Source: Aurantimonas endophytica (GTDB taxonomy: Bacteria; Pseudomonadota; Alphaproteobacteria; Rhizobiales; Rhizobiaceae). Taken from it: 64,000 bases of DNA. A program made the position numbers and the translations under genes. This document shows positions 1-64,000 of the stretch, piece after piece (within the stretch, counting starts at the first letter, position 1; the number at the start of each line of letters is the position of its first letter). The notes under the pieces are model-generated. The model was not told where the DNA came from and ran no database searches. It was given only the letters and a program-made list of their open reading frames with translations. Where the stretch lies: contig NZ_JACIEM010000004.1 in assembly GCF_014196845.1 (NCBI RefSeq), forward strand, positions 496,001 through 560,000, given 5' to 3'.

Positions 1-112
1 TCACCGTGGGTGATACGAGCAGCCTGTCGGCCGACTTCATTCGCGCCAGGATCGTTTCGGCATCCTCCTCCTCGAGCACCAAAGCGCAAAGGGCCGAGGC
101 GTCAACGAACAT
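1..112 (-). CDS. vapC: VapC-type PIN-domain toxin, N-terminal fragment
   Basis: The reverse strand encodes MFVDASALCALVLEEEDAET and continues off the left edge of the window. The early FVDASAL stretch carries the first conserved Asp of PIN-domain ribonucleases, with an acidic stretch following as in VapC toxins. The ATG at 112 overlaps the stop of the upstream antitoxin by one base (TGATG), the usual arrangement of translationally coupled toxin-antitoxin pairs. VapC proteins are site-specific, metal-dependent RNases held inactive by VapB. Only about 37 codons are visible, so the rest of the catalytic site cannot be checked. Confidence 0.8.
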   Translation of the reverse strand, partial: MFVDASALCALVLEEEDAETILARMKSADRLLVSPTV

Positions 113-393
113 CAATCATCCTCGTAGAGGCTGTCGATCCATTCTTTCGTCACCGGTAGTCCCGGGCCGCCCGCCGGATACCTGGCGCGGATCGTGCGCG
201 CGACCCTCAATCCGTTGTCGACGTAAGCCTGCGTCTGCGGGTCGACTTTCGACGGTTTCAATTCCGTCGCCGTGTTCCGCTCCAACTCAGACCGCAACGC
301 CTGGCGCACTGCCTCGGTCTTGCTGGTCTTCTTGAGCTTGGCGAGGCGGTCGGCGAGTTCGCCGACCTCGCGGTCCTTGACGTAGAGCGGCAT
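112..393 (-). CDS. vapB: VapB-type antitoxin (PSK/Rv0623-like)
   Basis: This 93-residue protein begins MPLYVKDREVGELADRLAKL, then TSKTEAVRQALRSEL. That pattern is typical of short VapB antitoxins of the Rv0623/PSK family: an N-terminal ribbon-helix-helix-like DNA-binding part with the conserved 'K-T-x-A-V-x-x-A-L' helix. The C-terminal half, ending in DSLYEDD, would be the toxin-binding tail. It lies directly upstream of the PIN-domain gene with a one-base overlap. By family knowledge the VapBC complex represses its own promoter, which should sit just upstream of position 393. The family call is strong; the exact subfamily is from memory. Confidence 0.8.
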   Translation of the reverse strand: MPLYVKDREVGELADRLAKLKKTSKTEAVRQALRSELERNTATELKPSKVDPQTQAYVDNGLRVARTIRARYPAGGPGLPVTKEWIDSLYEDD

Positions 394-508
394 GACGGCC
401 TCCGGATGGATATCCTCAAGGTAATGGGGGGATATCCCGTTGTCTAGCGGTAGGAGGTGACCGGTTGCGCATACACGCGGCGCAGCCTCAGGGCCGCGAT
501 CGCTCGAC

Positions 509-1996
509 TTACGATGTCAGCGTCCGCCGTACCGCATCGGCCCAGCCGGTCAGCTTGCGGCCGCGGGTCACCGCGTCCATCTGCGGTGTGAAGCGGCGTT
601 CGAGATGCCAGCGCTGGGCGAAGCCCGCCATGTCGGGCCAGACGCCGGCCTTCTGTCCGGCGACCCAGGCGGCGCCCAAGGCCGTCGTCTCCAGCACCAC
701 CGGCCTGTCGACCGGCGCGTCGAGAATGTCGGCGAGGCGCTGCATCGTCCAGTCCGACGCGACCATGCCACCGTCCACCCTGAGGATCGTGTCGGAGGCG
801 CCCGACCAGTCTCGCCGCATGGCGGTGAGAAGGTCGGCGGTCTGGAAGCACACGGCCTCGAGCGCGGCCCGGGCCAGTTCGTCGGGCCCGGTCTTGCGGG
901 TCAGGCCGTAGATCGCGCCGCGGGCCTCGGCGTCCCACCACGGTGCCCCGAGGCCGGTGAAGGCCGGCACCATGTAGACATCCTGGGCTTCGTCGGCCCG
1001 CGCCGCCATCGGGCCGGTCTGCTCGGCCCGGTCGACGATCTTCAGACCGTCGCGCAGCCACTGCACCGCCGCGCCGGCGACGAAGATCGAGCCCTCGAGC
1101 GCGAAGGCGGTCTTGCCGGCCAGGCGATAGGCGATCGTCGTCAGCAGCCGGTTGTGCGAGGTAATGCGCTCGGCGCCGGTGTTGAGCACGGCGAAGCAGC
1201 CGGTGCCGTAGGTGGATTTCACCATGCCGGGTTCGAAGCAGGCCTGGCCGAGCGTCGCCGCATGCTGGTCACCAGCGACGCCGCGGATCGGGATCGCCGC
1301 GCCGAACAGCGAAGCGTCGGTGGTGCCGAATTCGGCGTCGCAATCCTCGACGCTCGGCAGCAGCGCGCGCGGCACGCGAAGGAGCCGCAGCAGCTCGTCG
1401 TCCCAGTCGTTGGCCGCGATGTCGAACAGCATCGTCCGCGAGGCATTGGTGGCGTCGGTAGCGTGGACGCGGCCGCCGGTGAGGCGCCAGAGCAGGAAGG
1501 AGTCGACGGTCCCGAAGGCGAGCTTGCCGGCCTCGGCCTTCGCCCGCGCGCCGTCGACATTGTCGAGCAGCCAGGCGATCTTGGTGCCGGAGAAATACGG
1601 ATCGACGATGAGACCGGTCTTCGCGGTGATCGCCGGTTCGCTGCCTTCGGCGACGAGGCGCTGGCAGATCTCGGCGGTGCGCCGGTCCTGCCAGACGATG
1701 GCATTGTGGATCGGCTTGCCGGTGGCGCGGTCCCAGATCAGCGTCGTCTCGCGCTGGTTGGTGATGCCGAGCGCGGCGATGTCGGCTGCCGACAGCGAGG
1801 CGTCGGCGAGCGCCGAGCGGACGGTCGCGACCACCGACGACCAGATGTCTTCCGGATCGTGCTCGACCCAGCCGGAGCGGGGGAAATGCTGCGGGAATTC
1901 CTCCTGGCCCATCCCGACGACCCGGAAACCGTCGTCGAAGACGATGGCGCGGGAGGAGGTCGTGCCCTGGTCGATGGCGAGGACGTAGCCGGACAT
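509..1996 (-). CDS. glpK: Glycerol kinase
   Basis: This 495-residue FGGY-family kinase phosphorylates glycerol to sn-glycerol 3-phosphate in the cytoplasm. The N-terminus [20 protein letters not shown] is the ATP-binding phosphate-1 motif. [16 protein letters not shown] contains the catalytic-base Asp region, and [18 protein letters not shown] is the C-terminal FGGY signature. Length matches the family (about 500). I chose the ATG at 1996 because an AGGAG Shine-Dalgarno lies 7 bases upstream and the protein starts where other glycerol kinases do; the reading frame is open further 5'. It is the last gene of the glp operon, 145 bp after glpV, with a strong inverted repeat in between. Confidence 0.97.
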
Positions 1997-2091
1997 TGGC
2001 AGCTCCTGAGAATACGGGTGACCCTGTCCCGGAAGTGCAGCCTCGAACGGGCGCAGGAGCAGGGGAAGGCGCATCTGCGGCGCCGATACGA

Positions 2092-2116
2092 GAAGGCCGG
2101 GAACGTCCCGGCCTTC
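2092..2116 (-). terminator. 11-bp perfect inverted repeat between glpV and glpK
   Basis: GAAGGCCGGGA and its exact complement are separated by three bases, giving a very stable hairpin just after the glpV stop and before glpK. There is no long T run on the minus strand, so it may be an attenuator or an mRNA-stabilising 3' hairpin rather than a full terminator. Such a hairpin would lower glpK expression relative to the abundant binding protein GlpV. Confidence 0.45.
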
Positions 2117-2141
2117 TGTCTTCTCTCGTGGCGTCCGCCGC

Positions 2142-3932
<1,791 letters not shown>

Positions 3933-4020
3933 GTTCACAATCCTCCCAGATGGAGCCGGTCGGTTGGTTGGCTGACCCGCGTCGACCGGTCGAGACGCGG
4001 CAGGGGCAGACGCCGTCTCG

Positions 4021-4302
4021 TCAGACGAGACGGAAGACGAGAAGAAAGAACCCGGCACAGACGGCGAGCGCGTACCAGAGCGAGAGGTCGGTGGCCCACA
4101 GCCAGCCGAGACAGATGAAGGCGGAGCCGAGCAGAGAAACGAACAGCCGGTCGCCGCGGGTGGTCTCGAAGCGCAATATGCCGACGCGCGGCGACCCGCC
4201 CGGCACGGCATACTCCCACACGCCCATGGCGGCGATCAGCGCGAAGATCACCAGGAAGAAGATCGCGGTCGGCCACGTCCAGGCCATCCAGGAAAAGTCC
4301 AT
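4021..4302 (-). CDS. glpU: GlpU, small membrane protein (DUF2160)
   Basis: A 93-residue protein with three hydrophobic segments: WTWPTAIFFLVIFALIAAMGV, FVSLLGSAFICLGWLWA, and LALAVCAGFFLLV-like near the end. This matches DUF2160, the GlpU protein of rhizobial glycerol transport operons, whose precise role in the transporter is not established. Its ATG overlaps the glpQ stop by one base (TGATG), so it is translationally coupled to the permease. The spacer to glpV is 88 bp. An accessory inner-membrane subunit is the obvious inference from conserved synteny. Confidence 0.9.
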   Translation of the reverse strand: MDFSWMAWTWPTAIFFLVIFALIAAMGVWEYAVPGGSPRVGILRFETTRGDRLFVSLLGSAFICLGWLWATDLSLWYALAVCAGFFLLVFRLV

Positions 4303-5192
4303 CACACCCTCCCCAGGGCAAAGCCCTTGGCGATGTAGTTGCGCACGAACCAGATGACGATCGCGCCGGGGATGATGGTCAGCGCCCCGGCGGCGGCGAG
4401 GACGCCCCAGTCCATGCCCGACGCCGAGACGGTGCGGGTCATGATCGCCGAGATCGGCTTGGCGTCGGTCACCGTGAGGGTCCGCGCGATCAGGAGCTCG
4501 ACCCAGGAGAACATGAAGCAGAAGAAGGCGGCGACCCCGATGCCGCTGGCGATCAGCGGCGTGAAGATCTTGAAGAAGAAGCGCGGGAAGGAATAGCCGT
4601 CGATATAGGCGGTCTCGTCGATCTCCTTCGGCACGCCGGACATGAAGCCTTCGAGAATCCACACCGCCAGCGGCACGTTGAACAGGCAGTGCGCCAGCGC
4701 CACGGCAATATGCGTGTCGATCAGGCCGAAGGCGGAGTAGAGCTGGAAGAACGGCAGCGCGAACACCGCCGGCGGCGCCATGCGATTGGTCAGAAGCCAG
4801 AAGAACAAATGCTTGTCGCCGAGGAAGCGGTAGCGCGAGAAGGCGTAGGCCGCCGGCAGCGCCACCGCCACCGAGATGATCGTGTTCATCACCACGTAGA
4901 TGATCGAGTTGATGTAGCCGTTGTACCAGGACGGATCGGTGAAGATCACCGCGTAGTTGCGCAGTGTCGGGTTCTGCGGCAGCAGCGTGAGGCCGCTCAG
5001 GATCTCCTGATTGGTCTTGAAGCTCATGTTGACCAGCCAGTAGATCGGCAGGAGCAGGAAGACGATGTAGATCGCCGGGATCAGTGCCTTCCAGCGGAAA
5101 TGCCCGGTCTTCGCCCGCGCGCGTTCCTTCAGCGCCGTCTCCGAATGGGCCGCAGCGGGCAGGCTGCGATGGGCGGTCGCCTGGTCGCTCAT
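4302..5192 (-). CDS. glpQ: Glycerol ABC transporter permease GlpQ
   Basis: This 296-residue MalG-type inner-membrane permease has six predicted membrane segments. The EAA loop reads EIDETAYIDGYSFPRFFFKIFTP, the cytoplasmic contact with the ATPases. The N-terminal 35 residues are hydrophilic (MSDQATAHRSLPAAAHSE), followed by the first membrane span IPAIYIVFLLLPIYWLV. Its start overlaps the glpP stop by four bases (ATGA), and its stop overlaps the glpU start. It pairs with GlpP to form the channel for glycerol. Not to be confused with glycerophosphodiesterase, also called GlpQ in enteric bacteria; the symbol here follows the Rhizobium transporter nomenclature. Confidence 0.92.
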   Translation of the reverse strand: MSDQATAHRSLPAAAHSETALKERARAKTGHFRWKALIPAIYIVFLLLPIYWLVNMSFKTNQEILSGLTLLPQNPTLRNYAVIFTDPSWYNGYINSIIYVVMNTIISVAVALPAAYAFSRYRFLGDKHLFFWLLTNRMAPPAVFALPFFQLYSAFGLIDTHIAVALAHCLFNVPLAVWILEGFMSGVPKEIDETAYIDGYSFPRFFFKIFTPLIASGIGVAAFFCFMFSWVELLIARTLTVTDAKPISAIMTRTVSASGMDWGVLAAAGALTIIPGAIVIWFVRNYIAKGFALGRV

Positions 5193-6076
5193 TCCGGCGC
5201 TCCCTTCATCGGCTGGTCGGTGCCGGCATTGGTCATCACCGTGTAGAACACCCAGGACAGCGCCAGGATGATCAGGAAGTAGACCAGCGACATGGCCGCC
5301 GCCTCGCCGAGATTGAACTGGCCGATCGCCAGCTTGACGAGGTCGATCGACAGGAAGGTCGTGGAGTTGCCCGGGCCACCGCCGGTGACGACGAAGGGCT
5401 CGGTGTAGATCATGAATGAGTCCATGAAGCGCAGCAGCACGGCGATGAGCAGCACGCGGCCCATCTTCGGCAACTGGATGTAGCGGAACACCGCCCAGCG
5501 CGAGGCGCCGTCGATCTTCGCTGCCTGGTAATAGGCGTCGGGGATCGACACGAGCCCGGCATAGCAGAGCAGGACGACGAGGCTCGTCCAGTGCCAGACA
5601 TCCATCAGGATGACGGTCACCCAGGCGTCGAAGGGATCCTGCACGTAATTGTAGTCGAAGCCCATCGCGGTCAGCGTGTAGCCGAGCAGCCCGATGTCGG
5701 TGCGGCCGAACACCTGCCAGATCGTGCCCACGACGTTCCACGGGATCAGCAGCGGCAGCGCCATCAGCACGAGGCAGACCGGCACGAAGATGCCTTTCTT
5801 CGGCATCGACAGGGCGACGAGGATGCCGAGCGGGATCTCGATGGCGAGGATGATCGCCGAGAAGATCAGGTTGCGCTGCAGGGCGTCGTGGAAGCGCGAC
5901 GAGGTGAGAATGTCCTGGAACCAGCTGGTGCCGGCCCAGAAGAACTGGTTGTTCCCGAACGTGTCCTGCACCGAATAATTGACCACCGTCATCAGCGGGA
6001 TCACCGCCGAGAAGGCGACCAGCAGGAGCACCGGCACGACCATGAACCAGGCTTTGTTGTTCCAGGTCTTGTCCAT
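5189..6076 (-). CDS. glpP: Glycerol ABC transporter permease GlpP
   Basis: A 295-residue MalF-type permease beginning MDKTWNNKAWFMVVPVLLLV, with six predicted transmembrane helices. The EAA-like loop is IPDAYYQAAKIDGASRWAVFRY. It lies three bases after the glpT stop and overlaps glpQ by four bases. It is the partner of GlpQ in the membrane and is served by the two ATPases GlpS and GlpT upstream. Size and order match the Rhizobium leguminosarum glpSTPQUV locus, known to import glycerol. Confidence 0.93.
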   Translation of the reverse strand: MDKTWNNKAWFMVVPVLLLVAFSAVIPLMTVVNYSVQDTFGNNQFFWAGTSWFQDILTSSRFHDALQRNLIFSAIILAIEIPLGILVALSMPKKGIFVPVCLVLMALPLLIPWNVVGTIWQVFGRTDIGLLGYTLTAMGFDYNYVQDPFDAWVTVILMDVWHWTSLVVLLCYAGLVSIPDAYYQAAKIDGASRWAVFRYIQLPKMGRVLLIAVLLRFMDSFMIYTEPFVVTGGGPGNSTTFLSIDLVKLAIGQFNLGEAAAMSLVYFLIILALSWVFYTVMTNAGTDQPMKGAPE

Positions 6077-6079
6077 GTC

Positions 6080-7153
6080 TCAGGCCCTCTCCACCAGCCA
6101 GGAATCGGCGTAGACATTGAGTGCGTGTGGCGCGAAGCGGACCGCCGCATCGGCGGGGATGGAAGCGCCTTCCGGCACGATCGCGCTGATCGGGTTGCCC
6201 GACAGCGTCGCCCGTACGATCCGTTCCGAACCGACGTCCTCCACCTTCGTGACGCTCACCGGAATGCCGTCGCCGCTCGGCACGATCTCGACGAATTCCG
6301 GCCGGATCCCGAGCTCGGTCTTCTGTCCGGCGGAGACCGGGGCGAGCCCGGCCAGCGCGATCCGCGCATCGGCGATCACCGCTTCGCCGGCCTCGAGCCG
6401 GCAGGGCAGGACGTTCATGCCGGGCGAGCCGATGAAATAGCCGACGAATGTATGCCGCGGCCGCTCGAACAGCTCTTCGGGCGTCCCGATCTGCACGACC
6501 TCGCCATCGTACATCACCACCACCTTGTCGGCGAAGGTCAGCGCCTCGGTCTGGTCGTGCGTGACGTAGATCATCGTCATTGCGAATTCGTGGTGCAGCT
6601 GCTTCAGCTCCGAGCGCAGCTGCCATTTCATGTGCGGGTCGATGACCGTCAACGGCTCGTCGAACAGGATGGCGTTGACGTCGGAGCGCACCAGGCCGCG
6701 GCCGAGCGATATCTTCTGCTTCTCGTCGGCGGTCAGGCCGCGCGCCTTGCGGTCCGCCTTCGCCTCCAGCCCGATGCGGCGGATCATGTCGCTAACGCGC
6801 GTCTGGATCTCGGCCTTGGGAAGCTTGCGGTTCTTCAGCGGGAAGGCGAGGTTCTCGCGCACCGTCATCGTGTCGTAGATCACCGGGAACTGGAAGACCT
6901 GGGCGATGTTGCGGGCTTCCGGAGTCAGCATCGTCACGTCGCGGTCGTCGAAGCGGACCTTGCCTTCCGACGGCGTCAGGAGGCCCGAGATGATGTTGAG
7001 CAGCGTGGTCTTGCCGCAGCCGGAGGGTCCGAGCAGCGCATAGGCGCCGCCGTCCTCGAAGGCGTGGTCGACCTCGCGCAGTGCGTAGGTGCCGGCCTTG
7101 GCCAGCGCCGGCGAGTAGGCGTGGCGGATATGGTCGAGGCGGATACGGGCCAT
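6080..7153 (-). CDS. glpT: Glycerol ABC transporter ATPase GlpT, degenerate signature loop
   Basis: A 357-residue MalK-type ATPase. Walker A is canonical (GPSGCGKTT, residues 42-50), the Q-loop is VFQFP, Walker B is AILFDEPLTVID (161-172) and the H-loop is VTHDQ with His199. The ABC signature that should read LSGGQ is instead LTADE (140-144), so this subunit cannot supply a normal signature to the opposite ATP site. The C-terminal TOBE/OB part (about residues 240-357) is present. It follows glpS by nine bases and precedes glpP by three. The symbol follows the rhizobial glycerol transporter, not the enteric glycerol-3-phosphate antiporter. Confidence 0.93.
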   Translation of the reverse strand: MARIRLDHIRHAYSPALAKAGTYALREVDHAFEDGGAYALLGPSGCGKTTLLNIISGLLTPSEGKVRFDDRDVTMLTPEARNIAQVFQFPVIYDTMTVRENLAFPLKNRKLPKAEIQTRVSDMIRRIGLEAKADRKARGLTADEKQKISLGRGLVRSDVNAILFDEPLTVIDPHMKWQLRSELKQLHHEFAMTMIYVTHDQTEALTFADKVVVMYDGEVVQIGTPEELFERPRHTFVGYFIGSPGMNVLPCRLEAGEAVIADARIALAGLAPVSAGQKTELGIRPEFVEIVPSGDGIPVSVTKVEDVGSERIVRATLSGNPISAIVPEGASIPADAAVRFAPHALNVYADSWLVERA

Positions 7154-7162
7154 CGTCTCTCC

Positions 7163-8239
7163 TCAGGCGGCCAGCCGCGCCGGCGCGGCGACGGCGGCGC
7201 CGTCCGGGGCGAACAGCAGGACGCGCGACGGGTCGAATGACAGCCGCACAAGCTCGCCGGCATCGAGGCGGCGCACCCCATGCACCAGTGCGATGATCCG
7301 TTCGCCGCCGAGATCGGCATGGATGAAGGTCTGCGAACCGGTGACCTCGGTCAGCACCACCGTGGCATCGAAGCCGGTGCCGTCGGTGCCGTCGAGCGTC
7401 AGCCGGTGCGGGCGGATGCCAGCGCTGTAGGCCCCGTCTGGAAGCCCGGCATGGACGGGCGCTGCCGGGAAGGCGACGCCGCCTTGCGAGGTGAAGCGGC
7501 CGGCCGCTTTGGTCAGCTGGACGACGTTAAGCGGCGGATCGGAGAAGGTGCGGGCGGTCAGGAGGTCGTGCGGCCGGTGATACACCTCGGCCGTCTCGCC
7601 GAACTGGGTGATGCGCCCCTTCGACATCGTCGCGGTGCGGCCGCCGAGCAGCAGCGCCTCGTGCGGCTCGGTGGTCGCATAGACGAACACCGCGCCGGTC
7701 TCGGCGAAGAGCCGCGGCAGTTCCTCGCGCAGTTCCTCGCGCAGCTTGTAGTCGAGATTGGCGAGCGGCTCGTCGAGCAGCACCAGCTCGGCATTCTTCA
7801 CCAGTGCGCGCGCCAGCGCCGTGCGCTGCTGCTGGCCGCCGGAAAGGTTGAGCGGCGTGCGGTCGAGGAACGGGCCGAGCTTCATCAGGTCTGCGGCCTT
7901 GCGCACCGCCGCGTCAATCTCGGGCGCAGGGCGGCGCTGGATGCGCAGCGGCGAGGCGATGTTCTCGTAGACCGTCAGCGACGGGTAGTTGATGAACTGC
8001 TGGTAGACCATGGCGACGTTGCGCTTGCGCACCGGCACGCCGGTGACATCATTGCCGTCCATGAGGACGCGCCCGCTGGTCGGCGTGTCGAGCCCGGCCA
8101 TCAGCCGCATCAGGCTGGTCTTGCCGGCGAGAGTCGGCCCGAGCAGGACGTTCAGCGATCCGCGCTCGAGCTTGAGCGATATATCGATGATGTGTTTGTC
8201 GCCGCCAACGGTGCGGCTGACGTTCTGCAATTCGAGCAA
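7163..8239 (-). CDS. glpS: Glycerol ABC transporter ATPase GlpS, TTG start, no H-loop His
   Basis: A 358-residue ATPase beginning LLELQNVSRTVGGDKHIIDI. I place the start at a TTG (8239) because GGGAGGA lies about four bases upstream and family members start exactly there; no ATG fits. Walker A is GPTLAGKTS (34-42), which satisfies GxxxxGKT but not the usual GxSGxGKS. The signature LSGGQ (132-136) and Walker B ELVLLDE (151-157) are intact. The H-loop position reads ATTEPHEA, with Thr190 where MalK-type proteins have His. With GlpT it would form one complete and one degenerate ATP site. It lies 29 bases after the glpD stop. Confidence 0.92.
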   Translation of the reverse strand: MLELQNVSRTVGGDKHIIDISLKLERGSLNVLLGPTLAGKTSLMRLMAGLDTPTSGRVLMDGNDVTGVPVRKRNVAMVYQQFINYPSLTVYENIASPLRIQRRPAPEIDAAVRKAADLMKLGPFLDRTPLNLSGGQQQRTALARALVKNAELVLLDEPLANLDYKLREELREELPRLFAETGAVFVYATTEPHEALLLGGRTATMSKGRITQFGETAEVYHRPHDLLTARTFSDPPLNVVQLTKAAGRFTSQGGVAFPAAPVHAGLPDGAYSAGIRPHRLTLDGTDGTGFDATVVLTEVTGSQTFIHADLGGERIIALVHGVRRLDAGELVRLSFDPSRVLLFAPDGAAVAAPARLAA

Positions 8240-8268
8240 ACTGTCCTCCCAGACGGCTCCCACGCGGC

Positions 8269-9768
8269 TCAGGCGGCCGCGATCCTCCGTTGTGCCTCTA
8301 ATGCGTCCATGTGCGCGGCAAGGCGCCGTGTCTCGCCAGCGTCGAAGCGCAGGCCGAGCTTGGTCCGACGCCACAGTATATCCTCGGCCGTGCGCGCCCA
8401 CTCGTGGCGGGTGAGCCAGTCTATCTCGGATTCGAACAGCCCGTGGCCGAGATCGCGGCCCGGCGCACCATGACCGGCCGCCGCCAGCGCATCGGTGCCG
8501 TAGGAGCGCGCCATCCGCCGCACGGTTCGCTCGTCGAAGGCCGGTACCGCCTGGCGCAGCCGATCCTCCAGCGCGGCCAGGCCATCGACCGCGAAATCAC
8601 CGCCGGGCAGGGGCTTGGTGCCGGTCCAGCGCTTGCCGCGGGTGCCGAGCGCGTCCTCGATCTTCGCCAGTACTTCCTCCGAGAGGACGCGGTACGTGGT
8701 GATCTTGCCGCCGAAGCAGTTGAGGACCTTCGCTTCGTCCCGCCCGCCCTCGACCTTCAGCACGTAGTCGCGCGTGGCTTCCTGCGCCTTGGATGCGCCG
8801 TCGTCATAGAGCGGACGCACCCCGGAATAGGTCCAGACGATGTCGTCCGCAGTCACCGGCTGCTTGAAATACTCGCTGGCGGCGCCGAGGAGGTAGCTGG
8901 TCTCCTCGTCCGAGATCGCCACCCTCGCCGGATCGCCTTCGTAGTCGCGGTCGGTCGTGCCGACGAGGGTGAAGTCTTCCTCGTAGGGGATCGCGAAGAT
9001 GATCCGGCCGTCCTCGTTCTGGAAGATATAGGCGCGGTCATGCTCGTAGAGCTTGCGGGTGACGATATGCGAGCCCTGCACGAGGCGGACGTGGCGCGCC
9101 TCGTTGCGCCCCATGGCGCCGCGGATGATCTCGTCCACCCAGGGACCGCCGACATTGACGAGGAAGCGTGCCGAGACGGTTCGGGTGAGCCCGGTTGCGG
9201 TGTCGCGCAGCGTGATCTGCCAGGCGCCGTCCTGGCGCCGCGCCTCCACCACCTTGGTGCGGACCATGATCGCCGCGCCGCGGTCGGCCGCGTCGCGGGC
9301 GTTGAGGACGACCAGCCGTGCATCGTCGACGCGGGCGTCGGAATATTCGAACCCCCGGTGATACTCATCCTTGAGCGGCGCGCCGAGCGGACCGTCGAGA
9401 TCCACCGTGGTGGTCGCGCGCAGCGTCTTGCGGCCGCCGATATGGTCGTAGAGGAACAAGCCGGTCCGCAGCAGCCAGGCCGGGCGCAGGCCCGCGTGAT
9501 GCGGCAGCACGAAGCGCAGCGGCCGGATGATGTGCGGGGCGATCGACCAGAGCACCTCGCGCTCCATCAGCGCATGGCGCACGAGGGAGAACTCGTAGTG
9601 CTCGAGATAGCGCAGGCCGCCATGCACCAGCTTGGTGGACCAGGACGAGGTGCCGGATGCGAGGTCGTTCATCTCGGCGAGCCCGACGCTATAGCCGCGC
9701 CCGACGGCGTCGCGGGCAATGCCGCAGCCGTTGATGCCGCCACCAATGATGAAGACGTCGAAATCCAG
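8269..9768 (-). CDS. glpD: Aerobic glycerol-3-phosphate dehydrogenase, probable CTG start
   Basis: This 499-residue FAD enzyme of the cytoplasmic membrane oxidises sn-glycerol 3-phosphate to dihydroxyacetone phosphate and passes electrons to quinone. The N-terminus DFDVFIIGGGINGCGIARDA is the dinucleotide-binding fold, followed by NDLASGTSSWSTKLVHGGLR. The first ATG in this frame (9672) would delete the FAD-binding motif. The only sensible initiator is a CTG at 9768, preceded by GGGGAGG at ideal spacing. It is the first structural gene of the operon, 94 bp after glpR, and glpS follows 29 bases later. Family identity is certain; the CTG start is an inference. Confidence 0.95.
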   Translation of the reverse strand: MDFDVFIIGGGINGCGIARDAVGRGYSVGLAEMNDLASGTSSWSTKLVHGGLRYLEHYEFSLVRHALMEREVLWSIAPHIIRPLRFVLPHHAGLRPAWLLRTGLFLYDHIGGRKTLRATTTVDLDGPLGAPLKDEYHRGFEYSDARVDDARLVVLNARDAADRGAAIMVRTKVVEARRQDGAWQITLRDTATGLTRTVSARFLVNVGGPWVDEIIRGAMGRNEARHVRLVQGSHIVTRKLYEHDRAYIFQNEDGRIIFAIPYEEDFTLVGTTDRDYEGDPARVAISDEETSYLLGAASEYFKQPVTADDIVWTYSGVRPLYDDGASKAQEATRDYVLKVEGGRDEAKVLNCFGGKITTYRVLSEEVLAKIEDALGTRGKRWTGTKPLPGGDFAVDGLAALEDRLRQAVPAFDERTVRRMARSYGTDALAAAGHGAPGRDLGHGLFESEIDWLTRHEWARTAEDILWRRTKLGLRFDAGETRRLAAHMDALEAQRRIAAA

Positions 9769-9834
9769 AAGAGCCTCCCCAGGCTTCGCAATGCAGCATT
9801 TATGTTGCCATTGCGAACGTAGCGAAGCTTATTA

Positions 9835-9861
9835 CGAAACCAAATCGAAGGTCAAACGAAA
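9835..9861 (-). promoter_or_regulatory. Candidate GlpR operator upstream of glpD
   Basis: On the minus strand this 27-bp site reads TTTCGTTTG, nine bases, then TTGGTTTCG. TTTCG direct repeats are typical of DeoR-family operators. The same two half-elements occur in front of glpR (10700-10724). It sits two bases after the glpR stop and about 65 bp before the glpD start. Confidence 0.6.
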
Positions 9862-9862
9862 T

Positions 9863-10663
9863 TCAACCGGCGTCGGCTACGACGGGTACCTGAGCCTCGG
9901 AGGCCGTCGCTGCGGTTTCGACCAGCCGCACGTCGGCGTCCCGGCAGATCTGCCGGATGGCCGCTGGCGCCGCGTCGGTGACGAAGGAGTGAACCTGGTT
10001 GAGATGGCCGATCCGCACCGGTGCGCTGCGTTCGAATTTCGAGGAATCGGCCGCGAGGATGACGTGCCGCGCGTTCGAGATGATCGCCTGCGCGACACGC
10101 ACCTCGCGATAGTCGAAGTCCAGAAGCGACCCGTCGGCATCGATCGCCGAGACGCCGATCACCGCGAAATCCACCTTGAATTGCCGGATGAAGTCGACCG
10201 CCGCCTCGCCCACGATACCGCCATCCGAGCGGCGGACGACGCCGCCGGCGATCACCAGTTCGATCTCCGGATACGGCCGCATCGCCGTCACGACATTGAT
10301 ATTGTTGGTGATCACCATCAATCCGCCGTGCCGCAGCAGCGCATGCGCCACTGCTTCGGTCGTCGTGCCGATATTGACGAAGAGCGAGGCGCGGTCGGGG
10401 ATGAGGTCGGCGACGGCCCGGCCAATCGCCGCCTTCTCGTCCGCCGCGATCATCCGCCTGGCGTCGTAGCCGACATTCTCCACGCCGGAGGACAGGACCG
10501 CGCCGCCATGGATCCGCGCCAGCAGGCGCTGGTCGCAGAGCTCGTTGAGGTCCTTGCGGATGGTCTGCACCGAGACCGCGTAGCGGCCGGCGAGATCGTC
10601 GACGGCGACCCGCCCGGCGCGCTTGGCGAGCTCGAGAATCTGCTGCTGACGATCGGAGAGCAT
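9863..10663 (-). CDS. glpR: DeoR-family regulator GlpR
   Basis: A 266-residue DeoR/GlpR repressor. The N-terminal winged helix-turn-helix spans residues 1-57 (MLSDRQQQILELAKRAGRVA, then VSVQTIRKDLNELCDQRLLARIHGGAVL), matching the DeoR signature. The C-terminal DeoRC sugar-phosphate sensor domain contains IGRAVADLIPDRASLFVNIGTTT and ADSSKFERSA. In relatives glycerol 3-phosphate is the inducer. It is the first gene before glpD on the same strand, and TTTCG-type sites flank it on both sides, so it probably represses itself and the glpD operon. A GAGG Shine-Dalgarno precedes the ATG. Confidence 0.93.
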   Translation of the reverse strand: MLSDRQQQILELAKRAGRVAVDDLAGRYAVSVQTIRKDLNELCDQRLLARIHGGAVLSSGVENVGYDARRMIAADEKAAIGRAVADLIPDRASLFVNIGTTTEAVAHALLRHGGLMVITNNINVVTAMRPYPEIELVIAGGVVRRSDGGIVGEAAVDFIRQFKVDFAVIGVSAIDADGSLLDFDYREVRVAQAIISNARHVILAADSSKFERSAPVRIGHLNQVHSFVTDAAPAAIRQICRDADVRLVETAATASEAQVPVVADAG

Positions 10664-10699
10664 CGGGAAGCCTCGCTTTCAAGATGAGGATGAAAGAAG

Positions 10700-10724
10700 C
10701 GAAACCAAAACGCAACAAACGAAA
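10700..10724 (-). promoter_or_regulatory. Candidate GlpR operator upstream of glpR
   Basis: On the minus strand the site reads TTTCGTTTG, seven bases, then TTGGTTTCG. The half-elements are identical to those before glpD, but the gap is two bases shorter. It lies 37-61 bp upstream of the glpR ATG, consistent with autoregulation. Confidence 0.6.
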
Positions 10725-10750
10725 GGGGGCCGGCAGCTGCGGATCGCGTC

Positions 10751-11608
10751 TCAGATCGCGGTGCGGACCGCCTCCTCGATGTAGATCTCGCGCAGCTTCC
10801 GGACGACGGGTCCCGGCGCGCCGTCGCCGACCGCCGCGCCATCGATCGAAACGACCGGCAGGACGAAGGCGGAGGCGGAGGTGATGAAGGCTTCCTTCGC
10901 GGCCTTGGCCTCGTCCAGCGTGAAGGAACGCTCCTCGATCTTCAACCCGCTGTCGGCTGCGAGCCGCAGGACCGCCGCACGGGTGATCCCGTGCAGGATC
11001 GAGTGCGACAGGTCGCGGGTGATCAAGGTGCCGTCGGCGGTGACGATATGGGCGTTGTTGGAGGTCCCCTCGGTGACGACCCCGTCTTCCACCAGCCAGG
11101 CGTCGTCTGCGCCCCGCCGGACGGCCTCCGTCTTGGCCATCGACGGATAGAGCAGCTGCACGGTCTTGATGTCTCGGCGGCCCCAGCGCAGATCCGGCAT
11201 CGATGCGACGCGGATGCCGGTGCGTGCCGCGGGCTTGTCGCGCAGCGCCATGGTCTGGGTGAACAGCACCAGCGAGGGCGGTGTGTCCTGCGGCGGGAAC
11301 AGGAAGTCGCGGTCGGCGGCGCCGCGCGTCACCTGCATGTAGATCAGGCCTTCGTCGACGCCGTTGCGCGCGGCGAGTTCCCGGTGGATCGCCAGCAGTT
11401 CGTCATGGCTCGCCGGCGTCGGCAGCTTAAGCTCCGACAACGACCGGTCCAGCCTTGCCATGTGGGCGCGGAAGTCGATGAGCTTGCCGCCCAATACCGT
11501 CGTCACCTCGTAGACGGCGTCGGCGAACAGGAAGCCGCGGTCGAAGACCGAGATCCTGGCTTCCGCTTCCGGCAGATAGGCGCCGTTGACGTAGACGATG
11601 CGGGACAT
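10751..11608 (-). CDS. Class IV aminotransferase, D-amino-acid transaminase-like
   Basis: A 285-residue PLP enzyme of fold type IV, the family of D-amino-acid, branched-chain and aminodeoxychorismate enzymes. [19 protein letters not shown] carries the Schiff-base Lys in the 'D-I-K-[ST]' context of D-alanine aminotransferases. [13 protein letters not shown] and [14 protein letters not shown] are the PLP-phosphate-binding and substrate loops. The protein starts [20 protein letters not shown], matching Dat, and the length (about 285) is typical. It would transfer amino groups between D-amino acids and 2-oxoacids. It lies 87 bp upstream of glpR on the same strand; no functional link with glycerol use is obvious. 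Substrate specificity cannot be read from sequence. Confidence 0.85.
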
Positions 11609-11774
11609 GGACGACTCTCGGCTGCTGGTTGCGACATCTGCTTGATAGTGCCGGGCGCTGCGCGAGGAAAGCCTTCGCGGCGCCAGCCCCTCGCGGGTCT
11701 GCACGGACGTGCTACTTGTCTGCGAAGAACATTGCCGGCTCGAGCGACGGGCGGCGGCAGGGCAGGAGGGGACG

Positions 11775-12542
11775 ATGCAGATTGGCGTGACGACACCGGC
11801 CATCGTGTCGGGGGCGGGGTCCGGCCTCGGCCGAGCGACGGCGCGGGGACTGGCGGCGCGTGGGGCGCCGGTCGCGGTGCTCGACCGCGACGAGGCGGCG
11901 GGCAGCGCCGTTGCCGAGGAAATCGGCGGCGTGTTCCTGCGCTGCGACGTCGCCGATCCGGCTTCCGTGGCCGATGCCGTGGCGGCGGCCGTCGCGGCCC
12001 ATGGCGTGCCGCGCATTCTGGTCAACTGCGCCGGAATCGCCGTCGGCGCCAAGACCGTCTCGCGCGGCGAGGCGCACGACCCGGCGCTGTTCGGCAAGGT
12101 CATCGCCGTCAATCTGATCGGCACGTTCAACCTGTCCTCGCAGGTGGCGCTGCTTATGTCCGAGGCCGGGCCGATCAGCGCCGACGGCGAGCGCGGCGTC
12201 ATCGTCAGCACGGCGTCGGTCGCCGCCTTCGACGGCCAGATCGGGCAGATCGCCTATGCCGCCTCCAAGGCGGCGGTCGCCGGCATGACGCTGCCGATGG
12301 CGCGCGACCTCGCCAAGTCCGGCATCCGCGTCATGACCATCGCGCCGGGCATCTTCGAGACGCCGATGATGGCCGGCATGCCGGAGGAGGTGCAGGCCTC
12401 GCTGGCCGCCGCGGTGCCGTTTCCCTCGCGGCTCGGCAAGGCCGAGGAATATGCCGCGCTTGCCCTGCACATCGTCGAGAACGCGATGCTCAACGGCGAG
12501 ACGATCCGCCTCGACGGCGCGATAAGGATGCAGCCGAAATAG
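11775..12542 (+). CDS. SDR dehydrogenase, 3-hydroxyacyl-CoA dehydrogenase type 2-like
   Basis: A 255-residue short-chain dehydrogenase. The nucleotide-binding motif is GAGSGLG near residue 12, the NAG-type motif is NCAGIA, and the active site is intact (Ser in [16 protein letters not shown]). The layout, including [20 protein letters not shown], resembles bacterial homologues of HSD17B10, which oxidise 3-hydroxyacyl-CoA or 2-methyl-3-hydroxybutyryl-CoA with NAD. An AGGAGGGG Shine-Dalgarno precedes the ATG. The next gene, 59 bp downstream, is an enoyl-CoA hydratase, which acts one step earlier in beta-oxidation or isoleucine breakdown. That makes the acyl-CoA assignment plausible; the substrate is not proven. 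Confidence 0.85.
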
Positions 12543-12601
12543 GACGGGCGCGGCGCATTGGCCGCGTGGACCCCGCAGGCACCGACCAGGAGGAGGAATT
12601 C

Positions 12602-13384
12602 ATGGCGGAAGACGACATCGTTATCGAGAGCCGCGACGGGCGCGTCGCGATCCTGACGCTCAACCGGCCGAAGGCGCTGAACGCGCTGAACGCCGCGGTC
12701 ATGGGCGAGATCGTGCGACGGACCGCGGCGCTGGACCGTGACCCGCAGGTCGGGGCGATTCTGATCACCGGCTCCGACAAGGCCTTTGCGGCGGGCGCCG
12801 ACATCAAGGAGATGGAGGATCGCTCGGCGATGGCGATGATGCTCGCCGACTGGCTGTCCGAGTGGGAGGCGCTGGAGCGCGTGCGCACGCCGATGGTCGC
12901 GGCGGTGGCGGGTTTCGCGCTCGGCGGCGGCTGCGAGCTGGCGATGATGTGCGACGTGATCGTCGCCGCCGACACGGCGAAATTCGGCCAGCCGGAGATC
13001 AAGCTCGGGGTGATCCCCGGCATGGGCGGCTCGCAGCGCCTCACCCGCGCCGTCGGCAAGTACAAGGCGATGGACATGATCCTCACCGGCCGGATGATCG
13101 ACGCCGCGGAAGCCGAGCGGATCGGCCTCGTATCGCGGCTGGTCCCGGCGGAGCGGCTCATGGAGGAGGCCCTGGACGTCGCCCGGACCATCGCCGACTT
13201 CTCCAAGCCCGCGACGCTCGCCGCCAAGGAGGCGACCAACCGCGCTTTCGAGGTCGGGCTGCGCGAGGGACTGCTGCACGAGCGGCGGATTTTTCACGCG
13301 CTGTTCGCAGGCGGCGACCAGAAGGAGGGCATGGCCGCCTTCCGCGAGAAGCGGAAGCCGGTGTTTCGGCATGGGCAGGAGTGA
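12602..13384 (+). CDS. Enoyl-CoA hydratase
   Basis: A 260-residue crotonase-family protein. [10 protein letters not shown] is the first oxyanion-hole segment. [17 protein letters not shown] provides the second oxyanion hole with the first catalytic Glu region, and [21 protein letters not shown] contains the second. Both are intact, as expected for a true hydratase adding water to 2-enoyl-CoA. GGAGGAGGA precedes the ATG at 12602. It forms an operon with the upstream SDR, and a good hairpin terminator closes the unit at 13444. The most likely roles are fatty or branched-chain acyl-CoA degradation; the neighbouring liv transporter (opposite strand) is suggestive but not evidence. Confidence 0.92.
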
Positions 13385-13443
13385 GGGCTGCCGACGAAAC
13401 CGCTGCCTTCGGCGACGTGCCGGATGCCGAACGGGCCTAAACA

Positions 13444-13474
13444 AAAGGCCCCGACGCCGAGCGCCGGGGCCTTT
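13444..13474. terminator. Bidirectional hairpin terminator
   Basis: AAAGGCCCCG and its exact complement CGGGGCCTTT flank an 11-base loop, with CTTG-type T-rich sequence after it on the plus strand and an A run before it. It sits between the convergent enoyl-CoA hydratase (plus) and livK-like (minus) genes, so it can serve both. Confidence 0.75.
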
Positions 13475-13518
13475 CTTGATTACAGGGGCAGGCTCACGCC
13501 CGTCCCGTCATCGCGTGA

Positions 13519-14625
13519 TCAGGTGCCCGACTCGACGTAGTCGTAGGCGCCGTCCTTCCACTCGTAGACGACATAGCCGGGCAGCGTGACGTCGCCCTTG
13601 TCGTCGAAGGAGAGCTCGCCGATGACCGTGTCGAAGTTGCCGTCGTTGAGCGCCGTGACGATGGCGTCATAGTCGGTCGAGCCGGCTGTGTTCACCGCGT
13701 CGGCCCAGGCCTGGATCGCCGCGTAGGTGTAGAGCACGTAGCCCTCGGCGGTCTGGCCCTTGGCGCTGAGCTTCTCGACGACCGGCGCGGCCGCCTCGTT
13801 CTTGCGCGGGTCCGGCGAGAAGGTCATCAGCGTCCCCTGGCCGGCATCGCCGGTGATCGCCCAGTACTCGTCGGTGACGAGCGCATCGCCGGACATGATG
13901 ACCGTATCCATGCCCTGCTCGCGCATCTGGCGCGCCATCAGCCCGGCTTCCGTGTGGTACCCGCCGACATAGACGAGGGTGACGCCCGCTTCCTTCATCT
14001 TGGTGACGAGGGCGGTGTAGTCCTTCTCGCCGGCCGTGTAGCTCTCGAGCAGCACGGGGGTCTTGCCGGCTTCCTCGTAGAACTTCTGGGTCTGGTCGGC
14101 GAGGCCTTTGCCGTACGCGGTCTTGTCGTTGATGATGGCGACCTTGGCGTCCGGGAAGTTCTCGGCGATGTAGGCGCCGGCGACTTCGCCCTGCTGGTCG
14201 TCACGGCCGCAGACGCGGAAGATGCCGTCGCCCGGACGCTTGTCGGTGAAGTCCGGATTGGTCGAGGCCGGCGAGATCTGGATGATCTGCTCGTCGGCAT
14301 AGACCTGGCTGGCCGGGATCGAGGAGCCCGAGCAGAAATGGCCGGCGACGAAGGTGACGCCTTCGCCGGCGAAGCTGTTGGCCACGGCAACGGCCTGCTT
14401 GGGATCGCAGGCGTCGTCGCCGATCGAGAGCTTGAGCATCTCGCCGTTGACGCCGCCGGCGGCGTTGATGTCCTCGACAGCCTGCTCGGCGCCGACGCGG
14501 AGCTGCTCGCCGAAGCTCGCGTACTGGCCGGTCATCGGACCGGCGACGCCGATCGTCATATCGGCGAAGGCCGCGCCGGCGAAGACGAGGTTGAGCGCCG
14601 CGCCGGCTAGAAGTGCTTTCTTCAT
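13519..14625 (-). CDS. Branched-chain amino acid ABC transporter substrate-binding protein
   Basis: A 368-residue periplasmic leucine/isoleucine/valine-binding protein (LivJ/LivK family). The signal peptide is MKKALLAGAALNLVFAGAAF-A, about 21 residues. Typical motifs follow: IGVAGPMTGQYASFGEQLRVG, DDACDPKQAVAVANSF, VAGHFCSGSSIPAS and INDKTAYGKGLAD. The two Cys of DDACDPKQ and GHFCSGSS match the family disulphide. I chose the ATG at 14625, with AGGGAAGG upstream. It is the last gene of the liv unit, 154 bp after the DUF6867 gene, and the separate spacer suggests its own promoter or processing. Confidence 0.93.
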   Translation of the reverse strand: MKKALLAGAALNLVFAGAAFADMTIGVAGPMTGQYASFGEQLRVGAEQAVEDINAAGGVNGEMLKLSIGDDACDPKQAVAVANSFAGEGVTFVAGHFCSGSSIPASQVYADEQIIQISPASTNPDFTDKRPGDGIFRVCGRDDQQGEVAGAYIAENFPDAKVAIINDKTAYGKGLADQTQKFYEEAGKTPVLLESYTAGEKDYTALVTKMKEAGVTLVYVGGYHTEAGLMARQMREQGMDTVIMSGDALVTDEYWAITGDAGQGTLMTFSPDPRKNEAAAPVVEKLSAKGQTAEGYVLYTYAAIQAWADAVNTAGSTDYDAIVTALNDGNFDTVIGELSFDDKGDVTLPGYVVYEWKDGAYDYVESGT

Positions 14626-14779
14626 GAGAACCTTCCCTATTGCAAAATTCGGAGCGACCCCGCGGGTCGCGAGCAGGTATTCGTCGTGCCCTACCTGTGC
14701 AGGATTAAAGACCGGATCGCGCCCTGTTGGAATAGCGTCGGCCCAAAATTTCACCGTTGCCGCCGAATGCAGCAGCCTA

Positions 14780-15129
14780 TCAGCGATCCTGGTGAAGAAA
14801 GCCGTATTGCCGCGCCATCTGGCGGTTACGAACATAGCTTCGCCCCGCCGCCGCGATGATGAAGAGCACGATATAGTCCACGATCGCATAATGCAGCGCG
14901 GTATCGAACGTCGAGATCGGCAGGAAGAAGGAGCCGCCGAACAGGCTGAAATGGATGAAGCGGACGGCGAGCGTCAGCAGGAAGAGGTAGAAGGCCAGCA
15001 GGCCCCAGCCGCTCCAGGTCAGCGCGGTGGATCGCCCGATCATCCAGGCGCCACCCCCGCCGAGGATCACCGTGACGAAGAGGAATTCGGCGAGCGAGAC
15101 TTCCCACAGAAGAGCGAGTTCCGGTTCCA

Positions 15130-15130
<1 letters not shown>
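14780..15130 (-). CDS. DUF6867 small membrane protein
   Basis: A 116-residue protein with three predicted membrane helices (about residues 13-32, 39-58 and 81-100) and a basic C-terminus ending RNRQMARQYGFLHQDR. The family (DUF6867, from memory) occurs in Hyphomicrobiales beside liv ABC transporter genes and has no established function. Its ATG overlaps the livF stop by one base (TGATG), so it is translated with the transporter. An accessory or regulatory membrane subunit is inferred from this coupling only. Confidence 0.75.
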
Positions 15131-15878
<748 letters not shown>

Positions 15879-15882
<4 letters not shown>

Positions 15883-16852
15883 GCCGCGCCTCCGTCGATG
15901 CGGATGGCGCTGACGTCGGCGCCGGCGCTCACCTTCTCCAGATCCTCTTCGACGGCTTCGACTTCCTCGTCGTCGACGCCGAGATAGGCGGCGATCACCT
16001 TCGGGTCGTTGCGCACCTTTTCGGCATCCCCGTCGGAGATCTTCTTGCCGTAGTCGAGGACGATGACGTGGTCGGAGATTTCCATGACCACGCCCATGTC
16101 GTGCTCGATCAGCAGCACCGACACGCCGTGCTCGTCGCGGATGTAGCGCAGCAGCGTGTTCAGCTCGGCGGATTCGCGGGGGTTGAGGCCGGCGGCCGGC
16201 TCGTCGAGGCAGAGCAGCGACGGGTCGGTGCACATGGCCCTTGCAATCTCCAGCCGGCGCTGGGCGCCATAGGGAAGGTCCGCCGCCGGATCGTCGGCCC
16301 GGTCCAGCAGGTCGGTGTGCCGCAGCCAGTCGATCGCCTTGTCCTTGGCGGCCGCGGCGGCCCGGCGATAGCCCGGAAGGCCGATTAGCCCGCCGATCGT
16401 GTAGCCGGACGCACGCATCAGCACGTTGTGCTGCGCCACGAGCAGGTTTTCGAGCACCGTCATCCCGCCGAACAGGCGGATGTTCTGGAAGGTGCGGGCA
16501 ACTCCCGCGACCGCGGTGATCCGGAAGTCGGCCATGCGCTCGAGCAGGAACACCGAGCCCTTCTCGTCGCGCCGGTACTGCTGGCCGCTGCTGGTCAGCT
16601 CTTCCACCGTCGCAGCCGGGACTTCGCGGCCACGACGCATGGTGATCCGGCCTTCGGTCGGCTTGTAGAAGCCGGTGACGCAGTTGAACACCGTGGTCTT
16701 GCCGGCGCCGTTCGGGCCGATCAGCGCGGTGATGTCGCCGCGGCCGACGTCGAAGGAAAGATCGTCGACGGCGACCAGTCCGCCGAAGCGCATGGTCAGG
16801 TGCTCGACGGTGAGGACGGGATCCTGCGTCCAGCGTTGCGTCTGGTTCGGCA

Positions 16853-16853
<1 letters not shown>
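15879..16853 (-). CDS. livG: Branched-chain amino acid ABC transporter ATPase LivG, enlarged
   Basis: A 324-residue ATPase, longer than the usual 255-290 of LivG. Walker A GPNGAGKTT and the LivG-type signature LPYGAQRRLEIARAM are present, with Walker B LLCLDEPAAGLNP and H-loop LLIEHDMGVVM. The extra length comes from an insertion of about 35 residues between Walker A and the Q-loop (around GREVPAATVEELTSSGQQYR) and an acidic C-terminal tail (VDDEEVEAVEEDLEKVSAGA). The start at 16853 overlaps the livM stop by one base. Confidence 0.94.
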
Positions 16854-18313
<1,460 letters not shown>

Positions 18314-18317
18314 GGGC

Positions 18318-19235
18318 TCAGACCTTCTCGACTTCCGGCCGGCCGAGCAGGCCGGAGGGCATGAAGATCAACACGATGGCAAGGATCGAGAAGGCGGCGA
18401 CGTCCTTGTACTCGACCGAGAAATAGCCCGACCAGAAGGTCTCGATGAGACCGATGGCGAGCCCGCCAAGCATGGCGCCGGGCAGCGAGCCGATGCCGCC
18501 GAGCACCGCCGCGGTGAACGCCTTAACGCCTGCGATGAAGCCGATATAGAAGTCGATCACGCCGTAATAGAGCAGGTACATCATGCCGGCGACCGCGGCG
18601 AGCGAAGCGCCCATCACGAAGGTCAGCGAGATCGTCCGGTCGACATTGACGCCGAGCAGCGAGGCCATCTTGCGGTCCTGCTCGCAGGCGCGCTGCTGGC
18701 GGCCGAGCGAGGTGCGCGAGATGATCAGCGCGAAGGCGGTCATCAGGATGATGGTCATCGCGATGATGATGATCTGCATGTAGGAGATCTGGACGACGAT
18801 CCCGCCCGGCCCGTCGAGCAGCGTGATGCCGCCCCGGATCTGCGGCGGCAGCGGCTTGACGCGGGCGCCCTGGGTCACCTGCACGAAGTTCTGCAGGAAG
18901 ATCGACATGCCGATGGCGGTGATCAGCGGTGCGAGGCGGAACGAACCGCGCAGCGGCCGGTAGGCGACGCGTTCGATGGTCCAGCCCCACAGCGCCGTGC
19001 ACAGCATGGCCACGATGATCATGATCAGGATCACGATCGGCAGGAAAGTGATGCCGATCGCCGCCAGCGCCAGGAACACCGTCAGCGCGATGAACGAGCC
19101 GAGCATGAAGATTTCGCCATGGGCGAAATTGATCATGCCGATGATGCCGTAGACCATCGTGTAGCCGATGGCGATGAGACCGTAGATCGATCCGAGAGTG
19201 ATCCCGTTGATCAACTGCTGGAGAAAATATTCCAT
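18318..19235 (-). CDS. livH: Branched-chain amino acid ABC transporter permease LivH
   Basis: A 305-residue permease beginning [20 protein letters not shown], then [20 protein letters not shown], the family hallmark. [20 protein letters not shown] is the cytoplasmic coupling loop, and [17 protein letters not shown] is near the C-terminus. It is the first gene of the liv operon (livH-livM-livG-livF-DUF6867-binding protein). The 255-bp spacer upstream (19236-19490) should contain the promoter, but I could not pick a convincing -35/-10 pair. Confidence 0.95.
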
Positions 19236-19490
19236 GGCCCGCCGTTTTTTTGTCGGTGCTTCTTGGATGCCCGGTTGGTCGCCGCCGCGGGGACTGTCAG
19301 GAACGCCGCGTCAGGAGGCATGATCAATTCCATAGCGATGACATAATCGCAACCCGGCCGTCACGATTGCGACACCTCGTACACAGGCTCATGGAGGCCG
19401 GCGTGATTCGGCGTCAGCGATGCAAAGACGCGTCCGCTGGCCGGAGGGCCTGCCGGCAAGTCGCCAGCACCGCCGTCTGCAGGTCGATGG

Positions 19491-20321
19491 TTACGGGCGC
19501 GGCTCTCTCGCTGCGCTTGCGGGGAGGGAGCGGGCAAGGCCGGCCGGCGGCAGGGTGGCCGGTTCGGCGGCTTCTCGGTGGTCGGCCTCCGGCTCGACGG
19601 CGCCCCTGCGCTCCAGCCATTTGGCGACCATCCACCAAATCACGGCCCAGGCGGCACCGGCGGTCCAGCCGGCCAGGACGTCGCTCGGCCAGTGGACGCC
19701 GAGATAGACGCGGCTGACCCCGACGAGGATGGTCAGGAACACGGCGACACCGATCAGCAGCGCCCTGATCGTCCAGCGCTCCTGGACGCGTGCCACGAGG
19801 ATCGCGAGCGTGAGGTAGGTGACAGCCGACATCATCGCGTGGCCGCTCGGAAAGCTTGCCGTGTAGACGTGCGAGCCGTGCGGGACGAGGTCCGGGCGGG
19901 GGCGTGAGAATCCCCATTTCAGCAGCTGGCTCATCGCCAGACCGGTGACGATGGCGGCCAGTACCAGCCACATCGAGCGTCGCCGGTCCGACAGCCACAA
20001 ATAGAGCGCGACGAAGCAGGTCAGCATGATCAGGACGCCGTTGCCGCCCAGCGCCGTCATGTCGCGGCCGAATTCCTCAAACCAGCGCGGGCCGAGCGGG
20101 TCGGACGGGTCCGTGGCGCTGCGCAGCGACAACAGGATCTCGGTATCGAGACCCTTGGCATCGCCCTCCAGCACCTCGCCGCCGATCGAGACGAAGGCCC
20201 AGACGGCGGCGGCGACGATCAGCGCTGCAACCAGCGTGGTGATCTCGACGCGGGTCTTGATCCAGTACCGCAGGTCGTCCCTGACGAAGACGGCGAGTTT
20301 CTTGGGAAGATGCAGGGGCAT
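19491..20321 (-). CDS. PAP2-family membrane phosphatase
   Basis: A 276-residue integral membrane protein with the three acid-phosphatase signatures: KWGFSRPRP (Lys135, Arg140), PSGH (158-161, His161) and SRVYLGVHWPSD (Arg204, catalytic His210). About six hydrophobic segments surround them. Such enzymes dephosphorylate phosphatidic acid, undecaprenyl diphosphate or related lipids at the periplasmic face. The C-terminal 45 residues are hydrophilic, rich in Ala, Pro and Glu. It stands alone between the liv operon and the nitrilase operon on the same strand. Whether it recycles the undecaprenyl carrier or acts on phospholipid cannot be decided. Confidence 0.9.
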   Translation of the reverse strand: MPLHLPKKLAVFVRDDLRYWIKTRVEITTLVAALIVAAAVWAFVSIGGEVLEGDAKGLDTEILLSLRSATDPSDPLGPRWFEEFGRDMTALGGNGVLIMLTCFVALYLWLSDRRRSMWLVLAAIVTGLAMSQLLKWGFSRPRPDLVPHGSHVYTASFPSGHAMMSAVTYLTLAILVARVQERWTIRALLIGVAVFLTILVGVSRVYLGVHWPSDVLAGWTAGAAWAVIWWMVAKWLERRGAVEPEADHREAAEPATLPPAGLARSLPASAAREPRP

Positions 20322-20380
20322 GGACGCTTTCGAGACGGGCAGCCGGGATCGCCCCTAAAGATAGGGACGGCGCCCTGGCG

Positions 20381-21172
20381 TCAATCACACTTCGGCGCGA
20401 GGCCGGCCCGGCGCAGCTCTTCCAGATACGGGTTCTGAGCTCGGCAGTCGGCATAGGCCGATAGGTTCAGCTCGGCGACGAGCATCGCCGCTTCGGTGTC
20501 GCTGGCGGCCGCGAGCAGGCTGCCGTCCGGCGCGACGATGCTCGACAGGCCCTGATAGGCAAAGCGCGAATCCGTGCCGCAGTGGTCGGCGTAGACGAGG
20601 AAGACCTGGTTCTCGAACGCCCGCACCGGCACGAGATGCTCGGCGATGAACCGCGCGCCGGGGCTGCGCGGCAGCGCCGTCGGCACGATCACCGCCGCCG
20701 CGCCGCGGAGCGCGAGCGAACGGACGAGTTCGGGAAACTCGACGTCGAAACAGACCAGCACGCCGCAGGCGAGGCCGCCGATATCGACGATCGGGGGCTC
20801 GGCGCGGCCGGCCTCGAACAGGTCCTTCGCGTAATCGCCGTAGAGCATGCGCTTGGCGTAGAGCGCTGACTCCGCGCCGGGGCGAAGGATCGCCGCGCTG
20901 TTCACGGCTTTGCCTGCGGCTTCACGGAAGGCGAGGCCGATCACCATCGCCGTGCCATGCCGTTCGACAAGCGACTGCAGCGGCGCGAGCGCTTCGTCCG
21001 GCGCCGTCGTCCCCTCGGCGATGAGCGGGCCGGCGCCGTAGCCGGTCACGGCGAGCTCCGGGAAGACCGCGAGATCGGCACCGGCGGCGCGCGCCATGCA
21101 GGCTTCGATCTCCGCGAAGCGGGCCTTCGGCGATCCGAGCGTGGCGTCCAGCTGGAAGGCGGCGACCCTCAT
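20381..21172 (-). CDS. Carbon-nitrogen hydrolase (nitrilase superfamily amidase)
   Basis: A 263-residue cytoplasmic hydrolase with the full Glu-Lys-Cys triad: Glu39 in AVFPELAVTGYG, Lys107 in LYAKRMLYGDY, and Cys141 in GVLVCFDVEFPELVR. The superfamily hydrolyses C-N bonds of amides and N-carbamoyl compounds. It is the last gene of the ABC transporter/ureohydrolase operon and overlaps the permease stop by four bases (ATGA), so it belongs to the same pathway. A carbamoylputrescine amidase-like or omega-amidase-like role would fit polyamine or guanidine breakdown, but the sequence alone does not fix the substrate. Confidence 0.88.
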   Translation of the reverse strand: MRVAAFQLDATLGSPKARFAEIEACMARAAGADLAVFPELAVTGYGAGPLIAEGTTAPDEALAPLQSLVERHGTAMVIGLAFREAAGKAVNSAAILRPGAESALYAKRMLYGDYAKDLFEAGRAEPPIVDIGGLACGVLVCFDVEFPELVRSLALRGAAAVIVPTALPRSPGARFIAEHLVPVRAFENQVFLVYADHCGTDSRFAYQGLSSIVAPDGSLLAAASDTEAAMLVAELNLSAYADCRAQNPYLEELRRAGLAPKCD

Positions 21173-21972
21173 TTCTCGTCCCCGGCACGCCAGGCGCCGA
21201 GCAGCTTCGGCAGGTCGCCGAACCATGCGACCGTTCCGAACACGGTGATGGCGACGGCGACGAACAGGATCGAGATGCTGGCCATGGTCGGCGTGTAGCC
21301 GTAACGCAGCGCGTTGAAGATCTTGATCGGCACCGTCTCCAGCGTGAAGCCGACGGTCATGTAGGCGACGATGTACTCGTTGAGCGACAGGACGAAGGCG
21401 AAGGCGAAGCCGGAGACGATGTAGGGAACGATCATCGGCAGGACGATGGTGGTCAGGACCGTCCGGTCGTCGGCGCCCATGGTGCGCGCCGCCTCGGTGA
21501 CCTCGCGGTCGATGGTGGAGAAGCCGAGCGAGATCGTGACCAGCGGCAGGCTGGTGAAGAAGATCGCATGGCTGATCACCACCGTGTACCAAGCGCCATA
21601 GGCGCCGACCGTCGCCCAGAGGCTGAGCGCGCCGAGGGCGGTGATCACCGGCGGCAGGACGAAGGGCGAGATGCCGAGCGTCTGGATGACGCGGCCGACC
21701 GCCGAGACCCGGCGCCACAGCGAATAGGCGATCGGCAAAGCGATCGCGACGGCGAGCGTCGCCGCGCCGAGCGCGATCAGCACCGAGACGGTCAGCGCGC
21801 CGCGCCAGCCGGGATCGGTGAAGATCTCGCCGTACCAGGCGAGCGAGAAGCCGACCGGCGGGAAGGTCAGGCTGCGCATCTCGTTGACCGAGACGCCGGC
21901 GATGACGATCAGCGGCGCGGCGAGGAACAGCGCGACGAGGGCGAAGAACAGCCGGGAGAGGGCGGTGCTCAT
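21169..21972 (-). CDS. ABC transporter permease, PotC-type
   Basis: A 267-residue inner-membrane permease with about six helices and the EAA loop VTEAARTMGADDRTVLTTIVLP, in the spermidine/putrescine permease II style. FVLSLNEYIVAYMTVGFTLETVP is the conserved 'S-x-[DN]-[ED]-x-I-x-[AT]' region of PotC. It overlaps the upstream permease (ATGA at 21969-21972) and the nitrilase downstream. Together with the PotA- and PotB-like genes and a PotD-like binding protein it forms a complete importer. Confidence 0.9.
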   Translation of the reverse strand: MSTALSRLFFALVALFLAAPLIVIAGVSVNEMRSLTFPPVGFSLAWYGEIFTDPGWRGALTVSVLIALGAATLAVAIALPIAYSLWRRVSAVGRVIQTLGISPFVLPPVITALGALSLWATVGAYGAWYTVVISHAIFFTSLPLVTISLGFSTIDREVTEAARTMGADDRTVLTTIVLPMIVPYIVSGFAFAFVLSLNEYIVAYMTVGFTLETVPIKIFNALRYGYTPTMASISILFVAVAITVFGTVAWFGDLPKLLGAWRAGDEK

Positions 21973-22817
21973 GCCGGTTGCCCTCGCCGCCCGAGCAGCG
22001 TCGTGAGCAGCACCAGCAGGAGGCTCGCGACGACGAGGAACACCGCCATCGCCGCCGCGAAGGGCATGTTGGACTGGTAGATCGCCTGGTCGGTGATCAG
22101 CACCGACAGCGTCCAGTGCTCCGGCCTACCGAGCAACTGCGGCAGCAGATAGGCGCCGAGCGCGAAGACGAAGACGATGATGAAGGTGGCGATCAGCGTG
22201 GTGCGCAGAGCCGGCAGCACCACCGTCAGGAAGGCGCGGATCGGCGAGGCGCCGAGCGTCTTCGCCGCTTCCGCCAGCGACGGATCGAGCCGCGAGAAGG
22301 ACGGGTAGAGCACCAGCACCGAATAGGGCAGCGCCTGGTAGACCATGCCGGCCAGGACCGCGCCGAAGCCGGGGGTCCAGGCGACCGGCGCATCCATCAG
22401 CCCGATCGTGACGAAGAGGTTGGAGATGCCGGCGGTGCGGCTGAGCAGCGTCGACCAGGCGAAGCCGATGATCACCTCCGACAGTGACAGGACGGCGAGC
22501 AGCGCGACCAGCCACGGCACCTGCGCGCGGCGCCTGAGCCGGGTCAGGAGATAGGTGAAGGGCGCACCGACGGTGACGCAGATCGCCGCGACGAGCGCCG
22601 ACAGGCCGAGCGAGAACAGCAGGATTTTGCCGAAGAACAGGCTGAGGAAGCGGGCGTAGTTGGCGGTGGTGACGATCGGCTCGTAGAAGCCGCCCTGGAC
22701 GCGCTGGAACAGCGAGACGGCGATCATCAGCCCGAAGGGCACGACGAAAAACGCCAGCAGCATCAGCGCCGGAAACACCAGGGCCAGCCGCGAATTGTCC
22801 CGCGCGGCGCGGCTCAC
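21969..22817 (-). CDS. ABC transporter permease, PotB-type
   Basis: A 282-residue permease beginning with a basic cytoplasmic N-terminus (MSRAARDNSRL) followed by six predicted helices. The EAA loop is LAEAAKTLGASPIRAFLTVVLP. It resembles spermidine/putrescine permease I. Start and stop both overlap neighbours by four bases, showing tight translational coupling within the operon. Confidence 0.9.
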   Translation of the reverse strand: MSRAARDNSRLALVFPALMLLAFFVVPFGLMIAVSLFQRVQGGFYEPIVTTANYARFLSLFFGKILLFSLGLSALVAAICVTVGAPFTYLLTRLRRRAQVPWLVALLAVLSLSEVIIGFAWSTLLSRTAGISNLFVTIGLMDAPVAWTPGFGAVLAGMVYQALPYSVLVLYPSFSRLDPSLAEAAKTLGASPIRAFLTVVLPALRTTLIATFIIVFVFALGAYLLPQLLGRPEHWTLSVLITDQAIYQSNMPFAAAMAVFLVVASLLLVLLTTLLGRRGQPA

Positions 22818-23857
22818 GCGCGACTCCCGGCCGGGAAAACGACGATCGCCGCGGGGTCGAGGCCGAGCGAGACTTTATCGCCGACCGCAAGGTCGTTCCT
22901 GCCGGCGGGGCGCATCGCGATCATCCGGCCGGCGGCGGTGGCAAGATAGACCTCGACGCTGGCACCCATGTCGCGAACGAACTCCACCGTCGCGGCGATG
23001 GGCGCTTCGCCCTCCGGTTCGATCGAGACGTTCTCGGGCCGCACCGATATTTCCGCGCTGCCCTGGCCGGCGGGCAGTGCGAGGCCCGGAATCAAGGCGC
23101 CGGCCACCGCCGCGGCGCCGCCAGCGGAATCTGCCTTGAGCAGGTTGGTCTGGCCGAGGAAGTCGGCGACGAAAGCGTTGGCCGGCCGGCGGTAGATGTC
23201 GATCGGCCGATCCATCTGCTGGATCTTTCCGCCCTGCATCACGACGATCGTGTCGGCCATGGTCATCGCCTCCCGCTGGTCATGGGTGACGACGATGGTG
23301 GTGATGCCGAGCCGCTCCTGCAGCTGCCGAAGTTCCACCTGCATCGCCTCGCGGAGCTTGGCGTCCAGCGCCGACAGCGGCTCGTCGAGCAGGAACAGCC
23401 TGGGCGAGACGGCAAGAGCCCGCGCGATGGCAACGCGCTGACGCTGGCCGCCGGAGAGCTGCGCGACCGGGCGATCCGCCACGCCGGGCAGGCGCACGAG
23501 GTCGAGCAGCTCGGAAACGCGGGCTTCGCGCTCGGCCTTGCTTTGGCCGCGGATCTTCAGCGGATAGGCGATGTTGTCGCCGACCGACAGATGCGGAAAC
23601 AGCGCCAGCGACTGGAACACCATGCCGAAATCGCGTCTGTGCACCGGCCGGTCGCCGAGCGACGCGCCCTCGAAGCGGATGTCGCCGCTGGTGGGGGTCT
23701 CCAGCCCGGCTATCATCCGCATCAGCGTGGTCTTGCCGCAGCCAGAGGGGCCGAGCAGGCAGACGAAGGAGCCGGGCGGCACAGACAGCACCGCGTCGTC
23801 CACCGCGGCGACCTTGCCGTAGCGCTTGGTGACGTTGACGAGTTCGAGCCCGCTCAT
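22814..23857 (-). CDS. ABC transporter ATPase, PotA-type
   Basis: A 347-residue ATPase: Walker A GPSGCGKTT, Q-loop VFQSLALFPHLSV, signature [15 protein letters not shown], Walker B LFLLDEPLSALD, and H-loop VVTHDQREAMTMAD. A TOBE domain covers about residues 265-347, as in PotA/FbpC. The ATG at 23857 begins MSGLELVNVTKRYGKVAAVD, matching homologues, although the frame is open upstream. Seventy-one bases separate it from the binding-protein stop, typical for a post-gene processing gap. It energises import of the substrate bound by the PotD-like protein. Confidence 0.93.
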   Translation of the reverse strand: MSGLELVNVTKRYGKVAAVDDAVLSVPPGSFVCLLGPSGCGKTTLMRMIAGLETPTSGDIRFEGASLGDRPVHRRDFGMVFQSLALFPHLSVGDNIAYPLKIRGQSKAEREARVSELLDLVRLPGVADRPVAQLSGGQRQRVAIARALAVSPRLFLLDEPLSALDAKLREAMQVELRQLQERLGITTIVVTHDQREAMTMADTIVVMQGGKIQQMDRPIDIYRRPANAFVADFLGQTNLLKADSAGGAAAVAGALIPGLALPAGQGSAEISVRPENVSIEPEGEAPIAATVEFVRDMGASVEVYLATAAGRMIAMRPAGRNDLAVGDKVSLGLDPAAIVVFPAGSRA

Positions 23858-23928
23858 GCGTTGGACTGTCCTTGCAATGGGTTCCGGCGGCAGCGTGGCC
23901 GCCGCCGGATTGATGGTTGGAAAGGCGA

Positions 23929-25017
23929 TCAGCCGACGATCAGCTCGGTCCATTTCTGGTTCAGCCAGTCGGCCTTGTCGACATAGAGGTCGTAGCGCGG
24001 GACGATCGGCGGGATCTCCGACGATACGGCGGCGAACTCCTCGTCGGTCAGGTCGAGCAGCTCGCGCTTGATCACCGGCGCGGTACCGACATTGCGGGCG
24101 AGGACCGCCTGGATCTCCGGCTGCGTCATGTAGTCGATGAAGACCAGCGACTCCTCGAGCTTCTCGGACGCCTTGGAGACGGCCCAGCAGCCGGAATCGG
24201 AGATGCCGCCTTCCTTCGGGAAGGTCGAGCGGACCGGGAAGCCGTCGGCTGCCGCAAGGCCCGTCACGTCGTGGTAGTACTGGCCCATCGGGATCTCACC
24301 GGACTTCAGCGCCTGCTCGAACTGCGCCTCGTCGCGGTACCAGAGCTGCACGTTCGGCTTCAGCTCGGCGAGCTTGTCCATCACCTGCAGGATGCCTTCC
24401 TCGGTCGACAATATGTCGGTGCCGCCGAAGAAAGTGGTGGCCGTCACTTCCATGAGGAACGAGTTGGAGACGAGGGCGAGCAGGCCGAGCTTGCCCTCGT
24501 TGGCCGGATCCCAGAGGGCGGCCCAGCTTTCCGGCGCCTCGGGGTAGGTGTCGGTGTTGGTGACGAGGTTGATGTACCAGGCCACCGCGCCGATGCCCGC
24601 GACGCCACCATCGGGATACTTGACGGTGAAGGGCGGCAGCACGTCGTCGGCGCGGGTGATCTTCGAGACGTCGAGCGGCGCCCACAGCTCGGTGGCGAGA
24701 CCCTTGCGCATCGAAACCTGCGACATCATCGACACGTCCGCCGGCGCCATGCCGGCCCGCGCCGCCTGCTCGAGCTGGACGAGCCAGGCTTCGCCGGTCG
24801 GCTCGGCGACGCTTTCCACCGCGATGCCGGTCGCCTTGGTGAACTCGGGGAAGATGCTCTTGTCGAAGGAGTCTTTGAAATAGCCGCCATAGACGCCGAT
24901 CTTCAGCGATCTGTCCTGGGCGCGCAGGATGGAGGGCATCGCCAGGCTGGCGCCGGCGGCGGTGGCGCCGGCGAGCAGCACGCGGCGGTTGAGACTGAAG
25001 GGCGGTCGCGTCGTCAT
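23929..25017 (-). CDS. PotD-like periplasmic substrate-binding protein with Tat-type signal
   Basis: A 362-residue extracellular solute-binding protein (family 1). The N-terminus has a twin-arginine motif, SLNRRVLLAGATAAGASLAM, and a likely cleavage after LRAQ near residue 34. LKIGVYGGYFKDSFDKSIFP and FTKATGIAVE are typical of the polyamine/Fe/thiamine binding-protein cluster. It lies 39 bp after the ureohydrolase gene and 71 bp before the ATPase. The ligand is likely the guanidino or amine compound degraded by the co-transcribed enzymes; this is inferred from context. Confidence 0.9.
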   Translation of the reverse strand: MTTRPPFSLNRRVLLAGATAAGASLAMPSILRAQDRSLKIGVYGGYFKDSFDKSIFPEFTKATGIAVESVAEPTGEAWLVQLEQAARAGMAPADVSMMSQVSMRKGLATELWAPLDVSKITRADDVLPPFTVKYPDGGVAGIGAVAWYINLVTNTDTYPEAPESWAALWDPANEGKLGLLALVSNSFLMEVTATTFFGGTDILSTEEGILQVMDKLAELKPNVQLWYRDEAQFEQALKSGEIPMGQYYHDVTGLAAADGFPVRSTFPKEGGISDSGCWAVSKASEKLEESLVFIDYMTQPEIQAVLARNVGTAPVIKRELLDLTDEEFAAVSSEIPPIVPRYDLYVDKADWLNQKWTELIVG

Positions 25018-25056
25018 GGGGGCGTGTCTCCGTTTCGAGGGGTGGAATGGGTGCGG

Positions 25057-26100
25057 CTATTGCCGGCCCGGCGTGAAGGGAACGAGGCTCAGTAGTTCGA
25101 ACAGCATCTGCGCGCCGGCATGGGCGGTGTTGGTCGTCGCGTCGTATTGCGGCGCGACCTCGACGACGTCGCCGCCGACCATGGCGATACCGGCAAGGCC
25201 GCGCAGGATCGCCAGCGCCTCGCGCGTCGTCAGCCCGCCGACCTCCGGCGTCCCGGTTCCGGGCGCAAACGCTGGGTCTAGGCTGTCGATGTCGTAGGAG
25301 ACGTAGACCGGGCCGTCGCCGACCACCGCGCGTGCCCTGGCGACGACGGTGTCGATGCCGAGCCCGGCGATGTCCTCGGCGTGGATCACCGTCATGCCGG
25401 TCTCGTAGGAGAATTCCCATAGATATTCCGACGAGCCGCGAATGCCGATCTGGATCGTGCGCTCGGGATCGAGGACGCCGTCGAGCACCGCTTGCCGGAA
25501 CGGGCCGCCATGGTGGAACTTGCAGCCGTCGAACGGACCCGACGTGTCGCAATGCGCGTCGATATGGATCATCCCGACCGGCCGCTCGGCGCCCAATGCC
25601 CGCAGGATCGGCAGGGTGATCGAGTGGTCGCCGCCGACGAAGAGCGGCAATACGCCGGCGCCGACGATGGCGGCGGCGGTCCGCTGGATGTCCTCGTGCG
25701 AGGTCGCCAGATCGAAGCGGCTGCGGAACGGCACGTCGCCGATATCGGCGACATTGAGCTCCTTCACCGGCATGGTCTTGAGCTGGTGGTTGTAGGGCCC
25801 GACCCTCTCCATGGTGCGGATCGCGCGCGGGCCGAAACGGCTACCGTTGCGGTTGGTGACGCCGAGATCCATCGGGACGCCGATCAGCGCGACGTCGAGC
25901 CCGGCAAGGTCCGGCGCCGACCAGTCGACGGCGCGGTAGGGCGTGTCGAGAAGCGTCGGCAGGCCGGCATAAGGCGCGACGCGCGTGCCCTTCGGGTCGA
26001 ACAGCCGGTCCGCGACGGCGGCAAAGCCCGCATCGTAGATGCGCCGCTCGTTGTCGCCGGCGAAGCGCTCGCGCAACGCCGCCAGTTTTTCCTTATCCAT
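25057..26100 (-). CDS. Agmatinase-like ureohydrolase
   Basis: A 347-residue dimanganese ureohydrolase of the arginase/agmatinase family, releasing urea from a guanidino substrate. All six metal ligands are visible: His159 in GGDHS, Asp181/His183/Asp185 in HIDAHCDT, and Asp270/Asp272 in SYDIDSLDP. CKFHHGGPFRQAV, the substrate-side loop, resembles the agmatinase, guanidinobutyrase and guanidinopropionase group more than arginase. The start codon at 26100 overlaps the end of the aminotransferase gene by eight bases. Enzymes of this group labelled 'agmatinase' often prefer other guanidino acids, so the substrate remains open. Confidence 0.9.
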   Translation of the reverse strand: MDKEKLAALRERFAGDNERRIYDAGFAAVADRLFDPKGTRVAPYAGLPTLLDTPYRAVDWSAPDLAGLDVALIGVPMDLGVTNRNGSRFGPRAIRTMERVGPYNHQLKTMPVKELNVADIGDVPFRSRFDLATSHEDIQRTAAAIVGAGVLPLFVGGDHSITLPILRALGAERPVGMIHIDAHCDTSGPFDGCKFHHGGPFRQAVLDGVLDPERTIQIGIRGSSEYLWEFSYETGMTVIHAEDIAGLGIDTVVARARAVVGDGPVYVSYDIDSLDPAFAPGTGTPEVGGLTTREALAILRGLAGIAMVGGDVVEVAPQYDATTNTAHAGAQMLFELLSLVPFTPGRQ

Positions 26101-27295
26101 CGATCGTCTCTCTTGTGTCAGCACCGAGGCCGATGGCCAGGCGACGCGCGATCTCCTGGACGCGCTCCGCCGCGACATTGGCGAAGGCAATCCGCAGATA
26201 GGCGTCCTGGCCGGGGCCGAAGAAGCTGCCGGGCAGCACCAGTATGCCGAGCTCGCGCACCAGCGCTGCGGCGATGTCTTCCGCCGGAACGCCCGCATAG
26301 GGGTGGCGGACATAAGCGAAATAGGCGCCGATCTGCACGATCTCCCAGCCGTCGATGGCTGCGATCGCTGCGGCAAACGCCTCGCCACGGGCAGCGATCG
26401 CCGCGGCGCTCTCGCGTCGCCAGTCGGCCATCGCAGGGATCGCCCAGACGAGCGCCGCCTGGCCCGGCCGCGGCGGGCAGATCTGGATGCAGTCGATGGC
26501 CTTCTGCATCGATGCCAGGAAGGCCTCGCCGGCGATGATCGCGCCGAGCCGGTGGCCCGGAATCGCGTAGGCCTTGGAGAAGCTGTAGAGGCTGACGAGA
26601 TGATCGGCGGCTTCCGGCCGCGAGAACAGATCGTGCGTCGCGCCCGAACCCGGCGGCAGGAAGTCCCGATAGGTCTCGTCGAGGATCAGATAGAGGCCGC
26701 GCTCGACGCAGATGTCGAAGATCTCCGTGAGCAATTCCGGCGGATAGATCGCCCCGGTCGGATTGTTCGGGCTGACCAGCAGGACCGCCCGGCACTTCTC
26801 GTCGAGCACGGCGCGCAGTCCGTCGGCCGTCGGCAGGAAGCCATCGGCTTCCGTCGCAGGCAGCAGCCGCGGCTCGATGCCGGTCATGGCGAGCGACATC
26901 TGGTGATTGAAATACCACGGCACCGGCAGGACGACGGCGTCGCCCGCCGTGGCGACGCCCAGCATGGCGGCGAAGAAGGCCTGGTTGCAGCCGGCGGTGA
27001 TGGCGACGCGGCCCGGACCGATATCGACGCCGTAGAACTCGGATACCTGCTGGGCGTAGACCTCGCGCAACGCCGGGTCACCGAGGATCGGGCCGTACCG
27101 TGCCGCGTCCGCCGAGGCGGCTGCCGCGCCGAGGCGCTCGGCCAGTGGCGGGGGCGGGGCATGGTCCGGCACCGCCTGGCTGCAGTCGATCAGCGGCCCG
27201 TGGCGGCCGTCATAGGAATCCCGCCAACCGAACGCGCGGGCGATCGGTGCCGGCTCGACGGCGGCGAGTCGCGGATTGGGTGTCGGATTCGGCAT
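26093..27295 (-). CDS. Class I/II PLP-dependent aminotransferase
   Basis: A 400-residue fold-type I aminotransferase. SPNNPTG, the DETYRDF segment with PLP-ring Asp and Tyr, the Schiff-base Lys in SFSKAYAIPGHRLG and the carboxylate-binding Arg near LRIAFANV are all present. The ATG at 27295 has GGAGG 10 bases upstream and gives the N-terminus MPNPTPNPRLAAVEPAPIAR. It is the first gene of the ureohydrolase/ABC operon and diverges from a LysR regulator across 144 bp. It may remove the amino group of the imported compound or of the product left after urea release. Confidence 0.9.
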   Translation of the reverse strand: MPNPTPNPRLAAVEPAPIARAFGWRDSYDGRHGPLIDCSQAVPDHAPPPPLAERLGAAAASADAARYGPILGDPALREVYAQQVSEFYGVDIGPGRVAITAGCNQAFFAAMLGVATAGDAVVLPVPWYFNHQMSLAMTGIEPRLLPATEADGFLPTADGLRAVLDEKCRAVLLVSPNNPTGAIYPPELLTEIFDICVERGLYLILDETYRDFLPPGSGATHDLFSRPEAADHLVSLYSFSKAYAIPGHRLGAIIAGEAFLASMQKAIDCIQICPPRPGQAALVWAIPAMADWRRESAAAIAARGEAFAAAIAAIDGWEIVQIGAYFAYVRHPYAGVPAEDIAAALVRELGILVLPGSFFGPGQDAYLRIAFANVAAERVQEIARRLAIGLGADTRETIDG

Positions 27296-27334
27296 TTGTG
27301 GGCGCCTCCGGGCGTTGGAAGTGGTGCCCTCATG

Positions 27335-27382
27335 ATGGTCAACCATAACACCTGCCCGGAAGCTAGGCATCTGGACGTCCAG
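27335..27382. promoter_or_regulatory. Candidate LysR operator region with two palindromes
   Basis: The 144-bp spacer between the divergent aminotransferase and lysR genes holds ATGGT-CA-ACCAT (27335-27346) and the perfect palindrome CTGGACGTCCAG (27371-27382). LysR proteins usually bind dyads in such divergent spacers. Which of the two is the recognition site cannot be decided by eye. Confidence 0.4.
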
Positions 27383-27439
27383 TTGAATAACCGCCTATCA
27401 ATCCGAACCTTGACGATCCTCAATGCGAAGGGCGCCCTC

Positions 27440-28357
27440 ATGCGAGTTTCTGGAAGTGATCTGCGCCTCCTGCAGGTGTTCGACGCGGTGGTACGAAACG
27501 GCGGCTTCGCGGCCGCGGAGCCGGAACTCAATGTCGGATCATCGACGATCAGCAACCACATGGCGGCGCTGGAGCAACGCCTCGGCTTCACGCTCTGCCA
27601 TCGCGGCCGAGGCGGCTTTCGCCTGACGGAGCGGGGCCAGGCGGTCTGGGACGCCTCGCGCCAGCTCGACAAGGCGCTGCAGGATTTCACCGCCGACGTC
27701 GCCGCCGTGCGCGGCGAGCTGCGCGGGGAATTGCGGATCGGCGTCCTTGACGCGATCTGGACCGATCCCGCCAACCGCCTTGCCGACGTCATCGCCGAGT
27801 TCGGCCGCGTCGCGCCGCAGGTGCGGCTGGTGCTCGGCCAGGAACGGCCGCAGGACATGCAGCAGAAGGTCGCCGACGGGCTCTACCACTGCGCCATCGG
27901 CAGCCATCGCGACCGGGTCGAGGGCATCGAATACGACGCGCTCTACGAGGAACGCCACAGCCTCTATTGCGGACGGATGCATCCCGATTTCGACACGCCC
28001 GACGATGCGCTGACGGACGCGAGGCTCGCCGCGCTGCCCTTCGTCCATCGCGGCTACTGGCGCGAGGAGGATTCGCTGCGCTCGGTCGACTGGCGGATCG
28101 AGGCGACGGTCTACCAGATCGAGCCGCAGATGATCCTGATCCGCTCCGGCCGCTTCATCGGCCTCCTGCCGGATCACTATGCACGCGCGGCCGTGGCGGC
28201 GGGTGAACTCAGGGCGATCCGGCCGGACGAGATCGGCTATGTCTGCACCTTCGAGCTGTTCTCTCCCAGCGGCCGACGTACCTCCGACATCACGGCGGCC
28301 TTCGTCGAGACGGTCCGGCGCGTCTGGCGGGAGGAGACGGTGGCCGTAGCGGCTTAG
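27440..28357 (+). CDS. LysR-family transcriptional regulator
   Basis: A 305-residue LysR protein. The N-terminal winged helix-turn-helix is LRLLQVFDAVVRNGGFAAAE, then NVGSSTISNHMAALEQRLGF (residues about 6-56). The C-terminal periplasmic-binding-like sensor begins at GELRIGVLDA. It diverges from the aminotransferase/ureohydrolase/ABC operon, the classical position for its activator. The sensor segment YHCAIGSHRDRVEGIEYDAL is consistent with small-molecule sensing. The frame is open well upstream; I chose the ATG at 27440 because it starts directly before the conserved DLRLLQVF helix. Confidence 0.9.
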   Translation: MRVSGSDLRLLQVFDAVVRNGGFAAAEPELNVGSSTISNHMAALEQRLGFTLCHRGRGGFRLTERGQAVWDASRQLDKALQDFTADVAAVRGELRGELRIGVLDAIWTDPANRLADVIAEFGRVAPQVRLVLGQERPQDMQQKVADGLYHCAIGSHRDRVEGIEYDALYEERHSLYCGRMHPDFDTPDDALTDARLAALPFVHRGYWREEDSLRSVDWRIEATVYQIEPQMILIRSGRFIGLLPDHYARAAVAAGELRAIRPDEIGYVCTFELFSPSGRRTSDITAAFVETVRRVWREETVAVAA

Positions 28358-28369
28358 AACCGCCGTCCC

Positions 28370-29704
28370 TCAGATCGCCCGGCTGAACGAGGTCTCGCCG
28401 GCGCTGCGCGCCTCGTCGAACAAGGCGGCGATGAGCCGGACGAAGGGGCGGCCCTTCGCGGTCATGCGAAGCGTGCTGCCGGACAGGGTGGCGAGGCCGG
28501 CCGCCTCGTATGGCTGCAGCCGGGCGGCGATGTCGCCATAACGGCCGATGCCACCGACATCGTCGAGATCGACGCGGAAATCGCACATCAGCCGCTCGAT
28601 GATGATCGCCCGCTGGCGCGTTGCCGGGCCGACGGCGATGCCGCGGGCGGTCGGCAGGACGCCCTCGGCGATGCAGCGACGATAGTCGCCGACCGGCGCC
28701 GTCGTCTGGACGAAGCCGTCCGGCAGCTGCGACACCGCCGAGGCGCCGAAGCCGATCAGGGTGCGACGATCGTCGTCGGTATAGCCCTGGAAGTTGCGGC
28801 GCAGGCGTCGCTGCCGGGCGGCGACGGCGAGCTTGTCGCAGAGCCGCGCATAGTGATCGAGGCCGATCGCCTGGTAGCCGCGACCGCTGAACACCTCGGC
28901 GACGGCCGCCGCCTGGCGGAAGCGTTCGAGCGTGCCCGGCAGGGCGGCCTCGTCGATCAGGCGCTGGTTGGCCTTGCGCTGCGGCAGGTGCGCATAGCCG
29001 AAGCAGGCGACGCGGTCGGGTCCGAGCGCCGCGATCTGGCGGCAGGTTGCCCGCACCGATACTTCCGTCTGATGCGGCAGGCCATAGATCAGGTCGATGT
29101 TGAGCCCTTCGATCCCCGCGGCGCGCAGATGGCCGACGGCGGCGGCGACGACGGCTTCCGGCTGGACCCGGCCGATGGCGAGCTGGACGCGGGGATCGAG
29201 ATCCTGCACGCCGAGGCTGACGCGGGTGACGCCAAGGTCGGCGAGCCGCCGTGCCAATGCCGCGTCGACGAAGCGCGGGTCGAGCTCGATCGCGTGCTCT
29301 TCGATGGCGCTGAGGTCGAACGCCTCCTCCAGCACGGCCATGACCGCGGCAATGCCGTCGCCCCCGAGGATCGACGGCGTGCCGCCACCCCAGGCGATGC
29401 GGGCGGCCTTGAGCCGTCCGGGCAGGTGCCCCGCGACCAGCCGGATCTCGGCTTCCAGGCTCTCCCGGTAGGCGGCGACCACGCCCTCCTTGTGCGTCGC
29501 CTTGGTGTGGCAGCCGCAATAATGGCAGAGGTCGCGGCAATAGGGGACGTGGAGATAGAGCGACACGCTCTCGTCCGGATCGACCCGGCCCAGCCAGGCG
29601 GCGTGCTGCTCGGCGCCCACCGCCGGGGTGAACTCCGCGGCGGTCGGATAGGACGTGTATCGCGGCACCGACTGCAGCGCGAAGGGTGTCAGTTGCGCAT
29701 CCAT
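28370..29704 (-). CDS. hemN: Oxygen-independent coproporphyrinogen III oxidase
   Basis: A 444-residue radical SAM enzyme that decarboxylates coproporphyrinogen III to protoporphyrinogen IX without oxygen in heme synthesis. VPRYTSYPTA is the HemN N-terminal signature. YLHVPYCRDLCHYCGCHTKA carries the CxxxCxxC cluster ligands plus the extra Cys typical of HemN. IAWGGGTPSIL and the C-terminal HemN domain (IIERLMCDFRVDL) are present, separating it from HemW. An FNR-like site upstream of the preceding small gene suggests induction at low oxygen. The gene converges with lysR, with 12 bases between the stops. Confidence 0.95.
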   Translation of the reverse strand: MDAQLTPFALQSVPRYTSYPTAAEFTPAVGAEQHAAWLGRVDPDESVSLYLHVPYCRDLCHYCGCHTKATHKEGVVAAYRESLEAEIRLVAGHLPGRLKAARIAWGGGTPSILGGDGIAAVMAVLEEAFDLSAIEEHAIELDPRFVDAALARRLADLGVTRVSLGVQDLDPRVQLAIGRVQPEAVVAAAVGHLRAAGIEGLNIDLIYGLPHQTEVSVRATCRQIAALGPDRVACFGYAHLPQRKANQRLIDEAALPGTLERFRQAAAVAEVFSGRGYQAIGLDHYARLCDKLAVAARQRRLRRNFQGYTDDDRRTLIGFGASAVSQLPDGFVQTTAPVGDYRRCIAEGVLPTARGIAVGPATRQRAIIIERLMCDFRVDLDDVGGIGRYGDIAARLQPYEAAGLATLSGSTLRMTAKGRPFVRLIAALFDEARSAGETSFSRAI

Positions 29705-29707
29705 GGT

Positions 29708-29842
29708 TCAGCGTCCCCGCGAGGGATGCCGGTGAGGGATCGGCACGAGCCGGGGCCGCCGCCGCACGATCGCCATGGCCATCGCGGCGAGGGCCAGGGT
29801 GCCGAGCAGCGCCAGGGCAGCGAGGGGAAGCAGAGTGACCAT
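29708..29842 (-). CDS. Small single-span membrane protein upstream of hemN
   Basis: A 44-residue frame, MVTLLPLAALALLGTLALAA followed by a basic tail (RRRPRLVPIPHRHPSRGR). The first 25 residues form one hydrophobic helix. GGAGGACG precedes the ATG by about eight bases, and the stop lies three bases before the hemN ATG, so it would be co-translated with hemN. An upstream extension to 29938 is open but would run through the FNR-like site. I know no family for it; it may be a membrane peptide or a leader that tunes hemN translation. Confidence 0.5.
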   Translation of the reverse strand: MVTLLPLAALALLGTLALAAMAMAIVRRRPRLVPIPHRHPSRGR

Positions 29843-29924
29843 GCGGTACGTCCTCCGTGACCGTGCGGCCGGCTCCGGCCGGGCGCGACGTGGAGGGAGC
29901 ATGAAGGAGCAGCCGGGACGTTCC

Positions 29925-29938
29925 TTGATCTCGGTCAA
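29925..29938 (-). promoter_or_regulatory. FNR/FnrL-like box upstream of hemN
   Basis: TTGATCTCGGTCAA matches the FNR consensus TTGAT-N4-ATCAA at nine of ten positions. It sits inside a longer dyad, CCTTGAT with ATCAAGG (29923-29944). It is 83 bp upstream of the small-protein ATG and about 220 bp upstream of hemN. hemN genes of alphaproteobacteria are classical FnrL targets. Confidence 0.65.
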
Positions 29939-29969
29939 TCAAGGTTGCTCGCCGGGTCATTGCCTGTCG

Positions 29970-30551
29970 TTACCGGACCTTCTCGAAAGCCGCGACGCGG
30001 AAACGCGCCGTCTGCTGCACAACCCGCAGCGGGGCGACAGCGGCAAACCAGCGCTCCGTCGCCGCCACAGCCTGGACCGGCCGAATGGCTGCGTCGTCGA
30101 AGTCCAGCACGTGTTGCAGGAAGACGATCCGCCCGCCCGGCGCCAGGGCCGCGTGCAGCTTCGGCAGCAGCAGGGCGAGATCGTTGGGTCTCAGATAATA
30201 CAGGATCTCCGAGGCGACGATCAGGTCGAACGGTCCGCACGGCATGTCGCGCGGCAAGAGCGCGTGACGAAACGTGATCCGGGCATTGCCGGCATTGCGG
30301 CGGCGGGCGGCTTGCAGTGCCGTGGTCGCGGCGTCGACCGCCAGCAGGCGGCGGCAGATACGCGCCAGGAGCCGCGTCGTCTCCCCATTGGCGCAGGCGA
30401 GCTCCAGCCCGCGGCCATAGTGGCGGTCGCCGCAGGCCTTGAGGAGCACGTCCCGCTTCCACGCCTCGAACGGGGAGGTCGCGTAGTTCCAGGGGTCGGG
30501 ATCGGCGGCGAACTTCGCCTCGAAGCCGTTTGCGTCGATCACCCGTCGCAT
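29970..30551 (-). CDS. Class I SAM-dependent methyltransferase, NodS-like
   Basis: A 193-residue methyltransferase. Motif I is GLELACANGETTRLLA (around residues 48-63), the motif II acidic residue is in LLAVDAATTAL, and FDLIVASEILYYL plus LAPGGRIVFLQHV are motifs post-II and III. The NodS-like family is the nearest match: small N-methyltransferases acting on deacetylated sugars in Nod-factor synthesis. Its start overlaps the upstream PIG-L deacetylase gene by 13 bases, so it is the last gene of the four-gene cluster. Methylation of the amino group exposed by the deacetylase would fit, but this is inference. Confidence 0.82.
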   Translation of the reverse strand: MRRVIDANGFEAKFAADPDPWNYATSPFEAWKRDVLLKACGDRHYGRGLELACANGETTRLLARICRRLLAVDAATTALQAARRRNAGNARITFRHALLPRDMPCGPFDLIVASEILYYLRPNDLALLLPKLHAALAPGGRIVFLQHVLDFDDAAIRPVQAVAATERWFAAVAPLRVVQQTARFRVAAFEKVR

Positions 30552-31252
30552 GGGCGCAGATACTTCTCGACGGGGCCGGTCAGCCGCTCGATCGTCTCCG
30601 CCGTCAGCCGGAAGCCCTCCGGGTCGTCGGTGATCAGGTCGCTGGTCTGGGAGACATGCGCGGCGACGGCCAGGCGCTTCGCGTCGGCGGCTGCGCCGAT
30701 ATCGAAGGCGATCTCATCCATTTCGCCGGGCCGTGGCGCGTCATCCGCCTCGCCCAGCTCGTCGAGCCAGATCGCGTATTCCAGCGTCGGCGGCCGCGGA
30801 TGCCGCTGCGCCAGGACTTCTGTCACCAGCCGCCAGCTGTCGCGATGATCGCAATGCGGGTCGCGACGCCAGGGCAGCAGGACGAGGTCCGGATCGAAGC
30901 GGTCCACCAGATTGGCAGTGGCGGCTGCCGCGGCGCGCCAGGCGGGTGAGCCGTGCGGCGGCATCGCGGCATCCTGCAGCCGCAGGAACGTTGTCGCTGC
31001 CGGATCGAGGCCGAGGGCAACGAGTGCGGCGTGCGCCTCGGTCTCGCGTTGCGCGGCAAGCCGCTCGCGCGGCCATTGCATCGACTTGCGATGCGAGGCA
31101 CCGCCATCGGTGACGAAAAGCGTGTGCACCTGCCGGCCAAGCCGCGCAAGGCTCGCCGCCAGCCCGCCGCAGCCGAGCGTCTCGTCGTCCGGGTGGGGCG
31201 CGACGATCAGGACGCGTTCCGCCGTCACCGTTTCCGGTCGAAGGAGCATCAT
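30539..31252 (-). CDS. PIG-L-family deacetylase
   Basis: A 237-residue zinc-dependent deacetylase of the LmbE/PIG-L family. APHPDDETLGCGG (residues 18-30) provides the His, Asp-Asp-Glu zinc and catalytic residues. DPHCDHRDS supplies the second zinc His and the conserved HxxH. Members remove acetyl from N-acetylglucosaminyl conjugates (MshB in mycothiol synthesis, BshB in bacillithiol, PIG-L in GPI anchors). Two tandem ATGs start the gene, overlapping the acyl-CoA-dehydrogenase-like stop by four bases. PIG-L domains fused to this kind of methyltransferase are known in databases, supporting a joint function with the next gene. Confidence 0.9.
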   Translation of the reverse strand: MMLLRPETVTAERVLIVAPHPDDETLGCGGLAASLARLGRQVHTLFVTDGGASHRKSMQWPRERLAAQRETEAHAALVALGLDPAATTFLRLQDAAMPPHGSPAWRAAAAATANLVDRFDPDLVLLPWRRDPHCDHRDSWRLVTEVLAQRHPRPPTLEYAIWLDELGEADDAPRPGEMDEIAFDIGAAADAKRLAVAAHVSQTSDLITDDPEGFRLTAETIERLTGPVEKYLRPCDG

Positions 31253-32355
31253 GCCGGCCGGCCCTTGTCCGGCCCGGCGAGGCCCGGCTGCCATTCGCCT
31301 TTGGCCACTGCGACACCCGCGGCGCGGAGCGCCCCGTCCGGATTGGGCTGGCGCAGATAGGTGCGCAGGTCCCGCACCAGCCGTTCGAGCCGGTGCGGCG
31401 CGATGAAGCCGCCGGCGCCGACGGCGCGCTCGGCTTCTTCCAGCACGGTCATCGCCGCGGCCTCGACCGCCGAGCGGGTGGTGTTGGCCGTCGCGGTGAG
31501 CCGCGCTGCCGCCGGGCCTTCGCCACCGGCGAGCACCGCTTCGTCCCAGGCTTCCGCCGCCCGGTCGAGCCAGGCGTAGCCGGTCTCGACGGCGATGCCC
31601 ATTCGAGCGATGCGATGGGCTTGATAAGGGTCCTCGGCGCGTCCGGTGCGCACGAGATGCTCGAGCGCGACATCGAACACGGCGTGCATCCCGCCGACAT
31701 GGACCGCCGCGAACCGGATCGCCCCGCCGCCGAACCAGGGCTCGGCGACATAGACGCCGGGCGCCCCGAGAAACCAGTCCGGCGCCGGCTCGATCCCGGT
31801 AAAGTCGACGAGATGGCTGCCGGAGGCGCGCATGCCGAGCGGCTTCCACCAGCTGCGATCGACGGGCAGGCCTTCCAGCGGCACCATCAGCATCAGGCGG
31901 CCGGCCTCGTCCGGCACGGTGACGATGGCGCGCGACAGGCCGTCGACACCGGAGGCGAAGTTCTTGCCGCCAGAAAGGACGCCGGCTTCCCACCGAAGTG
32001 GCGCGTCCGGCATGTCAGTGTTCCAGACGCCGAACAGCCGGCCCGAGCGGGCCTCGGCCAGCCATTCGCTTCGTTGGGACGCGGTGCCGTGCTGGTCGAC
32101 GAGGATCATCGCGTTGACGTGGCCCTCGAAGATCCGCCCGGTGCTGAGGTCGCCGCGTCCGACCGCCGCCAGAACGCGTAGCAGCGAGCCGGTTTCGCCG
32201 GGGCCGATCGGCGGGTCGCCGACGACGCCGTAGGCGGCGAGCTCGGCAAAGCCGGCGGCCGGAAACGCTTCCTCCGTGTCCGCTTCCGCGACACCGGCGG
32301 CAATGGCCCGGCTCAGCGCCTCGAGGCGCTCATGCATCGGTGCTTCATGCCGCAT
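31249..32355 (-). CDS. Acyl-CoA-dehydrogenase-like flavoprotein, non-canonical C-terminus
   Basis: A protein of 368 residues (ATG at 32355) with the acyl-CoA dehydrogenase fold. An N-terminal helical domain leads into the middle FAD/substrate region FGVWNTDMPDAPLRWEAGVL, then SGGKNFASGVDGLSRAIVTV and WWKPLGMRASGSHLVDFTGI. The C-terminus reads LERLVRDLRTYLRQPNPDGA, without the 'Y-E-G-T' type loop that carries the catalytic Glu of true acyl-CoA dehydrogenases. The Arg-Asp-x-Arg pattern resembles flavin-dependent oxygenases of the same fold. It is coupled to glycosyltransferase (overlap) and PIG-L genes. A TTG at 32364 and an ATG at 32337 are alternative starts. Confidence 0.78.
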   Translation of the reverse strand: MRHEAPMHERLEALSRAIAAGVAEADTEEAFPAAGFAELAAYGVVGDPPIGPGETGSLLRVLAAVGRGDLSTGRIFEGHVNAMILVDQHGTASQRSEWLAEARSGRLFGVWNTDMPDAPLRWEAGVLSGGKNFASGVDGLSRAIVTVPDEAGRLMLMVPLEGLPVDRSWWKPLGMRASGSHLVDFTGIEPAPDWFLGAPGVYVAEPWFGGGAIRFAAVHVGGMHAVFDVALEHLVRTGRAEDPYQAHRIARMGIAVETGYAWLDRAAEAWDEAVLAGGEGPAAARLTATANTTRSAVEAAAMTVLEEAERAVGAGGFIAPHRLERLVRDLRTYLRQPNPDGALRAAGVAVAKGEWQPGLAGPDKGRPA

Positions 32356-33487
32356 GGGCGGCAACCGTCGTTTCGTCGATCAGCCGCGCCACCGCCGCAA
32401 TGGCCTCTTCGACCGGCACGGTGGAAGGCGCATCCGGCTCGTCCGGCGCATGACGTTCGATCAAGGCTTCCGGCGCGAGCAACCAGCCGCCATCGTCATG
32501 CAGATCGGCTGGCCGCAGCGCGAGCTGGTCGGCCAGTGCGGCAATCTCCAGCTTCCCCTTTGCCTCGGCAAGGCCGCGTAGCAGCCTTCGCCGCAGGGCG
32601 CGCTGGCGCACGTGCTTCGGCGCCTCGACGAGATGCGGTCTGCAGGCGGCTTCCGCAGCGATCCAGGATTTCAGGCAGTCCGCCATGCCGCCGCGGGCCC
32701 GCCCGAAGGTCCGGGCCGAGACGGTGACGACGACGTCCGGATCATGACGCAGCCGAAAGCCGGCAGCCCGAACGCGCGAGACGAATGCGAGGTCCTCGCG
32801 TTGCGGCAGAGCCGGAAGACCGCCCACCGCGTCGTAGACATCCGCGCGAACCGCAAGGCTGGCACCGGTATGGTCGTGATGCCGCGGCCAGGGATCATGG
32901 GGCAGGGGGTCGAGTGTCGCCGTCAGCCTGTCGCAAAGCCCGGCATAGGCCGCATGGCGCTGTGCGCGCCGCCGGAAGCCGTCGCCCAGCAGCGCTTCCT
33001 CCGCCTTGTCGCCGACGATCAGCCCGCCTACCAGATCGGCACCGGCGGCGATCGAGCGGAGATTGGCGTCGATCCAGTCCGGATGCGGCGCGCCGTCGGC
33101 ATCGGTCGTGAGGAGCACCGTCCGGTCCGGATCGGCCGCCCAGGACCGCGCGGTTTCCAGCGCCAGCCGCCGCGCCGTGCCGGCATTGGCCTGCAGCGAT
33201 GGAAACTCGACGACGAGGACATGCAGGCAAATCTGGGGATGCAGCCGTCCCGCGGCCGCCAGGACATCGGCGGACATATCGCTGCAATTGTTGAGGACGA
33301 TGACGACGTCCAGCGATCGGCGTCGATCCGCCAGCCACGACTGCGCTGCCAGCGCCGCGACGAGGCGCGGCAGGCGCTCGGCTTCGTTCCTGGCCGGTAT
33401 CGCGACGATGGGATGCAGAGCGTTGAAGACGACTTGCTGGCTGGAGTGCCGGAGGAGCCGGTGACGTCCTTGCTGCATCTCGCGCAT
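32345..33487 (-). CDS. Family 2 glycosyltransferase
   Basis: A 380-residue GT-A-fold glycosyltransferase. [20 protein letters not shown] is the nucleotide-binding start and [16 protein letters not shown] the second strand. [19 protein letters not shown] holds the metal-binding DxD, and [21 protein letters not shown] supplies the ED acceptor motif. No membrane helix is seen, so it is probably soluble and makes a small glycoside rather than a polymer. It is the first gene of the cluster and overlaps the flavoprotein gene by 11 bases. Its promoter should lie in 33488-33750, shared with phosphoketolase. Confidence 0.88.
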
Positions 33488-33643
33488 CTGCGACCCCTCA
33501 CATTCACCAGCCTGTCACGCCGATGGCGCACTTCTGTGTAGCGCTCGACAGGACAGGAAGCGACGGCGCCATCCCTGGTTCCGCAACGCCGCGGCTCATT
33601 TCGTCGCAGCGACGGAGACGGGGTCGGTTGATGCGTCGGGCGC

Positions 33644-33657
33644 CTGATCCAGATCAA
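33644..33657 (+). promoter_or_regulatory. FNR/FnrL-like box upstream of phosphoketolase
   Basis: CTGATCCAGATCAA matches TTGAT-N4-ATCAA at nine of ten positions. It lies 94 bp upstream of the phosphoketolase ATG in the 263-bp divergent spacer. Low-oxygen activation of acetyl-phosphate production would make sense; the glycosyltransferase operon on the other side could also respond. Confidence 0.6.
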
Positions 33658-33750
33658 CGACGACGCGTGCATCGCGAAATAGTCGTCGGAACGACAGGCG
33701 GCAGCGCAATCTCGCCGCGCCTCGAAGCCAGAGACGGAGACTTCCCGCCC

Positions 33751-36129
33751 ATGACCGATCATGACTTCGAGCTCATCGACCGCTACTGGCGCGCCGCGAA
33801 CTATCTCTCGGTCGGGCAGATCTACCTTCTCGACAACCCGCTGCTGCGCGAGCCCCTCGCAACCGCGCACGTCAAGAAGCGGCTGCTCGGTCACTGGGGA
33901 ACCACACCCGGCCTGAACTTCGTCTACGCCCATCTGAACCGGATCATCCGCGATCGCGATTTGTCGGTGCTCTACATCTGCGGGCCCGGCCATGGCGGCC
34001 CCGGCATGGTGGCGAACACCTGGCTCGAGGGCACCTACAGCGAGATCTATCCGGACGTGCCGCAGAACGCCGCCGGCATGCACAAGCTCTTCCGCCAGTT
34101 CTCATTTCCCGGTGGCATTCCGAGCCATGCGGCGCCCGAGACGCCCGGCTCGATCCACGAGGGCGGCGAACTCGGCTACGCGCTGGCGCATGCCTATGGC
34201 GCCGTGTTCGACTCGCCCGACCTGATCGCCGCCTGCGTCATCGGCGACGGCGAGGCGGAGACCGGCGCGCTCGCGGCCTCCTGGCATTCCAACAAGTTCG
34301 TCAATCCGCGCGTCGACGGCGCGGTTCTGCCGATCCTCCACCTCAACGGCTACAAGATCGCCAACCCGACGATCCTCGCCCGCATGCCCCCCGAGGAACT
34401 GCGCTCGCTGCTCGTCGGCTACGGCCACGAGCCGATCTTCGTCGAGGGCAACGATCCGAGGACGATGCATCGGCTGATGGCGGCGGCCTTCGACGAGGCC
34501 TTCGACAAGATCGCGGCGATCCAGGCGGCGGCGCGGGAAGGCGGCGACAACGAGCGGCCGCGCTGGCCGATGATCGTCCTGCGTTCGCCCAAGGGCTGGA
34601 CCGGGCCGGACGTCGTCGACGGCAAGATGGTCGAGAATTTCTGGCGCTCCCACCAGGTCCCGGTCTCGGGGGTCCACAGCGATCCGGCCCATCGCCAGAT
34701 CCTGGAGGACTGGCTGCGCTCGTACCGGCCGGAGGAACTCTTCGCCGAGGACGGCAGCCTGCTGCCCGACCTGGCGGCGCTGGTGCCTGACGGTGACCGG
34801 CGCATGGGGGCCAATCCGGCAGCCAATGGCGGCCGGCTGCGGATCGAACTCGACCTGCCGTCCGTCGACGCCCATGCCGTCGCCGTGCCGACGCCGGGCG
34901 GGTCGCGCGGCGAGGCGACGCGGGTGCTCGGCGCCTATCTGCGCGACGTGATGGTGCGCAACAAGGATGCGCGTAACTTCCGTCTGGTCAGCCCGGACGA
35001 AGCGTCGTCGAACCGCCTCGACGCGGTGTTCGAGGTGACCGAGCGCGCCTGGATGGAGCGGATCGAGCCCTACGACGTGCATCTCGCCGACGAGGGCCGC
35101 GTGATGGAGATCCTCAGCGAGCATCTCTGCCAGGGCTGGCTGGAAGGCTACCTGCTGACCGGCCGGCACGGCATGTTCGCCTGCTACGAAGCCTTCATCC
35201 ACATCGTTGACTCGATGTTCAACCAGCACGCCAAATGGCTGAAGGTGACCCGCGATATCGAATGGCGCGCGCCGATCGCCTCGCTGAACTATCTCCTCTC
35301 GTCGCATGTCTGGCAGCAGGACCATAACGGCTTCAGCCATCAGGATCCGGGCTTCGTCGATCTCGTTGCCAACAAGAAGGCGGACGTCGTCCGGCTGTAT
35401 TTCCCGCCCGACGCCAACACGCTGCTCTGCGTCGCCGACCACTGCCTCGGCACCTACGACCGGGTGAACGTCATCGTCGCCGGCAAGGCGCCGGCGCCGC
35501 AATGGCTGACCATGGAGGAAGCCAAGCGCCACTGCGAGGCGGGCATCGCCAGCTGGCCCTTCGCCTGCAATGTCGCCGACGGCGAGACGCCCGACGTGGT
35601 CATCGCGGCCGCCGGCGACGTGCCGACGATCGAGGCGCTGGCGGCGGTGGACCTGCTGCGCCGGAAGATGCCGAAGCTGCGCATCCGTTTCGTCAACGTC
35701 GTCGACCTGATGGCGCTGCAGCCGAAGGATCGCCACCCTCACGGCATCGACGACGCCGATTTCGACGTGCTGTTCACCACGGACCGGCCGGTGATCTTCG
35801 CCTATCACGGCTATCCGTATCTCATCCATCGGCTGACCTATCGGCGCGCCAACCACAACAATATCCACGTCCACGGCTACCAGGAGGAGGGCACCACCAC
35901 GACGCCCTTCGACATGACGGTGCTCAACGAACTCGACCGATTCCACCTCGCCATCGCGGCAGTGCGTCGTCTGCCGGACCATGGCGGCGAGGAGGGCCGG
36001 GCGGCGATCCGGTATTGCGAGAAGCGGCTGGCCGCGCACCGGCTCTACGTCGAGGCGGAGGGCGTCGACATGCCGGAAATCCAGGACTGGGGCTGGCCCT
36101 ACGCGACGGCGGCCGATGCCGGCGACTGA
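33751..36129 (+). CDS. xfp: Phosphoketolase (xylulose-5-phosphate/fructose-6-phosphate)
   Basis: A 792-residue thiamine diphosphate enzyme that splits xylulose 5-phosphate (and possibly fructose 6-phosphate) with phosphate into acetyl phosphate plus an aldose phosphate. [19 protein letters not shown] and [20 protein letters not shown] are family signatures. GDGEAETG (165-172) starts the ThDP motif. [15 protein letters not shown] is the pyrimidine/substrate-side motif. Length (about 790) is standard. I chose the ATG at 33751, which gives [20 protein letters not shown]. Acetate kinase follows after 30 bp, completing conversion to acetate and ATP. Confidence 0.96.
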
Positions 36130-36159
36130 CGGCTCAATCCCCGACCGGACGGCCGGCTG

Positions 36160-37356
36160 ATGGCGGATCTGGTCCTCAGCCTCAATGCCGGCTCGTCCAG
36201 CGTCAAGTTCGGGCTGCATCGGGTCTCCGAGGCGGCGACGATGCCGGAAGCGGTCGCACGCGGCGCGGTGAAGGCCGAGGCGGGGGCGTGGCATCTGTCG
36301 GCCATGGGCTCCGACGGAACGGCCGGCCTCGACGAGACGGTCGCCGGCGAGCCGGACGATCTCGCGCCGGCGCTGGCGCGCTTGCTCGCCTGGGCGGAGG
36401 AGGCGCGCGGGTCGGGCAGCTTGCTCGCCGTCGGCCACCGCGTCGTCCATGGCGGGCCCGACTTCGCCGACCCGGTGCGGCTGACCCCGGAGCGCATCGC
36501 GGCGATCGGCAGGCTGACGCCGCTCGCGCCGTTGCACCAGCCGCGCTGCCTCGCCCCGATCCGCGCTTTGACGGCCATCCGCCCCGATCTGCTTCAGACG
36601 GCATCCTTCGACACCGCCTTCCACCGGTCCCTCTCGGGCCCCGCCGCGCGCTACGGCCTGCCGCGGGCGCTGGAAGCGGAAGGGATCCGCCGATACGGGT
36701 TTCACGGCCTCTCCTATGATTTCATCGCAGGCCGGCTGGAAGTGCTGGAGCCGGGCAGCCCGGGCCTGAGGACCGTCATCGCCCATCTAGGCAACGGCGC
36801 CAGCCTGTGTGCCCTGAAGGATGGGCGGAGCGTCGACACGACGATGGGGTTCTCGGTGCTCGACGGGCTGCTGATGGGCACGCGCCCCGGTACGCTCGAC
36901 CCGGGCGTGCTCGTCTACCTGATGCGCGAGCACGGCTACGGGGCCGACCAGCTGGAGGAGATGCTCTATCACCGCTCCGGCCTTCTCGGGGTATCCGGCC
37001 GGTCGAGCGACATGCGCGATCTTCTTGGCGACGACAGCGCCGAAGCGGGAGAGGCCGTGGACCTCTTCGTCACCCGCGGGGCGCAGCAGATCGCAATGAT
37101 GGCGACGAGCCTCGCGGGTCTCGACCGGCTGGTCTTCACCGGCGGGATCGGCGAGCACCAGCCGGAGATCCGCGCGGCGATCGGCCGGCGGCTCGCCTTT
37201 CTGGGTGTCGTCTTTGACCCGGCTGGCAACGACGTGGGTGACGGCCGGATCAGCGCCGACAGCAGCCGCGTAACCGTTCTCGTCGTGCCGACGGACGAGG
37301 AGGCGGTCATCGCGCGCGACGCCGCTGCCATCTGCCGCGCCGAGGGATATGAATGA
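36160..37356 (+). CDS. ackA: Acetate kinase
   Basis: A 398-residue ASKHA-fold kinase converting acetyl phosphate and ADP to acetate and ATP. The N-terminus MADLVLSLNAGSSSVKFGLH is the first signature. RYGFHGLSYDF is the second, with HLGNGASLCALKDGRSVDTT and FTGGIGEHQPEIRAAI as the ATP-binding motifs. Catalytic Arg and His contexts (GHRVVHGG; FDTAFHRSL) are present. It directly follows phosphoketolase, a common pairing in which the bypass yields ATP by substrate-level phosphorylation. Confidence 0.96.
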   Translation: MADLVLSLNAGSSSVKFGLHRVSEAATMPEAVARGAVKAEAGAWHLSAMGSDGTAGLDETVAGEPDDLAPALARLLAWAEEARGSGSLLAVGHRVVHGGPDFADPVRLTPERIAAIGRLTPLAPLHQPRCLAPIRALTAIRPDLLQTASFDTAFHRSLSGPAARYGLPRALEAEGIRRYGFHGLSYDFIAGRLEVLEPGSPGLRTVIAHLGNGASLCALKDGRSVDTTMGFSVLDGLLMGTRPGTLDPGVLVYLMREHGYGADQLEEMLYHRSGLLGVSGRSSDMRDLLGDDSAEAGEAVDLFVTRGAQQIAMMATSLAGLDRLVFTGGIGEHQPEIRAAIGRRLAFLGVVFDPAGNDVGDGRISADSSRVTVLVVPTDEEAVIARDAAAICRAEGYE

Positions 37357-37473
37357 CGGATCATTGACTTGCGCGAGGGAGCTTCGCTCCCGGTCGAGCG
37401 TTGGTTGAGAAGGAGCGTCGGATTTCCGGCGCATGGTTCGCCGCCTCGGCGGACGATACCCGAGGAGCCAACA

Positions 37474-37827
37474 ATGACCCTTCGCCGATTCTCCCTGCCG
37501 CTCGCGGCCGTTTGCCTGTCCTTTGCCGCGGGCCCTGCCTTGGCCCAGAGCCAGCCGTTGCCCGATGCCCCGCCGGAGATCCCCGCGCCGGAATCGACCG
37601 CGCCCGACATGCCGCTCGAGGACGATCCCTGCGCGCCCGGCGCCGCCCCGAGCGAGGGCGCCGCCGGGCAGGACGACCTGACGATGCAGTTGCAGGATTG
37701 CGAGAGCGTCCTGACCCCGCCGACGACGGGAGACACGGGCATCGAGGCGCCGGCGCCGGATGCCGATCCCGGCACCACGCCGGTGATCCCGCCGTCCGAC
37801 CTGCCGGCGCAGCAGTCGCCGCTGTAA
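37474..37827 (+). CDS. Small secreted Pro/Asp-rich protein
   Basis: A 117-residue protein with a clear signal peptide (MTLRRFSLPLAAVCLSFAAG, cleavage after ALA near residue 25). The mature part is rich in Pro, Asp, Glu and Ala (DAPPEIPAPESTAPDMPLED) and contains two Cys (DDPCAPGA and LQDCESV), which could form a disulphide. CGAGGAGCC precedes the ATG at 37474. I recognise no domain. It lies 117 bp after ackA and 96 bp before the isomerase, so operon membership is possible but uncertain. Confidence 0.65.
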   Translation: MTLRRFSLPLAAVCLSFAAGPALAQSQPLPDAPPEIPAPESTAPDMPLEDDPCAPGAAPSEGAAGQDDLTMQLQDCESVLTPPTTGDTGIEAPAPDADPGTTPVIPPSDLPAQQSPL

Positions 37828-37923
37828 GGCAGACGGCCTCGACAAGGCGGCCAGCCCCCGCCATGGTCCTGCCCGGCGGTGCCCGGGCGGGCGTCGCCGA
37901 AGTGCGGCGGTGGAGAGACGGGC

Positions 37924-38613
37924 ATGAAGCGTTCGCGGGTCAACGAAATCTTGCAGGAGGGCGACGCCTTCATCCGCTCCTTCGGCTACGTCATGCCACC
38001 CTTCGCCTATTTCGCGCCGGACGAGATGCAGCGGCGGCGGCACGAACTGGCCGGCATCGTCGAGGCGCGGCTCGGCTGGGACATCACCGATTACGGCCAG
38101 GGTCGCTTCGACGAGCTCGGCCTGTTCCTGTTCACCGTGCGCAACGGCAGGGCCGAGGATCTCACGCGCGGCAGTGGCATGCTCTACGCCGAAAAGATCA
38201 TGATCAGCCGCCAGGAGCAGCTATCGCCGATGCACCGCCACGTGGTGAAGGCGGAGGACATCATCAATCGTGGTGGCGGCAAGCTGGTCCTGGAGCTGTT
38301 CACGTCAGACGCGAGCGGCGATCCCGACCCGGAGGCGGAAGTTTCGGTGATGACCGACGGCATCTCGCGCACGCTGCCGGCCGGCGGGCTGCTGTCGCTC
38401 GATCCGGGGGAGAGCGTCACGCTGCTGCCGGGCGTCTGGCACGCCTTCTGGGGCGAGGGTGCGGACGTGCTGATCGGCGAGGTGTCGACCGTCAACGACG
38501 ATCTGACCGACAACGTCTTCCGCGAGCCGATCGGCCGCTTCGCCGCCATCGAGGAGGACGAGCCGCCGCTTCATCTGCTGGTCTCCGACTACGAGCGGCT
38601 GCTGACGCGCTGA
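37924..38613 (+). CDS. D-lyxose isomerase-like cupin
   Basis: A 229-residue cupin-fold sugar isomerase of the D-lyxose ketol-isomerase family. Family features are MHRHVVKAEDIINRGGGKLV (metal-ligand His pair and the invariant E-D-I-I-N-R-G-G-G) and LPGVWHAFWGEGADVLIGEV (further His and Glu ligands). Enzymes of this size convert D-lyxose to D-xylulose and D-mannose to D-fructose with Mn. The start at 37924 follows GGAGAGACGGGC. Product D-xylulose, once phosphorylated, is the substrate of the phosphoketolase just upstream, which may explain the location. Confidence 0.82.
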   Translation: MKRSRVNEILQEGDAFIRSFGYVMPPFAYFAPDEMQRRRHELAGIVEARLGWDITDYGQGRFDELGLFLFTVRNGRAEDLTRGSGMLYAEKIMISRQEQLSPMHRHVVKAEDIINRGGGKLVLELFTSDASGDPDPEAEVSVMTDGISRTLPAGGLLSLDPGESVTLLPGVWHAFWGEGADVLIGEVSTVNDDLTDNVFREPIGRFAAIEEDEPPLHLLVSDYERLLTR

Positions 38614-38799
38614 AGATGCCGGGTTTCCGAGAGACGCGACATGCTGACGATCAGGTGCCGCCTGGCGGATAAATGTCTTAGGAGGCGGGCAGCAGGGTGG
38701 GCTGCGCAGCCGGTAGGCACATAATCGGTTTTGTCTGCACATTCCTTGGGCTAGATGATCGGCAATTGGGCGATCGTCAGCTCAGAGGACCGACATCGA

Positions 38800-40047
38800 A
38801 TGACCAGCAGGGCCAGGGACGCCGCCGGCGAGCCCTCTTTCAGGCTGCGCCGGGCGCTGCAGCCCTTCGGGCCGGTCATCGGCCCGACCCGGCTGCGGGA
38901 CGCCGCATTCGGGGCATTCGGCGCGGGCCTTGCGCTGCTTCTGGGGGCCGCAGCCCTCCACCTCCTGGGTGCCAGCCTCGCCGGCGGGGCCTATCTGATC
39001 GCGCCGATGGGGGCGACGGCAGTGATCCTGTTCGCGCTGCCCAACAGCCCGCTGGCGCAGCCGTGGTCGGCGATTGTCGGCAACACCATCTCGGCGCTGG
39101 CGGCATTTGCGGTCCATCAGGTCACGCGGGATCCCACGCTGGCCGTAGGGGCGGCGGTCGGCCTGGCGATCGGCGGCATGTACCTGGCGCGCGCGCTGCA
39201 TCCGCCGGGCGGGGCCGTGGCGCTGACGGCCGCGCTGAATCCCGCGATGATCGACACCCTCGGCTTCCGATTCGTCTTGGGGCCGGTGTTCTTCGGGACC
39301 GTTGCATTGGTGCTGCTGGCGATCCTGTGGCACCGCCTGAACGGACGTGTCTATCCGTTCCGGCAGCCGGACTCCGACGGTCCGCACGCGACCGCCGACA
39401 AGGCGGCGCAGCAGCGTCTGGGGCTGACGGCTGAGGAACTCGCCGGAATCCTCGCCAACTATCGCCAGTCCGCCAATCTGGGCGTCGAGGATCTCGCACG
39501 CCTGATCGCCGCCGCGGAGCAGACGGCGGCGGGTCGTGCGCTGGCCGACGCGACCTGCGGCGCGATCATGTCCCGCGATCTGGTCACGGTAGGTCCGGGG
39601 GCGCGGGCGGCGCAGGTCGCGGACCTGTTTCGCAAGCACGGGTTCAGTTCGATCCCCGTAGTGGCTGAAGACGACGTGCTGCTCGGCGTCATCTTTCAGC
39701 TCGACCTGATCCGCCGGGCGCGGCGCGACGCCCTGCGCAGCAAGTCCGGCTTCGGGGCGGCGATGGCCGCCATCCGGCGCGACCGCAATTCGGATATCCT
39801 GCGCGCCGCCGACGTCATGACAACGGGCTTGCCTTCGGTCACGCCGGAGACGCCTGTCGCGTCGCTGCTGCCGCTTCTCTCCGATGGCGGCGAAGAAGCC
39901 GTGCCCGTCATGTCGGAAGACCGGATCGTGGGGATCGTGACCCGGACAGATCTTCTGTCGGCGCTGGCCCGAAACACGGCGCGGAGCGTCGGCGAGACGC
40001 CGGCGGCAACCGGTGACGCAGTCCCCGGCGGCCCTGGAAAGCTCTGA
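38800..40047 (+). CDS. HPP-family membrane protein with two CBS domains
   Basis: A 415-residue protein. Residues about 33-190 form the HPP domain with four to five membrane helices and the name-giving HPP at 134-136 (ARALHPPGGAVAL). The cytoplasmic C-terminus carries a CBS pair: CGAIMSRDLVTVGPGARAAQ to LLGVIFQLDLIRRA, and AADVMTTGLPSVTPETPVAS to IVGIVTRTDLLSAL. HPP proteins of some bacteria and plastids have been linked to nitrite transport; CBS pairs usually sense adenylates. An earlier ATG at 38755 is possible but lacks a Shine-Dalgarno. The gene converges with the Gfo/Idh gene, 11 bp apart. Confidence 0.88.
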   Translation: MTSRARDAAGEPSFRLRRALQPFGPVIGPTRLRDAAFGAFGAGLALLLGAAALHLLGASLAGGAYLIAPMGATAVILFALPNSPLAQPWSAIVGNTISALAAFAVHQVTRDPTLAVGAAVGLAIGGMYLARALHPPGGAVALTAALNPAMIDTLGFRFVLGPVFFGTVALVLLAILWHRLNGRVYPFRQPDSDGPHATADKAAQQRLGLTAEELAGILANYRQSANLGVEDLARLIAAAEQTAAGRALADATCGAIMSRDLVTVGPGARAAQVADLFRKHGFSSIPVVAEDDVLLGVIFQLDLIRRARRDALRSKSGFGAAMAAIRRDRNSDILRAADVMTTGLPSVTPETPVASLLPLLSDGGEEAVPVMSEDRIVGIVTRTDLLSALARNTARSVGETPAATGDAVPGGPGKL

Positions 40048-40058
40048 CGGAGCGGCTC

Positions 40059-41249
40059 CTATGCGTCCTGTTCGGCAAAGGGCAGGCTCGGCTGCGCCGC
40101 CAGGCCGTCGCGCGTGCCGCCGGTCAACGTCAGCGCCTCCGCTTCGCTGAGTGCGTCGGGCCGCGTGCAGCGCGGCCCGATCGTCACCCGCGCGCCGCTG
40201 TCTGCGGCTTCCAAAATGCCGGCCATCACCGCCAGAACGTGCAGCGCCACCTCGCCATTGGCGCGGTGCGGCCGGCCCTGCTCGATCGCCTGGGCCATCT
40301 CGGCAATGCCGGCGCCGCGATAATTGGCGTGGACAGGGTCGGCAGCCGGCCAGTTGCTGGCGCCGAACACCCGGTCCGTGGTGGGCCTTGCTGCCCAGTC
40401 GCCCCGCTCCACCGCCGTTTCGACCACGCCGCCGAACCAGTTCGGATCGGGGACCCGCAGCGAGCCGGCGGTGCCGTGCAGTTCCAGCGGCCGCAGCCCG
40501 TGCTTCCAGACGTCCCAGCTGGCGAGGAACGTCACTTGCGCGCCGCTGTCGAACTCCAGCAGCGCCTGGACCGTCGAAAGAACCTCCACCCGGATCTCCT
40601 GGCCGAGGATCGGCGAGTGCGGCGTGGTGACGATGCGGTTCTCGAACCCGATCTGGCCGCTCGCCTGCACCGAGTGCACCGGCCCGAGCAGGTTGACGAG
40701 GGTCGAGAGGTAATAGGGGCCCATGTCGAGCACAGGGCCGCCGCCCGGCTTGAAGAAGAAGGTCGGATCCGGGTGCCAGTTCTCCATGCCGTGCGACAGG
40801 ACCGAGGCGACGCCGACCAGCGGTTTGCCGATGACGCCGGCGTCGATCTGGCGGCGCGCCTCCTGGATCGCCGCGCCGAGCACCGTGTCCGGCGCCGCGC
40901 CCACGCGTAGCTGGCGGGCTGCCGCCGCCGCGAGGATCGCCTCGCCGTCGGCGACGGAGGTTGCCAGCGGCTTTTCCGAATAGACGTGCTTGCCGCTTTC
41001 GAGCGCCGCCAGCGACACCTCGGCATGCGCGGCCGGCACCGTGAGGTTGAGGACGATGTCGACGTCGTCGCTGGCCAGCAGCGCATCGACACTGCGGGCC
41101 TCGATGCCATAGGTCTCGGCCTTCGCCGCTGCCGCCGCCGGCCGCAGGTCAGCGCAGGCCGAGAAGGCGATACCGGGGAAGCGGGCGGCGTTGAGCAGGT
41201 AGATGTCGGAGATGTTGCCGCAGCCGATCAGGCCGATGCGCGTGACCAT
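40059..41249 (-). CDS. Gfo/Idh/MocA-family oxidoreductase
   Basis: A 396-residue NAD(P)-dependent sugar dehydrogenase family member. The Rossmann motif is IGLIGCGNISDIYL at the N-terminus, and YSEKPLATS is the conserved EKP active-site segment near residue 90. The C-terminal alpha/beta domain contains GGGPVLDMGPYYLSTLVNL and YRGAGIAEMAQAIEQGRPHR. It is the last gene of the LacI-controlled sugar ABC operon, 15 bp after the isomerase/epimerase. Such pairs oxidise a sugar or glycoside, often at C3, so this is probably the first catabolic step for the imported substrate. Confidence 0.9.
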   Translation of the reverse strand: MVTRIGLIGCGNISDIYLLNAARFPGIAFSACADLRPAAAAAKAETYGIEARSVDALLASDDVDIVLNLTVPAAHAEVSLAALESGKHVYSEKPLATSVADGEAILAAAAARQLRVGAAPDTVLGAAIQEARRQIDAGVIGKPLVGVASVLSHGMENWHPDPTFFFKPGGGPVLDMGPYYLSTLVNLLGPVHSVQASGQIGFENRIVTTPHSPILGQEIRVEVLSTVQALLEFDSGAQVTFLASWDVWKHGLRPLELHGTAGSLRVPDPNWFGGVVETAVERGDWAARPTTDRVFGASNWPAADPVHANYRGAGIAEMAQAIEQGRPHRANGEVALHVLAVMAGILEAADSGARVTIGPRCTRPDALSEAEALTLTGGTRDGLAAQPSLPFAEQDA

Positions 41250-41264
41250 GGAGATACTTTCGGT

Positions 41265-42029
41265 TCAGTTGCCGGAGGCGGCGAGGGCGCCCATGCGCTC
41301 GGCGCTGGTGCGGGCGAAGCGCGTAAGGTCGGACGGGTTGTCGTGCTCGGCGATCATCAGGGCGGCGCCGGAGCGCGCGGCCAGCGGCCAGAACTTCGCC
41401 CAGTCGACGATGCCGTCGCCGACATCGGCCCAGCCGTCCTCGTCCAGTTTCTCCCCCTCCGGCGCGATGTCCTTGACGTGCACCGCGGCGATCCGCCCGG
41501 CATAGCGCTTCAGCCAGGGCTCCGGATCGGCACCCGCCCGGGCGATCCAGGCGACGTCCGCCTCCCAGAGGACGCCCGGCGCCAGCAGATGCTCGATCGG
41601 ATACGAACCGTCCGGCAGCGCCACGAATTCGAAATCGTGGTTGTGCCAGGCAAGCCGCAGGGCCTCGTCGGCGAAGTCGGTGGAAAGCTTCGCCAGCCGT
41701 GCGCCGACCGCTTCCCAGCCGGCGCGGTTCGTCGGCCGTTCTTCGGGGACGATGTAAGGGATGACCACCGTCTCGATGCCGAGCGTGCGGGCGACCGCGA
41801 CGACGCGGTCGAACTCGGTCTCGGCCATGGCGAGGGCGAAATGCCCGCTCTTGGCGGTCAGGCCGTTTTCGTCGAGCAGCCGGCGGAAGCCCTCGGCATC
41901 CTCGTATTGCGGTCGGTAGGTCTCGACATTGGTGTAGCCGCAGGCGGCGAGCATCGGAAGCACAGCCGCGTCGGGCGGGAAGTTTCGGGCCGAGTAGAGC
42001 TGGAACGAGATCGGGTCGGTGGGCGTCAT
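41265..42029 (-). CDS. Sugar phosphate isomerase/epimerase (AP endonuclease 2-type TIM barrel)
   Basis: A 254-residue TIM-barrel protein of the xylose isomerase-like family. Metal-ligand contexts are visible: LAWHNHDFEF, LWEADVAWIARAGADPEPWL, AAVHVKDIAPEGEKL and MIAEHDNPSD supply Glu/Asp/His ligands. Family members act as isomerases, epimerases, dehydratases or 3-keto-glycoside lyases. It is 24 bp downstream of the ATPase and 15 bp before the Gfo/Idh gene, so it works in the same sugar pathway. Confidence 0.88.
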   Translation of the reverse strand: MTPTDPISFQLYSARNFPPDAAVLPMLAACGYTNVETYRPQYEDAEGFRRLLDENGLTAKSGHFALAMAETEFDRVVAVARTLGIETVVIPYIVPEERPTNRAGWEAVGARLAKLSTDFADEALRLAWHNHDFEFVALPDGSYPIEHLLAPGVLWEADVAWIARAGADPEPWLKRYAGRIAAVHVKDIAPEGEKLDEDGWADVGDGIVDWAKFWPLAARSGAALMIAEHDNPSDLTRFARTSAERMGALAASGN

Positions 42030-42053
42030 CGCAGGGTCCTCGGATCGTGACGG

Positions 42054-43181
42054 CTAGAGACGGTCTTGGGTCGTGGCGTCGAACAGCGACGCACGGGCGA
42101 GGTCGAAGCTGAAGGCGATATCCTCGCCGACGCGCACCGCCTGCTCGCCGCCCGTCCTGATGGTGAAGCTCTGGCCGGCAAAGCGGGTCCAGAGGATCGT
42201 GTCGGCGCCCATCGGCTCGACGATCTCCACCCGGCCGCCGGCCGCGACATGTCCGGGCGGCACCGGCCCGATGGCGACGTGCTCCGGCCGAACGCCGAGA
42301 ACGACGCGCTGGCCGGCGCTCGGCGGTAGGGCGAAATCGTAGAGCGAGGCGTCGAGCGTTTCGCCTTCCAGCTTCAGCGACAGGGCACCCCCGCCGGGTG
42401 CGGCCACGAGCTCGCCGTCGGAGAAGTTCATCGCCGGTGAGCCGATGAAACCGGCGACGAAGCGGTTGGCCGGGCGGCGGTAGATCTCCTGCGGCGGGGC
42501 GATCTGCTGCACCACGCCGCCGCGCATCACCGCGATCCGGTCGGCGAGCGTCATCGCCTCGACCTGGTCGTGGGTGACGTAGACCATGGTGTTGCCGAGC
42601 TGCTGGTGCAGCTTCTTGATCTCGATCCTGAGCTCGTTGCGCAGCTTGGCATCGAGGTTCGACAGCGGCTCGTCGAACAGGAAGACCTCGACCTTGCGCA
42701 CCAGCGCCCGGCCGATGGCAACGCGCTGGCGCTGCCCGCCGGAAAGCTCGGCGGGCTTGCGCTCCAGCAGCGGCTCAAGCTGCAGCATTGCCGCCGCCTT
42801 CTCCACCCGCGCGCCGATCTCGGCCTTCGGCAGGCCCGCCACGCGAAGGCCGAAGGAGAGATTCTGCCGCACCGACATGCGCGGATAGAGCGCGTAGGAC
42901 TGGAACACCATGCCGATGCCGCGGTCCTTCGGCTCGGCCCAGGTGACGTTGCGGCCGGAGATCCAGATCTCGCCGTCGGCGACGTCGAGGAGCCCTGCAA
43001 TGGCGTTGAGGAGGGTGGACTTGCCGCAGCCCGAGGGCCCGAGCAGCACCAGGAACTCGCCGCGGCCGATATCGAGATCGAGGCTGTCGATGACGGGATG
43101 CGCGCCGAAGGATATCCGCAGATCCCTGACGGAAACCGAAGGCTCGGTGGCGAAGCGGGTGGAGGGGGTCATGGACGTCAT
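42054..43181 (-). CDS. Sugar ABC transporter ATPase (UgpC/MsmK type)
   Basis: A 375-residue ATPase: Walker A GPSGCGKST, Q-loop VFQSYALYPRMSV, signature LSGGQRQRVAIGRALVR, Walker B VFLFDEPLSNLDAKLRNELR, H-loop VYVTHDQVEAMTLAD. The C-terminal OB/TOBE domain (about 240-375) includes GVRPEHVAIGP, characteristic of CUT1 sugar transporters. The start at 43181 overlaps the permease stop by four bases; an in-frame ATG at 43172 is the alternative. Confidence 0.93.
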   Translation of the reverse strand: MTSMTPSTRFATEPSVSVRDLRISFGAHPVIDSLDLDIGRGEFLVLLGPSGCGKSTLLNAIAGLLDVADGEIWISGRNVTWAEPKDRGIGMVFQSYALYPRMSVRQNLSFGLRVAGLPKAEIGARVEKAAAMLQLEPLLERKPAELSGGQRQRVAIGRALVRKVEVFLFDEPLSNLDAKLRNELRIEIKKLHQQLGNTMVYVTHDQVEAMTLADRIAVMRGGVVQQIAPPQEIYRRPANRFVAGFIGSPAMNFSDGELVAAPGGGALSLKLEGETLDASLYDFALPPSAGQRVVLGVRPEHVAIGPVPPGHVAAGGRVEIVEPMGADTILWTRFAGQSFTIRTGGEQAVRVGEDIAFSFDLARASLFDATTQDRL

Positions 43182-44122
43182 CCCTTGACGGCTCCCGCCG
43201 CGATCCCGCGGACGAACCAGCGGCCCGACACGAAATAGACGACCAGCGGCACCGCCGCCGTCAGGATGGTCGCGGCCATGTTGAGGTTGTAGGCGCGCTC
43301 GCCATAGGTCGAGTTCACCACGTTGTTGAGCTGCACCGTCATCGGCAGGTTCTCCCGGCCGGCGAAGACCAGGCCGAGGATGAAGTCGTTCCAGATGTGG
43401 GTGATCTGCAGGATCGCCGCGACGATGAGGATCGGCGTCGACATCGGCAGCATCACATGCGCGAAGATCCGCCAGAAGCCGGCGCCGTCGACGCGGGCGG
43501 CGTTGAACAGCTCCTGCGGCAGGCCCGCGTAGAAGTTGCGGAACAGGAGGGTCATGATCGGCAGGCCGAAGATGACATGGATGATGACGATGCAGGCAAG
43601 GGAGTTGTAGATTCCGATCGTCGAGAACGCCCGCACCATCGGATAGATGAACACCTGGTAGGGCATGAAGGCGCCGATGAGCAGCACCGCGAAGAGGACG
43701 TTCGCGCCGCGGACCCGCCAGAAGGAGAGGGCGTAGCCGACTATCGCCCCGGCAGCGATGGAGAAGAACACGCTCGGCACCAGGATCTTCACCGAGTTCC
43801 AGAAGCCGACGCGGATGCCGTCGCAGGAAAGCCCCGTGCAGGCGCTGGACCACGCCGCCACCCAGGCGCTGAAGTCGAGCGACAGCGGCAGCGCGAAGAT
43901 CGAGCCGAGACGGATCTCGTCCATGGTCTTGAGCGAGGTCAGCACCATCACCACCGCCGGCAGCAGGAAGAACGAAGCGGCGATGACGAGGAAGGCGTAG
44001 AGCCCGACGCGGCCGATGCCGACAGATTGCGGACGGGGGCCGCGGGCGTTGACGCCGAGGTCTGCATCGACCGGACGCGCAGCGTCCGGCACCGCTTCGG
44101 CGGGCGAGAACGAGCGGTTCAT
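43178..44122 (-). CDS. Sugar ABC transporter permease (MalG/AglG-like)
   Basis: A 314-residue CUT1 permease. The EAA loop is LFNAARVDGAGFWRIFAHVMLP. The segment SSACTGLSCDGIRVGFWNSV, with two Cys, between helices 1 and 2 is a hallmark of the AglG and glucosylglycerol/alpha-glucoside permease branch. The hydrophilic N-terminus (MNRSFSPAEAVPDAARPVDA) precedes six helices. Both ends overlap neighbours by four bases. Confidence 0.9.
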   Translation of the reverse strand: MNRSFSPAEAVPDAARPVDADLGVNARGPRPQSVGIGRVGLYAFLVIAASFFLLPAVVMVLTSLKTMDEIRLGSIFALPLSLDFSAWVAAWSSACTGLSCDGIRVGFWNSVKILVPSVFFSIAAGAIVGYALSFWRVRGANVLFAVLLIGAFMPYQVFIYPMVRAFSTIGIYNSLACIVIIHVIFGLPIMTLLFRNFYAGLPQELFNAARVDGAGFWRIFAHVMLPMSTPILIVAAILQITHIWNDFILGLVFAGRENLPMTVQLNNVVNSTYGERAYNLNMAATILTAAVPLVVYFVSGRWFVRGIAAGAVKG

Positions 44123-45009
44123 GCCGCACCCCCGACCCGCTGGCGGCGGAAATATTCCATGTAGAGCCAGGGCGCGAGGACGGCGGCGACGGTGATCATC
44201 ATCACCGTCGCGGCGGCGGTGGCGAGGCCGATATTCTGCCGCGTGAAAAGGTGGTCCATGATGAACTTCGCCGGCACCTCGGTGGCGATGCCGGGGCCGC
44301 CATTGGTGAGGGCGACGACAAGGTCGAAGGATTTGACCACTGAGATCGCCAGCAGCACCACCGCGGTGATGATGATCGGCCGCAGGATCGGCACCACGAT
44401 CGAGAGGTACACGCGCCAGGCCGGAATGCCGTCGATGCGCGTCGCCTTCCACAATTCCTGGTCGATGCCGCGCAGCCCGGCCAGCATCAGCGCCATGACG
44501 AGGCCCGACGCCTGCCAGAGGCCGGCCAGCACCACCGCGTAGAGCGCCATCTCGCGATCGACCGCCCAGTCGAAGCGGAAGCTCTCGAAGCCCCAGTCCT
44601 GCACGGCCTTCTGGATGCCGAGGCCGGGATTCATCAGCCACTGCCAGATCAGCCCGGTGACGATGAACGACATCGCATACGGGTAGAGGAACACCGTCCG
44701 CAGCGTGTTCTCGAAGCGGATCTTCTGGTCCAGGGCGACGGCGAGCACGAAGCCGATGACCAGGCAGCCGACGATGAACAGGAAGCCGAAGATCGCGATG
44801 TTCTGGATCGAGACCAGCCAGCGGGCGCTGGCGAAGAGTCGGCGGTACTGGTCGAAGCCGACATAGTCGTTCACCGGCAGGAGCCGCGAGGCGGTGAAGG
44901 AGATCTGGGCGGTCCAGAGCATGGTACCGACATAGGCCGCGAGCACCACGCCCCAGACCGGAACGAGCACTAGCGTGGCCATGCGGGGACGCGAGCGGCG
45001 CGTCGTCAT
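44119..45009 (-). CDS. Sugar ABC transporter permease (MalF/AglF-like)
   Basis: A 296-residue CUT1 permease with six predicted helices and EAA loop DQELWKATRIDGIPAWRVYL. LTNGGPGIATEVPAKFIMDH is the conserved C-terminal periplasmic stretch seen in MalF-type proteins. It follows the binding protein after 82 bp and overlaps the second permease by four bases. Together they form the inner-membrane channel of this importer. Confidence 0.9.
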   Translation of the reverse strand: MTTRRSRPRMATLVLVPVWGVVLAAYVGTMLWTAQISFTASRLLPVNDYVGFDQYRRLFASARWLVSIQNIAIFGFLFIVGCLVIGFVLAVALDQKIRFENTLRTVFLYPYAMSFIVTGLIWQWLMNPGLGIQKAVQDWGFESFRFDWAVDREMALYAVVLAGLWQASGLVMALMLAGLRGIDQELWKATRIDGIPAWRVYLSIVVPILRPIIITAVVLLAISVVKSFDLVVALTNGGPGIATEVPAKFIMDHLFTRQNIGLATAAATVMMITVAAVLAPWLYMEYFRRQRVGGAA

Positions 45010-45091
45010 GGGGCAACCTCGGCGCGGGAGGAATGCCGGGCGGGCGGAAGCCGCGCCCGGCTGTCGACGGAAGCGGGGGAGGTGCCGACCG

Positions 45092-46336
45092 TCAACTGTC
45101 CTGTTCGAAGGCGGAGACGAAGCCTTCGACGAATTCGTCGGACGTCGCCGCGGGATTGTTCCAGAACTGCGTGACGACGTCGTCCAGCGAGCCGACGAGT
45201 CCGGCGCTCAGGAGGATGTCGAAGACAGGGACCTGGCTGTCCGGGTCCTTGAGCAGGGCGATGCCCTTCTGGGCGCAGGCATCGAAGGCCGAGGTGTCGA
45301 CGTCGGTGCGGATCGGCATCGAGCCCTTGGCGAGATTGAAGGCCACCTGCGTCTCGGGCGCCAGCATGGTCCTGGCGAGGAGGTCCTGTGCGGCAAGCTG
45401 TGCCTCGTCACTCAGCGCCGGGAACACGAAGACGTCGCCGCCGACCATCAGCATCTCGTCGTCGAGGCCGATCGTGCAGCCGAAGTCGGTCTCGGCCTTC
45501 TGGCCGGCATTGATGAACTCGCCTTTGGCCCAGTCGCCCATCACCTGCGCCCCGGCCTTCCCGGTCAGCACGAGATTGGTGGCGTCGTTCCAGTTGCGGC
45601 CGGGCGAGCCCGGGTCGACCAGGCCGCGGAGCTGGCCGTAGGTCTCCACGATGGCCCGGAATTCGTCGGACTGGATCGCCTCCAGGTCGCGGTCCTGGTA
45701 GACCTTGAGATAGAGGTCCTTGCCGCCGTCGGCGAGCAGGATGACGTTGAACAGGACCCGCTCCTGCCAGGGCTGGCCGCCCAGCGACAGCGGGATGTAG
45801 CCGGCTTCCTTGATCTTCTGCAGCGCCGGGACGAAATCGGCCCAGGAGGCCGGCGGCTCGGACAGTCCAGCCGCCTCGAACACCGGCTTGGAGTAGAACA
45901 GCCAGTTCTGCCCGTGCACGTTGATCGGCAGGGCGTAGAGCTGCCCGTCGCGGGAGGCGGCCTCGACGAGGAAGGGCGACATCACGTCCTTCCACCCCTC
46001 GGTCGCGGCGAGATCCTCGATCGGCCGCACCAGGCCCTGGTCGACGAGGTCGTCGAACTGCTTGCCGGTGTTGAACTGAGCCGCCGTCGGCGGATTGCCG
46101 CCGACCATGCGGTTGATCGCGGCGGCGCGGGCGTTCTCGCCCATGGCCGTGGCGTTATCGACCCAGGCACCACCAGCATTGGCGTAGGCATCGGCGAAGA
46201 CCCTGATCGCGGCAGCTTCCCCGCCTGATGTCCACCAGTGCATGACTTCGGCCTTCGCCGGCTCCTGGGGCAATGCCGGAATCGATGCCAGCGACAGGGA
46301 CGAGCCTGCCAGAGCGAGTGCAATGAGTGCTTTCAT
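45092..46336 (-). CDS. Sugar ABC transporter substrate-binding protein
   Basis: A 414-residue family 1 binding protein with a signal peptide (MKALIALALAGSSLSLASIP, cleavage near residue 23). VMHWWTSGGEAAAIRVFADA and GGNPPTAAQFNTGKQFDDLV are typical of glucose/alpha-glucoside receptors of the GtsA/AglE group. It is the first gene of the operon, directly downstream of two palindromic operators and divergent from a LacI-type regulator. The ligand is most likely a glucose-containing mono- or disaccharide or glycoside. Confidence 0.9.
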   Translation of the reverse strand: MKALIALALAGSSLSLASIPALPQEPAKAEVMHWWTSGGEAAAIRVFADAYANAGGAWVDNATAMGENARAAAINRMVGGNPPTAAQFNTGKQFDDLVDQGLVRPIEDLAATEGWKDVMSPFLVEAASRDGQLYALPINVHGQNWLFYSKPVFEAAGLSEPPASWADFVPALQKIKEAGYIPLSLGGQPWQERVLFNVILLADGGKDLYLKVYQDRDLEAIQSDEFRAIVETYGQLRGLVDPGSPGRNWNDATNLVLTGKAGAQVMGDWAKGEFINAGQKAETDFGCTIGLDDEMLMVGGDVFVFPALSDEAQLAAQDLLARTMLAPETQVAFNLAKGSMPIRTDVDTSAFDACAQKGIALLKDPDSQVPVFDILLSAGLVGSLDDVVTQFWNNPAATSDEFVEGFVSAFEQDS

Positions 46337-46368
46337 GCCATCCTCCCCAAAGGACCGTCGACGGTCTC

Positions 46369-46382
46369 TGTAATCGATTACA
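46369..46382. promoter_or_regulatory. LacI-type operator copy 1
   Basis: TGTAATCGATTACA is a perfect 14-bp palindrome with the central CG typical of LacI-family operators. It lies 33 bp upstream of the binding-protein ATG and is repeated 31 bp away. Confidence 0.85.
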
Positions 46383-46399
46383 AGGATGGTAATCTGAAA

Positions 46400-46413
46400 A
46401 GTAATCGATTACA
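46400..46413. promoter_or_regulatory. LacI-type operator copy 2
   Basis: AGTAATCGATTACA shares the palindromic core GTAATCGATTAC with copy 1. Centre-to-centre distance is 31 bp, about three helical turns, so two repressor dimers would bind the same face. It is 32 bp upstream of the regulator start. Confidence 0.85.
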
Positions 46414-46444
46414 AGCGGGTGATTTTCGCATTCGGAGCAGGCAG

Positions 46445-47518
46445 GTGGAACAGGCGAGGCGGTCGCCCCGCATCGGGGACGTGGCGCTGCAGGCGGGCGT
46501 TTCGGTCGCCACGGTGAGCCGCGCGCTTTCCGCCCCGGAGAAGCTGCGCGACGAGACGCGGCGCAAGGTTCTCGCGGCGGTCGAGGCGCTTGGCTACACG
46601 CCGAACAGCGTGGCGCGGCAACTGCGTGGCGGCACGTCGCAGCTGGTCCTCGTGGTCGTTCCACGCCGCAGCAACCCGCCGTTCTTCTCCGAGGTGCTGC
46701 ACGGGATCGACGTGACGCTGGCGGATGCCGGCTACGTGCTGATCACCGGCTACATGGAGGGCGTCGACCGCGACCTGCGGCTGATCGAACTGGCCGCTTC
46801 CGGCAACCTTGCCGGACTGCTCACCACGTCCGGCATGCTGCCTGAGGTCAGCGGACGGTCGATCCTCGACGCCGGCCTGCCGGCCGTGGCGATCTGCGCC
46901 GATCCGCTGGTGCCGGGCCTGCCGGCGGTGCTGCTCGACGACGAGGCGGCGGCGCGGGCGCAGGTGGACCATCTCATTGGCCTCGGCCATCGGCGGATCT
47001 TCTACGTCACCGGCCCCACCGGCAATTACAACGAGACGGTTCGCCATCGCGGCATCGTGGCGGGGATCGACGCTGCCGGCCTCGGCTCCGATGCGCTGAC
47101 GCAATATGCCGGCAACTACCAGTTCACCGGCGGCGTCGCCGGCGCTCGCGCGTATCTGGAGATGACGGACCGGCCCACCGGCGTGATCTGCGGCAACGAC
47201 GAATGCGCCGTGGCCTTCATGAAGACCGTCACCGCCGCGGGGCTGCAGATCCCGCGCGACCTTTCCGTCGTCGGGTTCGACGGCATCGAGTTCGCCGATT
47301 ACTGCGAGCCGACGCTCACCACCATCGCCCAGCCGCGCTTTGCGCTGGGCGCCGCCGGCGCCCGCCTGCTCATCGACATCCTTGCCGGCAGGACGCCGGC
47401 GGCGCTGCAGGACGGCGGCAAGCTGGTGATGCAGGGGCATCTGCGGGTTGGCGACAGCACGGCGGCACCGCCGGGGGTAGGGCCTCCCGCCGACGGTGGC
47501 GTGATGGTCGGTGGCTGA
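46445..47518 (+). CDS. LacI-family transcriptional regulator, GTG start
   Basis: A 357-residue repressor. The N-terminal helix-turn-helix is IGDVALQAGVSVATVSRALS followed by the hinge helix NSVARQLRGG. The C-terminal periplasmic-binding fold contains GVICGNDECAVAFMKTVTAA and LSVVGFDGIEFADYCEPTLT. The GTG at 46445 follows GGAGCAGGCAG and places the helix-turn-helix about 12 residues from the start; no ATG fits. It diverges from the sugar ABC operon across two identical palindromic operators, so it most likely represses that operon and itself until sugar binds. Confidence 0.92.
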   Translation: MEQARRSPRIGDVALQAGVSVATVSRALSAPEKLRDETRRKVLAAVEALGYTPNSVARQLRGGTSQLVLVVVPRRSNPPFFSEVLHGIDVTLADAGYVLITGYMEGVDRDLRLIELAASGNLAGLLTTSGMLPEVSGRSILDAGLPAVAICADPLVPGLPAVLLDDEAAARAQVDHLIGLGHRRIFYVTGPTGNYNETVRHRGIVAGIDAAGLGSDALTQYAGNYQFTGGVAGARAYLEMTDRPTGVICGNDECAVAFMKTVTAAGLQIPRDLSVVGFDGIEFADYCEPTLTTIAQPRFALGAAGARLLIDILAGRTPAALQDGGKLVMQGHLRVGDSTAAPPGVGPPADGGVMVGG

Positions 47519-47528
47519 CGCGGTGCGA

Positions 47529-47560
47529 CTGGATCCTCGGGACGGGGCCCGAGGATGACG
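47529..47560 (+). repeat. 32-bp intergenic palindromic repeat, copy A
   Basis: The unit contains ATCCTCGGG and CCCGAGGAT around a six-base centre, flanked by CTGG and GACG. Copy B at 47693-47724 is its exact reverse complement. The sequence type (GATCCTCGGG...CCCGAGGATGACG) resembles the short palindromes scattered through rhizobial genomes. It starts 11 bp after the LacI stop and could act as a terminator hairpin. Confidence 0.85.
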
Positions 47561-47692
47561 CCGGGAGGAAGGAGATAGGGAAGTCGCCGGCGTTGATGGA
47601 GCGGTGCGCGACAGCGGTATCCGGCGCTGCCTAAACCACTGCAGGACTGCCAGCAGCCACTCTCGGTGAGAACGCGTCGGTCTCTATCAGGT

Positions 47693-47724
47693 CGTCATCC
47701 TCGGGCCCCGTCCCGAGGATCCAG
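47693..47724 (-). repeat. 32-bp intergenic palindromic repeat, copy B (inverted)
   Basis: All 32 bases are the reverse complement of copy A. The two enclose 132 bp without a recognisable gene, so they form a perfect inverted repeat pair in addition to their internal dyads. Confidence 0.85.
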
Positions 47725-47783
47725 CCTTGTGCATCCGAATCGTCGACGAGGAGCCGTCGGCCGGGCGCCGGCTAAGCGCCGCC

Positions 47784-48044
47784 TCAATCGCGCTTCGGCG
47801 ACCCCGGCTCGTCGTCGCCCGCCTCCGCCGGCCGCGTCGCGTCATCCGCCGCCCGCGGCGCATCCGGGTCGTAGGTGATGAAGAACATCCAGATCCCCCA
47901 CGCCGCGATCCCCGCGGTGAGGACGCCCCAGATCGGCTCGTCGTTGACCCATTCCAGCACCGACCAGCCGATCACCACGGCGACGATCGTGATCCGGACC
48001 CAGAGCGGCCGGTAGAACGGGTGCTGGGCTTCCTTCGAGGCCAT
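47784..48044 (-). CDS. DUF3329-type small membrane protein
   Basis: An 86-residue protein with two predicted helices (VRITIVAVVIGWSVLEWV and PIWGVLTAGIAAWGIWMFFI) and an acidic, hydrophilic C-terminal tail (DDATRPAEAGDDEPGSPKRD). The N-terminus KEAQHPFYRPLWVRI matches DUF3329 proteins of Hyphomicrobiales, whose function is unknown. It lies 58 bp downstream of the SDR gene on the same strand. Confidence 0.75.
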   Translation of the reverse strand: MASKEAQHPFYRPLWVRITIVAVVIGWSVLEWVNDEPIWGVLTAGIAAWGIWMFFITYDPDAPRAADDATRPAEAGDDEPGSPKRD

Positions 48045-48102
48045 GGCGGCTCCTTGAGCTATGGGCCGGCGGCCGGATCGGCAGGAGCCGATCCGCGGAC
48101 GG

Positions 48103-48891
48103 TCAGACCGAGCGGACGGCGCCGCCGTCGCAGCGCACCACCGAGCCGGTGATGTAGCTCGCCGGGCCCGAGACCAGGAAGGCGGCGACGGCGGCGAATT
48201 CCTTGACGTCGCCGTAGCGCTTGGCCGGGATCGCCGCGAGCGCGGCGTCGCGGACCTCCGCCACCGACTTTCCGGTCTTCTTCGAATTGGCGTCGTCGAG
48301 CTCGTCGGTGCGCTCGGTGTGGATGCGCCCCGGCAGCAGCATGTTGACAGAGACGCCGTCGGCCGCGACCTCGTTGGCCAGCGATTTCGACCAGCCGACC
48401 AGCGCCGAGCGCAGCGTGTTCGACAGAGCGAGGTTGGGAATCGGCTGGACGACGCCGGAGGAGGCGACGGTGAGGATGCGGCCCCAGCCAGCCTCACGCA
48501 TGGACGGCAGGACGCGGTTGGTGAGGTCGATGACCTGGTGCACCATCATCTGGAACTGGGCGTCGAGCACGCTGACATCCATGCCGATGGCGCCGCCGGG
48601 AGGCGGCCCGCCGGTGTTGTTGACCAGGATGTCGATGCCGCCGAGCTTGTCGAGCGCCGCCTGGTGCAGCATCGCCGCGAAGTCCGGCGCGGCGAGGTCG
48701 GCGGTGACGTAGTCGGCCTTGCCGGCGCCCCTCGCGTTGATCGCTTCGCAATTGGCCGCGAGCTTCTCGCTGCTGCGCCCGCAGAGGAGGACATTCGCGC
48801 CTTCCGCCGCCAGAGCCTCGGCGATGCCCTGCCCGAGGCCGCGGGAGGAGGCGAGGACGAGGGCGCGCTTGCCGGTGAGACCAAGATCCAT
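48103..48891 (-). CDS. Atypical SDR family protein, YxxxK replaced
   Basis: A 262-residue short-chain dehydrogenase-like protein. The nucleotide site is a variant (LASSRGLGQG, residues 13-22) and NNTGG replaces NNAG. Ser144/145 is present, but the catalytic Tyr-x-x-x-Lys aligns with Ser157-Asn-Thr-Leu-Arg161 (ALSNTLRSALVGWSK). This S-N-x-x-R form defines a known subgroup often annotated as 3-oxoacyl-ACP reductase, in which normal SDR chemistry is doubtful. The ATG at 48891 begins MDLGLTGKRALVL. Its neighbours do not indicate a pathway. Confidence 0.85.
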   Translation of the reverse strand: MDLGLTGKRALVLASSRGLGQGIAEALAAEGANVLLCGRSSEKLAANCEAINARGAGKADYVTADLAAPDFAAMLHQAALDKLGGIDILVNNTGGPPPGGAIGMDVSVLDAQFQMMVHQVIDLTNRVLPSMREAGWGRILTVASSGVVQPIPNLALSNTLRSALVGWSKSLANEVAADGVSVNMLLPGRIHTERTDELDDANSKKTGKSVAEVRDAALAAIPAKRYGDVKEFAAVAAFLVSGPASYITGSVVRCDGGAVRSV

Positions 48892-49090
48892 GGCGGAGCC
48901 TTTCTGTTTCCTGTCGACGTGGCGGCGCAAGGCCGCCCGGCGTCGGGCAGGCCCTCGGGTACAGGCCATCAGCTGTCAGGGCAACCCGGCGCCCGCTTCG
49001 ACCAAGGTGCGCAGGCGTAGCGCCAAGGGTGCAGGGTGCCGGGGCAGAGCCAAAGGTCCCGTCCCGGCGGCAAGGGCCAGGCGGCCGACG

Positions 49091-51880
49091 CTACTCGGCC
49101 GCCTCGACCTGCGGCAAAGTCGCGATGCGAGCGGCGCAGTACTTGAACTCGGGGATCTTCCCGAAGGGGTCGAGCATCGGGTTGGTCAGCCGGTTCGCCG
49201 GGCTCTCGTTGAAGCAGAACGGCATGAACACCATGCCGTCGGCAACCTCGCGATCCGCCCTGAGGATCGCCTCGACCGTGCCGCGGCGGGTCTCGACGGC
49301 TATCATGTCGCCCTGCCGGAGGCCGCGGCGACCGATCTCGCGCGGGTTCATCGCGGCAATGCCCTGCGGCTCGATGGCGTCGAGGACACCGGCCCGCCGC
49401 GTCATCGCGCCGGTGTGCCAGTGTTCGAGCAGTCGGCCGGTGGTCAGCACCAGCGGGTATTCCTCGTCGGGTACCTCGTCCGGCGGCAGCAGATCGGCGG
49501 GGACGATGAGGCCCCGCCCGTCCTCGGTCGGGAAGCTGGTCGTGAAGATGATCTCGTTGCCCGGCACGTCCGGCCCGTCGGCGGGGTAGATGACGGATTC
49601 CTCCCGCTCCACGCGCTCCCAGGAAATGTGCTTCAGCGACGGCATCACCGACGCCATCTCGGTGTAGACCTCCGAGACGTGGCCATAGTTCCAGTCCAGC
49701 CCGAGACGCTGGGCGAGCTCGACGATCAGCTCCCAGTCCTGCCGGGCATCGCCCGGCAGATCCAGCGCCGGCCGGCCGATCTGCACCTGCCGGTTGGTGT
49801 TGGTGAAGGTGCCGAGCTTCTCGGCATGGGCCGAAGCCGGCAGCACCACGTCGGCATGCCAGGCGGTCTCGGTCAGGAAGATGTCCTGCACGACGAGATG
49901 CTCGAGCTTCGCCAGGGCGTCGCGGGCGTGGATCTGGTCGGGATCCGACATCGCCGGGTTCTCGCCCATGACGTACATGCCCTTGATCTCGCCGTCATGG
50001 ATCGCGTCGATGATCTCGACGACGGTGAGGCCGCGCTTCGGATCGAGGGTCTGCCCCCAGAAATTCTCGTAGCTCGCGCGGATGTCGACGTTCTCGACCG
50101 ACTTGTAGTCGGGGTAGTACATCGGGATCAGCCCGGCGTCTGAGGCGCCCTGGACGTTGTTCTGGCCGCGCAGCGGGTGGAGACCGGTGCCCGGCCGGCC
50201 GATATGGCCGGTGATCAGGGCGAGCGCGATCAGGCAGCGGGAATTGTCGGTACCGTGGGTGTGCTGCGAGATGCCCATGCCCCAGAAGATGATCGAGCGC
50301 TCCGCCGTCGCATAGGTGCGCGCGACGTCGCGCAGCATCTCGGCCGGGATGCCGCAGACCTCGGCCATCGCCTCCGGCGTGAAGTCCTTCACCTTCTCGC
50401 GCAGCGCCTCGAAGCCGGCGACGTTGGCCTGGATGTACTGCTCGTCATAGAGCTTCTCCTCGATGATCACGTTGATCATCGCGTTCAGCATGGCGACGTC
50501 GCTGCCGGCGCGGAAGCGCAGCGAGTGAGTCGCGTGGCGCATCAGGTCCTGGCCGCGCGGATCGATGACGATCAGCTTCTTGCCCCGCTTGGCGGCCTGC
50601 TTGAAATAGGTCGCGGCGACCGGGTGGTTGGTGGTCGGGCGGGCGCCGATGACGACGATGCAGTCCGCCTTCATCGCGTCGTTGAACGGCGCCGAGACGG
50701 CGCCCGATCCGACACCTTCCATCAGCGCAGCGACGGACGAGGCATGGCAGAGCCTCGTGCAATGGTCGACATTGTTGGTGTCGAAGCCCTGGCGGACCAG
50801 CTTCTGGAACAGATAGGCCTCCTCGTTGGAGCCCTTGGCCGAGCCGAAGCCCGCCAGCGCCTGGCCGCCGTCGCGATCGAGGATCGACTTCAGCCCGCCG
50901 GCGGCGCGCGCCATCGCCTCTTCCCACGTCGCTTCGCGGAAGATCGTCAGCGGATCGACGCCACGCATGTCGAGATCGCCGGTCTTCGGCGCGTCGTCGC
51001 GGCGGATCAGCGGCCTGGTCAGACGCTCCGGCGACATGGCGTAGTCGAAGCCGAAGCGGCCCTTGACGCAGAGCCGGTTTTCGTTGGCGTAGCCGTCTCG
51101 CCCGTCGACCTGGACGATGCGGTTGTCCTTGACCGCGACCTTGGTCTGGCAGCCGACGCCGCAGAAGGGGCAGACGCTGTCGACCACCTTGTCGAATTCC
51201 TGGACGGCGCGGTGCGTGCGCGTCTCGTCCATCAGCGACTTCTCGTACAGCGCGCCGGTCGGGCAGGCCTGGACGCACTCGCCGCAGGTGACGCAGGTCG
51301 ACAGGCCCATCGGGTCGTGGATGTCGAAAACCGGCACCGTGCGGTTGCCGCGCTGCGCCATGCCGATCACGTCGTTGACCTGCACTTCGCGGCAGGCCCG
51401 CACGCAGGCGCCGCAGGCGATGCAGGCATCCATGTTGACGGCGATCGCCGGATTGGAGATGTCGAACTCGGCCTCGACATGCTCGCCGGCGAATTTCGAG
51501 GCGTAGCGGCTGCCCGAGACGCCCATCGAGGATGCCCACTGCCAGAACATCGACTGGTTGTCCGGCCCGTCCTCGCGGGCGCGCATGTTGCTGGCGAGGA
51601 GCTCGACCACCATCTCGCGCGACTTCACGGCGCGTTCGGTATCGGTGCGGACGACCATGCCCTCGGCGGGCTTGCGGATGCAGGAAGCCGCCAGCACGCG
51701 CTCGCCGTCGACCTCCACCATGCAGGCGCGGCAATTGCCGTCGGGCCGGTAGCCCGGCATGTCGACATGGCAGAGATGCGGGATCCTCGTTCCCTCGCGC
51801 TTGGCGACGTCCCAGATCGTCTCGGTCTCGCCGGCCGCCACGGACTTGCCGTCGAGGGTGAAATTGATCGTGCTCGTCAT
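49091..51880 (-). CDS. NAD-dependent formate dehydrogenase, catalytic alpha subunit
   Basis: A 929-residue molybdopterin (Mo or W bis-MGD) enzyme oxidising formate to CO2. In order: a [2Fe-2S] ferredoxin domain (CHVDMPGYRPDGNCRACMVE), a His-Cys region, two [4Fe-4S] motifs (CIACGACVRACRE; CVTCGECVQACPTGAL), a further CPFCGVGC cluster, then the catalytic domain. DHCTRLCHASSVA contains the active-site Cys that replaces selenocysteine. The architecture matches Fdh1A of Methylobacterium extorquens, a W enzyme, and FdsA. The ATG at 51880 overlaps the beta-subunit stop by four bases. No fdhD, fdsC or fdsD gene is nearby. Confidence 0.95.
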   Translation of the reverse strand: MTSTINFTLDGKSVAAGETETIWDVAKREGTRIPHLCHVDMPGYRPDGNCRACMVEVDGERVLAASCIRKPAEGMVVRTDTERAVKSREMVVELLASNMRAREDGPDNQSMFWQWASSMGVSGSRYASKFAGEHVEAEFDISNPAIAVNMDACIACGACVRACREVQVNDVIGMAQRGNRTVPVFDIHDPMGLSTCVTCGECVQACPTGALYEKSLMDETRTHRAVQEFDKVVDSVCPFCGVGCQTKVAVKDNRIVQVDGRDGYANENRLCVKGRFGFDYAMSPERLTRPLIRRDDAPKTGDLDMRGVDPLTIFREATWEEAMARAAGGLKSILDRDGGQALAGFGSAKGSNEEAYLFQKLVRQGFDTNNVDHCTRLCHASSVAALMEGVGSGAVSAPFNDAMKADCIVVIGARPTTNHPVAATYFKQAAKRGKKLIVIDPRGQDLMRHATHSLRFRAGSDVAMLNAMINVIIEEKLYDEQYIQANVAGFEALREKVKDFTPEAMAEVCGIPAEMLRDVARTYATAERSIIFWGMGISQHTHGTDNSRCLIALALITGHIGRPGTGLHPLRGQNNVQGASDAGLIPMYYPDYKSVENVDIRASYENFWGQTLDPKRGLTVVEIIDAIHDGEIKGMYVMGENPAMSDPDQIHARDALAKLEHLVVQDIFLTETAWHADVVLPASAHAEKLGTFTNTNRQVQIGRPALDLPGDARQDWELIVELAQRLGLDWNYGHVSEVYTEMASVMPSLKHISWERVEREESVIYPADGPDVPGNEIIFTTSFPTEDGRGLIVPADLLPPDEVPDEEYPLVLTTGRLLEHWHTGAMTRRAGVLDAIEPQGIAAMNPREIGRRGLRQGDMIAVETRRGTVEAILRADREVADGMVFMPFCFNESPANRLTNPMLDPFGKIPEFKYCAARIATLPQVEAAE

Positions 51881-53556
51881 CGTGACAGCTCCTCGCGGAA
51901 ATGCGTCAGAAGATGGTTCACCGGATTGGGTGCCGCCTGGCCGAGGCCGCAGATCGATGCATCGCGCAGCACGGTCTCCAGGTCCCTGATGGCCGCTTCG
52001 TCCAGCGTTCCCTTGGTCTCCAGCAGCGTCACCAGCTTGCCGGTGCCTTCGCGGCAGGGCGTGCACTGGCCGCAACTCTCATGCTCGAAGAACTTGAGCA
52101 GATTGAGGGCCGCATCCTTGATATTGTCTTTGTCGGAGAAGACGACAACGGCGTGCGACCCGACGAAGGCTCCCTGCAGCGCCAGCTCGCCGCCGAAATC
52201 GAGCGGGATGTCGCCCATCGATGCCGGCAGGATGCCGCCGGACGCACCGCCCGGCAGATACGCCTTGAACGTGTCGCCCTCGGTCATGCCGCCGCAATAG
52301 TCCTCGATCAGCTGGCGCACGGTCACGCCGGCCGGCGCCAGCTTGACCCCGGGATCGCGCACCCGTCCGGAGACGGACCACGAGCGGATGCCGGGATGGC
52401 CCGGGCTGCCGAGGTTGGCAAACCAGTCGGCCCCCTTCTCGACGATGTCGCGCAGCCACCAGAGCGTCTCGACATTGTGGTTGAGCGTCGGGCGGCCGAA
52501 CAGGCCGATCTGGGCGATGTAGGGCGGGCGGTGGCGCGGCAGGCCGCGCTTGCCCTCGATGCTCTCCAGCATCGCGCTTTCCTCGCCGCAGATATAGGCG
52601 CCGGCGCCGCGGCGCAGCTCGATGAAGCCGGGCGGGGTGATCCCCGCCGCCTCCAGGGCCGCGATCTCCGTCCGCAGGATCTGCAGCACGGCGGGGTATT
52701 CGTCGCGCATGTAGAAATAGATGCGCTCGGCCTCGACGGCGAAGGCGGCGATCAGCGCGCCTTCCAGCGTCCGGTGCGGGTCGCTTTCGAGATAATAGCG
52801 ATCCTTGAACGTGCCGGGCTCGCCCTCGTCGCCGTTGATCGACATCAGCCGCGGTGCCGGATAGGAGCGCACGAAGCTCCATTTCTTGCCCGCCGGAAAG
52901 CCCGCGCCGCCGAGGCCTCGCAGGCCGGCGTTCTGCATCGTCTCCATCAGCGCTTCGATGCTGATCGTGCCGTCCCGGACCGTCTGGAGCAGCTTGTAGC
53001 CGCCCCCCGAAAGGTAGGTGAGAAGGTCGTTGTAGGCGGGGACGCGCACTTCCGTCTCGCCGGTGGCGGCCATGCCGACCAGGCCGTCGCTGGTAGCGTG
53101 GTCGACCTCACGGTCGCCGATGCGGGCGGCGGGCGCGGCGGCGCAGCGGCCCATGCAGGGGGCCCGGACCACGCGGATGGCGGAAGGATCGACCGCGCCG
53201 GAGAGTTCGCCGAGCAGGGACTCGGCGCCGGCCAGCATGCAGCTGATCGAATCGCAGACGCGGATGGTCAGCGGCGCCGGTTTCGGCTCGCCTTCACGGA
53301 CGACGTCGAAATGGTCGTAGAAGGAAGCGACCTCGTAGACTTCGGCCTGCGACAGCCGCATGTCTTCCGCCAGGGCGCGCAGATGCGCCGCCGACAGGCA
53401 GCCATAGCGGTCCTGGATCAGATGGAGGAACTCTATGAGGAGGTCCCGTCGCCGTTCGGCGGGACCCAGTAGTTCTCGAACCTCCGCCAGAGCGGTCTCG
53501 TCGAGGTCACGCCCCTTGGGCCCACGATCGCGGGGCCGCCGGTCCTGCAACGCCAT
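51877..53556 (-). CDS. Formate dehydrogenase beta subunit, NuoE-NuoF fusion
   Basis: A 559-residue diaphorase subunit. The N-terminal about 150 residues are NuoE-like, with the [2Fe-2S] ligands in VCDSISCMLAG and RAPCMGRCAAAPA. The rest is NuoF-like: GLGGAGFPAGKKWSF (NADH site), GDEGEPGTFKDRYYL, RRGAGAYICGEESAMLESIE (FMN site) and ESCGQCTPCREGTGKL ([4Fe-4S]). It passes electrons from the alpha subunit to NAD. The fusion is the Methylobacterium Fdh1B arrangement; in FdsGB the parts are separate genes. The ATG at 53556 has AAGGAG upstream. It is the first gene of the two-gene operon. Confidence 0.95.
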   Translation of the reverse strand: MALQDRRPRDRGPKGRDLDETALAEVRELLGPAERRRDLLIEFLHLIQDRYGCLSAAHLRALAEDMRLSQAEVYEVASFYDHFDVVREGEPKPAPLTIRVCDSISCMLAGAESLLGELSGAVDPSAIRVVRAPCMGRCAAAPAARIGDREVDHATSDGLVGMAATGETEVRVPAYNDLLTYLSGGGYKLLQTVRDGTISIEALMETMQNAGLRGLGGAGFPAGKKWSFVRSYPAPRLMSINGDEGEPGTFKDRYYLESDPHRTLEGALIAAFAVEAERIYFYMRDEYPAVLQILRTEIAALEAAGITPPGFIELRRGAGAYICGEESAMLESIEGKRGLPRHRPPYIAQIGLFGRPTLNHNVETLWWLRDIVEKGADWFANLGSPGHPGIRSWSVSGRVRDPGVKLAPAGVTVRQLIEDYCGGMTEGDTFKAYLPGGASGGILPASMGDIPLDFGGELALQGAFVGSHAVVVFSDKDNIKDAALNLLKFFEHESCGQCTPCREGTGKLVTLLETKGTLDEAAIRDLETVLRDASICGLGQAAPNPVNHLLTHFREELSR

Positions 53557-53886
53557 TCCTGCTCCTTCTACGGCGCCCACCGTATCGGCTCCCCCGCATA
53601 ACGCGTTGGCATTGAACGCGGCAATCAAAAAACACGCCGGCGGTCACCGGATCGAGACGAGCGGCGGCCAGCGTCACCGCAATGCCGCGTCGCGACGGCC
53701 GCGGCGCCGCCGGGAACTTGGCCCTCGCATGCGGCTCCGCCCTGTCAGGGAGCGGGGGTTCGCCGCGTTCATCAGGCGTTCAGTTGCAAAATCTTAACTA
53801 TGGGCAAGCCGGTCGTGCCCGGCGTGACGATGTTTCAGCTGATGGAGCAGTAAGCGCGGGGCACCCAACGGATCGAAGGGATGGCG
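53557..53886. other. Spacer between formate dehydrogenase and small ORF
   Basis: About 330 bp between divergent genes. It must hold the formate dehydrogenase promoter on the minus strand. I see no clear -35/-10 pair, no strong dyad and no conserved RNA. A short locally AT-rich stretch (TTGCAAAATCTTAACTATG at about 53784) lies about 100 bp before the small plus-strand gene. Confidence 0.4.
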
Positions 53887-54078
53887 ATGATGGCGACAGA
53901 ACGAAAGGGCAGGAACGAGCACGACGAATGCGTCGGCCGTTCCGACTTCGTCCTGCGGAGCGACGTCCAGAAAGCGTTGGCTGCGGGCTTCTCGCGTGAG
54001 GACGTCGCCTACATGCTGGCGCTGCCGAATCCGGAGCAATGGGAAGACCATTGCTCGCCGGTCGATCTGCAGGGGTGA
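53887..54078 (+). CDS. Hypothetical 63-residue protein
   Basis: A short protein, MMATERKGRNEHDECVGRSD then FVLRSDVQKALAAGFSREDV, ending LPNPEQWEDHCSPVDLQG. It is hydrophilic with one probable amphipathic helix and two Cys. GAAGGG lies six bases before the ATG at 53887; ATGs at 53881 and 53890 are alternatives. No known domain is recognised. Base composition is like its neighbours, and spacing to the ClC gene is about 200 bp. Confidence 0.45.
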   Translation: MMATERKGRNEHDECVGRSDFVLRSDVQKALAAGFSREDVAYMLALPNPEQWEDHCSPVDLQG

Positions 54079-54282
54079 GCGACGAGCCTTCGAGCCGCGG
54101 TCGCAGCCGGCGGTCAGTCGGGAGGCTTTCGATAGCGCGGGACCTTTCCCGGCCGACGCGCCAGGCATAGGAGCCGGACCGCCTTACGGGGCAGCGGCCC
54201 TGCGCGGTCATCAACTGACCGATGGACGAACGCGGCCGCGGTGGGCATAGAAAGCCGGGACGTGCAGCCGGAGAATGCCCGA

Positions 54283-56052
54283 ATGTCGTGGGACGCGTCG
54301 CGTGCGGGCAGAGCCTGGCGCTTCCTCAAGGCCTCGATCCAGCGGCGGGCGGTCCTTCTCGTCCCGATCGCGGCCCTGATCGGCATCGTCGCCGGCGCGG
54401 TGGTCGCCGGCATGACCTTCGCGACGAGGGAGCTCCATCGGCTGCTGTTCGCCGTCCCGGAGGGCGAACGCCTTTCGGCGCAGGCGGCGCTGCTCGATCC
54501 GCGCATGGCGCTCGTGCCGGCCCTGGGCGGCATCCTGATCGGCCTGTCGATCTTCTTCGCCCGCCGCTTTCGCGCCCGTCCCCCCGTCGACCCGATCGAG
54601 GCGAACGCCCTGCATGGCGGCCGGATGTCGTTCCGCGAAAGCGTCATCCTTGCCGCCCAGACGATGATTTCGAACGGATTCGGCGCGTCGGTCGGGCTCG
54701 AGGCCGGCTACACGCAGATCTCGGCCGCGGTCGCCTCCTGGGCGGGGCGAGTCCTGGAGCTGCGGCGCGGGGACGTGCGCATCCTGGTGGCGAGCGGCGC
54801 GGCGGGTGCCGTGGCGGCGGCGTTCGACGCACCGCTCACCGGCGCCTTCTACGCGTTCGAACTGATCCTCGGCACCTACACGATCGCTGCCGTGGCACCG
54901 ATGATGGCGGCGGCGCTTGCCGCGACGCTGACGGCCGACTGGCTCGGGGCGGTCCAGTTCTCGATCACCATTGGCGCGGTCGAGGCGCTGGAGGCGGCGG
55001 ACTATGTGCCGTTCCTGCTGCTCGGCCTCGTCGGCGGCGGCGTGGCGATCCTGCTGATGCGGCTGGTGACGCTGGTGGATTCCCTGTTCAACAAGACCGG
55101 CCTGCGGACCGAGTTCCGGCCGCTGCTGGGTGGGCTTGGGGTCGGCGCGCTGGCCCTGGTCACGCCGCAGGTCCTGTCGAGCGGCAATGGTGCCCTGTAT
55201 TTCGATCTCACCAGGGATCCGGCTCTCGGGATGATCTTCGGCGTGCTCGTCCTGAAGATCATGGCCGCCGCCATCTCGCTCGGCAGCGGGTTTCGCGGTG
55301 GCCTGTTCTTCGCCTCGCTCTTCGTGGGCGGATTGCTCGGAACACTGTTCGCGGCCCTGGTCGCTTTCGTCGCGCCGTCGGTCGCGGCCGGTCCCATCGA
55401 GACGGCTTTGGTCGGCATGACGGCTGTGGCGACGGGCGTCGTCGGCGGGCCGCTGACCATGACGTTCCTCGCGCTCGAGGTCAGCGGCGACCTGGCGCTG
55501 GCCGGCGGCGTGCTCGCGGCCGCCATCGTCGCCTCGGTGCTGGTGCGCGAGACGTTCGGCTACTCGTTCTCGACCTGGCGGCTGCATCTGCGCGGCGAGA
55601 CGATCCGCAGCGCGCAGGATGTCGGCTGGATACGCTCGCTGACGGTCGCCTCGATGATGCGCACCGACGTGAAGACCGTGCCGGTGAACACGACCATCGC
55701 CGAGCTGAAGGAGGCGTTTCCGCTCGGCTCCACGTCGCGCGTCGTGGCGGTCGACGAGGAGGGGAAATATGCCGGAATACTTCTTCTCGCGGAGGCCTAT
55801 GGCGAGCGCGAGGAGCCGGAGGCCGACAGCCGCACCGATATCGGGGGGCTGCTCAAGTTCAGTGACGAATGGCTGTCGCCGGCGATGAATGCCCGGACCG
55901 CGGCCGGGTCGTTCCAGCGGGCCAAGGCGGAGGAACTGGCGGTGCTCGACCGCGAGAATCAGGTCGTCGGGCTGCTGACCGAGGGCTATCTGCTTCGCCG
56001 CTATGCGGAGGAGCTGGAAAAGGTGCGGCGGGACCTGTCCGGCGAGCGGTGA
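54283..56052 (+). CDS. ClC-family chloride channel/antiporter with CBS domains
   Basis: A 589-residue membrane protein. MISNGFGASVGLEAGYTQIS (129-148) is the first selectivity-filter region with Glu140 at the place of the gating glutamate, suggesting a Cl-/H+ antiporter. SLGSGFRGGLFFASLFVGGL is the second filter motif. Residues from about 455 form a CBS pair (VASMMRTDVKTVPVNTTIAE and VLDRENQVVGLLTEGYLLRR). The ATG at 54283 has GGAG nine bases upstream; a GTG at 54241 would add 14 residues. It may serve acid or ionic stress. Confidence 0.92.
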   Translation: MSWDASRAGRAWRFLKASIQRRAVLLVPIAALIGIVAGAVVAGMTFATRELHRLLFAVPEGERLSAQAALLDPRMALVPALGGILIGLSIFFARRFRARPPVDPIEANALHGGRMSFRESVILAAQTMISNGFGASVGLEAGYTQISAAVASWAGRVLELRRGDVRILVASGAAGAVAAAFDAPLTGAFYAFELILGTYTIAAVAPMMAAALAATLTADWLGAVQFSITIGAVEALEAADYVPFLLLGLVGGGVAILLMRLVTLVDSLFNKTGLRTEFRPLLGGLGVGALALVTPQVLSSGNGALYFDLTRDPALGMIFGVLVLKIMAAAISLGSGFRGGLFFASLFVGGLLGTLFAALVAFVAPSVAAGPIETALVGMTAVATGVVGGPLTMTFLALEVSGDLALAGGVLAAAIVASVLVRETFGYSFSTWRLHLRGETIRSAQDVGWIRSLTVASMMRTDVKTVPVNTTIAELKEAFPLGSTSRVVAVDEEGKYAGILLLAEAYGEREEPEADSRTDIGGLLKFSDEWLSPAMNARTAAGSFQRAKAEELAVLDRENQVVGLLTEGYLLRRYAEELEKVRRDLSGER

Positions 56053-56234
56053 GCGTCGCTATCCTGCCGATCTGGCCAAGGCGTCCGGCAGGCGATCTCG
56101 GCGCCACCGACGCGGCGACGACGGCCGTCGGACCAGCGTATCCGACGGGGCGGGTTGCGTAGCCGGCACGGTTTTCTTTACGCTCGCGCGAGCGATCGAG
56201 AACCTTCCCCAACATCAGTCCTGGGCAATTCAGC

Positions 56235-57701
56235 ATGCAACAACCGCCGGACCATGGTCTCGAGCCGGGCCGAAACTGTTTCCGGATCGACACGGCGGAT
56301 CGCGCCTCGGTGATCGTCGATGCCGACGACTATTTCCATTTCGCCCGGGCCGCGATGCTGGAGGCCAAGCAACGCATTACCCTTGTCGGCTGGGACTTCG
56401 ACTCGCGGATCGGCTTCGGCCGCAACGTGGCCGACGACGGGCCGCGCAAGCTCGGAAAGTTCATCCTCTGGCTGGTGAAGCGGCGACCCGAGCTCGAGGT
56501 CTTCCTGCTGCGCTGGGATGTCGGCGCGGCCGCTACCCTGGTCCGCGGCACGACCATCCTGCGGCTGATCGGCTGGATGCGCCATCCGCGCATCCACACC
56601 AAGCTGGACGGCGCGCACCCGCCGGCTTCGTCGCACCACCAGAAGATCGTCGTCATCGACGACTGCTTCGCCTTTTGCGGCGGCATCGACATGACCGGCG
56701 ACCGCTGGGACACGCGGGAGCATCGCTACAGGGACGAGCGGCGACGCCGGCCCACGACGAACCGGCGCTACAAGCCCTGGCACGACGCGACATCCGCCTT
56801 TTCGGGGCCGATCACCACCTCGCTCGCCGAAGTTTGCCGGCAGCGCTGGGAGGCGGCAGGCGGCACGCCCGAGATGCATCCGATCGAGGGCGTGAAGGCC
56901 AGCTGGCCGGAAGGGTTGTGGACCCAGTTCCGCGATGTGCCGATGGCGATCTCTCGCTCTGCGCCGGAACAGGACGGGCGGCCCGCGGTGCACGAGATCG
57001 AGCAGCTCTATGTCGACCAGATCGCCCGGGCCAAGCGCTTCATCTATGCCGAGAGCCAGTACTTTGCTTCGCGCCGCATCGCCGAAGCCGTCGCCGCCCG
57101 CCTCGAGGAGCCGGCGGGCCCGGAGATCGTGATCGTCAATCCGCAGAGCGCCGAGGGGTGGCTCGAGCCGATCGCCATGAACACCGCAAGGGCGCGCTTC
57201 GTCGAAGCGTTGCAGCGCAAGGACCGCGACGGCCGCTTCCGAATGTACCATCCCTACAATGACGGCGGCGAAGCGATCTATGTCCATGCCAAGGTGCTGG
57301 TAGTGGACGATCAGGTGCTGCGTATCGGATCGTCCAACATGAACAACCGCTCGATGCGTCTCGATACCGAGTGCGACGTGACGATCGACGCGGCACTGGT
57401 CGACGATCCGACCGTGCCGACGACGATCGCGGCGATCCGCGACGATTTCCTGGCCGAGCATCTGGGCTGCGACACTGCAACGATCGCCGATGCGATCAGC
57501 CGTTGCGGCTCGCTGATCGAGGCGATCGAGGGGCTGAGGGGCAAGGGGCGCACGCTCCGGCCCTATCGCATGCCAGAGATTTCCGACGGCGAGGCCTGGC
57601 TGGCGGACAACGAGGTTCTCGATCCGGAAGGCCCGTCCGAGATGTTCGAGCCGTTGTCGCAGCGCGGCCTGTTCCGGCGCTGGCGTCGCCGCAAGGCCTG
57701 A
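56235..57701 (+). CDS. Phospholipase D-like / cardiolipin synthase-like protein
   Basis: A 488-residue protein with two HKD motifs: HHQKIVVID (His135, Lys137, Asp142) followed by CFAFCGGIDMTGDRWD, and HAKVLVVDD (His351, Lys353, Asp358) followed by LRIGSSNMNNRSM. Both sites are complete, so it should be catalytic as a phosphodiesterase or transphosphatidylase. There is no membrane anchor, unlike ClsA, and it resembles the VTT-lacking plant-PLD-like proteins of rhizobia. It starts 182 bp after the ClC gene, perhaps as an independent unit. Confidence 0.9.
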   Translation: MQQPPDHGLEPGRNCFRIDTADRASVIVDADDYFHFARAAMLEAKQRITLVGWDFDSRIGFGRNVADDGPRKLGKFILWLVKRRPELEVFLLRWDVGAAATLVRGTTILRLIGWMRHPRIHTKLDGAHPPASSHHQKIVVIDDCFAFCGGIDMTGDRWDTREHRYRDERRRRPTTNRRYKPWHDATSAFSGPITTSLAEVCRQRWEAAGGTPEMHPIEGVKASWPEGLWTQFRDVPMAISRSAPEQDGRPAVHEIEQLYVDQIARAKRFIYAESQYFASRRIAEAVAARLEEPAGPEIVIVNPQSAEGWLEPIAMNTARARFVEALQRKDRDGRFRMYHPYNDGGEAIYVHAKVLVVDDQVLRIGSSNMNNRSMRLDTECDVTIDAALVDDPTVPTTIAAIRDDFLAEHLGCDTATIADAISRCGSLIEAIEGLRGKGRTLRPYRMPEISDGEAWLADNEVLDPEGPSEMFEPLSQRGLFRRWRRRKA

Positions 57702-58150
57702 AACAACGCGCCTTCCGCTGGCTGAGCGATCCGACGTCGCTTTCCTGGTTTGCCTGCACGGGGACGGCGCGAGAGCGGGGAAGGCCTACGCCAGCGGAGC
57801 CACTGCACCATAAGACACATGCGAATAAATAACACGAGTTACTAATTCTCGGGATGTAACGCATATACACACTTCGGAATTACGCCCTTAGGCGGCTATC
57901 GGAATGGATTATCGATAAATATAAAATGCCCTTAGGAAAATAGTTTCATGTGAGAAAGTGTCGTATCGACACGGCTGCGCCACCAGTCCGCCTTTATCCA
58001 AATCATTGTGGCGAAGAAAAATATGACATTGAAATCAGCTATTTATGTCGGATTCATCGTCGTTTTCGGGATTTAATTGCGGCTTTTTCGGAACCGTTCC
58101 CCTCACTGTCCCTTTACCGAACATCACCAAAATCACAGGGATATGTGAAA
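57702..58150. other. AT-rich regulatory spacer before the PRC-barrel gene
   Basis: A 449-bp region whose part from about 57815 on is visibly AT-rich compared with the surrounding GC-rich DNA. It contains the direct repeat GCCCTTAGG at 57884-57892 and 57928-57936 (44 bp apart), a TTATCGATAA palindrome (57909-57918), and several A/T runs. I see no convincing gene, although a frame runs in from 57950. It probably contains the promoter and regulatory sites of the secreted repeat protein. Confidence 0.5.
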
Positions 58151-59368
58151 ATGAACTATCGCTTTACATCCATGATCGCCGCATCGCTGCTCGGAACGAC
58201 TGCCATGGTCGCCTCGGCTTCGGCGCAGGATGCGGCACAGACCGCCGCCAATATCGAGGCTTGCGAAAACCTTCGCGTGATCAACGATGAGAACGCCGAG
58301 CTCTTCAACGAGGAATTCGTCGTTGGTGCCCGCCAGATCGTCGAGCAGGACGATCCGATCGCTTGTGGCCCGTGGCTTGCCGAAGCCGAGAGCGCGCTTG
58401 AAGAGAACGAAGGCGCCGACCTGACCGCGACCGGCGGCCGCATCGTCGTGACGCAGCCGGAGCCGAACGTTACCGTCGATCAGGCCGACCCGCAGGTCTC
58501 GGTTCGTCAGGATGACCCGACGGTGTCGGTCCAGCAGGCACAGCCGGAGATCATCGTGCGTCAGCAGCAGCCGACCATTCGCGTCGAGATGCCCCGCCCG
58601 ACGATCACGATCGATCAGCCGCAGCCGCAGATCATCGTCCGCATGCCGGACCCCGACGTCAACGTGACGACGCCGGAGCCGCAGGTTTCCGTCAGCCAAG
58701 CGCAGCCTGAGGTCAACGTCGAGCAGGGCCAGCCGCAGATCGCCGTCAACGAGCCCACGGTCGACGTCGAGGAGCGGGACGAGGCGAACGTCAATATCGA
58801 GGAAGGCCAGGCGGTCGTCACTCGTGAGGGCGGCGCGAGCGAAGCCCAGGTGAACATCGAGGAAAGCCAGCCGCGCGTCAGCTATGAGCAGGCCGAGCCG
58901 AACATCGAGTTCTCCGAGACCGGCGAGCCGAACGTCCAGTACAGCCAGTCGGGCGAGCCGGACATCCAGTTCGAAGAGACGGGTGACACCACTGCCTCGA
59001 TCCAGGGCGACGACCAGTTCGCCAGCCTGCGTGCCGGCGAAGAGACGATCGAAGCCGGTCAGCCGACGACCGTTGCCGCGTCCGAGATCATCGGTCGTGA
59101 CGTCGTGAACGGCGCCGACGAGGACCTCGGTGAGGTCGAGCGTCTGGTGTTCGTCGACCAGCGCATCTACGCCGTCCTGTCCGAAGGTGGTTTCCTGGGT
59201 CTCGGCGAGCGTGAGGTTGCTCTGCCGCTCGACGCCATGTCCATGCGGGGCGACGAGCTTCTCCTCCGCGGCATGACCGACGAGGACATCGACGCGCTGC
59301 CGGAGTTCGATACGACGACGGCGCCGGCCTACGAGGCCGACGAAGAGGTCGAGCTCAACACGCTCTAA
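58151..59368 (+). CDS. Secreted PRC-barrel protein with nine-residue repeats
   Basis: A 405-residue protein. The signal peptide is MNYRFTSMIAASLLGTTAMV, cleaved after ASA-Q near residue 25. Residues 40-90 are an acidic helical part with a Cys pair (Cys39, Cys72). Residues 103-200 hold a repeat with Pro every nine residues (Pro105, 114, 123 ... 195) and the pattern P-x-V/I-x-V-x-Q-x-x. Less regular units continue to about 278. Residues about 307-387 form a PRC-barrel (SEIIGRDVVNGADEDLGEVE). AGGG precedes the ATG by ten bases. PRC-barrel proteins with similar repeats occur in rhizobia; function is unknown. Confidence 0.85.
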   Translation: MNYRFTSMIAASLLGTTAMVASASAQDAAQTAANIEACENLRVINDENAELFNEEFVVGARQIVEQDDPIACGPWLAEAESALEENEGADLTATGGRIVVTQPEPNVTVDQADPQVSVRQDDPTVSVQQAQPEIIVRQQQPTIRVEMPRPTITIDQPQPQIIVRMPDPDVNVTTPEPQVSVSQAQPEVNVEQGQPQIAVNEPTVDVEERDEANVNIEEGQAVVTREGGASEAQVNIEESQPRVSYEQAEPNIEFSETGEPNVQYSQSGEPDIQFEETGDTTASIQGDDQFASLRAGEETIEAGQPTTVAASEIIGRDVVNGADEDLGEVERLVFVDQRIYAVLSEGGFLGLGEREVALPLDAMSMRGDELLLRGMTDEDIDALPEFDTTTAPAYEADEEVELNTL

Positions 59369-59380
59369 GACCAAACGACG

Positions 59381-59412
59381 AAGGGCCGGTCATCGCGACC
59401 GGCCCTTTCTTT
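59381..59412 (+). terminator. Rho-independent terminator
   Basis: AAGGGCCGGTC, a five-base loop, GACCGGCCCTT and then TCTTT. The 11-bp stem with a T-rich tail lies 12 bp after the PRC-barrel protein stop and ends that transcript before the L,D-transpeptidase gene. Confidence 0.85.
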
Positions 59413-59485
59413 ATGCGAATTCGTGCAGCGCGGAGGCCCCGCGTCTCCTCGCTTGCATGGATCGCCCCTTTCACAGGAGATTGCC

Positions 59486-60472
59486 ATGGGCCCGTTCCCG
59501 AAGACATTGATGACCGGCCTCATGGCCATCTCCTGCGCATGGCCCGCCGCGGTCCAGGCGGCCGAAATTTCCAAGGACGACGTCAACAAGGCCGAACTGG
59601 CCGACCGATCCGAGGCGACGGACGGCCCCAGCGCGCTGATGCTGAAGACGCAGATCCTGCTCGACCGGGCCGATGCCTCACCCGGCGTCATCGACGGCTA
59701 CGAGGGCGAGAATGTCACCAAGGCGCTCTCGGCCTTCGAGGAAATGAACGACCTGACCGTCGACGGCGAGCTCGACGAAGAGCTCTGGAAGTTGCTCGGC
59801 GGCGAGGAAGAGGCCGAGCTGCTGGTCGACTACGAGATCACCGCCGACGATGCGGGCCAGGACTTCATCGACGAGATCCCCGACGACTACGTTAAGCGCG
59901 CCGAACTGGATTCGCTGGGTTACACCAGCATCGAGGAGATGCTGGCGGAGCGCCACCACATGGATATCGAGCTGTTCAAGGCGCTGAACGACGGCAAGGA
60001 CATGAGCGAGGGCACCACGATCCTCGTCGCCGACATCGGCGAGCCGCGGACGGACGGTGCGGTCGCCCGCATCGAGGCCGACAAGAGCGGGGCCCAGATC
60101 CGTGCCTATGATGGCGACGACAAGCTGATCGTGGCCTATCCTGCCACCATCGGCAGCGAGGAGAACCCGTCGCCCGAGGGCACGCACGAGGTCGAGGCCG
60201 TTGCCGTCGACCCGACCTATACCTACCGGCCGGACGAGAACTTCCAGCAGGGCGAAAACGACGAGAAGCTGGTGCTTGCCGCCGGGCCCAACAATCCGGT
60301 CGGCAATGTCTGGATCGACCTGTCGGAGCCGACCTATGGCATTCACGGCACGGCCGAGCCATCCGAGATCGACAAGACCGCCTCGCATGGCTGCGTGCGC
60401 CTGACCAACTGGGACGCGATGGAACTGGCGAAGCTCGTCGACCCGGGCGTCGAGGTGAAGTTCCTGAACTGA
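59486..60472 (+). CDS. L,D-transpeptidase (YkuD) with peptidoglycan-binding-like region
   Basis: A 328-residue secreted enzyme. The signal peptide ends near AAVQA-AEIS (about residue 25). Residues 48-105 look like a PGBD1 peptidoglycan-binding helix bundle (ILLDRADASPGVIDGYEGEN). The catalytic domain carries HGTA-x(10)-SHGCVRL, with His287, His301, Cys303 and Arg305. It would form 3-3 crosslinks in peptidoglycan or attach proteins to it. CAGGAG precedes the ATG at 59486. The protein is unusually acidic. Confidence 0.9.
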   Translation: MGPFPKTLMTGLMAISCAWPAAVQAAEISKDDVNKAELADRSEATDGPSALMLKTQILLDRADASPGVIDGYEGENVTKALSAFEEMNDLTVDGELDEELWKLLGGEEEAELLVDYEITADDAGQDFIDEIPDDYVKRAELDSLGYTSIEEMLAERHHMDIELFKALNDGKDMSEGTTILVADIGEPRTDGAVARIEADKSGAQIRAYDGDDKLIVAYPATIGSEENPSPEGTHEVEAVAVDPTYTYRPDENFQQGENDEKLVLAAGPNNPVGNVWIDLSEPTYGIHGTAEPSEIDKTASHGCVRLTNWDAMELAKLVDPGVEVKFLN

Positions 60473-60555
60473 CCGCCGGGACCGGGCGGGAGTTGCATCC
60501 CGCCGAGGCGATGCGGGCCGGCTGAACTGGAGCGTCCGCCGAGCGCCCAATCGGA

Positions 60556-61326
60556 TCAGTGGCTGATCTGACCGAGGAAATCCCTGGTGCGCTGCTCGCG
60601 CGGGTGATCGAAGAAGGTCGCCGGGTCGGCGATCTCGACGATCTCGCCCTTGTCCATGAAGATCACCCGGTCGGCGACGCGCCGGGCAAAGCCCATCTCG
60701 TGGGTGACGACGAGCATCGTCATGCCCTCTTCGGCAAGGTCGATCATCGTGTCGAGCACCTCCTTGACCATCTCCGGGTCGAGCGCCGAGGTCGGCTCGT
60801 CGAACAGCATGATCTTGGGGTTCATGCACAGCGCGCGCGCGATGGCGACGCGCTGCTGCTGGCCGCCCGAGAGCTGCGCCGGGTACTTGTCGGCCTGCTC
60901 GGGGATGCGGACGCGGGCGAGATATTTTCGCGCCGTCTCCTGCGCCTCGGCCTTGGACACGCCGCGCACCTTGATCGGCGCCAGCGTGCAGTTTTCCAAC
61001 ACCGTCATGTGCGGGAAGAGATTGAACTGCTGGAACACCATGCCGACGTCACGGCGGACCAGCTCGACATTCTTCGGTCCGGCCGTCAGCTCGATCCCGT
61101 CGACGACGATCTTGCCCTTCTGGACCGCCTCGAGCTGGTTGATGCAGCGGATCAGGGTCGACTTGCCCGATCCCGACGGGCCGCACAGGACGATCTTCTC
61201 GCCCCGGCGGACCGTCAGGTCGATGGATTTCAGCGCATGGAAGTCGCCGTAATATTTGTCGACGCCCTCCATCGTCACCGCGAGGGAGTCCGCCGCTTCA
61301 GCCGTGGTCTCAACTGTCTGGCTCAT
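60556..61326 (-). CDS. Polar amino acid ABC transporter ATPase
   Basis: A 256-residue GlnQ/HisP-type ATPase: Walker [11 protein letters not shown]-loop [17 protein letters not shown], signature [15 protein letters not shown], Walker [22 protein letters not shown]-loop [14 protein letters not shown]. The Q-L-N-L-F-P and T-H-E-M-G-F segments are typical of PAAT transporters. It lies last in the operon, 27 bp after the binding protein. The N-terminal 15 residues are a short extension. Confidence 0.94.
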
Positions 61327-61353
61327 GATCGGCGTCTCCCTCTCAGGTGCTTC

Positions 61354-62157
61354 TTACTGCTGCGTCTTGGCGAGGAAGTCCGGCAGCGGCGACTGCAGCC
61401 ATTCCTCGTGGATGGCGTTGAGCTCGCCGCCTTCCTTGACGCGGTTGAGGAAGCCGTTGACGTAGGTCAGCAGCTCTTCCGAACCCTTGCGCACCGCGAT
61501 GCCCTGGCTCTGCTGGCGCAGCGGGAACTTGGCGTCGAAGCGATCGGGCGCGGCCTGGTTGATCTGCGCGATCACGACGTTGGAGGCGCCGATCAGCGGC
61601 ACCTGGCCCGACAGCAGGGCCTGGACGGCGGTCGCGTCGTCGTCGAAGCGCTGGATGTTGGCGTCGGCCGGCGCGATCTCGGTGATCGCGGTGTCCTGCG
61701 TGGAGGCGCGAGCAACGCCGACGTTCTGGCCGGAGAGGCCGGCAGCGTCGGCGACTTCGAGGCTCTGGTCGCCATAGACGAAGATCTCGATGCCGGCATA
61801 AGGTTGCGAGAAGTCGACCTGTTCGGCACGTTCCGGGGTGATGCCGAGCGAGGCGACGAGGAGGTCGACCTGGCCGGAAAGCAGATACGGAATGCGGTTC
61901 GGGCCGGTGACGGGCACGATATTGACCTCGACACCCATGTCTTCGGCGAGCAGCTTGGCGACGTCGGCGTCATAGCCGTCCGGCTGGCCCTGCAGGTCGA
62001 GGATGCCGAAGGGCGGGAAGTCGACGAGCATGCCGATATTGACGGTGCCGCGCGCCTTGATCTCCTCGACGGTCTGGGCCGAAGCCGGGGCGATCGTGGC
62101 GCCGGCGAGCAGTGCGGCCGCGGCGGCGAAGCCGAGTGCCTTGGTGAAATAGTTCAT
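61354..62157 (-). CDS. Polar amino acid ABC transporter substrate-binding protein
   Basis: A 267-residue family 3 binding protein. The signal peptide is MNYFTKALGFAAAAALLAGA, cleaved near SAQ (about residue 28). VNIGMLVDFPPFGILDLQGQ and GYDADVAKLLAEDMGVEVNI are the conserved ligand-binding start. VDLLVASLGITPERAEQVDF contains the Arg that clamps the ligand carboxylate. Which amino acid binds is not evident; a cystine or other sulphur ligand is conceivable given the cysteine synthase-like gene upstream. Confidence 0.9.
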   Translation of the reverse strand: MNYFTKALGFAAAAALLAGATIAPASAQTVEEIKARGTVNIGMLVDFPPFGILDLQGQPDGYDADVAKLLAEDMGVEVNIVPVTGPNRIPYLLSGQVDLLVASLGITPERAEQVDFSQPYAGIEIFVYGDQSLEVADAAGLSGQNVGVARASTQDTAITEIAPADANIQRFDDDATAVQALLSGQVPLIGASNVVIAQINQAAPDRFDAKFPLRQQSQGIAVRKGSEELLTYVNGFLNRVKEGGELNAIHEEWLQSPLPDFLAKTQQ

Positions 62158-62211
62158 GGTGTTCCTCCCGTTGGATGACGTCGTGCCGAAGCGGCGTGAC
62201 GATAGATAGGG

Positions 62212-62868
62212 TCAGCGCTGCGCGATGGCGGCGAAGCGGCGTTCCATGTGCCGGGCCACCAGCGACAGCGGCCAGCAGATGACGAAATAGATCAGCGCGA
62301 CCAGACCGAAGACCTTGAAGGGGTCGAAGGTGGCGTTGTTGACGATCTGGCCGGCCCGCGTCAGCTCGACGAAGCCGATGATCGAGGCGAGCGAGGTGCC
62401 CTTGATCAGCTGCACCAGGAAGCCGACCGTCGGCGCCACGGCGATGCGGGCGGCCTGCGGCAGGATGATGGATTTCATCCGGTCGTAGTAGGAGATGCCG
62501 AGAGCCCAGCTGGCTTCGGCCTGTCCCGCCGGCACCGCCTGGATGCAGCCGCGCCAGATTTCGCCGAGAAAGGCGGAGGCGTGGAGGGTCAGGGCGAGCG
62601 CGGCGGCAAACCAGGGATTGACGCCGTAGCCGAGAATGCTGAGGCCGAAGAACACCAGGAACAGCTGCATCAAGAGCGGCGTGCCCTGGAACAGGCGGAT
62701 GAAGCCGAGGGCGAGGCCGGAGATGATGCGGTTGTGCGAGACGCGGGCGAGCGCCGTGATCAGCCCGCCGACGGCGCCGCCGGCGAATGCGATCGCCGAG
62801 AGCGCAAGCGTCCACTGGACCGCGGAGAGGATGAACCAGACTTCATCGGGGCCGAAGGCGCGGATCAT
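62212..62868 (-). CDS. Polar amino acid ABC transporter permease
   Basis: A 218-residue HisM/GlnP-type permease, five predicted helices. The EAA segment is AEASWALGISYYDRMKSIILPQA. LIRLFQGTP-like sequence (FIRLFQGTPLLMQLFLVFFG) is the family hallmark. GGAGG precedes the ATG at 62868. It is 11 bp after the first permease. Confidence 0.92.
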   Translation of the reverse strand: MIRAFGPDEVWFILSAVQWTLALSAIAFAGGAVGGLITALARVSHNRIISGLALGFIRLFQGTPLLMQLFLVFFGLSILGYGVNPWFAAALALTLHASAFLGEIWRGCIQAVPAGQAEASWALGISYYDRMKSIILPQAARIAVAPTVGFLVQLIKGTSLASIIGFVELTRAGQIVNNATFDPFKVFGLVALIYFVICWPLSLVARHMERRFAAIAQR

Positions 62869-62879
62869 GTCGGTGCCTC

Positions 62880-63548
62880 CTATCGGCTCATCGGGTAGTG
62901 GAAGGCGGCCCGCTGGATCAGGCTGAAGAATGCCGAGAAGCCGAGCGAGAGGGCGAGGTACATCGCCGTGATGACCAGATAGACCTCGAACGAGGCGAAG
63001 GTCTGCGCCTGCAGGTCGTTGCCGGCGGCGGCCAAGTCGTTCGCCGAGATCACGGAGACGACGCTCGAGGTCAGCATCAGGAAGATGAACTGGCTGGTCA
63101 GCGCCGGATAGACGGTCCGCAGCGCCGGCTTCATGACGATATAGCGGAAGATCTGGCCGCGCTTCAGCCCGAGCGCCGTGCCGGCCTCGACCTGGCCGGT
63201 GGGGATCGACTCGATGCCGGCGCGTACGATCTCGGTCGCATAGGCGCCGACATTGACGACCAGCGCCAGCAGCGCCGCGGTGCCCGGCGTCAGCCGCAGG
63301 CCGAAGGCGGGAAGCGCGAAATAGATGAAGAAGATCTGGATCAGGAACGGCGTGTTGCGGATGAGCTCGATATAGACGTCGATCAGGAAGCGTACCGGCT
63401 TCGGCCCGGCCGTCTTGCCGACGGCGCAGACGACGGCGACCACCAGCCCGATCAGCATCGCCCCGAAGGACAGCTGGATCGTGACCCAGGCTCCCGCGAG
63501 GAGCTGATCGAAATTGTCGAACACGGGAGTAAAATTGAACTGGTACAC
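62880..63548 (-). CDS. Polar amino acid ABC transporter permease
   Basis: A 222-residue permease, first gene of the four-gene operon. YIELIRNTPFLIQIFFIYFA is the hallmark loop, and EAGTALGLKRGQIFRYIVMKPALR the EAA motif. Five helices are predicted. The spacer 63549-63719 (171 bp) before it should contain the promoter; no clear motif stands out. Confidence 0.93.
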   Translation of the reverse strand: MYQFNFTPVFDNFDQLLAGAWVTIQLSFGAMLIGLVVAVVCAVGKTAGPKPVRFLIDVYIELIRNTPFLIQIFFIYFALPAFGLRLTPGTAALLALVVNVGAYATEIVRAGIESIPTGQVEAGTALGLKRGQIFRYIVMKPALRTVYPALTSQFIFLMLTSSVVSVISANDLAAAGNDLQAQTFASFEVYLVITAMYLALSLGFSAFFSLIQRAAFHYPMSR

Positions 63549-63719
63549 GCCCGACCTCTCCAGAGGCGTGGAAGGCGTGCTTCCCCCTCGCTGCAGCCAT
63601 TCGACCGCCAGCCGCCCGCAGGCACTGGCCCGATCTACCGGACCAGCCGCGCGAGCGTCAACCCTTTGACTCCGCGTAAGGTGTGGCCCTCGGTGTGGGA
63701 CAGGTGGGCGCCAGGGGGG

Positions 63720-64000
63720 CTAGAGCCCGTCGACGCCGCGGTCGATGAAGGCCTCGATGCGCCGGCGGTAGGGATCGAGGTCGATGCCGTTCGCCTTCAG
63801 CCAGCCCGGATCGTAATAGGTCGAGGCATAGCGGTCGCCGCTGTCGCAGATCAGCGTGACCAGCGAGCCCGTCTCGCCGGCGCGCATCATGCAGGCGGCG
63901 ATCCAGCAGAGGCCGAAGAAATTGGTGCCGGTCGAGCCGCCGACGCGGCGGAACAGGCGCTCGGAGAGCACGTGCATCGCCGCAATCGAGGCGGCGTCCG
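63720..64000 (-). CDS. PLP-dependent cysteine synthase-like protein, C-terminal part
   Basis: About 93 C-terminal codons of a fold-type II PLP enzyme, entering from the right edge. RRVGGSTGTNFFGLCWIAAC holds the Gly/Ser/Thr phosphate-binding loop, and TLICDSGDRYASTYYDPGWL is the family C-terminal signature of O-acetylserine sulfhydrylase-like proteins. The reading frame continues past 63977 to the edge. It ends 171 bp before the amino acid permease gene on the same strand. Whether it is CysK or a related cysteine or cystathionine synthase needs the missing N-terminal two thirds. Confidence 0.8.
   Translation of the reverse strand, partial: DAASIAAMHVLSERLFRRVGGSTGTNFFGLCWIAACMMRAGETGSLVTLICDSGDRYASTYYDPGWLKANGIDLDPYRRRIEAFIDRGVDGL

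Follow-up and report, generated by a model that had tools for sequence, protein, structure and literature searches.

A four-gene unit of Aurantimonas endophytica, conserved across several phyla, and its probable product, a small modified amino-sugar compound

What is made by four overlapping genes that encode a glycosyltransferase, a flavoprotein, a deacetylase and a methyltransferase? The unit lies on the minus strand of the window, which is the whole stretch of 64,000 nucleotides analysed from Aurantimonas endophytica, and it consists of these four genes only: a soluble GT2 glycosyltransferase (GT) as the first gene (32345..33487, 380 aa), a flavoprotein of acyl-CoA dehydrogenase (ACAD) fold, probably a group D monooxygenase (31249..32355, 368 aa counted from the ATG), a PIG-L (LmbE) de-N-acetylase (30539..31252, 237 aa) and a NodS-like SAM-dependent methyltransferase (MT; 29970..30551, 193 aa). 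The genes had been predicted to overlap by 4-13 bases, as they indeed do: by 11 bases between GT and ACAD (32345..32355, if the ACAD start is the ATG at 32355), by 4 bases, ATGA, between ACAD and PIG-L (31249..31252) and by 13 bases between PIG-L and MT (30539..30551). Alternative starts of the ACAD-like gene are TTG 32364 and ATG 32337. The base composition of the region resembles its surroundings (GC 0.66-0.72), no inverted repeats of at least 14 bases within 60 bases were found near the unit, and no membrane helix is indicated in the four proteins, the top 19-residue hydropathy mean being 1.47.

A search for the four genes across genomes shows that the quartet is no chance grouping, since the genomes with the GT gene and those with the ACAD-like gene are the same 20 among 121 sampled from the window's family, Rhizobiaceae (Fisher p 2.8e-23, genome relatedness uncorrected), with PIG-L and MT matches in all 20; chance clustering is thereby ruled out. 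When named genomes were scanned and 80 loci kept, all four genes were present at 56, with the ACAD-PIG-L-MT order preserved in these complete loci, and the four protein distance matrices correlate with r 0.84-0.94 (51 loci). The ACAD-like gene stands alone at 9 of the 80 loci, 8 of them in Methylobacterium or Methylorubrum. PIG-L is lacking at 18 loci; all seven searched genomes having such loci encode a PIG-L of the family at another site (E at most 1.2e-72), and the Rubrobacter plasmid record, searched likewise, holds none, its place being occupied by a polysaccharide deacetylase (Polysacc_deac_1, 3.6e-26). The PIG-L/MT fusions that had been invoked are real and were found at eight loci, of which L047, L048, L051 and L052 belong to the window's own family and L083, L094, L095 and L125 are, as we take them to be, from Bacteroidota. 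A genome of 1.2 Mb retains all four genes, the GT being located apart, and at the Deinococcus radiodurans locus no GT was detected. The spread thus reaches far outside Alphaproteobacteria, a breadth missed in the original prediction.

Regarding the individual enzymes, the assignments of GT2, PIG-L and NodS-like proteins all stood. The GT matches Glycos_transf_2 of Pfam (1.9e-9), and its TDAD metal motif (D129, D131), of DxD type, and ED pair (E231, D232) are invariant in 33/33 family rows; no chitin-synthase model was matched among the Pfam and NCBIfam-type profiles used. The PIG-L protein (Pfam 3.1e-26; 92.8 bits against a gathering score of 28.2) preserves the PHxDDE and HxDH metal motifs in 29/29 rows, and it stays below the NCBIfam equivalog cut-offs for BshB1 (56.8/182.5 bits), BshB2 (39.7/195.25) and MshB (18.5/224.35). 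Its closest solved relatives by profile are diacetylchitobiose deacetylases (8bgn, 3wl4; 1.4e-23), which serve archaeal chitin catabolism, whereas a biosynthetic role is read for the quartet. The MT matches the Pfam NodS domain (3.4e-16; 60.1 bits, cut-off 24) and the NodS structure 3ofj (1e-30), with a DPW...E..K signature invariant in 27 rows, but reaches just 69.6 bits against the cut-off of 300 of the NCBIfam nodulation NodS equivalog. Phage defence was rejected as a role, as PADLOC matches the MT only (mad2, 6.5e-16, residues 31-165), which was read as a shared methyltransferase domain.

The flavoprotein matches Acyl-CoA_dh_1 (4.8e-9) and Acyl-CoA_dh_N (5.7e-5), and R74, E77, G78, H79, N81, W170, R335 and Q336 are invariant in 37 family rows. 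In the alignment, the acyl-CoA dehydrogenase glutamate is absent from all 37 members: the isovaleryl-type (helix-G) position is G211 in 37/37 rows, and the MCAD-type (C-terminal) position is either Q336 (37/37) or P337 (34 P, 3 A), one gap deciding which. Among 15 comparators from related genomes, eight possess the MCAD-type glutamate, five the isovaleryl-type and two are monooxygenase-like, the W170 column being common only to these last two; a true acyl-CoA dehydrogenase is therefore discarded, the catalytic glutamate being missing in every member and present in 13 of the 15 comparators. In the profile search, the best solved relatives are DszC (3.4e-30) and MsuC (7.4e-26), followed at a margin that for DszC is modest by the first ordinary acyl-CoA dehydrogenase (4u83, 2.6e-22), while several ordinary dehydrogenases (2.6e-22 to 1e-16) outscore the sugar N-oxygenases (2.4e-16 to 8.5e-15). 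The window protein alone finds an isovaleryl-CoA dehydrogenase as best solved match (1.6e-7), narrowly above DszC-type enzymes. The fold does not discriminate, as dehydrogenases give similar TM-scores, and the top Foldseek match is titled putative acyl-CoA dehydrogenase.

Because the dehydrogenase glutamate is missing throughout and DszC and MsuC are nearest by profile, the protein is, as far as its sequence predicts, probably a group D flavin monooxygenase. The ACAD-like oxidation of the original prediction is better read as oxygenation. The identity to DszC and MsuC is about 20%; the DszC columns S163 and W205 are shared with S135 and W170 of the flavoprotein, whereas the histidines H92 and H391 of DszC are replaced by the invariant R74 and Q336. 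No flavin reductase gene was found within the window unit, and a pyridine-nucleotide-disulphide-type oxidoreductase adjoins the unit in Rubrobacter. Group D contains N-hydroxylases, according to PMC6165268.

The surroundings of the quartet elsewhere bear on its possible role. A heme catalase lies near 11 of about 116 distinct loci, related sphingomonads included, against about 0.3 expected; in one Aurantimonas (L042) the catalase and GT genes share 11 bases at the assigned start of the latter, and in Roseivivax a Mn-catalase, of a different catalase family, is adjacent to the locus. LigD is found at 11/121 loci, and LigD/Ku genes are recurrent. In the family sample, a heme catalase gene is present in 20/20 quartet genomes vs 47/101 others, relatedness being uncorrected. 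The majority of the 121 loci are without both catalase and LigD, and no catalase is near the window locus, the single one of this genome being on another contig. The presence of catalase and DNA-repair neighbours in part of the range suggests that the quartet aids survival under oxidative or drying stress. This neighbourhood is new in this analysis and had escaped the original prediction. Two observations were set aside: the KatG count, meant as a control (PF00141; 33/121 genomes, 5/20 quartet genomes) was unusable, since its threshold of E 1e-40 cut through the score range, and the general-stress (EcfG-type) promoter was weakly enriched, too weakly for support, with the strict pattern in 2/91 upstream regions (0.29 expected) and, in Alphaproteobacterial regions, GGAAC alone in 14/26 (7.5 expected) and two loosened patterns in 5/26 (0.4) and 3/26 (0.5).

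A dedicated stepwise pathway of glycosylation, de-N-acetylation, N-methylation and a flavin step, as originally proposed, is well supported by the co-occurrence, the fusions, the deacetylase replacement and the intact motifs. The full reading that we favour, still tentatively, is a self-contained cytosolic route in which the GT2 would attach an N-acetyl amino sugar to a small acceptor (the sugar probably being GlcNAc, with UDP-GlcNAc as donor), PIG-L would strip the acetyl group to give a free amine, and the NodS-like enzyme would N-methylate it. Working as a group D monooxygenase and drawing its reduced flavin from a general reductase of the cell, the ACAD-fold protein may then convert the amine to an N-hydroxy form (hydroxylamine or nitrone), and the product would serve as a protectant against oxidative, desiccation or stationary-phase stress. 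That deacetylation precedes methylation is argued by the PIG-L-MT fusions, by the Rubrobacter replacement and by the order in Nod factors, where, as PMC5080398 states, NodS acts after deacetylation.

The likeness to the Nod system, with its GT2 (NodC), amino-sugar deacetylase (NodB) and N-methyltransferase (NodS), has limits: the quartet has PIG-L rather than a NodB-type deacetylase (except in Rubrobacter), lacks in its unit the NodA acyltransferase and the NodC chitin synthase, carries an additional flavoprotein and resides mostly in hosts other than rhizobia. Sugar nitrososynthases/N-oxygenases such as KijD3 (3m9v), ORF36 (3mxl) and DnmZ (4zxv) also combine the ACAD fold with amino sugars and no acyl-CoA chemistry; they act on TDP-sugars in antibiotic pathways.

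Modelled on the tailoring of a chitin oligomer by NodB and NodS, another possibility, less probable than not by a clear distance, is that other GTs would build a larger surface or storage oligosaccharide, to which the quartet would give a deacetylated, N-methylated and oxidised terminal amino sugar. Consistent with this, the quartet is accompanied in some genomes by GT4, GT28-like and second GT2 genes (Pedobacter L094, Sphingobium L182, Novosphingobium L185 and L191), the second GT2 is found in 9/20 quartet genomes vs 2/101 others of the family sample (p 6.8e-7), and a sucrose-phosphate-synthase-like (SPS-like) gene adjoins it in the loci that were scanned. However, the window genome has no second GT2, GT28-like or SPS-like gene at the thresholds used, and the first two are likewise missing from 11/20 quartet genomes, which shows that the four genes can exist without these additions. 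Near some plasmid loci there are transporters (MFS at L032, L034, L178 and L180; RND efflux at L178 and L179), none being constant among 22 annotated plasmid regions, and the lack of membrane segments in the window proteins also counts against this reading.

With the remaining pathway as proposed, the ACAD-fold protein could instead dehydrogenate or oxygenate a carbon or sulfur of the acceptor, which we regard as unlikely. The S-oxygenases DszC and MsuC do precede the sugar N-oxygenases among the profile matches, and the flavin-surrounding residues differ from DszC at the two histidine positions; yet the partners to which the gene is tied, a deacetylase and a NodS-like methyltransferase, both point to an amine, and N-hydroxylation by ACAD-fold enzymes is described in PMC6165268 and PMC7347517.

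In mycothiol and bacillithiol synthesis (MshA/MshB, BshA/BshB), GlcNAc is transferred to a small acceptor and then deacetylated by a PIG-L enzyme. This shared opening, together with the redox-stress neighbourhood, would suit a low-molecular-weight thiol or its precursor, a comparison drawn in the original prediction that is not supported and that we regard as very improbable: the thiol pathways use a GT4 enzyme where the quartet has a GT2, methylation and a flavin step are added here, the gene tables of the 22 plasmid regions, which are incomplete, list no cysteine ligase, no ligase is annotated beside the quartet, PIG-L falls far under the MshB and BshB cut-offs, and amine N-methylation would presumably hinder a later amide bond. 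A loose, horizontally moved neighbourhood with no shared product, to which the patchy spread (5/289 genomes across the class) and plasmid copies (56 records) might point, is scarcely credible, being contradicted by the identical GT/ACAD genome sets, the kept gene order, the fusions, the correlated divergence and the retention of all four genes in the 1.2-Mb genome despite the separate GT.

Returning to the stepwise N-oxygenation pathway, a bolder and quite doubtful form of it would place deacetylation, N-methylation and flavin N-oxygenation all on one nitrogen, yielding a sugar-borne N-methyl-N-hydroxylamine (or nitrone/nitroxide), a new class of protectant that would scavenge radicals alongside catalase.

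In the portion of the literature that was searched, no description of the pathway was found among the matches listed, in agreement with the original statement that no characterised pathway has this set. The quartet is a pathway without description in that literature, and a small modified amino-sugar compound is its probable product. Its conservation over several phyla and its retention in a 1.2-Mb genome indicate a product of real value, and its physical linkage, in part of the range, with genes for catalase and for repair by end joining replaces a vague glycoconjugate with a testable hypothesis of stress protection. Should a sugar nitrogen indeed be what the flavoprotein oxygenates, such chemistry would extend beyond antibiotic pathways into ordinary surface-living bacteria, and, if the radical-scavenging form were true, a protectant of this kind would be common to Deinococcus, Hymenobacter, Methylobacterium, desert cyanobacteria and sphingomonads.

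The four genes lie on the minus strand of the window and encode, by Pfam, a GT2 glycosyltransferase (GT; 32345-33487), an ACAD-like flavoprotein (31249-32355), a PIG-L deacetylase (30539-31252) and a NodS-like methyltransferase (MT; 29970-30551), the same families named by the original prediction; the 4-13-base overlaps that it described are also present, being 11, 4 and 13 bases in succession. All four proteins score below the cut-off of every NCBIfam model, and none of them has a membrane-like segment. The neighbours of this quartet are ordinary, with a radical-SAM gene downstream and, on the plus strand (33523-38613), genes of ordinary sugar metabolism (phosphoketolase, acetate kinase and D-lyxose isomerase), in a genome of 5.04 Mb. 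All four protein families are already known; no description of their combination or product was found in the literature searched, which covered few subscription journals.

It is nearly certain that the four genes form one pathway. Their co-occurrence is non-random, the ACAD-like gene and GT each being found in 20/121 genomes of the family, the identical 20, together with PIG-L and MT. PIG-L matches extend to five more genomes (G002, of the same genus as the window, and four at 1e-25 to 1e-29) and MT matches to seven more (G002 and six at 1e-29 to 1e-38, one of which, G398, scores at the level of the weakest quartet members). Among 60 related genomes, the window's own not counted, a strong match to the ACAD-like protein (E <=5.5e-44) is present in 14, and 13 of these carry all four genes together; the fourteenth, G002, keeps PIG-L and MT, with GT and ACAD only as pieces (locus L049, contig C34). 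Protein distances among the quartet members correlate (r 0.84-0.94, 51 loci), and the spread is patchy, with 5/289 genomes sampled over the class.

Scanning genome contigs confirmed at least 512 relatives, from which 80 loci were kept; by record titles, they include Aureimonas, Aurantimonas, Methylobacterium, Hymenobacter, other Bacteroidota and cyanobacteria, with single records of a Sphaerobacteraceae, a Pyrinomonadaceae and a Puniceicoccaceae. Within flanks of up to 9 kb, 56 of these 80 loci have the full quartet, GT being on the same strand in 22 and the opposite one in 34; 17 of the 24 incomplete loci belong to Methylobacterium or Methylorubrum, and some stop at a contig edge. For the 18 kept loci without PIG-L, seven genomes were searched, and all seven have a family PIG-L elsewhere. 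Plasmids add 56 records (Deinococcus, Rubrobacter, Nostoc, Sphingomonas and others), of which 24 were fetched; all four genes are present in 17 of the 22 with annotation. Several ACAD-like copies occur per genome in Methylobacterium sp. J-088 (L085, L111, L119) and E-065 (L089, L109), and some of these copies have no partner genes. The 1.2-Mb genome G418 keeps all four genes (C1:178940-181277 and 946951-948003), GT being far from the other three.

Regarding the deacetylase, its metal motif is invariant (29/29 alignment rows), and its closest solved structures are diacetylchitobiose deacetylases, with BshB-type enzymes and MshB lower in the ranking. MT is closest to 4isc (4.1e-47), followed by NodS 3ofj (1e-30). 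The predicted PIG-L/methyltransferase fusions are real: PIG-L and METHYLTRANSFERASE (MT) form one protein in eight loci (L047, L048, L051, L052, L083, L094, L095, L125). In Rubrobacter, a polysaccharide deacetylase precedes the ACAD-like gene with no PIG-L adjoining, and a search of that plasmid record found no family PIG-L. An excerpt of PMC5080398 describes NodS methylation only once deacetylation is done. Because of the PIG-L motif and structural matches, the likeness of MT to NodS, the fusions, the Rubrobacter deacetylase and the NodS order, an amine is likely freed and then N-methylated on the same nitrogen. In three cyanobacterial loci (L112:3465-4706, L118:10915-12156, L128:7496-8785) a HAD phosphatase domain is fused to the NodS-like MT, which hints at a phosphorylated intermediate.

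For the flavoprotein, dehydrogenation has to be weighed against oxygenation. AlphaFold2 predicts its structure with confidence (mean pLDDT 94), and the top Foldseek match of this model is titled putative acyl-CoA dehydrogenase, ranks 2-17 being monooxygenases (5z8t, MAB_4123, DszC, TdsC) with dehydrogenases close behind; the fold alone does not decide, because both classes have near-equal TM-scores. The window sequence alone matches isovaleryl-CoA dehydrogenase best (1.6e-7), DszC-type enzymes just behind, and the family profile ranks DszC (3.4e-30) and MsuC (7.4e-26) over the first ordinary dehydrogenase (2.6e-22), sugar N-oxygenases (2.4e-16 to 8.5e-15) falling under several dehydrogenases. 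Fifteen proteins out of related genomes were aligned with the family, eight with the MCAD-type glutamate, five with the isovaleryl-type glutamate and two monooxygenase-like; only the last two share W170 of the family. At the isovaleryl-type position the family has G211 (37/37), and at the MCAD-type position either Q336 (37/37) or P337 (34 P, 3 A), as one gap decides. In the profile alignment S135 and W170 correspond to S163 and W205 of DszC, whereas R74 and Q336 occupy the positions of its H92 and H391; these DszC residues have an active-site role. Oxygenation is the likelier reaction. An excerpt of PMC6165268 places N-hydroxylases among group D enzymes, and oxygenation on nitrogen is plausible.

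The GT model is also confident (pLDDT 92), and its structural relatives are of the GT-A type (PcManGT, AvpGT, WrtF, TarP), which leave donor and acceptor unfixed; GlcNAc is the putative donor sugar, and the order of the last pathway step is likewise putative. In part of the range the quartet is accompanied by GT4, GT28-like and second-GT2 genes, joined in some genomes by a sucrose-phosphate-synthase/phosphatase-like (SPS-like) gene, and these may draw on the quartet product or build it up further; at the thresholds used, these accompanying genes were not found in the window's genome. SPS-like matches exceed the curated cut-off in 0/121 family genomes; below it, the gene is linked with further GT genes in 8/20 family quartet genomes (carriers L048:1129-3261; G009, G027, G029, G030, G373, G404, G413, G417). 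The distant GT of G418 lies beside GT4, GT28-like and second-GT2 genes. On two Deinococcus plasmids (L180:12833-13984, L189:12733-13881), the quartet is followed by a GT and a UDP-galactopyranose mutase (glf), a hint of galactofuranose. The annotation gives four Deinococcus ACAD-like proteins a length of ~750-790 residues (L033:6543-8882, L180:6603-8966, L188:6642-8885, L189:6579-8927); a Pfam scan of the L033 protein gave no match over its first ~400 residues.

Catalase, LigD, Ku and others were searched by tblastn against 121 loci with an ACAD-like gene (~116 distinct, as five places occur twice), the window left out; most have neither catalase nor LigD, and no catalase lies near the quartet in the window. 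Heme catalase occurs in 13/121 loci, which represent 11 separate sites: Sphingomonas FARSPH, two Aurantimonas, the 1.2-Mb genome, S. parapaucimobilis, Sulfitobacter W002, Sphingobium RAC03, Novosphingobium P6W, Sphingomonas gentR, N. resinovorum and Paracoccus sediminicola; a further one, at the edge of the Deinococcus AJ005 stretch, is outside this count. By chance ~0.3 would be expected, at ~0.0024 per locus from 77 catalase genes in the 121 family genomes, a background of one family (P(>=11 of 119 loci, the n used) = 1e-14; 1.1e-5 counting only 5 lineages). Large-subunit-type heme catalases adjoin the quartet in Aurantimonas (L042:3999-7170, overlapping the script-assigned GT start by 11 bases) and in the 1.2-Mb genome (L143:4674-7981, divergent from the ACAD-like gene). 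A manganese catalase adjoins the Roseivivax locus, and a match to it (1.4e-24) is close by in Hansschlegelia (L072). LigD is found in 11/121 loci, seven of them from Methylobacterium or Methylorubrum, where its phosphoesterase-domain gene immediately precedes the ACAD-like gene, and Ku in 3/121. Anywhere in the genome, heme catalase occurs in 20/20 family quartet genomes vs 47/101 others (p 1.6e-6, genome kinship ignored). From these gene neighbourhoods only, a protectant role of the quartet product is plausible.
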